From: Bacteroidia bacterium
GTDB lineage: Bacteria > Bacteroidota > Bacteroidia > Chitinophagales > Saprospiraceae
DNA: 33,830 nucleotides
Direction of reading: 5' to 3'
Assembly: GCA_018680005.1 (NCBI GenBank)
Contig: JAHHJQ010000130.1
Location: forward strand, 1-33,830
Positions 1 to 33,830 of this stretch are shown piece after piece. How positions within the stretch are numbered: the stretch's first letter is position 1; the number at the start of each line of letters is the position of its first letter. The position numbers and the translations under genes are program-made. The notes below the pieces were generated by a model. It had not been told where the DNA came from, did no database searches, and saw nothing but the letters and a program-made list of their open reading frames with translations.

Positions 1-110
1 ACGAACATAACCTCCTTCTTGCCAGTGACTGGATTAACTGAACATGCTTCCAGGATAAGAAAGAAGGCAATCAGAAATGTAGCAACAAGCGGTTGAGTGT
101 AAACTTTCAT
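1..110 (-). CDS. Partial M48-family metallopeptidase lipoprotein (N-terminus only)
   Basis: Reading the minus strand from an ATG at 110-108 gives 36 codons that run off the window edge. The peptide has a basic start, a hydrophobic stretch (about residues 8-20), a cysteine at residue 23 and then SVNPVTGKKEVMFV. A lipoprotein signal followed by C-x-x-NPVTGKxxxMxVS is the usual N-terminus of exported M48 (Ste24/LoiP-like) zinc metallopeptidases, which I recall as the family pattern. The catalytic HExxH lies outside the window and is unseen. The residue two before the cysteine is Glu, which is odd for a lipobox. The family call rests on this short stretch alone. Confidence 0.7.
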   Translation of the reverse strand, partial: MKVYTQPLVATFLIAFFLILEACSVNPVTGKKEVMF

Positions 111-570
111 GAATATATGATTGGTTGTTAGATGAATCTGTTCATTAGACATTCGTAATATAAGACGAAATTATGGGTCATAAGTAATGAAAAATGAGGC
201 ACTATTTGGAAAGAATTAACCCTCACAATATATTTTTATTCATCCTTTCCTTTTCACAATGATTACACCACAAAAATCGGATATTGTTCTCACCCATCAC
301 AGTCCAGTATGCTTACTCCAATTTGATGATAGCTCTGATATCTCCTGTGTACTTTAATCGGCTGCGACATACCTTTAGTTGTAATAAATACTACCCCTTA
401 TTGCCAATATATAACGGCTATTAGCCTTCATACTATTGCGGCATTTCTATTTTGGTTCTTTAGCAAAAGACTTGAATAATTCAGTTCAATAGGTCTAACT
501 TTAGAAGCCTTTCTTTAAAACCATCAATTTGTGCAGCTTTTCAAGAGATTTCTAAAATACTCTTACAGAT
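111..570. other. Intergenic spacer between divergent M48 and cimA genes
   Basis: These 460 bases separate two divergent genes and must hold both promoters. I found no open frame worth calling, no tRNA fold and no intrinsic terminator. No perfect TAnnTTTG box is visible on either strand; the nearest is TAATTTCG on the minus strand (173-166), which would serve the M48 gene. No Shine-Dalgarno sequence precedes the cimA start. Confidence 0.6.
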
Positions 571-2220
571 ATGACGGATAGCAAGCTTATCAAGATATAT
601 GATACTACGCTTCGTGATGGTACGCAAGGGGAAGGTATATCCTTTAGTTCTTCAGATAAAATTCTAATTGCACATCTTATGGATGATTTCGGTATTGACT
701 ATATCGAAGGGGGATGGCCGGGTTCCAATCCTCGCGACATGGAATTCTTTGATCTTGTCAAAAAAGAAATCTTTCATCATGCCAAAATAGTTGCCTTTGG
801 TTCAACCAGAAGAGCAAATATTCCGGTGTCTGAAGATGTACAAATAGCTAAGCTGCTGGAAGCCGAGACTCCTGTCATTACCATATTTGGAAAGACTTGG
901 CTGCTTCATGTAACAGAGGTTCTCAAAACCACAGCGCAGGAAAATCTGGATATGATATTTGATTCTATCAAACATCTTAAAGACGCAGGTAAAGAGGTGA
1001 TTTATGATGCCGAGCATTTCTTTGATGGTTATAAAGATCATCCTACTTATGCATTATCTACTTTGGAGGCGGCATTAAGAGGTGGTGCAGACTATATAAC
1101 ACTCTGTGATACCAATGGAGGAACACAGGTTACAGAGGTTCAGGAAATTGTCAAGAGTGTTAAGAATTCCTTTCCTGATGCTATAGTAGGTATGCATTGT
1201 CATAATGATTGCGATTTGGGTGTCGCTGTTTCACTCTATGGAATAGAGGCAGGGGCTACGATGGTGCAAGGTGTAATGAATGGATACGGAGAACGTGTAG
1301 GCAATGCCAACCTGACTTCCATCATAGCCAACCTTGGTTTAAAACTTGGCTATGATCTCAACTGTAAAAAGCATATCAAGGAGCTTCGTCAATTCTCATT
1401 AGAAGTCGATCGTATTGCAGGAAAGAAACCCTATAGACAAGCACCGTTTGTAGGACGCAGTGCTTTCGCACATAAAGGAGGGGTGCATGCGAATGCTGCT
1501 ATGAAAGTTGCTCGAAGTTACGAGCATATCCAACCGGAATTGGTCGGAAATTCTCAGCGCATACTGCTAAGTGATATGTCTGGTAGTACTAGTGTTGCAA
1601 TGAAAGCGGCAGAATATGGTCTTCAGCTGGATCCTAAATCTCCTGAGATGAAATCTTTTCTCAATCTCATAAAGCAAAAGGAGAACAGGGGTTATGCATA
1701 CGAAAATGCAGATGCAAGTTTTATAGTGTTGTTATTTCAACATTTCAAAAATCTCAAGGACGATTATAAATTAGTAAGCTATCGCATTATCACAGAAGTA
1801 ATTCGCGATACTATTGGAATGAATCTGAGCGAAGCCGTAATCAAACTTCAGATGCTTGGTGAGGATCATGAGGTAGAATTAAGCGTCGCAGAATCCTCGG
1901 GTCCGGTAGGTGCCTTGGATCATGCTGCTCGTATCGCCTTTGGTAAATACTATCCTGAATTAGAGACTGTAGAATTGATTGACTACAAAGTGCGCATTCT
2001 GCAAACAGGTGCCGGAGCTGACTCAACGACTCAAGTCCTCATGAAATCAGGAGATGTTACACATACCTGGTGGACTTGTGGTGCAAGTGAAAATATAATT
2101 GATGCAAGTTGGCAGGCGCTTAGTGATGCCTATAGATATAAGCTATTACTTAGAAATCAAGTAGACAATCTCGCCGATGCCTTTAATGAGACCTTGACCC
2201 AATCAAAAAATAATGGTTAA
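571..2220 (+). CDS. cimA: (R)-citramalate synthase, CimA family
   Basis: Cytosolic enzyme that condenses pyruvate with acetyl-CoA to (R)-citramalate, the first step of the threonine-independent route to 2-oxobutanoate and isoleucine. At 549 aa it matches the CimA group rather than the slightly shorter classical LeuA. The TIM-barrel part opens with YDTTLRDGTQGEG (residues 10-22). It carries the metal-binding H-x-H at His209/His211 in MHCHND, and NGYGERVGNANL follows. The C-terminal third, from about residue 400, looks like the LeuA-type allosteric dimer domain and contains the TGAGADSTTQV segment. The gene stands alone between divergent spacers, with no other branched-chain genes near. LeuA-type isopropylmalate synthase is the alternative, but the opening through GGWPGSNPRD is typical of CimA. 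Confidence 0.9.
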   Translation: MTDSKLIKIYDTTLRDGTQGEGISFSSSDKILIAHLMDDFGIDYIEGGWPGSNPRDMEFFDLVKKEIFHHAKIVAFGSTRRANIPVSEDVQIAKLLEAETPVITIFGKTWLLHVTEVLKTTAQENLDMIFDSIKHLKDAGKEVIYDAEHFFDGYKDHPTYALSTLEAALRGGADYITLCDTNGGTQVTEVQEIVKSVKNSFPDAIVGMHCHNDCDLGVAVSLYGIEAGATMVQGVMNGYGERVGNANLTSIIANLGLKLGYDLNCKKHIKELRQFSLEVDRIAGKKPYRQAPFVGRSAFAHKGGVHANAAMKVARSYEHIQPELVGNSQRILLSDMSGSTSVAMKAAEYGLQLDPKSPEMKSFLNLIKQKENRGYAYENADASFIVLLFQHFKNLKDDYKLVSYRIITEVIRDTIGMNLSEAVIKLQMLGEDHEVELSVAESSGPVGALDHAARIAFGKYYPELETVELIDYKVRILQTGAGADSTTQVLMKSGDVTHTWWTCGASENIIDASWQALSDAYRYKLLLRNQVDNLADAFNETLTQSKNNG

Positions 2221-2318
2221 TCCTGCTGTCACCGACCCAGGTCAAATTAGAAAATCTTCATTTTCTGAGCTTTATTGGTGAATATTAATTCACTTTAGGA
2301 CTATAATATTGGCGTTCC

Positions 2319-2367
2319 AATGAATAAGTCAATGATTTATAGATAATAAATGAATAGTTATTCATTT
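2319..2367. promoter_or_regulatory. Candidate operator: repeated AATGAATA boxes before uvrB
   Basis: AATGAATA occurs at 2319-2326 and 2349-2356, and its reverse complement at 2359-2366. The last two form a perfect 9-bp dyad (2348-2356 and 2359-2367) around GT. A further dyad, GTGAAT/ATTCAC, sits at 2278-2293 and a 7-bp AT-rich hairpin at 2249-2266. The location upstream of a DNA repair gene suggests a repressor site. I do not recognise the motif as a known LexA box, and AT-rich dyads arise by chance easily. Confidence 0.3.
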
Positions 2368-2454
2368 TAATACGGGCTATTCGTAAAATATACGATTGTC
2401 ACTAATGCGTTAATTTTCTAGATTTACACTTGATCTTTGAATCAAAAGAGTCTC

Positions 2455-4488
2455 ATGTTCAAACTCCAATCTTCTTATCAACCTACCGGCGATCAGCCGG
2501 AAGCTATTGATCAGCTAGTGCAGGGCCTCGAAACAGAGAGGGCACAGGTACTTTTGGGTGTGACTGGGTCCGGCAAAACATTTACGGTTGCCAATGTCAT
2601 AGCCAGATCCAATCGACCAACACTTATTCTTTCCCACAACAAGACTCTGACGGCACAGCTCTATGCGGAGTTCAGAGATTTTTTCCCCGATAATGCCGTG
2701 GAATACTTTGTGTCATATTACGATTATTATCAGCCGGAAGCTTATGTTTCTGTGTCAGACACCTATATCGAAAAAGATCTTTCTATAAATGAAGAGATCG
2801 ACAAATTAAGACTTCGCGCTACTTCTTCTTTGCTCTCGGGAAGAAGGGATATCATTATTGTAGCCTCTGTATCCTGTATCTATGGTATGGGGAATCCCGA
2901 TGATTATAAAACTGGTATCATCAGGATATTTAAAGGTCAGGTTTTATCAAGAAATCGCTTTCTCTACTTATTAGTAGAAATTCTTTATTCACGCACAGAA
3001 AGAAATTTTGACAGGGCAACCTTCCGCGTCCGCGGTGATACTGTCGATATTAATCTTCCATATGTTGACTATGGCTACCGGGTGCAGTTCTTTGGTGATG
3101 AGATAGAAGAAATAGAAACATTGGAAATTGCTACTGGTAAGCGCATTGAACGAATGGAACATGCCGCCATATTTCCGGCAAATTTATACGTTGCTCCACG
3201 AGACAAGTTAAATGGTATTATTGAGCAAATCGAAAAGGAACTCGATGCTCAGGAAAAATATTTTGAAACCGAAGGACGCCTCCTGGAAGCTAAAAGGATA
3301 AAAGAACGTGTAACATTTGACATGGAGATGATGCGTGAACTAGGATATTGCAATGGCGTAGAAAACTACTCACGGTATTTTGATGGCAGAAAGCCGGGAA
3401 CAAGACCTTTTTGTTTGTTGGATTATTTTCCCGATGACTATTTGATGGTTATTGACGAAAGTCATGTTACAATACCTCAGGTTCGTGGTATGTGGGGAGG
3501 AGACCGTGCACGGAAACTTAACCTAGTAGATTATGGTTTTCGCTTACCCTCCGCTCTGGATAATCGCCCACTGAATTTTGAAGAATTCGAACACATTGTG
3601 AATCAAGTCATTTACATTAGTGCGACACCTGGAGATTTCGAATTGGAAATGACAGAAGGTTTAATTGTCGAGCAAATCGTAAGGCCCACAGGTCTTCTGG
3701 ATCCACCTATAGAGGTAAGACCTAGTATAAACCAGATAGATGATCTTCTTGAGGAAGTAAGTCTAAGAGTTGAGAAAGATGAACGGGTGCTTATAACAAC
3801 ACTCACCAAAAGGATGGCAGAAGAACTTTCAAAGTATCTCATCAGAATGGATGTTCGATGTGCCTATATCCATTCAGAAGTCGATACTTTGGACAGAGTT
3901 GAAATACTCAAAAATCTTAGACTGGGTACCTATGATGTACTTGTTGGTGTTAATCTTCTAAGAGAAGGATTAGATCTACCTGAAGTTTCGTTGGTAACGA
4001 TATTGGATGCGGATAAAGAAGGATTTCTACGTAATGCCCGTTCATTAACACAGACCGCAGGACGAGCGGCTAGAAATGAAAATGGTCTTGTGATTTTCTA
4101 TGCCGACAAGATGACAGATAGCATGCAGTTCACCATCGATGAAACCAATCGCCGGCGTTCAAAACAAATGGCTTACAATGAAGAGCATGGAATCATACCG
4201 ACGACAGTGCCAAAGTCCCGAGATGATATTTTAAAGAAACGATCTATTCTGGATATCAGGGGTAAAAAGGCGCATGCATATGTAGAACCGGAAGAAACAA
4301 ACATCGCCGCGGATCCTATTGTGAGTTATATGTCTAGAGAACAACTTGAAAAATCTATGGAGAACACAGATCGTAAAATGAAAAAAGCTGCTAAAGCACT
4401 GGACTTCATAACAGCAGCACAACTGAGAGACGAGCTATTTGCATTAAAGAAGGAGTATAAATCTAAATATGGAGGTCTCAGAAGTTGA
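2455..4488 (+). CDS. uvrB: Excinuclease ABC subunit B (UvrB)
   Basis: Damage-verifying helicase-like subunit of nucleotide excision repair. It receives DNA from UvrA and positions UvrC for incision. The open frame extends to a TTG at 2437, but family members begin like MFKLQSSYQPTGDQPEAI, so I place the start at the ATG at 2455 (677 aa). Walker A GVTGSGKT is at 35-42, and the beta-hairpin region with YYDYYQPEAYVSVSDTYIEK starts near 89. DESH (motif II) is at 334-337 and motif VI QTAGRAARNENG lies in the second RecA lobe. The last ~45 residues from 629 hold the UVR motif that contacts UvrC. Motif VI reads QTAGRAARN where I expect QTIGRAARN, a minor variation. No SOS box that I recognise precedes it. 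Confidence 0.97.
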   Translation: MFKLQSSYQPTGDQPEAIDQLVQGLETERAQVLLGVTGSGKTFTVANVIARSNRPTLILSHNKTLTAQLYAEFRDFFPDNAVEYFVSYYDYYQPEAYVSVSDTYIEKDLSINEEIDKLRLRATSSLLSGRRDIIIVASVSCIYGMGNPDDYKTGIIRIFKGQVLSRNRFLYLLVEILYSRTERNFDRATFRVRGDTVDINLPYVDYGYRVQFFGDEIEEIETLEIATGKRIERMEHAAIFPANLYVAPRDKLNGIIEQIEKELDAQEKYFETEGRLLEAKRIKERVTFDMEMMRELGYCNGVENYSRYFDGRKPGTRPFCLLDYFPDDYLMVIDESHVTIPQVRGMWGGDRARKLNLVDYGFRLPSALDNRPLNFEEFEHIVNQVIYISATPGDFELEMTEGLIVEQIVRPTGLLDPPIEVRPSINQIDDLLEEVSLRVEKDERVLITTLTKRMAEELSKYLIRMDVRCAYIHSEVDTLDRVEILKNLRLGTYDVLVGVNLLREGLDLPEVSLVTILDADKEGFLRNARSLTQTAGRAARNENGLVIFYADKMTDSMQFTIDETNRRRSKQMAYNEEHGIIPTTVPKSRDDILKKRSILDIRGKKAHAYVEPEETNIAADPIVSYMSREQLEKSMENTDRKMKKAAKALDFITAAQLRDELFALKKEYKSKYGGLRS

Positions 4489-4496
4489 TAGGGGCG

Positions 4497-4943
4497 CTAC
4501 ATTGTTATTTTCCTGATAATCACATCCACTCTTCGATTACTCAATTTGCCTTCCCACGTGTGATTGTCATAATACGGACTAAGTTCTCCAAAATCATGGA
4601 CCTGAATTCCCGTTTTATTCAGTTCTAATTCGCTAATGATATCCAAAACTTCAAAAGAACGCATTTCGGAAAGCCATTGGTTGTAGGAGACGCTTCCAAT
4701 ATTATCTGTATGTCCATGAATCTCTATTTCATACTCTCTAAGGTCCTCAATTTCCAGAATGAACTCGATCAACTCATGTTCCTGTTCTTGATCTATATAG
4801 TAGCTTCCTCCACCAAAAAAGACGCTTTTGATATAATAGTTTTTTTGAGGTTGTGACTGAGCCACTAAAGTATTCGTCATAAATAATGTGATAAGTACAA
4901 ATATGACCTTGAATCCTACTGAAGATTTAAACAAAAATGTCAT
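4497..4943 (-). CDS. Small OmpA-C-like periplasmic protein
   Basis: A 148-aa protein with a signal peptide (hydrophobic about 12-28, cleavage likely after VAQ) followed by one OmpA/MotB-type peptidoglycan-binding domain. The diagnostic segment is HGHTDNIGSVSYNQWLSEMR, then a second half ending in LSNRRVDVIIRKI, where the family usually has NRRVE. The OmpA fold binds diaminopimelate-containing peptidoglycan in the periplasm. There is no beta-barrel or lipobox, so it is a stand-alone soluble domain. The gene converges on uvrB with an 8-base gap and is divergent from the metallopeptidase at 5013, leaving 69 bases for both promoters. The specific role is unknown. Confidence 0.8.
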   Translation of the reverse strand: MTFLFKSSVGFKVIFVLITLFMTNTLVAQSQPQKNYYIKSVFFGGGSYYIDQEQEHELIEFILEIEDLREYEIEIHGHTDNIGSVSYNQWLSEMRSFEVLDIISELELNKTGIQVHDFGELSPYYDNHTWEGKLSNRRVDVIIRKITM

Positions 4944-5012
4944 GGTGGAGCATTACCTTTATTTAAGGTACTCAACAGTTCTATACAATACATCTAAAAT
5001 TTATCTTTTAAC

Positions 5013-5873
5013 ATGAAACTAGAAGGAAGACGACGAAGCACAAATGTCGAAGATCGGAGGGGTAGAAGTACCGGTAAAATTGTCGGTGGCGGACTTGGAA
5101 TCGGTGCAGTGCTTTTTATAATATTTCAACTTTTGTCTGGCGGTGATGCATCAGATGTCCTTAGTCAAATCCAACAACAGCAGCAACCTGCTCCACAACA
5201 AGGTCAGGTTCAACATTCTCCAGAAGAGCAGGCATGGTATGATTTCACGACCAAGGTGGTAGCCTCAACTGAAGATATTTGGACACGCGAAATGAGAAAA
5301 CAATTAGGCAGACAGTATCAACCTCCTAAGGTTGTGATTTTCACAGGCCAGACGCAATCTGCCTGCGGCTTTGCCAGTGCAGCTACCGGACCTTTCTATT
5401 GCCCAGGTGACAACAAGGTATATCTGGATCTTGGATTCAGAAAACAGCTTGAACGTCAATTTGGTGCTCGTGGTGATTTTGCTATGGCATATGTAGTCTC
5501 TCACGAAATAGGTCATCACATTCAAAATCAGCTTGGCTATACTCAGCAAGTTCATGCTCAAAAAGGTCGTGTATCCAAAGCTCAATATAATGACCTTTCA
5601 GTTCGATTGGAATTAATGGCGGACTTCCTAGCAGGAGTTTGGGCACATCATGAATATCAAACTTTTGGTTCACTGGAAGAAGGAGATATCCGAGAAGCAC
5701 TTGATGCCGCACATGCCATTGGGGATGATAATATTCAAAAGAAATCACAGGGATATGTAGTTCCTGAATCCTTTACACATGGCACTTCAGAACAAAGGAT
5801 GAGATGGTTTACTAAAGGACTGCGAACCGGTGATCTTAATCAAGGTGATACATTCAACGCACGGGTGCTTTAA
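5013..5873 (+). CDS. YpfJ-type neutral zinc metallopeptidase, membrane anchored
   Basis: A 286-aa member of the putative neutral zinc metallopeptidase family (YpfJ). A charged Arg-rich N-terminus (residues 1-24) precedes one transmembrane helix (about 25-45), then a Gln/Pro-rich linker and the peptidase domain. The zinc motif HEIGHH has His164, Glu165 and His168. Glu200 in LELMADFLAG is the likely third ligand. The family typically carries CGxA and FYCP-type motifs, and both are seen here as SACGFASAATGPFYCP. The substrate is unknown. Its stop codon overlaps that of the convergent gene at 5870 within a TTAA palindrome. Confidence 0.9.
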   Translation: MKLEGRRRSTNVEDRRGRSTGKIVGGGLGIGAVLFIIFQLLSGGDASDVLSQIQQQQQPAPQQGQVQHSPEEQAWYDFTTKVVASTEDIWTREMRKQLGRQYQPPKVVIFTGQTQSACGFASAATGPFYCPGDNKVYLDLGFRKQLERQFGARGDFAMAYVVSHEIGHHIQNQLGYTQQVHAQKGRVSKAQYNDLSVRLELMADFLAGVWAHHEYQTFGSLEEGDIREALDAAHAIGDDNIQKKSQGYVVPESFTHGTSEQRMRWFTKGLRTGDLNQGDTFNARVL

Positions 5874-6394
5874 AGATAGTTTGCCCGGTTCTCTTTGTAG
5901 AATTGATTCAATTGTCTAAAATCCAGCTTTCCGTTGACGGATTTTAAATAATCCAAAGTCATAAGCGCTTTTCTCAATCGAGTATCTGATGACTTTGGCT
6001 TTCCGATGATATGCAACAAGCTACGTTGTTTACCCTTGGTCAGTGCATGAAATAACTGCTCACCATGTACATCTTGTATTAATAACTCCTCCATTTCCGG
6101 AGGAAGTGGTATGCCATACTTGCTTATATCCTCTGCCAATTCAACATAAGCCGTATCTCCAAGACCGAGATTCAACTTTTTTCTTACATCCTTATTAATA
6201 TTGATAAAATAAGTACCATCACCCTTTGGCATCAGAGCACATTGAATCGAAATTCGATCATTAATCGTGCATACGACTCTGGACCCTGATGATTTCAAAA
6301 ATAATAGAGAAACATCCTTAGGAATTGGTAAATGCATGTTCCATACCGCAGAATCCAATTTGGTGACTATACTTGAAAATTTCTTTGTTGTCAA
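5870..6394 (-). CDS. YdeI/OmdA-like protein (DUF1905 plus OmdA-type domain)
   Basis: A 174-aa cytosolic protein with two parts. Residues ~5-95 resemble DUF1905, a small beta-barrel-like domain (hydrophobic strands, LPIPKDV, GDGTYFININKDVRKKLNLGLGD). Residues ~105-170 resemble the bacteriocin-resistance YdeI/OmdA C-terminal domain. The molecular function is unknown; the name comes from a family implicated in resistance to some antimicrobials. The frame opens at TTG (6394-6392), since a TGA lies two codons further upstream. The next in-frame start is an ATG at residue 20, inside the first domain, so TTG is favoured. An ATG at 6404 is in another frame. Confidence 0.7.
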   Translation of the reverse strand: MTTKKFSSIVTKLDSAVWNMHLPIPKDVSLLFLKSSGSRVVCTINDRISIQCALMPKGDGTYFININKDVRKKLNLGLGDTAYVELAEDISKYGIPLPPEMEELLIQDVHGEQLFHALTKGKQRSLLHIIGKPKSSDTRLRKALMTLDYLKSVNGKLDFRQLNQFYKENRANYL

Positions 6395-6627
6395 AGGCGC
6401 TCATTTTCTTGATTACAAGATATAAATTCCTTTTCTGTGATTTGTCTACCTCCCAGGTCAAGAATCTACAGCTGTCATTACGTCATCTTGTTACAAAACA
6501 ATACTGACATAAAATCCTGACTATCAATACAATTATGACATTGTTACTTATTTCATCTTATTGGTCGAAGATTTGATACATTCATTTGTACAATGCTTAA
6601 CTTTCAATCCAATTTGAATCATACGAT

Positions 6628-9447
6628 ATGACATACGATAACTTTACAATAAAAGCACAAGAGTCAATTCTGAAGGCTCAGCAAATAGCCGGTGCTTTAC
6701 AACAGCAATCTGTCGATACACCACATCTGATCAGAGGAATCATGGAAACAGATGAGAAGTTGGCGGAATATCTTCTCAATAAGATCGACATCAATACCGA
6801 AACACTAAAGCAGCATTTGGATAAGGCGATCAGGGCTTATCCTAAAGTAAAAGGTACCGATAAGCAATATCTGACGGACCATGCTAACAAAGCTTTGAGC
6901 CGAGCCAAGAAAATGCTCAAAGAAATGGGCGATGAATATATTTCTGTAGAACTCATGCTTCTTGGAATCCTGAAAGGAACAGATAAGGGCGCCACAATAT
7001 TAAAAGACCTTGGGGCCACTGAAAAAAACCTTAAAGCCGCAATTCATGAGTTGCGTAAAGGTAGGAAGGTGACAGATCAGCATAGTGAAGACAGTTACAA
7101 CGCCTTAAATAAATATGGCATCAATCTAATAAGTAGAGCCGAATCTGGAAAACTTGATCCTATCATTGGGAGAGATGAAGAAATTCGACGTGTCCTGCAT
7201 ATTCTATCTCGAAGAAAAAAGAATAATCCACTCCTTATTGGTGAAGCGGGAGTCGGTAAAACAGCCATTGTTGAAGGCATAGCATGGAGAATCGTAAATC
7301 AGGATGTCCCTGAAAATTTGAAGTCCAAGAAAATTTATACCCTGGACATTGCGGCCTTAATAGCAGGAGCCAAATTCAAGGGAGAATTTGAAGAACGCCT
7401 CAAAGCAGTAATTAAAGAAGTGACGGCTTCTGATGGTCAGGTCATACTTTTTGTTGATGAAATCCATACTCTGATAGGTGCAGGTGGTGGAAGTGGCGCT
7501 ATGGATGCTGCTAATATTTTAAAACCCGCACTGGCAAGAGGGGAACTTAGAACCATTGGAGCGACCACATTAGACGAGTATCAGAAATATTTTGAAAAGG
7601 ATAAAGCATTGGTAAGAAGATTCCAGACCATTCTTATTGATGAACCAAGTGTAGAGGAGACCATAAGCATACTAAGAGGTCTTCAGGAAAAATATGAAGT
7701 ATATCACCGGATGGAGATCCTGGATGAAGCCCTTATTGCAGCAGCTGAATTATCACACAGATATATATCAGATCGGCACCTTCCTGATAAGGCGATAGAT
7801 CTCATTGATGAAGCGGCAGCCAAATTAAGATTGGAATTAGATTCTCTTCCTGAAGAAATTGATGAGGCTGATCGTAAACTTCGCCAGTTTGAAATAGAAA
7901 GGGAAGCCATCAAAAGGGAAAAAGACAAAAAGAAGCTCAAAAGTATCAACGAGCTAATTGCCAATGCCAAAGAAAAACTGGACAGCATAACCGCAGCATG
8001 GTCTACAGAGAAGGAAATCGTCGATACTATTTCAAAAATTAAATCTGAAATCGATCAGCTAGAGGTTGAAGCGGATCAAGCAGAAAGGGAAAGCGATTAC
8101 GAAAAAGTGGCTACTATCCGGTATGGCAAAATGAAAGAACTGGAAGTTAAACTCAAAGTGGCTGAAGAAAAGCTTGATGATCTTGACGAAGCATCCCGGT
8201 TTACCAATGAAGAAGTCACTGCTAATGATATAGCAGAGGTAGTTGCCAAGTGGACCGGTATCCCCGTAGCCAAAATGCAACAAAGTGAAAAAGAGAAATT
8301 ACTACATCTTGAAGATACTATAGGTGAAAGATTGATAGGTCAGATTGAAGCAGTGACAGCTGTATCTGATGCCGTCAGAAGATCACGCTCTGGTTTGCAG
8401 GATCCTAAACGTCCCATCGGGAGTTTTATATTTCTAGGTCCTACAGGAGTTGGTAAGACAGAATTGGCAAAAGCTCTGGCTGAGGTATTATTTGATGACG
8501 AAAAAGCCATTACCAGAATTGATATGTCGGAGTTCCAGGAAAGGCATTCCGTATCCAGATTGGTAGGGGCTCCTCCTGGTTATGTAGGATATGATGAAGG
8601 AGGTCAACTAACGGAGGCTGTCCGAAGAAAGCCATACTCAATCATACTGCTGGATGAAATCGAAAAAGCACATCCGGATACATTCAACATTCTCTTACAA
8701 GTATTGGATGATGGTATACTTACCGATAATAAGGGTCGTGTGGCCAATTTTAAGAATACGATTATCATCATGACATCGAACATGGGAGCACAAACCATCC
8801 TGGAAAATTTTGAGGATCTTGATGCTTTGGGTGATAAACACAGAACAGAGATCGTCGAGACAACAAAGTTAGAGGTCTTTGAAATGCTCAAGGAACACTT
8901 GCGACCGGAATTCCTAAACAGGATTGATGAAAAAATTATGTTCCTCCCTCTTACTAAAGCAGAAATCAAACAGATCCTAAAGATCCTATTGAGAAAGGTT
9001 GAGAAAATGCTTTGGCAAAAGGAAATGAAGATAGAAATGAGTGATACCGCTATGTCATTGATCGCTGATTTGGGATATGATCCGCAATTTGGTGCCAGAC
9101 CCCTGAAAAGAGTTTTGCAAAAGGAAGTGATTAATGAACTTTCAAAATTTTTACTCGGAGGGGAATTTACTTATGGCGATACGATCATCGTTGATACTGA
9201 CGCCAAAGGTTTAGTCTTTACCAAAAAAGGTAGTGGTGCAATCGTGGGTAGTAACCCAACGGAAAAGCCTCCGGTTGCTACCAAGAAGGATAACACCCGT
9301 CAAAAGCAGGTGGACAAGCTTATCAAGGCTACAGAAGATGTTAGGGATACCATAAAGGACATGAAAAAAGACACCGAAGGGAACGAGAAGAATGATGATG
9401 ATGGTCCGGATCCAAAACCAAAAAGAAAAAGAGGTCGGAGAAGCTAA
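6628..9447 (+). CDS. clpB: ClpB disaggregase with a charged C-terminal extension
   Basis: Hexameric AAA+ chaperone that extracts polypeptides from aggregates together with DnaK. The N-domain has two Clp repeats (1-145). AAA-1 has Walker A GEAGVGKT at 205-212 and Walker B VDE at 276-278. The middle coiled coil at about 410-530 contains LDSLPEEIDEADRK and YGKMKELE, features that mark ClpB rather than ClpC or ClpA. AAA-2 has GPTGVGKT at 604-611 and Walker B Asp676/Glu677. No IGF/IGL ClpP-binding loop is apparent. The protein is 939 aa, about 70-80 longer than a usual ClpB. The excess is a hydrophilic Lys/Asp/Glu-rich tail ending in KPKRKRGRRS. No CIRCE element is visible upstream. The 233-base spacer to the divergent YdeI-like gene holds only a weak TAACTTTC box (6598-6605). 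Confidence 0.93.
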   Translation: MTYDNFTIKAQESILKAQQIAGALQQQSVDTPHLIRGIMETDEKLAEYLLNKIDINTETLKQHLDKAIRAYPKVKGTDKQYLTDHANKALSRAKKMLKEMGDEYISVELMLLGILKGTDKGATILKDLGATEKNLKAAIHELRKGRKVTDQHSEDSYNALNKYGINLISRAESGKLDPIIGRDEEIRRVLHILSRRKKNNPLLIGEAGVGKTAIVEGIAWRIVNQDVPENLKSKKIYTLDIAALIAGAKFKGEFEERLKAVIKEVTASDGQVILFVDEIHTLIGAGGGSGAMDAANILKPALARGELRTIGATTLDEYQKYFEKDKALVRRFQTILIDEPSVEETISILRGLQEKYEVYHRMEILDEALIAAAELSHRYISDRHLPDKAIDLIDEAAAKLRLELDSLPEEIDEADRKLRQFEIEREAIKREKDKKKLKSINELIANAKEKLDSITAAWSTEKEIVDTISKIKSEIDQLEVEADQAERESDYEKVATIRYGKMKELEVKLKVAEEKLDDLDEASRFTNEEVTANDIAEVVAKWTGIPVAKMQQSEKEKLLHLEDTIGERLIGQIEAVTAVSDAVRRSRSGLQDPKRPIGSFIFLGPTGVGKTELAKALAEVLFDDEKAITRIDMSEFQERHSVSRLVGAPPGYVGYDEGGQLTEAVRRKPYSIILLDEIEKAHPDTFNILLQVLDDGILTDNKGRVANFKNTIIIMTSNMGAQTILENFEDLDALGDKHRTEIVETTKLEVFEMLKEHLRPEFLNRIDEKIMFLPLTKAEIKQILKILLRKVEKMLWQKEMKIEMSDTAMSLIADLGYDPQFGARPLKRVLQKEVINELSKFLLGGEFTYGDTIIVDTDAKGLVFTKKGSGAIVGSNPTEKPPVATKKDNTRQKQVDKLIKATEDVRDTIKDMKKDTEGNEKNDDDGPDPKPKRKRGRRS

Positions 9448-9471
9448 AAATGTACCTGATTTGACTAAATA

Positions 9472-9508
9472 AAGAAAGCCGGTACTCTCCAAGAATACCG
9501 GCTTTCTT
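9472..9508. terminator. Strong bidirectional intrinsic terminator
   Basis: A perfect 13-bp inverted repeat, AAGAAAGCCGGTA (9472-9484) and TACCGGCTTTCTT (9496-9508), flanks an 11-base loop. The stem has a GC core and an A-rich 5' arm/T-rich 3' arm, so it can end transcription in both directions. It lies between clpB (+, stop 9447) and the PDZ protein gene (-, stop 9528). Confidence 0.9.
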
Positions 9509-9527
9509 CAGTCAACATAAGAGGCAA

Positions 9528-10532
9528 CTATCGTTCTTTGATCTTTTTGATCACTTTCTTTTCTATTTTTTTGTGTTCTTCATGCAGCTTTTCGAGTGCA
9601 ATATCCTTGGACATTTCTTTTCCATTGCGCATGTATGTCACTTCCACTTCATCTCCTTCTTCCAATTCTTCAAGTGCAGCCAGTAACGAGGTAACACCAA
9701 AAACTTTTTGCCCGTTTATTGCAGTAATCACATCTCCTTTTTTAAGACCTGCTATAACTGCCGGAGAATCTTCTATCAAATCAATAATTGCTGCTCCATT
9801 CACATCTTTGCCATCTTCAACCATGATACCGAGTCTAGGCTTCTCATCCATATCATCTTTCGATATAAAAATCATATTATCGCCCATTTCCTTTAGCTCG
9901 ATGACTTCTCCATCTTTAGAAATCCATGTATTCGAATGGCCACCTTCGTGTTCTATTATTTCTTTGATAACAATCTTGTGTTCCTTTTCATCTCCTTCCA
10001 TTTCTGGTTCCTCAACTTCTTCACCATTGATATACACTTTGCCATCCTTGACCTCTACCTTAATTTCCTCTCCTTCCATTTCGTCCCCTGCAGCTTTCAC
10101 CATTACCTTTTGCTTCTTGATACCATCTTCTTCGATTTCGGACTTTGTAATAAAGTAATTGCCTTCCTGGTCACCTTCTTTGATTATTGTTATCTCCTTT
10201 TCGTCATCTGACCCTTTCTTAATGATCATCACATTATGATCCTTAGACTTATGCTTTTCTTTGGAAATACCTTCCATATTCTTCGTAACATCTACTGTAA
10301 GTAACTTCATGCCTTTATCGGCTAACTCTTTTTCGTAAGCTTTCATGTCAAATTTTTCCGCTTCTTCCCCTATTAGCTCTTTGAGCTCTGTATGCTTTTT
10401 TCCATCCTTGTCCTCATAAGTGGTTTTGATTGTCACTTTCTCTTCTGTCTCTGTTTGCGCATGGATGGTGTTCATACCAAGAAAGCAAGCGAATAGCGTA
10501 AGCACTAAGGTAAATTTGAATTTAGTCATCAT
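9528..10532 (-). CDS. Exported acidic PDZ-domain protein without a protease domain
   Basis: A 334-aa protein with a signal peptide (MMTKFKFTLVLTLFACFLG..., likely cleaved after HAQ at about 26). A long Lys/Glu/Asp-rich region (27-230) of short alternating-charge segments follows. One PDZ domain lies at about 232-315, with RLGIMVE, DSPAVIAGLKKGDVITAINGQKV and VTYMRNGKE. PDZ domains of this DegQ/HtrA type bind exposed C-termini in the periplasm. No trypsin-like domain is present, so it is not a DegP protease. The last ~20 residues are again Lys/Glu-rich. It is divergent from the histidine kinase at 10731 with a 198-base shared spacer, which suggests it could be a target or modulator of that system. 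Exact role unknown. Confidence 0.75.
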   Translation of the reverse strand: MMTKFKFTLVLTLFACFLGMNTIHAQTETEEKVTIKTTYEDKDGKKHTELKELIGEEAEKFDMKAYEKELADKGMKLLTVDVTKNMEGISKEKHKSKDHNVMIIKKGSDDEKEITIIKEGDQEGNYFITKSEIEEDGIKKQKVMVKAAGDEMEGEEIKVEVKDGKVYINGEEVEEPEMEGDEKEHKIVIKEIIEHEGGHSNTWISKDGEVIELKEMGDNMIFISKDDMDEKPRLGIMVEDGKDVNGAAIIDLIEDSPAVIAGLKKGDVITAINGQKVFGVTSLLAALEELEEGDEVEVTYMRNGKEMSKDIALEKLHEEHKKIEKKVIKKIKER

Positions 10533-10677
10533 ATTATTCTTATTTCTCTAATTATTGAATCGTTCAGCTTCGAAAAATCGAACTGGAGAGCAAAGTTAAT
10601 CGTTGATACGACCGGTTTAGGTTAATGGTTCGTTAAATCGGAACCCTCCAATTTGTAAGTGAATACATTTGCAAATC

Positions 10678-10709
10678 TTTCAAATGTTAAAATTGGGAGA
10701 TTACCTTTG
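10678..10709 (+). promoter_or_regulatory. Candidate Bacteroidota sigma-70 promoter for the kinase/regulator pair
   Basis: TACCTTTG at 10702-10709 matches the TAnnTTTG -7 consensus of Bacteroidota. A weak -33 box, TTTC at 10678-10681, lies 20 bases upstream. The expected start of transcription would fall about 15 bases before the ATG at 10731, consistent with short leaders in this group. Confidence 0.5.
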
Positions 10710-10730
10710 CATACCTAACCAGTTCTATTC

Positions 10731-12146
10731 ATGAAAAAACAAGCCATCATCCCGGTCATCATCCTTATGGGTGCTGCTATGATTGGGATTCTATGGCTTC
10801 AGGCATTTTGGATTAAAAACGCCATTGATCTTCGAAGTGAAAGCATTCGTGAATCTATTTTCGAAGCACTGAATGAAGTATCCGACAAATTAGAAAAGGA
10901 TGAAAATGCGAGTCTGTTCGATGGATTAAACGGATTTGAAACACTCTATAAGGAGTCGGCTTCTGCAACAATTTCACTAACGAACAAAGAGGATATTCTT
11001 GCATCCATTAGAAACAAGTCCAATCGCGATATTTTGCGAATGGAACAACTACCACAGAATAGTTTAGAAGACAGGATCAGCCTGATCTATCTCAAAAAAT
11101 ATATAGAAGAAGCAATGGCTAATCGTGGTATAGACATGGATTTTGATTGGGCTGTATATTCCGAGGTCAAGAAATCTTACGTCATCAAGAATGGGCATTA
11201 TCTAGTCGAAGACACCGGTCCAACTGCACAATCTGCTGCTTACAAAGACCTTTCGAATTCACTATTGAATGTTGCTCTTTTTCCAAAAGATAAAATTGCT
11301 GACGGGAGACTGATGGTTCACTTTCCAGAACTTTCCAATCTACTTTGGAAAAGTGTACTTCGAGAGATTCTCATTTCTGTTGCTTTGGTCGGAGTAATAT
11401 TATTTTGTTTTGGTTATGTGGTCCGTGTTATTTTCAGACAAAAGAAACTTTCTGAGATGAAAACGGACTTCATCAACAATATGACTCATGAATTCAAGAC
11501 TCCGATTGCAACCATTTCGCTTGCAGCAGACTCTATTACTAGTCCAATGATCCTTGGCAACGAAGACAAAGTCAAGAGATTTGCAAATATAATTCGCCAG
11601 GAAAACCAACGAATGAATAGCCAGGTAGAAAAAGTTCTGCAAATGGCGCTGTTAGACAAGGATGACTTCGAACTTAAGATATCGAACATAAACATTCATG
11701 ATATCATTATTCAGGCTGTCAGTCATCTGAGTTTACAGGTAGAGCAAAAAGATGGAAAGATTACAACAGCTTTGAATGCAGAAAAATCTTTCATCGAAGC
11801 TGATGTAACACATTTGTCAAACATCATTCACAATTTGCTCGACAACGCAAATAAATATACACCTGACAATCCTGAAATAACTGTCACTACAAACAATGTC
11901 CCCAACGGCGTAGAAGTTATTATAGCGGATAATGGGATCGGAATGAGCAAAGAGGTTCGAAAGCACATTTTTGATAAATTCTTCAGGGAACACACCGGTG
12001 ATATTCATAATGTGAAAGGGTTTGGGTTGGGATTGAGCTATGTAAAGCGCATTATGACAGCCCATAAGGGGATTATAGACGTCAAAAGTGAACTAGGAGT
12101 GGGAAGTAAGTTTATACTATTTTTTCCATTTCAATTTAACAAATAA
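10731..12146 (+). CDS. Sensor histidine kinase
   Basis: A 471-aa inner-membrane sensor of a two-component system. TM1 spans about residues 5-27, a ~175-residue periplasmic sensor region follows, and TM2 spans about 206-232. HisKA has phospho-acceptor His253 in NMTHEFKTPIATI. The HATPase domain has the N-box HNLLDNANKYTPDNP, G1 IADNGIGMS and G2 GFGLGLSYVKRIM, so all catalytic boxes are intact. No HAMP or PAS domain is evident between TM2 and HisKA. The sensor region has no family I recognise, so the signal is unknown. The response regulator follows after 114 bases, and the PDZ protein gene is divergent upstream. Confidence 0.92.
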   Translation: MKKQAIIPVIILMGAAMIGILWLQAFWIKNAIDLRSESIRESIFEALNEVSDKLEKDENASLFDGLNGFETLYKESASATISLTNKEDILASIRNKSNRDILRMEQLPQNSLEDRISLIYLKKYIEEAMANRGIDMDFDWAVYSEVKKSYVIKNGHYLVEDTGPTAQSAAYKDLSNSLLNVALFPKDKIADGRLMVHFPELSNLLWKSVLREILISVALVGVILFCFGYVVRVIFRQKKLSEMKTDFINNMTHEFKTPIATISLAADSITSPMILGNEDKVKRFANIIRQENQRMNSQVEKVLQMALLDKDDFELKISNINIHDIIIQAVSHLSLQVEQKDGKITTALNAEKSFIEADVTHLSNIIHNLLDNANKYTPDNPEITVTTNNVPNGVEVIIADNGIGMSKEVRKHIFDKFFREHTGDIHNVKGFGLGLSYVKRIMTAHKGIIDVKSELGVGSKFILFFPFQFNK

Positions 12147-12189
12147 GGCTTTCAAGCGTATTAACTTTTAGAAATACTTCTGAAAGCCT
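12146..12189 (+). other. Hairpin overlapping the kinase stop codon
   Basis: AGGCTTTCA (12146-12154) pairs perfectly with TGAAAGCCT (12181-12189). Inside it GTATT (12158-12162) pairs with AATAC (12173-12177). The left arm begins on the last base of the kinase TAA stop. No T-run follows, so it is not a classical terminator. An mRNA-stabilising or processing structure between kinase and regulator is possible. Confidence 0.5.
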
Positions 12190-12260
12190 CTGTATCATAA
12201 CAACCGCTTTACGTAATAAAGCATACGAAAAGCGAAAAATTAACTCAAAAAGAACTTTTT

Positions 12261-12986
12261 ATGGCTGAGAATTCAACAAACAGAATCCTTCTTGTAGAAG
12301 ATGACCAGAATTTTGGAGATGTACTGAGATCATATCTTGAAATGCATGATTTCGCAGTCACATTGGCGACAGATGGAGAAGCAGGCTTTCATGCTTTTCA
12401 AAAAGGTGAATTTGATTTAGGCATTTTTGATGTGATGATGCCTAAAAAAGATGGTTTTACTTTGGCTAAAGAAGTCCGTGAGATAAATAAGGAAATGCCC
12501 ATTATATTTCTGACTGCAAAGACCATGAAGGACGATGTGATTAAGGGTTTCAAAATTGGTGGGGATGATTATATATCCAAACCATTTAACAGCGAAGAAT
12601 TGCTATATCGAATTCAAGCCATATTAAAAAGAAGCGCCGCCAAAGCTGATCCCAGAGAAGAAATTAAAGAATTTGAGATTGGTAGATTTCACTTCAACTA
12701 CCCATTGAGAATTCTTACCCTTGATGGAAATTCAAAAGAAGCACAGAAACTCTCTCCCAAGGAATCTCAGTTACTCCGAATGTTCTGCATGTATAAGAAT
12801 GACATATTACCAAGATCTGAAGCGCTAACCAAGATCTGGAACGAAGACAACTATTTTACAGCCAGAAGTATGGATGTCTTTGTGACCAAACTCAGAAAAT
12901 ATCTCAAACCGGATTCCAACATTGAAATTGTCAATATTCACGGCAACGGATTTCAACTGCTTGTGAAGGAACAAGAAGAGGCGTAA
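12261..12986 (+). CDS. OmpR/PhoB-type response regulator
   Basis: A 241-aa DNA-binding partner of the upstream kinase. The receiver domain (8-123) has the acidic pair in LLVEDDQNF, phospho-acceptor Asp57 in FDVMMPKKDG, the Thr switch in IIFLTAK and Lys107 in YISKPF. The C-terminal winged helix (about 140-235) contains LSPKESQLLRMF and the ARSMDVFVTKLRKYL recognition-helix region. The 114-base spacer after the kinase contains a hairpin but no evident promoter box, so co-transcription is likely. Targets are unknown; the divergent PDZ gene is the nearest candidate. Confidence 0.93.
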   Translation: MAENSTNRILLVEDDQNFGDVLRSYLEMHDFAVTLATDGEAGFHAFQKGEFDLGIFDVMMPKKDGFTLAKEVREINKEMPIIFLTAKTMKDDVIKGFKIGGDDYISKPFNSEELLYRIQAILKRSAAKADPREEIKEFEIGRFHFNYPLRILTLDGNSKEAQKLSPKESQLLRMFCMYKNDILPRSEALTKIWNEDNYFTARSMDVFVTKLRKYLKPDSNIEIVNIHGNGFQLLVKEQEEA

Positions 12987-13091
12987 CCTTTCGGAGCAAG
13001 ATTCTTCGAGGATTTATCTTTTTCAAGAATGTAGTTTGTAAGAATTGTTGACTAACTTTCTAAATCTAGTCAATCAATTCAATACAAAACG

Positions 13092-13502
13092 ATGACTCCT
13101 TTGGTAAAAAACATCCTTGCTGTTGTTGCCGGAATAGCAGCCGGTTGGATCGTCAACATGGGACTGATCATACTTAGCGGTTCGATAATACCACCTCCCG
13201 AAGGCGTGGATACGACAAATATGGAAAGCCTGGCAGAAGGCATGCAAATGTTTAGCCCCAAGCATTTCATATTCCCATTCCTAGCCCATGCGTTGGGCTC
13301 TCTTGCAGGTGCATTTACCGTCGCCAAAATAGCTGCGAACAATCATTTGAAATTTGCTCTTGCCATAGGGGCTTTCTTCCTAATAGGTGGAATCATGATG
13401 GTCGTTCAGCTTCCGGCTCCGTTTTGGTTTGAAGCGCTCGATTTGATAGTTGCTTATATCCCAATGGGTTGGTTAGGAGCAAAAATGTCCGGAAAGACCT
13501 AA
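13092..13502 (+). CDS. Small four-helix membrane protein, function unknown
   Basis: A 136-aa hydrophobic protein with probable membrane helices at about 6-30, 60-80, 86-108 and 113-131. Small-residue-rich stretches such as AVVAGIAAGW and the C-terminal IPMGWLGAKMSGKT are typical of compact helix packing. A ~25-residue extracytoplasmic loop with PPPEGVDTTNMES lies between helices 1 and 2. I recognise no named family, though similar small proteins are common in Bacteroidota. It sits alone between the regulator and the DUF4175 gene. Confidence 0.7.
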   Translation: MTPLVKNILAVVAGIAAGWIVNMGLIILSGSIIPPPEGVDTTNMESLAEGMQMFSPKHFIFPFLAHALGSLAGAFTVAKIAANNHLKFALAIGAFFLIGGIMMVVQLPAPFWFEALDLIVAYIPMGWLGAKMSGKT

Positions 13503-13675
13503 TTTTCAGGTGTTTTGACTGAAACTTTAACTTCAACCACTTGTCTCTTTATTGATATATGTTGGTAATCCCTATATATTTAATAGTTGGCACTTCAACA
13601 ACTTTGTATCATACTTGATCGTATTATCATCAGTATATCAGAGTGATACCTTTCGAATATCTAAGCCATTAGAAT

Positions 13676-16600
13676 ATGATCAATCAAAAAGATAATTATA
13701 CCATCCTAATTGAAAAATTGGATAACTTTATTCGTAAGTATTATATCAATAATATTCTCCGGGGAACACTCTATACTGTTGGTCTAATCATTTTTCTTTT
13801 TATCCTATTTAGTGTCTTAGAGCACTTTTTTTATTTTGGAAAAGGAGGAAGAAAAATACTTTTTTGGTCATTCATTGCTACCTCTGTAGCATCCCTGGGT
13901 TGGTTAATCATAAAACCAATACTTCAATACTTCAAACTAGGTAACATCATTTCACATGAACAGGCTGCCAATATTATCGGAAGACATTTTGAAAATGTAA
14001 AAGACCGATTGCTCAATGTGCTTCAATTAAAGCATCAGATGGATCAGGAGAGTACTACGGATTTACTGTTTGCAAGTATCAATCAAAAATCGGAAAGTAT
14101 TCGACTGGTTCCATTTAAATCCGCTATAGATCTTAGAAAGAATCAGAAGTATCTCAAATATGCGTTACCACCAATTTTAGCCCTTTTGGTGCTGTTATTT
14201 GCAGCTCCCAGTGTCATTACGGATAGCAGTAATAGAATCCTCAAGAATAATCAGGATTTTGAAAAAGAAGCTCCTTTTCAATTTATTATTGACTCGGAAG
14301 AACTAGAAGTTGTGCAATTCGACGATTATCCGCTTCAGGTTAAGATTGATGGAGATGTGCTGCCGGATGAGGCCTATATATTAGTGGATAACTATCAGTA
14401 TAGATTACAAAAGGAAGATGCATCTACTTTTAGCTATGTATTTAGCAATGTGAACAAGGATACTGATTTCAAGGTATTTTCAGGAGATGTAAGTTCTGTA
14501 ACGCAAAAACTTAGTGTTATCGAAAAACCTAATATTGTCGGTTTTGATATCAAAATGAACTTTCCAAAGTATATCGCGCGACCATCTGAAACATTGTCCT
14601 CAATAGGAGATGTCATTATACCTCAGGGAACAGTACTCAATTGGACCTTTGACAGCAAAAATACTAATGAACTTGCGCTGAAATTCGCCTCTCTTCAGAA
14701 TCGTGTAATCGCCAAATCTCTCCAGGATGATTTCTATTCATATACTAAGCGTGTAATGAAGGATGATCGGTACAAGATATTCGTTTCGAATGAACGACTA
14801 CCGAATGCAGATTCAATTTCATACATGATATCGGTTATACCAGATCTTCATCCCAGTATCTCCGTCGAGCGTTTTGTTGACAGCCTTGACAGCAAATTGA
14901 ACTACTTTATCGGAGAAGCATCTGATGACTACGGGTTATTGAATCTCTCTTTTAATTACTCTATTGTAAACGAGAATGGAACCGGTGAAGAATTGGTAAG
15001 TATCAAGCTGCCTAAGCCATCAGATCGTGCCATCCAATATGATTATACTCTGGATGTCAATGAACTAGATCTTCAACCCGGAGATAAGTTGACCTATTAT
15101 TTTGAGGCGTTTGACAATGATGGTATCAATGGCAGTAAGTCATCTAAGACTTCTATGATGGCATTTGAAAAACCAACCATTGAAGAATACGAAGCTCAGG
15201 CCGAAGCTAACAATGAAGACATCAAAAAGGATTTAAAGGAAGCCCTGAAAGAGTCCAAAAAAATCCAGGAGGATCTCAAGAAACTAAAGGATAAACTTGT
15301 TCAGGAGCAGGAAATGAAGTGGCAAGACAAGAAAGAATTAGAAAAGCTCATGGAGCGTCAAAAAGAGCTTGAAAAGAAGATGCAGGAGGCTAAAGATAAG
15401 TTCGATGAAAACGTAAAGAATCAAGAAGAATTTGAACAACCAAGTGAAGAGATCCTAGAAAAGCAACAGCGGCTGCAAGAGATGTTTGAAGAAATACAAA
15501 ATCCTGAGGTCAAGGAGTTGATGGAAAAAATCGCAGAATTGCTTCAAGAGCTGGAAAAGGATGTGTCTTTGGAAATGATGGAAGAGATGCAGTTCAGCGA
15601 TGAAGAAATGGAAATGCAACTCGATCGGATGTTGGAGATGTTTAAACAACTGGAGGTAGAAAAGGAGATGAAAGATCAAATCGATAAACTCCAGGAATTA
15701 GCTGAAAAACAAGAAGAATTGGCCAAAGAAACTGAGACAGAAGAAAAACCACAGGAAGAATTGATCAAAGAACAGGAAGAAATCAACGAGGAGTTTAACG
15801 ACGTCCAGGAGAAAATGGAAGAAATAGAAAAGAAAAATGAGGAGCTTGAACGTCCAAAACAATTAGGACAAGACGAGGAGAAAATGGAGGATATCGAGCA
15901 AGATCTCAATAATAGCAAGGAGCAGATGGAGCAAAATCAAAATTCCAAATCTGCCAAATCTCAAAAGAAAGCGGCCCAAAAAATGAAAGAAATGGCTCAA
16001 GCCATGTCTATGGAAATGCAATCCGGTGAAATGGAACAGATGGCTGAAGACATGCAAGCTTTACGTCAGCTTCTTGAGAATCTCATTGGTCTTTCCTTTG
16101 ATCAGGAAATGCTGATTGACGACATTGCTATTGCCGATATCAACACACCAAATTATGTGAATCTTGTTCGACATCAGTACAAACTTCAGGATGATTTCAA
16201 ATTGGTACAGGATAGTTTACATGCCTTGAGCAAGCGCGTTTCTCAAATCGAAACATTCATTACTGAAAAGGTAACAGATGTTAAGGAAAACATGAAGGAA
16301 AGCATTGACAACCTAGAAGAACGCAAAAAGCCAGAGGCCGGTGACAATCAGCAAAGGACAATGAAGAATGTTAACGATCTGGCATTAATGCTTAATGAAG
16401 CCATGGAACAAATGCAACAACAGATGTCCTCTATGATGGCAGGAAGTCAAATGTGCAGTAAACCCGGAAATACACCGAAAGATGGTAATGCCCCAATGGA
16501 TAAAATATCCCAGGGCCAGCAGCAGCTAAATAAAGAAATGGAGGAGTACAAAGAGGGACTAGAAAATGGTAAAGATGGCAAAGAAGGATCTAGTGAGAAA

Positions 16601-17017
16601 TTTGCGAAGATGGCTGCTAAACAGGCTGCCTTGAGAAAAGCATTAAGAGAAATTCAGGAAGAAAAAAGAGGACAGGGTCAAGGAGATAAAGAATTACAAG
16701 AACTAATTGACCAAATGAATAAAACTGAAATTGATCTTGTTAACAAGCGTCTTCAAAATGAGACCATGAAAAGACAACAAGAAATCCTCACACGCTTGTT
16801 GGAGTCAGAGAGAGCAGAAAGAGAAAAGGAACAAGATCAAAAGAGAAAAGCAGAATCTGCAACACAAAAAGAAAGAAAACTTCCTCCTTCACTTGAAGAG
16901 TATTTGAAGAAGAAGGCGAGTGAAATTGAGCAATTTAATAAGGTTTCTCCAGCATTGAAGCCGTACTACAAAAATCTGGTTGAGGAATACTTCAAGAAAT
17001 TGAAGAAAGCAGGTTAA
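13676..17017 (+). CDS. DUF4175-type giant membrane-anchored coiled-coil protein
   Basis: A 1113-aa protein. Three hydrophobic helices lie at about 28-50, 60-80 and 157-178. A beta-rich, probably periplasmic region follows (about 190-490), and then ~600 residues of Glu/Lys/Gln/Met-rich coiled coil (about 500-1100) with heptads such as LKEALKESKKIQEDLKKL. Length, topology and position directly before an RsbW-like ATPase and ybeY fit the DUF4175 family of Bacteroidota, whose function is not established. A Met-rich patch (MEQMQQQMSSMMAG) lies near residue 915. The 60-base gap to the next gene suggests one operon. The hydrophilic coils could span or sense the envelope, but that is inference. Confidence 0.8.
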   Translation: MINQKDNYTILIEKLDNFIRKYYINNILRGTLYTVGLIIFLFILFSVLEHFFYFGKGGRKILFWSFIATSVASLGWLIIKPILQYFKLGNIISHEQAANIIGRHFENVKDRLLNVLQLKHQMDQESTTDLLFASINQKSESIRLVPFKSAIDLRKNQKYLKYALPPILALLVLLFAAPSVITDSSNRILKNNQDFEKEAPFQFIIDSEELEVVQFDDYPLQVKIDGDVLPDEAYILVDNYQYRLQKEDASTFSYVFSNVNKDTDFKVFSGDVSSVTQKLSVIEKPNIVGFDIKMNFPKYIARPSETLSSIGDVIIPQGTVLNWTFDSKNTNELALKFASLQNRVIAKSLQDDFYSYTKRVMKDDRYKIFVSNERLPNADSISYMISVIPDLHPSISVERFVDSLDSKLNYFIGEASDDYGLLNLSFNYSIVNENGTGEELVSIKLPKPSDRAIQYDYTLDVNELDLQPGDKLTYYFEAFDNDGINGSKSSKTSMMAFEKPTIEEYEAQAEANNEDIKKDLKEALKESKKIQEDLKKLKDKLVQEQEMKWQDKKELEKLMERQKELEKKMQEAKDKFDENVKNQEEFEQPSEEILEKQQRLQEMFEEIQNPEVKELMEKIAELLQELEKDVSLEMMEEMQFSDEEMEMQLDRMLEMFKQLEVEKEMKDQIDKLQELAEKQEELAKETETEEKPQEELIKEQEEINEEFNDVQEKMEEIEKKNEELERPKQLGQDEEKMEDIEQDLNNSKEQMEQNQNSKSAKSQKKAAQKMKEMAQAMSMEMQSGEMEQMAEDMQALRQLLENLIGLSFDQEMLIDDIAIADINTPNYVNLVRHQYKLQDDFKLVQDSLHALSKRVSQIETFITEKVTDVKENMKESIDNLEERKKPEAGDNQQRTMKNVNDLALMLNEAMEQMQQQMSSMMAGSQMCSKPGNTPKDGNAPMDKISQGQQQLNKEMEEYKEGLENGKDGKEGSSEKFAKMAAKQAALRKALREIQEEKRGQGQGDKELQELIDQMNKTEIDLVNKRLQNETMKRQQEILTRLLESERAEREKEQDQKRKAESATQKERKLPPSLEEYLKKKASEIEQFNKVSPALKPYYKNLVEEYFKKLKKAG

Positions 17018-17076
17018 GTTCCTTTTAGGAGAATTTTATAAATTGACAACACAAAATACTATACCAAAACTCGTAT

Positions 17077-17487
17077 ATGGCCTCTGCTAATCCGTTATTG
17101 ATCGAGGAAGATATTCAGGGAATTTCACAAATTGAGACGATAGTAACTAAAGTTGTACATCGATTCAATCTTTCGAATGATATGCAGGGAAATATCCTGA
17201 TAAGCCTTACCGAAGCAGTCAACAATGCAATTATACATGGAAATAAGAACGACAAGAACAAATGTGTAAAACTTAAGATTACTCAAGAATCAACAAAGTT
17301 GGCTTTTAGCGTTTCAGATGAAGGAACCGGTTTTGATCATACCAAACTACCCGATCCAACACTTCCGGAAAACTTATTAAAACTAAGTGGTCGCGGTGTT
17401 TTTCTTATTCATCAGCTCTGTGACGCTGTGACTTACCAGGACCAAGGTAGAACTGTCGAAATGCACTTTCACATTTGTACCCTATAA
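17077..17487 (+). CDS. RsbW-like GHKL ATPase (anti-sigma/switch kinase type)
   Basis: A 136-aa single-domain histidine-kinase-like ATPase of the HATPase_c_2 type found in anti-sigma factor kinases such as RsbW and SpoIIAB. The N-box ISLTEAVNNAIIHGN carries Glu46 and Asn50. The G1 box DEGTGFD is at 81-87 and the G2-like SGRGVFLI at 104-111. It has no sensor or dimerisation domain. No anti-anti-sigma or PP2C partner is present nearby; instead it is tied to ybeY by a one-base TAATG overlap. That pairing recurs in Bacteroidota as I recall. A link to ribosome or stress control is an inference. Confidence 0.85.
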   Translation: MASANPLLIEEDIQGISQIETIVTKVVHRFNLSNDMQGNILISLTEAVNNAIIHGNKNDKNKCVKLKITQESTKLAFSVSDEGTGFDHTKLPDPTLPENLLKLSGRGVFLIHQLCDAVTYQDQGRTVEMHFHICTL

Positions 17488-17936
17488 TGCATAATTCACC
17501 ATCGTTGCATTCCGCCGAAATCATCATTGATTTCGATAGTGCGGATATAGATTTCAAACTAGACCGGCCTGCAATTATTACAGATTGGCTAAAGAAGGTT
17601 ATTGCCAAAGAATCTGGCAATGTCAAAAAGCTTTGCTATATATTTTGCTCAGATCAATATCTGAACGATCTGAATGTGCGCTATTTAAATCATGATACCT
17701 TCACTGATGTAATTACATTTCCTCTTGAAGAAGATCCAATTGAGAGTGATATTTTTATTAGCATTGATCGGATTCATGAGAATGCCAATGTGCTCTCAAG
17801 CTCCTTTGAAGATGAGCTATATAGAGTGATAGTCCATGGTCTGCTTCATCTATTAGGTTTTGGCGACAAAGAACTAGAAGAAAAGAAAATTATGAGGATG
17901 AAGGAAGATTCGTATTTGGCCTTTTTGAAATCCTAG
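17487..17936 (+). CDS. ybeY: rRNA maturation endoribonuclease YbeY
   Basis: Single-strand endoribonuclease for 16S rRNA 3'-end maturation and ribosome quality control. I choose the ATG at 17487, overlapping the upstream TAA as TAATG, giving 149 aa; the longer frame uses a TTG at 17475. The metal motif reads HGLLHLLGFGD with the two histidines and an Asp where enterobacterial YbeY has the third His. As I recall this His-to-Asp change is usual in Bacteroidota, so activity is likely kept. FTDVITFPLEED, the conserved TDVxSFP-type segment, is present. Its TAG stop overlaps that of hpt inside a CTAG palindrome. Confidence 0.92.
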   Translation: MHNSPSLHSAEIIIDFDSADIDFKLDRPAIITDWLKKVIAKESGNVKKLCYIFCSDQYLNDLNVRYLNHDTFTDVITFPLEEDPIESDIFISIDRIHENANVLSSSFEDELYRVIVHGLLHLLGFGDKELEEKKIMRMKEDSYLAFLKS

Positions 17937-18487
17937 TCTTCTTGATATAATTTATAAATCATAGGTAATTCTCTTCCTTTTTGGTCATAATCCAAGCCAT
18001 AACCCACTACAAATACATCAGGTATTTCTATTCCTACATAATCCATTTGAACTTGCGTTTTCAGACTATCGGGCTTTAAAAGCAATGAAGCAATCTTAAG
18101 GGATCTGGGTCTTAGACAACTTGCCATTTTGAGTAATCTTGATGCAGTCAAACCAGTATCAATTATATCTTCGATCAGAATTACATTCTTCCCTTTAATA
18201 TCATTTTTAAAATCCAGAGCTAGTGCCAACTCTCCTGAAGAATTCATTCCATCGTATGAGGAGACTTTGATAAAATCTATTTCCAGACTGACCTCTAATT
18301 GTTTTATCAATTCATTCATAAACACAAATGCTCCATTGAGTACACCTATCAGAAGTACTTCCTCGCCATTATAATCACGATTAATTTGTCCAGCAATTTT
18401 TTGAACTGCTTCATCAATGGTTTCGGACATCAAAAATGGCTCAAAATGTAGATCGCCAAGTTTAACGATTTCAGCTGCTTGAATCAT
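17933..18487 (-). CDS. hpt: Hypoxanthine phosphoribosyltransferase
   Basis: Purine salvage enzyme that joins hypoxanthine or guanine to PRPP to give IMP or GMP in the cytosol. The 184-aa length is typical. The PRPP-binding loop is VILIEDIIDTGLT with Glu106, Asp107 and Asp110. VLLIGVLNGAFVFMNELI forms the upstream strand-loop, and VVGYGLDYDQKGRELP near the C-terminus is the purine-binding region typical of Hpt rather than Xpt. It lies 23 bases downstream of the M28 peptidase on the same strand and may be co-transcribed with it. Confidence 0.95.
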   Translation of the reverse strand: MIQAAEIVKLGDLHFEPFLMSETIDEAVQKIAGQINRDYNGEEVLLIGVLNGAFVFMNELIKQLEVSLEIDFIKVSSYDGMNSSGELALALDFKNDIKGKNVILIEDIIDTGLTASRLLKMASCLRPRSLKIASLLLKPDSLKTQVQMDYVGIEIPDVFVVGYGLDYDQKGRELPMIYKLYQED

Positions 18488-18510
18488 TTCATAAAATTGA
18501 TACTTCTTTT

Positions 18511-19896
18511 TTACAATCCATACTTATCCAGCAAATAAACCAAGCTAGTCATAGCTGCCGAGCCCAATTCCAGTTCCCTGCAATTGACCTTATCAAAGGT
18601 GTCCGTAGCTGTGTGATGATAGTCAAAGTATCTTTGGGAGTCTGGTCTTAATCCCATTAGCATTCCCATCTGGCCTTTCAAAGGATTGATATCTGCCCCC
18701 GAACCTCCTTTTTCGAAAATGATATAATAGGGCTCTAATAATGGTGCCCATGTATTCATTTTTTGAAACCTTGCTTGAAAGATTGATGTATCCCCATCGC
18801 ATGAAAAACTCCTTGGTGTAAATCCACCAGAGTCAGACTCAATAGCAGCCATATGAAATTCACCTTTTTTATCCGATTCCTCTTGGTAAGCCAATGCGCC
18901 CTTTAAGCCGTTTTCTTCATTCATAAACATGACACAACGAATTGTTCTTTTCGGTTGATAATCTAATTCCTTCAGCAAGTGAATCACGTCGAGGGCATGA
19001 ACACACCCGGATCCGTCATCATGAGCGCCCTCTCCTACATCCCAGGAATCGAGGTGTCCTCCTACAAGGAGGATCTCATCCGGATGGACACTTCCTCTAA
19101 TTTCACCGATTACATTATAAGAAATCACTGGAGACAATATCTCCCCACCGGATCTAATATTTAGCCTAACCTTTTCTTTTTTGACCAATTGACCTAAAAA
19201 ATCTGCCGCTTTTGTGCTTATGGCTATCGCAGGTATCTTTTGGGTAGTATCCGTATATACCATAGAACCCGTATGTGGAATATTATCTATACTTGGTGTC
19301 ACAGATCGGACAACAACTCCGATACTACCATATTTTGCCGCTCGTGAAGCTCCAAAGACTCTTTGATCAACAGCACCTCCATAGGCATTGAATGTCCTAT
19401 ACTGACCAGGATCCGCAGGCCTATTGTAAAACACTATCTTTCCATTTAGGCTTTCTGCAAGTTGATCTACCTCGTCTAAACTTTGCACTTCAACAATCTC
19501 TGCTGTCATTCCTAAGCTTTGTGTTCCAATCGAATTACCTAGTGCTATGCTAGGAAGTACAACAGTTCCAACGGATTGTGATCCAACAATTTTCACTTTA
19601 CTTGGCTCCCCTCTTTTCCATCTTGGCACCTCACATGGCTGTAACCAGACTGTATCCATTCCCATGTCATTCATCAACTGAAAAGTATATTCCACAGCTG
19701 CTGAGGCCTGTGGCGTACCTGAGAATCTTGGCCCAATGGACTTAGTCAAATACTCCAATTGCTCGTAAGCAAAATTATTCGTGAGTGCAGTTCGATGAAT
19801 ATCACTGATGAATAAAGCGTCTGTCTCTGAATTTTGGGCTGTAATTCCGTGACTTACGAAAAATAGGATTATTGCTAGAGCATTGTTTCTATACAT
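18511..19896 (-). CDS. Exported M28-family metallopeptidase with PA insert
   Basis: A 461-aa secreted aminopeptidase/carboxypeptidase-like protein. The signal peptide is MYRNNALAIILFFVSHGITAQ. A protease-associated (PA) domain is inserted at about 130-245. The di-zinc peptidase core carries His281 and Asp283 in GGHLDSWDVGEG, Asp293 in AHDDGSG, Glu327/Glu328 in MNEENG and a late His in DYHHTATDTFDKV. The arrangement resembles plasma glutamate carboxypeptidase-type M28 enzymes, which cleave dipeptides. No C-terminal sorting domain is present, so it is probably periplasmic. It lies upstream of hpt with only 23 bases between them. Confidence 0.9.
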   Translation of the reverse strand: MYRNNALAIILFFVSHGITAQNSETDALFISDIHRTALTNNFAYEQLEYLTKSIGPRFSGTPQASAAVEYTFQLMNDMGMDTVWLQPCEVPRWKRGEPSKVKIVGSQSVGTVVLPSIALGNSIGTQSLGMTAEIVEVQSLDEVDQLAESLNGKIVFYNRPADPGQYRTFNAYGGAVDQRVFGASRAAKYGSIGVVVRSVTPSIDNIPHTGSMVYTDTTQKIPAIAISTKAADFLGQLVKKEKVRLNIRSGGEILSPVISYNVIGEIRGSVHPDEILLVGGHLDSWDVGEGAHDDGSGCVHALDVIHLLKELDYQPKRTIRCVMFMNEENGLKGALAYQEESDKKGEFHMAAIESDSGGFTPRSFSCDGDTSIFQARFQKMNTWAPLLEPYYIIFEKGGSGADINPLKGQMGMLMGLRPDSQRYFDYHHTATDTFDKVNCRELELGSAAMTSLVYLLDKYGL

Positions 19897-19998
19897 GTTT
19901 TATGAGATTTACCAAGCTTAAAAAATGTTTGTAACCGCCATTTGACACAAAAATCGCCAAACTCACTTCCAAATGACAATAATATGACAATTGTAATT

Positions 19999-20006
19999 CA
20001 AAATTA
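19999..20006 (-). promoter_or_regulatory. Candidate -7 box for the M28 peptidase
   Basis: The minus strand reads TAATTTTG here, matching TAnnTTTG. A TTG lies 24 bases upstream at 20033-20031, slightly further than the ideal. The implied leader before the ATG at 19896 is about 95 bases. Confidence 0.4.
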
Positions 20007-20077
20007 ATATTGGTACTTGAGATTCTTGTGCAATTATATTTTGTGTCGTCTATAGTATTCTTTTATAAATTGCATTT

Positions 20078-20248
20078 GGGTGTTGACAAAAGCATCTAAC
20101 ACCCTTCGATAGGTCTTCTGTTTGTTTATTGAAAACTTGTCACAGATATTTGTTCCGTTCAAACACGAAGACAAAGACTAATAAAAATTAATTTGGTTTT
20201 ATTTGGTTAGGGCTGAGGTAGTGAATTATCACTACCTCTATTTTTTTT
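20078..20248 (+). ncRNA. Candidate structured small RNA ending in an intrinsic terminator
   Basis: This gap holds three well-formed stem-loops in a row on the plus strand. First, GGGTGTT (20078-20084) pairs with AACACCC (20098-20104). Second, GTCTTCTGTTTG (20113-20124) pairs over 12 bp with CAAACACGAAGAC (20160-20172), leaving one bulged C. Third is a 10-bp terminator stem with a T8 tract. No ATG occurs on the plus strand from 20041 to 20240, and the neighbour upstream runs the other way, so the terminator has no protein gene to end. The 5' end is unknown; TATATTTTG at 20035-20043 is an imperfect -7 box. No match to 6S, SRP or tmRNA is recognised. An attenuated sigma-factor leader is the alternative. 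Confidence 0.55.
20215..20248 (+). terminator. Orphan intrinsic terminator upstream of the sigma factor gene
   Basis: GAGGTAGTGA (20215-20224) and TCACTACCTC (20229-20238) form a perfect 10-bp stem with an ATTA loop, followed by TA and eight T residues (20241-20248). The opposite strand has no T-tract, so the direction is plus. Confidence 0.9.
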
Positions 20249-20277
20249 GTCAATTCTTATCTAATCATATAACTTTG
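20246..20277 (+). promoter_or_regulatory. Promoter of the sigma factor operon
   Basis: TTTG at 20246-20249 and TAACTTTG at 20270-20277 match the Bacteroidota -33 and TAnnTTTG -7 boxes with a 20-base spacer. The TTTG is made from the last T residues of the preceding terminator tract. Transcription would begin near 20283, only about a dozen bases before the ATG at 20295. Confidence 0.65.
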
Positions 20278-20294
20278 GGCCGTTAAAAACGAGG

Positions 20295-20912
20295 ATGTCA
20301 TTGTTTCGGTTCATACAGTTTTTCCTTGAACGTCTCCAGCTCTCCCGGATAGAGACAATGACTGATAATCAGATTGTGGCTGAATATCGGGAAACTTTTG
20401 ATCCTCTTCTCTATAAGGTAATCTACAAAAGATACTCCGGAAAAGTGTATCACAAGTGCGTTGCCATGCTCAAAAACACGGATGAGGCAATGGATGCAAC
20501 TCAGGACATATTTATTAAGCTCTATACTAAGATTGCCGATTTTGAGGAGAGGGCGAAACTCAGCACATGGATTTACCGTGTTACTTATAATTATTGCATA
20601 GACCTTTTACGAAAAAGAAAAAAAGAGGATAAGCTTTTTTCATCCGAAACGGAAATTCCAGATGACATTGAAGACGAAATTGAGGATCGCGAAATTCTTG
20701 AAATTGAAGTAAAAAAGTTAAAAGTTGTTTTGGATAAGATACCTGAAGGCGATAAGGCCGTCTTAATGATGAAATATCAGGATGACATGTCTATAAAGGA
20801 GATCGCTGAAATATTGAACAAGACAGAGAGCTCCATAAAAATGAAGCTTAAACGAGCAAGACATAAAACCCAAAGAGTGTACAAAGAGACTTTCAAGGAC
20901 TTATATACATAA
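20295..20912 (+). CDS. ECF-family RNA polymerase sigma factor
   Basis: A 205-aa alternative sigma factor. Region 2 (about 35-105) contains YKRYSGKVYHKCVAML, MDATQDIFIKLYTKI and the LSTWIYRVTYNYCIDLLRKRK helix that contacts -10 DNA. An acidic linker follows (EIPDDIEDEIEDREILE). Region 4 (about 145-200) has MMKYQDDMSIKEIAEILNKTESSIKMKLKRARHK, a helix-turn-helix that reads the -35 element. An alternative ATG at 20358 would remove 21 residues, but the promoter position supports 20295 and a very short leader. No transmembrane anti-sigma gene follows; the next frame is a 64-aa protein 16 bases on. Confidence 0.92.
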   Translation: MSLFRFIQFFLERLQLSRIETMTDNQIVAEYRETFDPLLYKVIYKRYSGKVYHKCVAMLKNTDEAMDATQDIFIKLYTKIADFEERAKLSTWIYRVTYNYCIDLLRKRKKEDKLFSSETEIPDDIEDEIEDREILEIEVKKLKVVLDKIPEGDKAVLMMKYQDDMSIKEIAEILNKTESSIKMKLKRARHKTQRVYKETFKDLYT

Positions 20913-20928
20913 ATACTAAATTATTGCC

Positions 20929-21123
20929 ATGGCAGATAATAACAATTTCAAACAGTTGCTTTTCCAAGAATTACAGGAAATGCCCGAGGCTCCTGGCCAG
21001 GTAGAGAATGGTGTGGATGGCTCTATAGGCTTCATATCACATATTGGAAAATTCATTGAGTTATATATACCAAAGTTTATAGATGCGATTACTGCTTTCC
21101 TTGGTTCCAACGACCGAAACTAA
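20929..21123 (+). CDS. Small protein following the sigma factor, function unknown
   Basis: A 64-aa frame starting 16 bases after the sigma factor stop, on the same strand and 47 bases before the channel gene. The first half is polar (ADNNNFKQLLFQELQEMPEAP). The second half has a strongly amphipathic-looking segment, FISHIGKFIELYIPKFIDAITAFLG, interrupted by one Pro, and it ends SNDRN. The position, fit to the operon and protein-like composition argue it is real. I recognise no family. It could be a small regulator of the sigma factor or a membrane-surface peptide; neither is shown. Confidence 0.6.
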   Translation: MADNNNFKQLLFQELQEMPEAPGQVENGVDGSIGFISHIGKFIELYIPKFIDAITAFLGSNDRN

Positions 21124-21170
21124 AAGTCTTGTTTGAATAGCCATATTCGAATTTCCAAAAACCTCCTCAT

Positions 21171-21983
21171 ATGCAAGATTCCAATCTATTTCAGCTGGTC
21201 CAATCACTATTACAGGATATAGTTTCATTTATTCCCAATCTGGTGGGGGCTTTGCTCATCATCATTATTGGTTGGATCATCTCCAGAATTCTTCGAAAGG
21301 CCCTCAAAAAGTTTATCAAAGCTATTGGCATTGATAAGCTAGGAGAACAAATTGAAAAAATTGACATCATTCATAAAGCAGGAATTTCCATAAAACCCAG
21401 CAATATTCTATCCTCCATCATCTACTATCTGATGATGCTGATTTTTATAGTGGCCGCTACAGACGTATTGGGTATGCCCGCAATTTCAGGACTCATGTCA
21501 GATGTGCTTTCTTATGCCCCCAATCTGATCGTTGCTATCTTAATCATGGGAATCGGATTGCTGATTTCTGAATTTTTCAAGAATATCACAGAAACAGCAT
21601 GTAAATCTATCGGGATCTCCGCCTATAGGATCATAGCTAATGTTGTATTCTATTTCACATTGATCAATGTACTTATTCTTGCATTATCTCAAGCTGGTAT
21701 AGATACTGGATTTCTCAAAAACAACCTTTCCATAATTCTGGCAGGAATAATCTTCGCCTTTGCACTGGGATATGGATTTGCATCAAAGGATATTGCATCA
21801 AATTTCCTCGCATCGTTTTATCTCAAGAACAGATTCAAAGTTGGAGACAATATCACCATTTCTGATATCAGTGGAAAAATCGTTGAAATAGATTCCAATT
21901 ATGTCAAATTGAAAACAGACAACAGTTCTCAGCTCATTCCAATCATTAAGTTGATTACGGAATCAGTCGAAATTCACGATTAA
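21171..21983 (+). CDS. MscS-like small-conductance mechanosensitive channel
   Basis: A 270-aa inner-membrane protein. Helices at about 20-40, 82-104, 115-137, 155-178 and 187-210 include two TM-helix repeats, each of the form APNLIVAILIMGIGLLIS or IPNLVGALLIIIIGWIIS. The pore-helix-like Gly/Ala-rich segment ILAGIIFAFALGYGFASKDIASNFLASFYL leads into the MscS beta-domain core FKVGDNITISDISGKIVEIDSNYVKLKTDN. The large C-terminal vestibule of E. coli MscS is missing, so this is the compact form. It is expressed within the sigma factor operon by its spacing. Osmotic-release function follows from the family, and gating here is untested. Confidence 0.85.
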   Translation: MQDSNLFQLVQSLLQDIVSFIPNLVGALLIIIIGWIISRILRKALKKFIKAIGIDKLGEQIEKIDIIHKAGISIKPSNILSSIIYYLMMLIFIVAATDVLGMPAISGLMSDVLSYAPNLIVAILIMGIGLLISEFFKNITETACKSIGISAYRIIANVVFYFTLINVLILALSQAGIDTGFLKNNLSIILAGIIFAFALGYGFASKDIASNFLASFYLKNRFKVGDNITISDISGKIVEIDSNYVKLKTDNSSQLIPIIKLITESVEIHD

Positions 21984-22020
21984 TAATCAAAATTTAAATA
22001 CTTAATAGAAATTCATAATC

Positions 22021-22944
22021 ATGAAAAAACTTAGTTTAATTGCATTGTGTCTTACGCTCTTCATGGGTGCTTCATTTGCACAATCTATAGAAGACCTCAA
22101 AGCACAAAGAGATGAAAAAGCAGCTCAGCAAGCAGAATTACAGGGTCAGGCTGATGCCCTTGCAGGTGAAGTTGCTTCACTAGATGATCAAATCGTCAAA
22201 CTTTCCGGTTGGCAAACGGGATTGAATGGCTTGTTAGGTCTGGCATTTGCTAAAAATGATAAATGGCAAAGTATAGCAAATAATAATTCATCATCTGCAT
22301 TTAATGTTGGTATAACAGCGTTTGCCAATAAAAATACAGATGCCTATTTCTGGAATAACAAAGGTATATTAAACAAAGCATGGCAAGATGTAGACAAGGC
22401 TGGCGAAAGCGGAGATGATGGGCTTTTTGATCAAGAAAATAGTACTGCTGATATTGTTAATATCGCATCGCTCTACGGATTCAAATTATCAGATAATTTT
22501 GCAGTTTCGGCACTAGGGGAACTGAATACTTCGGTTAACGACTTTCTAAAAATTGGGACCTTTGATATTGGTGTGGGAGCTACCTGGACACCCATATCTA
22601 ATCTTGTGGTTGTCATGCATCCATTGAATTATCATTACGCCTTTGGAAATGGTGGTGAAGGTGCGATGGGAGCAAAGATTCGGGCAGACTATACACAAGG
22701 CATAACCGTCGCTGGAAAAGGAATGGCATGGTCATCTACTTTTACCACTTTCTTGCCATATAAAGAATTGGACCCATCTCTATTTGAATGGACATGGTTA
22801 AATAATCTTTCTTTCTCTATTTGGAATGGAATTGGTGTGGGAGTAGGATTAGGTCTCAGAGGGGCAGAATTTGAAGTTGCAAAGAGTAATGGCAAAGCTG
22901 ATACCCAACTATTCTATACCGTTGGTCTCTCTTATGGTTTTTAA
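22021..22944 (+). CDS. DUF3078-like outer-membrane beta-barrel protein
   Basis: A 307-aa exported protein. The signal peptide MKKLSLIALCLTLFMGASFAQ is followed by a short coiled coil (about 22-60, AQRDEKAAQQAELQGQADAL...) and a barrel-like domain of alternating strands. WQTGLNGLLGLAFAKNDKW and the terminal aromatic LFYTVGLSYGF are typical of outer-membrane barrels. The layout fits DUF3078, a Bacteroidota family of unknown role. It lies 37 bases after the channel gene and before a terminator, so it probably closes the sigma factor operon. Confidence 0.75.
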   Translation: MKKLSLIALCLTLFMGASFAQSIEDLKAQRDEKAAQQAELQGQADALAGEVASLDDQIVKLSGWQTGLNGLLGLAFAKNDKWQSIANNNSSSAFNVGITAFANKNTDAYFWNNKGILNKAWQDVDKAGESGDDGLFDQENSTADIVNIASLYGFKLSDNFAVSALGELNTSVNDFLKIGTFDIGVGATWTPISNLVVVMHPLNYHYAFGNGGEGAMGAKIRADYTQGITVAGKGMAWSSTFTTFLPYKELDPSLFEWTWLNNLSFSIWNGIGVGVGLGLRGAEFEVAKSNGKADTQLFYTVGLSYGF

Positions 22945-22971
22945 AAGCCATCTAAAAAATTAAAATCCTGG

Positions 22972-23003
22972 GGGTTGGCAATATTTGATTGTCAACCCTT
23001 TTT
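22972..23003. terminator. Intrinsic terminator between convergent operons
   Basis: GGGTTGGCAAT (22972-22982) and ATTGTCAACCC (22988-22998) form an 11-bp stem with one G-T pair and a 5-base loop. TTTTT follows at 22999-23003, overlapping the stop codon of the minus-strand gene. The A-rich left flank gives a T-rich tail on the minus strand as well, so it may work in both directions. Confidence 0.85.
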
Positions 23004-25419
23004 ATTTTGAATAGACTTCGATGGTGTTACCAGCTATTATGTCATCATTGGTTATATCAAATGACCCGAGTGTGTCGTTTCCATGATTGAGTCTATAGTT
23101 TCCTTGAGCTTTAATCGATAGATCTTCACTCAACTGGTCTGTAGCATAAGGGACTCGTGTCGAAAACTTCCCTGTATCATCACATTCTACGGTTTTGGTA
23201 TATACAATTGTTCTGTTGGATGTATTGGATTGAAGTTCTAGTATAATATTCAAACTTGCATTGGGTTGGAATTTGCCCTTTACTTCTGCCCCTTTAACTA
23301 TTTCAAATACCTTAACCCAAGGTCCATAATATCCTTGATAAAAAACTCTGTTTCCAGTTCCATCACCAAGTGTTTCAACATTTTGTGAAAAATAGTTGTG
23401 CTCTTCATTGGTCAACATCTCTCTGTCATATCTCTCAAAAGTATTCCCGTCAGAAATGTAAGAGGTAAAGCCATATTGAGGTGAATCCCATATCAATCGG
23501 TAATGCGAAAGATTATTTCCATCCTTTGCATATAATTTGTTTACAATGGAATTATCAAATGCACTTCCAAATGTGAATAAATTAATAGTTCGACCACCAT
23601 AATTAGTCTGTCTTTGTGTATTATATGCTGATAATCCTAAACCTGCTGTATTGGCCTTGGAAGAAAAATAAGTACCATTAGATCGTGCATCCACCACAGC
23701 GTATTTTACTTTTTCATGCCCTTCACAATCCGGACAGAGATTACGTAATGATTCTTGTTCTGATTGCGACATCATCCATTTAGGTACTTTCGCAGCGGGC
23801 CATCTACTCCAGACCGGAATCCGTTTGGCCCTCTGATTAATGATATTTCCAAAATCCCAGGCGCAAATAATTCCATAGTCGTTTTCTCCATATGAAACAT
23901 TGCCATTGATTCGTTTTTCGTCGTCTAAGAATTCGTTGATTGGGTTATCAATTTGAGGCGTATTTTCTCTAATCCAATCGGCTGCGGAATACCATCCCTC
24001 CTGATAAATTATTCCTTGCCTTATTGATTGCTCCGTAAAGTAATATTGATTATTAGAAGTGATCGCAAATTTTGAAAGGATAAGAATAATCGAAATACCA
24101 ATAATCGAATAATTAGAATATTGCTTGATTTTTTCGCCGACAAAATCTTCTAAGAAGCAGATAATAACAGAAATACCAATAATCGACATGAGGCACATAT
24201 ATGGCGAGACCATATAGCCCATATCAAATGTATTGAGCCACATCCAAACAAAAAACCCCGAAAAGACAGTGGTCAAAGATAGTGCTCTGAATTCTTTTCT
24301 TATGAAACCAGCAAGTCCACTTACCACAATACCAAAAAGTCCAAAGTAACCGGCAGCTTCATTAATTTTAAAAAACCTGGTGTAATCTATAACTGCATTT
24401 TCAACAAGATTGGTTGCCTGCATATTCATCATTTGAATAGCTCTGACACCAACATTTGTGTTGTTAAAAACAAGGTAACTGATCACTAAGCCGAATCCGA
24501 ATAACCCAAAGGCTATTATCTTATGATTAGTAATATATTTTTTCAGAAACTTGGCGACATAGAGTTGCGTCGGGCCTAAAACACCTAAGACTAGCAGAAC
24601 CAGTATTACTTGAAAAGTAATTCTGGTATCGAAAAGAACAATTATTTCTGGCCAAAATAAATGTAGTATAAACAACTGCAATCCTGCTGATATGCCATAA
24701 ACACCAAATCGCTTAGCATAATTATTAATTTTATAGTTATGATAAATCAAAACTGTATTGATCAAAAGCAGGGTGAATGCATATAGTATGACATACAAAG
24801 GAGATCCATTCCAGCAAGTAAAAAATATAACTAGCGGGATACTTGCCAGGATCCCATTTTTGAATGAAAAGCTTTCTTTAAATAAATGAATCAAGCTATA
24901 AATTATCCATAGGCTTAATACTATCTCAACCACATGGTGATCACTAAAACCAAGAACCGATCTCGGAAGAGATAGCCCTGGAAAAAACAGGTATAAGAGT
25001 CCGATAGAAAATCCATGATAAATGGAAAATAGCTTTGATCCAATAAGAAATAATAAAAGTCCAATCATGCAACCTAAAATAACAGGTATGTAAGCCAGCA
25101 CTTTAGCCTCGATCTGAGGATGATCATAAAACACATCTACAAGCTTTATAAGGGTTGCATTGAATACAGTATAAAACCCGGTTAAATCAGAATAAACTCC
25201 GTTGGGGTAGTGTGTGCCGTGATCGACTTTTGATATTTTCGGATAGTTTTGAACAGCAGTTTCTGCTTGACGTAAATAAAAATATGGATCAACACCTAAA
25301 AGTCTAACCTCGTCCTCCGAAGGAAAGATTGTTGAATTTAAATTAATTGTTCTTGTAATAAAGCAACCAGCAACAATAATCAAAATAAAACCAAGACTTA
25401 ATAGTTTCTCCGTTTTCAT
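23002..25419 (-). CDS. STT3/AglB-family oligosaccharyltransferase, archaeal-like
   Basis: An 805-aa multi-pass membrane protein that by family transfers a lipid-linked glycan to Asn in N-x-S/T sequons on the outer face of the inner membrane. The first-loop motif GVDPYFYLR has Asp44, and DHGTHYPNG follows. GFSDHHVVE (157-165, Asp160) stands where the DxD-like metal motif lies. NLVE (Glu340) is a candidate TIxE-loop acid. WWDYG appears as AWDFG at 520-524. About 12-13 helices fill 1-455. After them comes a soluble domain whose end (VKVFEIVKGAEVKGKF, FSTRVPYATDQ, GNYRL) resembles the C-terminal domain of archaeal AglB as I recall it. It overlaps the VanZ-like gene by ATGA. The second Trp of WWDYG is kept, and the first is Ala. 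The DNA looks AT-richer than its surroundings by eye. Confidence 0.85.
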   Translation of the reverse strand: MKTEKLLSLGFILIIVAGCFITRTINLNSTIFPSEDEVRLLGVDPYFYLRQAETAVQNYPKISKVDHGTHYPNGVYSDLTGFYTVFNATLIKLVDVFYDHPQIEAKVLAYIPVILGCMIGLLLFLIGSKLFSIYHGFSIGLLYLFFPGLSLPRSVLGFSDHHVVEIVLSLWIIYSLIHLFKESFSFKNGILASIPLVIFFTCWNGSPLYVILYAFTLLLINTVLIYHNYKINNYAKRFGVYGISAGLQLFILHLFWPEIIVLFDTRITFQVILVLLVLGVLGPTQLYVAKFLKKYITNHKIIAFGLFGFGLVISYLVFNNTNVGVRAIQMMNMQATNLVENAVIDYTRFFKINEAAGYFGLFGIVVSGLAGFIRKEFRALSLTTVFSGFFVWMWLNTFDMGYMVSPYMCLMSIIGISVIICFLEDFVGEKIKQYSNYSIIGISIILILSKFAITSNNQYYFTEQSIRQGIIYQEGWYSAADWIRENTPQIDNPINEFLDDEKRINGNVSYGENDYGIICAWDFGNIINQRAKRIPVWSRWPAAKVPKWMMSQSEQESLRNLCPDCEGHEKVKYAVVDARSNGTYFSSKANTAGLGLSAYNTQRQTNYGGRTINLFTFGSAFDNSIVNKLYAKDGNNLSHYRLIWDSPQYGFTSYISDGNTFERYDREMLTNEEHNYFSQNVETLGDGTGNRVFYQGYYGPWVKVFEIVKGAEVKGKFQPNASLNIILELQSNTSNRTIVYTKTVECDDTGKFSTRVPYATDQLSEDLSIKAQGNYRLNHGNDTLGSFDITNDDIIAGNTIEVYSK

Positions 25420-26249
25420 TGATTGGATGGTTTGTCGATATTATAATAAAGCAATGGTATTAGACACATGATCAATAGTCCTGGGTACGTACGGATTCTG
25501 TGCCATGTTGTTTTGAAACTAACTGTATACCAAAAATTTGTATCAAAGTCTTCTTTAGGATGCCTGGCTAAAGGATACACTCCATCAGATTCCTTAAAAA
25601 CTGAAAATAAACCTAATTGTAATCCAAAGAATATGATTAGAGCCAATAATAGAATACCAGTATATGGCGTCTTCAAAAGACTTTTTACAGAATAACTAAA
25701 CTTTGTATCAGACGGTCTTTTCCAGAAAGTATATGAGAGAATGACACCAAGGGCAGATGCCAAAACATTTAAAACCAAGTCATTGAAGTCTAGATAATAC
25801 TTTTGTGTTACGAAATACTGATAATACTCATCCAAATAACCAATAAAAGTTGAAAGAACTATGGCGTAAAAAAGAGACGGTGATAACGGTGTTACAATAA
25901 TGCCTAGCAATGCATATTGAATAAAATGCATGCCTTCCGAACGATAAGGCATTAGTGTCAAATAGGCCGCTAGAATGCCAAATAAGGTAGCGATTCCATA
26001 GATTAAAATATTCTTCTTTTCTCCATGTTCCCTTATTTTATAGTATACGATATATACCATCGAAATAAGTACACATGTAAAGAATATATTTAAATATAAG
26101 TGGAATGCTTTATGTCCCAGTTGATCTACCATCCAATAGAACGGCTGCGAAGCTTTATCATGAATCAATGGGTATATGATAGCCAATGCCACGACAAGGA
26201 CAATATTTACTCTTTGGTTATCATGTAACCATTGAATTGCTAGTTTCAT
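25416..26249 (-). CDS. VanZ-like membrane protein with extended C-terminus
   Basis: A 277-aa membrane protein with about six helices. The VanZ-type core (about 100-170) has EGMHFIQYALLGII, GYLDEYYQYFV and YLDFNDLVLNVLASALGV, the conserved H/Y, DExxQ and D-D-N pattern. The family name comes from teicoplanin resistance, but most members have no known function and many sit in surface-glycan loci. About 100 residues beyond the core contain two more helices flanking a soluble loop (VYPLARHPKEDFDTNFWYTVSFKTT). It is translationally coupled to the oligosaccharyltransferase by a 4-base overlap and lies 8 bases after the CBM9-like gene. A role in glycan or lipid carrier handling is inferred from context only. 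Confidence 0.8.
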   Translation of the reverse strand: MKLAIQWLHDNQRVNIVLVVALAIIYPLIHDKASQPFYWMVDQLGHKAFHLYLNIFFTCVLISMVYIVYYKIREHGEKKNILIYGIATLFGILAAYLTLMPYRSEGMHFIQYALLGIIVTPLSPSLFYAIVLSTFIGYLDEYYQYFVTQKYYLDFNDLVLNVLASALGVILSYTFWKRPSDTKFSYSVKSLLKTPYTGILLLALIIFFGLQLGLFSVFKESDGVYPLARHPKEDFDTNFWYTVSFKTTWHRIRTYPGLLIMCLIPLLYYNIDKPSNQ

Positions 26250-26257
26250 GATGGTTT

Positions 26258-27373
26258 TTATTTGTTTGTGTTAGGAATCTTTACAAGTAATGAAGATTCA
26301 TCAACCTTAAGGATATATTCCTGATCGTCTTTCGATTTGTAATGTGCCATAATTTCATATTGCTCACCATCAGAATTAATGATTAGTTTATCGACATATG
26401 GCAGTTTCAGGAAGGAAGAATCCACTTCATCAATTGTGCTGGCAAAAAATCCATTTTCTTTTTTAAAAGCCTCTTGCAATTTATAAAGCCCCATGAGCTG
26501 ATCTCTTACTTTATTTTCTCTCCACTTAGGCTCTTGATAAGTGCTATCCGTAAACATCAATAATCCCCATTTTTCCGGTGCATGCATGTTTATTTCACCT
26601 TGTTGTGACCAAACCCAGTTGTATTCAGGTCTATTGGGTACCTGTTGGTATTTCCCATTGTTTATTTCATGATCCCAATGCACCCTCGAGAAATTTATTC
26701 CCCAAATGTCTCCTGCTATAGGTCTAGGCTGAGTTAACACTCTTGTATAATTTTTTCTGTAATCATATAAATCCTGAAACGGTATAGCTATTTCAACGAC
26801 CCAATTAGTATCAACATCAGAAGGGTCATTTACGGTTCCATTATGCCCAACAGCTGTTTTCAAACCGGGTAAATTAGTCGGATCTATCGCTGGTCCACCG
26901 TTGCGATAAGGTTTCTCAAGCGTCAATTCCCAAATCGTATTTAATACATTCAATTCTAATTCATAGTAATTGTGATGGTCTCGGTCTGGATCAATAAATA
27001 CCTCAAAGTCATTGCCGTATTTGTATATGGGAATATTCTTTTCCGTTACATATCCCCAAATGTGTTCCTCTTCCAAATTTGCCAGAATGTATAAATACGA
27101 GGAGTCCCAAAGCATCTTCATCTTTGTATCATAGAAGGGCATAGCCTTTTTCGCACCTTCGATATCAACAAATGACTCGGACCACTTGGCTTGCTTCCAA
27201 ATGCTTTCATTTCCATTGCCATCAATAGTAGGTGCGGAATGGATAAAGTGACACTGATAGACTTTTGTGTGCTGATTTGGAGATATAACTGATTCTAAGG
27301 AATTACACTTTATGAAGAATACTAGTGAAGCAATGAATGCCAGGCACTGCCACTTTGATGATTTAGAGAACAT
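26258..27373 (-). CDS. Exported carbohydrate-binding family 9-like protein
   Basis: A 371-aa protein, first gene of the cassette. The N-terminus is hydrophobic (about 9-22) with a Cys at 23 preceded by Lys, so lipoprotein processing is possible but the lipobox is poor. The CBM9-like beta-sandwich (about 45-275) shows APTIDGNGNESIWKQAKWSESFVDIEG, MKMLWDSSYLYILANLEEEHIW, FEVFIDPDRDHHNYYELELN and WVVEIAIPF. The remainder (about 290-371) is a smaller alpha/beta tail. CBM9 domains bind the reducing ends of glycans, but this stand-alone Bacteroidota group has no proven ligand that I know. The gene is 8 bases from the VanZ-like gene, so it is co-transcribed. Confidence 0.85.
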   Translation of the reverse strand: MFSKSSKWQCLAFIASLVFFIKCNSLESVISPNQHTKVYQCHFIHSAPTIDGNGNESIWKQAKWSESFVDIEGAKKAMPFYDTKMKMLWDSSYLYILANLEEEHIWGYVTEKNIPIYKYGNDFEVFIDPDRDHHNYYELELNVLNTIWELTLEKPYRNGGPAIDPTNLPGLKTAVGHNGTVNDPSDVDTNWVVEIAIPFQDLYDYRKNYTRVLTQPRPIAGDIWGINFSRVHWDHEINNGKYQQVPNRPEYNWVWSQQGEINMHAPEKWGLLMFTDSTYQEPKWRENKVRDQLMGLYKLQEAFKKENGFFASTIDEVDSSFLKLPYVDKLIINSDGEQYEIMAHYKSKDDQEYILKVDESSLLVKIPNTNK

Positions 27374-27545
27374 ACTATATATATACTTAATTCACTTTTA
27401 AGAGTTCCGAAAGGGCTTTCTATATATTGTTATTTAGATTCTCCTTTGCATCGTGAATTATCCTTGGACTCTTATCAATCTGATTGGGAGCATTTCAATA
27501 TAAAAGTCAATCTTTCAACTCTCTTCTATAATAGAAAATCTATAG

Positions 27546-27570
27546 CGGCCGAGCATTGATTGTTCGGTCG
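27546..27570 (+). other. Hairpin in the polA upstream region
   Basis: CGGCCGA (27546-27552) pairs with TCGGTCG (27564-27570), seven pairs with one G-T and an 11-base loop. It lies 80 bases before the polA start in a 276-base divergent spacer that otherwise shows no clear promoter box. A role in polA mRNA or as a protein-binding site is possible; chance is not excluded. Confidence 0.3.
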
Positions 27571-27649
27571 TTAGCATTTCTGCCTTTAGTTTCATTATAC
27601 ATCCTTATTGCATTTACTACCTTCGGTATATCTTATCAATTTTACTACT

Positions 27650-30442
27650 ATGTCCGAAAAGAAGCTTTTTCTCCTGGATGGTCATGCCTTAGTCTATAGG
27701 GCACATTTTGCATTCATTACCAGACCCTTGATCAATTCTAAAGGGATGAATACCTCGGCAATTACTGGATTTGTACGAACGCTTTGGGATATCATGAAAA
27801 ACGAAAAACCATCTCACATAGCGGTTGCCTTTGATCCAAAGGGTGATACATTCAGACATGAGTATTTCCCAGAGTATAAAGCTAATAGAGATGCCACTCC
27901 GGAGGACATCGTGTTGGCCCTCCCTTATATACGAGATATCGTGGATGGTTTTGATATTCCTGTGGTTAGTATCCCTACGTTTGAAGCCGATGATGCCATT
28001 GGAACGCTGGCTAAACAGGCCGAAAAAGAAGGCTTCAAAGTCTATATGGTTACTCCCGATAAAGATTATGCTCAGCTGGTATCAGAGAATATCTTTATGT
28101 ACAAACCTTCGAGAAAAGGAAATGGAGTCGATGTGCTCGGAGTAGAAGAGATCTTAGATCAATGGAACATCAGCAGAATAGAACAGGTCATAGATGTTTT
28201 AGGATTGCAAGGTGACAGTGTTGATAATATTCCCGGAATACCAGGGATTGGTCCCAAAACAGCTGTGAAACTGCTTGCAGAATATGATACGGTTGAAGGA
28301 ATCATAGAACATGCAGAAGAACTGAAAGGTAAAATGAAAGAACGCGTGATCGAATACGCCGATCAGGCTATGTTGTCAAAACAATTGGCTACCATCAACA
28401 CTGAAGTTCCATGTGAATTTGATGCTGACAAATACAAGATCAGTGTTATGAACAAGGATAAACTGGCAGAAATTTTCAAAGATCTGGAATTTCGAACACT
28501 GGCTGTTCAAATCCTAGAAAATGGAAGAAATAGCTCTGGCGGACAACAAACCCTTTTCAAAACTAATGCTACTTCCACAGGAGACACGAACGAGGTTAGG
28601 GCTATTGCCGCACATTCAGTCGCTGAAAAAACGATTAATGATGTTGAACACGAATATATCCTGGTAGACGCTACGGATGCTCAAATTGCTCTTGCTGAGA
28701 AGCTAAAAACTGCCAAGGTGTTCTGTTTTGATACTGAAACCACAGGAATTGACGCAAATGCGGCTGAACTGGTAGGGCTTGCATTCTCAACAAAAGCACA
28801 TCATGCATATTATGTACCGGTGCCCGAAGATCAGGCAATGGCTCAAGAAGTGGTAGAAATTTTCCGTTCTGTCCTTGAAGACCCTGATGTTACCATAATT
28901 GGACAAAATCTGAAATATGATATGTTGATCATGAAATGGTATGGTATTGAGATCAATGGTACACTGGAAGATACCATGATATATCACTATCTACTAGAAC
29001 CGGATTTGCGTCACAAGCTAGATTACCTTGCCGAAACCTATATAAAGTATCAAATGGTGCCCATTGAATCTTTAATTGGAAAAAAGGGCATAAAGCAGCT
29101 TTCTATGAGGTCGGTAGAAATAGATAAGGCAAAAGAATACGCTGGCGAAGATGCTGATATCACATTACAACTCAAGGATCTCCTCGAACCGAAGCTTAAA
29201 GAAAATCAAGTCGATAAACTATACCGGGAACTGGAAGCACCTCTTATAAAAGTTCTGGTTGATCTCGAATTTGCTGGAGTAAGAGTTGATGCAGATTATC
29301 TACACGCCTATTCTGAAGAACTCCAACAATTAATTAAAGAAAAAGAAAAAGAAATTTATCAGCAAGCAGGAAGTGATTTCAACATTGCTTCACCTCGTCA
29401 GGTTGGACAAATATTGTTTGAAAGGATGAAAATCCCATACCGCTGGAAGAAAACCAAATCTGGTCAATATTCTACAGATGAGACGAAGCTTACAGAACTG
29501 TCGAATGATCACCCAATAGTCAATGATATTCTAAAATTTAGAGGATACTCCAAACTAAAATCTACATATGTTGATGCGCTGCCCAAAATGATCAACCCAA
29601 AATCAGGTCGGATTCATAGTTCTTTCAATCAGGCATTGGCAGCCACGGGTAGATTAAGTTCCAATAATCCAAACCTTCAAAATATACCTATTAGAACCCC
29701 TGAAGGAAGACGCGTGCGGGAGGCATTTATTCCCAGAGATCAAAACCATATCCTTTTAGCTGCTGATTATTCCCAAATCGAGTTGCGTCTTATTGCCGAA
29801 ATTAGTAACGAAGAAGCTATGTTGGATGCGTTCGTTAAAGGTCAGGATATTCACGCTGCTACAGCATCCAAGGTATATGGAGTACCAATTGAGGAGGTCT
29901 CTTCTGATCAACGAAGAAATGCCAAAACAGTTAATTTCAGCATCATCTATGGTGCTGGGGCAACCAATTTGTCTCAACAATTGGGGATACCAAGAAAAGA
30001 GGCAACTGCATTGATCAAGGCCTATTTTGCCCAGTACAATGGGTTAAAACTTTATATGGACAAGGTCGTGGAAGAAGCAAGAGAAAATGGATATGTCTCC
30101 ACGCTTCTTGGACGACGAAGATATTTACGGGATATCAATAGCCGAAATGGATTTATAAGAAGTAATGCAGAAAGGCTGGCAATTAACTCACCTATTCAGG
30201 GTTCTGCTGCAGACATGATCAAAGTCGCGATGATCGATATTCATCATGCATTCCAAGAAGAAAATTTGAAATCCAAGATGATCTTGCAGGTTCACGATGA
30301 GCTAGTCTTTGATGTATATACACCGGAATTGGAAAGGATCAAACCAATAATCGAGGACAAAATGAAGAACGCTATTCCTGATCTAAAAGTACCGATTCTG
30401 GTGAGCATGGATACCGGTAACAACTGGTTAGAAGCCCACTAA
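27650..30442 (+). CDS. polA: DNA polymerase I
   Basis: Repair and Okazaki-fragment-maturation polymerase. The longest frame opens at a TTG at 27608, but MSEKKLFLLDGHALVYRAHFA at the ATG 27650 is the normal start (930 aa). The 5'-nuclease domain (1-290) contains EADDAIGTLA and GIPGIGPKTAVKLL. The 3'-5' exonuclease domain is intact, with FDTETTG (Asp361, Glu363), NLKYD and YAGEDAD, unlike Taq-type enzymes. The polymerase domain has motif A DYSQIELR (Asp706), motif B RRNAKTVNFSIIYG and motif C VHDE (Asp883). Motif B has Ser where E. coli has Gly in NFGLIYG. The lpxD-like gene follows after 9 bases, so it is co-transcribed. Confidence 0.97.
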   Translation: MSEKKLFLLDGHALVYRAHFAFITRPLINSKGMNTSAITGFVRTLWDIMKNEKPSHIAVAFDPKGDTFRHEYFPEYKANRDATPEDIVLALPYIRDIVDGFDIPVVSIPTFEADDAIGTLAKQAEKEGFKVYMVTPDKDYAQLVSENIFMYKPSRKGNGVDVLGVEEILDQWNISRIEQVIDVLGLQGDSVDNIPGIPGIGPKTAVKLLAEYDTVEGIIEHAEELKGKMKERVIEYADQAMLSKQLATINTEVPCEFDADKYKISVMNKDKLAEIFKDLEFRTLAVQILENGRNSSGGQQTLFKTNATSTGDTNEVRAIAAHSVAEKTINDVEHEYILVDATDAQIALAEKLKTAKVFCFDTETTGIDANAAELVGLAFSTKAHHAYYVPVPEDQAMAQEVVEIFRSVLEDPDVTIIGQNLKYDMLIMKWYGIEINGTLEDTMIYHYLLEPDLRHKLDYLAETYIKYQMVPIESLIGKKGIKQLSMRSVEIDKAKEYAGEDADITLQLKDLLEPKLKENQVDKLYRELEAPLIKVLVDLEFAGVRVDADYLHAYSEELQQLIKEKEKEIYQQAGSDFNIASPRQVGQILFERMKIPYRWKKTKSGQYSTDETKLTELSNDHPIVNDILKFRGYSKLKSTYVDALPKMINPKSGRIHSSFNQALAATGRLSSNNPNLQNIPIRTPEGRRVREAFIPRDQNHILLAADYSQIELRLIAEISNEEAMLDAFVKGQDIHAATASKVYGVPIEEVSSDQRRNAKTVNFSIIYGAGATNLSQQLGIPRKEATALIKAYFAQYNGLKLYMDKVVEEARENGYVSTLLGRRRYLRDINSRNGFIRSNAERLAINSPIQGSAADMIKVAMIDIHHAFQEENLKSKMILQVHDELVFDVYTPELERIKPIIEDKMKNAIPDLKVPILVSMDTGNNWLEAH

Positions 30443-30451
30443 TACGACTAT

Positions 30452-31384
30452 ATGAAATTCAAAACACCTATACCAATTACTGAAATCGCTGATAGATATA
30501 ATCTTCAGATCAAAGGCGATTCTTCTTTGATAGCAACTGGAATTAATGAGATCCACAAAGTAGTTCCAGGAGATATCACCTTCGTTGATTATGAAAAGTA
30601 TTATGGCAAATCATTGAATTCTGCTGCTTCAATCATTATCATCGATAAAGAAGTAGACTGCCCGAATCATAAAGCACTATTGATCTGTAACGACCCATTT
30701 GCGGTATATGATGATATTGTTCGACAGCATCGTCCATTTAGAGCTATTAATGGTCAAATTCATCATTCAGCGATAATTGATCCTTCTACAATAATAGAAT
30801 GTAATGTCATCATCGGCCCAGATGTAACGATTGGCACAAATTGTCATATACAGGCAGGATCTGTAATTCATGAACATGTTGTCATAGGAAATCATGTCAT
30901 CATTCAGTCTGGGGCTATCCTTGGGACCGATGCTTTCTATTTTCAAAAGAAGGAAGGGAAGTATAAGAAATGGAGATCCGGAGGTCGGGTCATTTTGGAA
31001 GATCATGTAGATATCGGTGCCGGTTGCACTATCAACCGGGGTGTTTCTGGAGATACGATTATCGGGGAAGGAAGCAAACTGGATAGCCAGGTTCATATTG
31101 GGCATGGAGCCGTTGTTGGAAAAAACTGTCTGATTGCCGCGCAGACAGGTATTGCCGGAAAATCTATTATAGGGGATAATGTTGTGCTATACGGACAGGT
31201 AGGAATCTCACAAAACCTAACTATAGGCGATAATGCTGTCCTGTTAGCTAAGTCTGGTGTATCTAAAAGTCTAAAAGGCGATACGGTTTACTTTGGATAT
31301 CCTGCAGATGAAATGCGCAGAAAATATCGAGAATTAGCCGCTCTTCGCAATTTGCCGAATTTTCTGAATAAGAAAAAGAAATAA
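30452..31384 (+). CDS. LpxD-like UDP-3-O-acylglucosamine N-acyltransferase
   Basis: A 310-aa left-handed beta-helix acyltransferase. The N-terminal LpxD domain (1-100) contains GINEIHKVVPGDITFVDYEKYYGKSL. About ten hexapeptide repeats follow (103-285, for example IIGPDVTIGTN). The probable catalytic base is His218 in VHIGHGAVVGKNCLIAAQTGIAG. LpxD adds 3-hydroxyacyl chains to UDP-acyl-glucosamine in lipid A synthesis. It lacks the neighbours lpxC and fabZ usual for the main lpxD of Bacteroidota and is about 30 residues shorter than those, so it may be a second copy or have another amino-sugar substrate. It is probably co-transcribed with polA. Confidence 0.8.
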   Translation: MKFKTPIPITEIADRYNLQIKGDSSLIATGINEIHKVVPGDITFVDYEKYYGKSLNSAASIIIIDKEVDCPNHKALLICNDPFAVYDDIVRQHRPFRAINGQIHHSAIIDPSTIIECNVIIGPDVTIGTNCHIQAGSVIHEHVVIGNHVIIQSGAILGTDAFYFQKKEGKYKKWRSGGRVILEDHVDIGAGCTINRGVSGDTIIGEGSKLDSQVHIGHGAVVGKNCLIAAQTGIAGKSIIGDNVVLYGQVGISQNLTIGDNAVLLAKSGVSKSLKGDTVYFGYPADEMRRKYRELAALRNLPNFLNKKKK

Positions 31385-31548
31385 AATGCTCAAGTAAACA
31401 CTAACATTTTCATTTTTCTCTATATATAATCTTCCTATTCATAATTACTTATAGGTTACCATTTTTCATAACGATAAAATACCATTTTAGGGGTATGCGC
31501 ACTTGGGGCACATAGGGTCATATTTGTGGTGTACTTCGAAAGAATACG

Positions 31549-31657
31549 CAATCTACTGACACCTCCCCCAATATTTCTGCTTAAATAATTAGAAGCAATT
31601 GAGAATACCGCCTCTTTTAAAGGGATGAAAACAAAACACGACACAATCTACTGACAC
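31549..31657. repeat. Direct repeat pair CAATCTACTGACAC
   Basis: The 14-mer CAATCTACTGACAC occurs at 31549-31562 and again at 31644-31657, with start points 95 bases apart. With the preceding AC(G/A), 16 of 17 bases agree. The flanks beyond this do not match. On the minus strand it reads GTGTCAGTAGATTG, which begins like some IS termini, but no transposase is near. Confidence 0.7.
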
Positions 31658-31804
31658 ATATAAAGCCCGATAAGAAGATCGGAAAGATTCAATGAATAGG
31701 AATCGGTTGCTGTCCGAAATGGCAGCAACCAAAAGAAAAAAGTTGTTGAAACAAAGATTTGTCAATGTAATAATTGATACTCAAGGTTTAGTTAGTACGG
31801 AAAC

Positions 31805-31835
31805 GCCTGATGTTTTACATCGGGCATTTCTTTTT
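31805..31835 (+). terminator. Intrinsic terminator 420 bases after lpxD-like gene
   Basis: GCCTGATG (31805-31812) pairs with CATCGGGC (31818-31825), eight pairs with one T-G, loop TTTTA, followed by ATTTCTTTTT. It is oriented on the plus strand. It could end the polA-lpxD transcript with a long 3' region or a separate short RNA. Confidence 0.8.
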
Positions 31836-31869
31836 ATACTACTTCTTCAATATAATTTCCATTACATAG

Positions 31870-32835
31870 TTAAAACCTGCCATTCTGTGTATTATATATC
31901 ACAGCAAGCATGACCTGACCAACGGCTTTCATGGTGCGTTTGTCTATGATATTGATATCGTCCTGATGTGTGTGGTGATAGGCCCCGAAGGTACCTTGAG
32001 GCGTTTTATTAATTATATCGATCATAGGTATCCCCGCATGATTGATTACCGAAATATGATCATCATGTACACCGCCGGTATTTTCATTAATAAAGTAGTT
32101 TCCGTAGCCCATATCCTGAGCCAGCTTCCAGACTTTTTTCATCAAATCCGGAGCTACCGCCATGGAATATTGTTCATATCCAAAACGAGCGTTTTTAGAT
32201 CCCACCATATCCAGCAATATTGCATATTTCGGTTTATAGCTCTTGGATACATTTTTTGCCCAGTGAACACTTCCAATTGCCCAGGACTCCGGATCATCTT
32301 CATTCGGATTACCATAGTCTTCCGCATCAAAAAAAACCATATCTACACCAATTTCTATAGGATTTTCGGAAATGATCTTTGCTAACGTCATAAGAACTGC
32401 CACACCACTAGCTCCATCATCCGCACCTGGTATCGGTTCATTATACCGTGATTGATCAGCATCTTTTTCAGCGATATGCCTTGTATCATAGTGTGCTGCA
32501 AGAAGGAGTCGGGGTTGTGCTTCAGGGTTTAGTTTTGCTATAACATTAGTAGCAGGAATAGATTCTCCTGTGTAGACCTCTGCGCTAAAGTCCTGTTCTT
32601 CGACAATCCATCCATAGCTTTTCATAGTTGCTGCGATCCAATCTTTGCAATCATCGTGGGTCGCTGTACCTATTACTCTTGGACCAAAATCCAATTGCCT
32701 TTGCACTTTCTCTAAAGCCAGGTTGCTATCAAACCTAGGAACTTTAACCAGCGCTTTGGAAGTTGTGGTTGACGGTGGGTCCGTTTTACATGCCCACAGA
32801 AACGAAACAATTATTAACAGAAATGTTATTCTCAT
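31870..32835 (-). CDS. M28-family peptidase lipoprotein, glutaminyl cyclase-like
   Basis: A 321-aa lipoprotein with signal MRITFLLIIVSFLWAC and acylation Cys16. The single M28 domain carries LLAAHYDTRH (His115, Asp117), GADDGASG (Asp139), FFDAEDYG (Glu172) and the final His in AYHHTHQDDI. Compactness and the FFDAEDYG and TGGVHDDHISVINHAGIPMIDII segments fit the bacterial glutaminyl-peptide cyclotransferase-like branch better than the PA-containing peptidases. That branch either forms N-terminal pyroglutamate or acts as an aminopeptidase. The membrane side is periplasmic or surface. The gene lies 30 bases downstream of cysS on the same strand and is likely co-transcribed. Confidence 0.88.
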   Translation of the reverse strand: MRITFLLIIVSFLWACKTDPPSTTTSKALVKVPRFDSNLALEKVQRQLDFGPRVIGTATHDDCKDWIAATMKSYGWIVEEQDFSAEVYTGESIPATNVIAKLNPEAQPRLLLAAHYDTRHIAEKDADQSRYNEPIPGADDGASGVAVLMTLAKIISENPIEIGVDMVFFDAEDYGNPNEDDPESWAIGSVHWAKNVSKSYKPKYAILLDMVGSKNARFGYEQYSMAVAPDLMKKVWKLAQDMGYGNYFINENTGGVHDDHISVINHAGIPMIDIINKTPQGTFGAYHHTHQDDINIIDKRTMKAVGQVMLAVIYNTQNGRF

Positions 32836-32865
32836 GTAGTTGTGTTCTTTCAGAATCTAATGCCG

Positions 32866-33830
32866 TCATAATGACCAGGAACTTCCTTCTTTTCCATCTT
32901 TCACCTTTATCTGCAATTCATTTAAAGTATCCCTAATCTTATCGGAGGTATCCCAGTCTTTATTCGTTCTGGCATTTTGACGAATATCTAAGATTAATTG
33001 CATTAAACCATCAACTACCGAATGTCCATTTTCAGATGATGATTTTTCATCTTTTAACCCCAATATATCCTGGAAATATGCACTGAAAATCGCTCTTATT
33101 TTTTCAATTGTGGTATTACTTATTTCAGAGGGTTGAATGTGTCCATCTTTTAGGCTGTTGATCTTTGGAACTATTTCGAATAACCTTCCAATTGCTTTAG
33201 GAGCATTGAAATCATCTGACATGTCAATGTCAACAGCTTCAATCAATTTGAGTATTTCTTTATCAATTGCGGTTTCAGATCCACTATTCGTTCCGACTAT
33301 TCTCGTTAACGCATGGTTAGCTTCCATCAGTCGCGAGTATCCTTTTTCTGCGGCTTGTAGTGCATCATCCGTTAGATCCAGAGTGCTACGATAATGACTC
33401 TGAAGCATAAAGAATTTGACCACCATGGGAGAATATGCTTTCGAAATATGTGGGCTGTCTCCAGAAAACAGTTGTTGAGGTGATATGGTATTACCATCAC
33501 TTTTTGACATCTTTCGACCATTCATCAAGAGCATATTAGCATGGAGCCAATACCTGGCCGGAGAGCAACCGCAAGCGCCAATATTTTGGGCAATTTCATT
33601 TTCATGGTGCGGAAACTTTAAATCTCCACCTCCACCGTGGATGTCAAATTCTTGACCCAAATATTTCGTGCTCATAGCAGAACACTCAAGATGCCATCCT
33701 GGAAATCCATTTGACCATGGTGAAGGCCACCGCATGATATGATCTGTACTTGCTTTCATCCATATCGCAAAATCGGAAGGATGTTTCTTCTCTCCCTGAT
33801 TTTTTAAGTCATCTCGGGTTTCTGACAACA
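32866..33830 (-). CDS. cysS: Cysteinyl-tRNA synthetase (5' end outside window)
   Basis: Class I synthetase that charges tRNA-Cys. Only the C-terminal ~320 residues are in the window; the frame continues past the edge, and the TTG at its apparent start is internal. The visible part holds WHLECSAMS, HGGGGDLKFPHHENEIAQ with zinc-site histidines, WLHANMLLMNGRKMSKSDGN with the KMSKS loop, and the DALR-type helical tail. About 25 residues after KMSKS (SGDSPHISKAYSP) form an insert that I recall as usual for Bacteroidota CysRS. The M28 lipoprotein gene follows after 30 bases. Confidence 0.97.
   Translation of the reverse strand, partial: LSETRDDLKNQGEKKHPSDFAIWMKASTDHIMRWPSPWSNGFPGWHLECSAMSTKYLGQEFDIHGGGGDLKFPHHENEIAQNIGACGCSPARYWLHANMLLMNGRKMSKSDGNTISPQQLFSGDSPHISKAYSPMVVKFFMLQSHYRSTLDLTDDALQAAEKGYSRLMEANHALTRIVGTNSGSETAIDKEILKLIEAVDIDMSDDFNAPKAIGRLFEIVPKINSLKDGHIQPSEISNTTIEKIRAIFSAYFQDILGLKDEKSSSENGHSVVDGLMQLILDIRQNARTNKDWDTSDKIRDTLNELQIKVKDGKEGSSWSL

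Follow-up and report, generated by a model that had tools for sequence, protein, structure and literature searches.

Most PglB homologues reported to have been tested for activity are from Epsilonproteobacteria, and a few are from Deltaproteobacteria or Aquificae (PMC4894442), so an oligosaccharyltransferase (OST) in a member of the Bacteroidota is unusual. In the open-access full-text literature on OSTs in Bacteroidetes, we found nothing on the six-member clade described here. Substrate contacts are known for several characterized enzymes. The position of D47 in Archaeoglobus fulgidus AglB-L (AfAglB; 3WAJ/5GMY/7E9S), an archaeal N-glycosylation OST, is a ligand of the metal and the acceptor amide (PMC8342417). 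Donor phosphate is bound by R426 of AfAglB, R404 of the yeast enzyme, and R375 of PglB (PMC8342417, PMC7226087), and the R375A mutation abolishes PglB activity (PMC6215017). In the WWDYG motif, the WWD forms hydrogen bonds with the +2 Ser/Thr of a sequon (PMC7226087).

An AglB-type protein in a Saprospiraceae genome

The stretch of DNA analyzed here (the window) is positions 1 to 33,830 of contig JAHHJQ010000130.1, from a Saprospiraceae (Bacteroidota) genome (GCA_018680005.1). The gene of interest and its C-terminal domain are as follows.

23002..25419, minus strand: AglB/STT3-type OST homologue, 805 amino acids, ATG start, no internal stop
23020..23292, minus strand: AglB_L1 C-terminal peripheral domain, residues 710 to 800 (PF18079, E = 1.7e-14)

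An earlier note, made from the sequence, had recognized an archaeal-type ("long") AglB at exactly this position, and our searches bear this out. Only one NCBIfam model matched the window OST, TIGR04154 (archaeo_STT3, the haloarchaeal OST of archaeosortase A systems); the match runs end to end (residues 11 to 797, E = 2e-73), but its 248.1 bits do not reach the model cutoff of 450 bits. The same model matched all six clade members (best E = 1.5e-88), and the Halocatena salina copy of this haloarchaeal enzyme could be aligned directly. By sequence, AfAglB is the only full-length solved relative of the window OST: the E value was 1e-25 with the single sequence (5gmy/3waj) and 5e-65 with the clade profile, which aligned to almost the whole chain. 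The likeness to AfAglB includes the C-terminal core (PF22627 AglB core domain, E = 4.2e-6) and the AglB_L1 domain, which was found in 6 of 6 clade members. PF02516, the STT3 N-terminal model, did not match the window OST; it matched three of the six members (best E = 4.6e-15). The short motifs that the note had listed, DPYFYLR (within GVDPYFYLR), GFSDHHVVE, NLVE, and AWDFG, and then VKGAEVKG, VPYATDQ, and GNYRL in the AglB-like C terminus, were all found in the order of STT3 enzymes, an agreement far beyond chance. By this full-length homology, the window OST belongs to the STT3/AglB/PglB superfamily.

In an AlphaFold2 model of the protein (pLDDT 68.5, pTM 0.68), the part before residue 453 forms about 13 long helices and a mixed domain follows, a secondary structure predicted with moderate confidence. 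The predicted architecture is thus about 13 transmembrane helices plus a periplasmic C-terminal domain, as expected of the STT3 superfamily. When the model was compared with solved structures, as the earlier note had proposed, AfAglB gave the best match in the PDB (3wak, E = 4.6e-27, TM 0.63), a match at the level of the overall fold; around the active-site loops (residues 35 to 81, 326 to 343, and 522 to 544) the model is weak, with pLDDT values below 50. Ranks 1 to 19 were all OSTs, and the first non-OST, at rank 20, was the C-mannosyltransferase DPY19. With PglB of Campylobacterota and Desulfobacterota, the protein has a catalytic scheme as well as the STT3 fold in common (fold matches 5ogl and 6gxc), but PglB is far more remote than AfAglB (fold-search E values of ∼4e-8 to 6e-8).

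Active-site residues kept and replaced

The active-site positions of the window OST, assigned by alignment to AfAglB, are as follows.

25288..25290, minus strand: D44 (AfAglB D47, first DxD), invariant in the six full-length members
24934..24942, minus strand: D160-H161-H162 (AfAglB D161-H162-H163, metal ligands), D160 and H162 invariant
24400..24402, minus strand: E340 (AfAglB E360, the Glu of TIXE in EL5), invariant
24223..24225, minus strand: D399, an invariant Asp replacing the donor-phosphate Arg (aligned to AfAglB R426, PglB R375, and yeast R404)
23848..23862, minus strand: A520-W-D-F-G524, an altered WWDYG with the first Trp gone; [A/P]W[D/E]xG across the clade

The catalytic acids named in the earlier note, D44, D160, and E340, are all present in the alignment and, together with H162 and R153 (the counterpart of AfAglB R154), are invariant in 6 of 6 full-length members. 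The window OST thus has the metal ligands of AfAglB (D47/D161/H163) and its E360, as well as the DGxGLxHYR segment.

Two substrate-binding elements are changed throughout the clade. First, HMMER and two profile-profile alignments all place D399 opposite AfAglB R426. Between residues 166 and 475 the clade has no invariant Arg, Lys, or His, so the donor-phosphate Arg has not simply been relocated. Second, in the clade members that have the region, WWD is [A/P]W[D/E], two of its three positions being kept. All six intact members lack both the donor-phosphate Arg and the first Trp of WWDYG. Both are kept in Halocatena AglB and both are present in PglB (R375, WWDYG); a PglB-like protein of canonical appearance in a Pseudomonadota genome (L071:81-2513) has GWFDTDP, WWDFG, and a KRF that by eye resembles the same Arg. 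Since the Halocatena and Pseudomonadota proteins keep these features, the changes are marks of the clade. There are further differences from AfAglB. The position of H81, near the phosphate site, is D, Q, N, or H in the clade, and the Lys and Met of the DK/MI motif appear not to be conserved in place: the Asp is mostly kept, and K588 is invariant but shifted by ∼4 to 5 residues in the alignment relative to AfAglB K618. At D399 one may speculate about an altered contact with the donor head group or a metal-bridged phosphate.

Judged from sequence, the window OST is OST-like in its core, and what sets it apart is the pair of clade-wide changes in the substrate sites; of the features of functional N-glycosylation OSTs that we tested, the donor-phosphate Arg is missing and the WWD motif is incomplete. 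With the catalytic carboxylates kept and two elements replaced in every intact member, the clade offers a natural experiment in OST requirements.

The loss of the Arg, replaced in every member by an invariant Asp, the variability at the H81 position, and the appearance of DPY19 as the first non-OST fold match would all fit a GT-C enzyme that arose from STT3 but has switched donors, for example to a polyprenyl-monophosphate monosaccharide as in DPY19 or ArnT, and is no longer a block-transferring OST. However, the AfAglB donor itself has a single phosphate and R426 is still kept there (PMC8342417), so a monophosphate donor alone cannot explain D399. In addition, conservation extends over the entire C-terminal half of the OST, the part that binds the acceptor peptide, and the fold matches to OSTs are far better than that to DPY19. 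We regard a donor switch of this kind as unlikely.

The changes in two motifs of characterized OSTs could also mean that the protein is decayed or inactive, and one paralogue, in the genome of a "Bacteroidetes" metagenome-assembled genome (MAG), is indeed broken, its N-terminal part ending near transposase and recombinase genes. But the clade members, at 23 to 32% identity to the window OST, have 50 invariant positions in common, catalytic residues included; all six reading frames are open, and gene order is kept. These observations indicate purifying selection rather than decay, and we consider an inactive homologue very improbable.

Distribution and phylogeny of the clade

The clade consists of the window OST and its homologues in a second Saprospiraceae MAG (L021 = L023), two Rhodothermales-type MAGs (L022 = L025, and L024, the "Bacteroidetes" MAG, which groups with L022), a Myxococcota MAG (L026), and Planctobacterium marinum K7 (L027), a gammaproteobacterium that is a cultured type strain (PMC8656390). 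It thus spans Bacteroidota, Rhodothermota, Gammaproteobacteria, and Myxococcota. A scan of genome contigs with the window protein alone as query found no relatives; with a three-member profile, five were found. No relatives were found in the viral contigs searched, and the plasmid search returned only Halocatena salina.

The gene is rare, occurring in 0 to 3% of the sampled genomes per group. Among near relatives of the window genome it was present in 2 of 61 (the window's own genome counted). The window's phylum had 2 full-length cases in 395 genomes, its order had only the window itself (1/349), and the class of the Rhodothermales member had 2 in 146. The three cases among 398 genomes in the phylum of P. 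marinum were P. marinum itself, a separate PglB-like protein, and a weak fragment. Other Bacteroidota gave partial TIGR04154 matches with E values of 8e-7 or weaker; our guess is that these resemble other GT-C proteins.

In a maximum-likelihood tree of 29 sequences, only two of them archaeal AglBs, the six members were monophyletic (support 100/98), the two archaeal AglBs were separate from them (100/99), and a large set of other AglB-like proteins was separate as well (91/98). The two Saprospiraceae proteins were sisters (100/99), yet they are only 32% identical, which indicates an old, patchy bacterial lineage. Because the clade is deep and old, with members spread over the four groups named above, the earlier note's suggestion that the gene was gained from archaea does not hold as it was put, a recent gain being unsupported. 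An ultimate archaeal ancestry is possible, and a tree with two archaeal sequences gives neither its date nor its direction; published trees nest other bacterial STT3s within the euryarchaea and indicate at least two transfers (PMC4973528).

We also rejected MAG contamination and recent transfer from archaea as complete explanations. The gene lies mid-contig among ordinary bacterial genes, it is shared with the second Saprospiraceae MAG, and it branches with bacterial relatives. Its G+C content is only mildly lower (0.34 to 0.38, compared with ∼0.39).

The set separated at 91/98 consists of AglB-like proteins from the phylum of the Myxococcota MAG. They resemble the clade in the catalytic D, the DHH, the E, and an AglB_L1-type C-terminal match; unlike the clade, they keep the Arg, in most cases have no E following DHH, and show much heavier erosion of WWDYG (for example, PPSLG, HANLG, or AWGDG). 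In that phylum, 53 of 237 sampled genomes had such proteins, often several (loci L044, L045, and L047 to L065). From their sequences, they are a second large bacterial AglB-like family beside the six-member clade.

Gene neighborhoods and the predicted reaction

Two genes lie immediately upstream of the window OST.

25416..26249, minus strand: VanZ-like membrane protein, 277 amino acids (VanZ match 2.2e-5, below cutoff), overlapping the OST start by 4 nt
26258..27373, minus strand: CBM9-like probable lipoprotein, 371 amino acids (PF06452, 1.9e-11), 8 nt upstream of the VanZ-like gene

In the window, L021, L022, and L024, the gene just before the OST is VanZ-like, which makes it a conserved partner gene; the predicted model of the window's VanZ-like protein was too poor for a fold search (pLDDT 58). 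The CBM9-like gene has the same order in L024 (L024:2203-3480, 43% identity). Directly downstream of the OST in L022 and L024 is a large SdrD_B/GEVED/beta-helix repeat protein, with a type 9 secretion (T9SS) tail detected in L024; these repeat proteins are plausible acceptors. No glycosyltransferase cluster was found in the window. The P. marinum OST adjoins genes for a GT2, an ABC-2/ABC exporter, a GDP-mannose dehydratase, and a GT15, and in the Myxococcota MAG the OST has four GT4 genes, an ABC transporter gene, and an epimerase gene around it; neither locus has a VanZ gene. The P. marinum glycan cluster has two Glyco_transf_15 proteins (L027:235-1257 and 5699-6721, E = 3e-23 and 3e-21), members of the fungal Kre2/Mnt1-type alpha-mannosyltransferase family, which is unusual in bacteria.

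A Bac_transf initiating sugar-phosphate transferase occurs in every one of the six hosts, but also in 9 of 14 control genomes, and all six have Wzy/WaaL-type ligase candidates (PF04932); such proteins are common and not diagnostic. Exosortase was not found in four of the six hosts. Family matches (exosortase/archaeosortase) occurred in the window's own genome (G000:C209:5089-5520 [L077], partial, 1.5e-14) and in the Myxococcota MAG (G500:C39:398476-399237 [L076], 4.5e-55). With two of six hosts, a link between exosortase and the clade is weak, and we set it aside.

The N-X-S/T counts of the neighboring exported proteins were not significantly above expectation, in what was a small test. With this result, the Arg-to-Asp change, and [A/P]W[D/E] in place of WWD in every member, the N-glycosylation route proposed in the earlier note is not supported in the form in which it was stated. 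Alternatively, the protein could be a glycan ligase whose acceptor is not Asn, acting in Ser/Thr O-glycosylation or on a lipid or polysaccharide. O-glycosylation is known in Bacteroidota, the motif of the +2 Ser/Thr pocket is changed in all members, the exported neighbors lack sequon enrichment, and two members lie within polysaccharide-export-like clusters. Yet the residues that clamp the acceptor amide, D44 and E340, are kept along with the W-D/E of WWD, and every host already has separate candidates for a Wzy/WaaL-type ligase. On balance, we judge a non-Asn acceptor to be rather improbable.

The reading that we favor, with slightly better than even confidence, is that the gene encodes a divergent AglB-family, OST-like inner-membrane enzyme that would transfer a polyprenyl-linked glycan to an exported protein. 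Counting for such transfer are the homology to TIGR04154 and AfAglB, the OST folds, the invariant catalytic residues, and the two loci with glycan clusters; counting against it are the Arg-to-Asp change, the lost first Trp, the lack of sequon enrichment, and the lack of a glycosyltransferase cluster in the window. In the proposed mechanism, ordinary envelope-glycan machinery would make and flip the polyprenyl-linked glycan, and the OST-like enzyme would transfer it en bloc to an exported protein in the periplasm, the simplest acceptor being an Asn side chain. Two sites are rebuilt relative to characterized OSTs: in the donor-phosphate site Arg has become Asp, and the +2 hydroxyl pocket lacks the first Trp. 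Consequently the donor chemistry and the acceptor motif are predicted to differ from those of PglB and AglB. In the Bacteroidota branch, the VanZ-like protein is translationally coupled to the OST, and we would guess at a probable role in lipid-carrier handling or as an accessory subunit; the CBM9 lipoprotein may, as a further guess, bind the glycan. More tentatively, and with some doubt, the clade might be a fourth, cross-phylum kind of OST beside Stt3, AglB, and PglB, marked by D399, the Trp loss, and a VanZ partner in Bacteroidota; such an enzyme would handle its donor differently and recognize a new acceptor motif.

If these enzymes do transfer glycans, OST-type protein glycosylation would extend to Bacteroidota and Gammaproteobacteria, and glycoengineering could gain an OST that recognizes a new acceptor motif. 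The presence of a member in cultured P. marinum K7 makes direct testing feasible (PMC8656390).

Two further observations concern the Rhodothermales-type genomes. The L024 genome has a second OST copy that is broken into two pieces (L069:224-2279 and L024:1383-2303): its N-terminal half stops just short of transposase-like and recombinase genes, and its C-terminal part lies at the beginning of another contig. This copy (the L046 paralogue) also has a VanZ-like gene upstream. In both genomes, three tandem secreted proteins, LVIVD-repeat-like by the appearance of their sequences, are encoded near the OST loci (L022:64-4128 and L046:261-4459).
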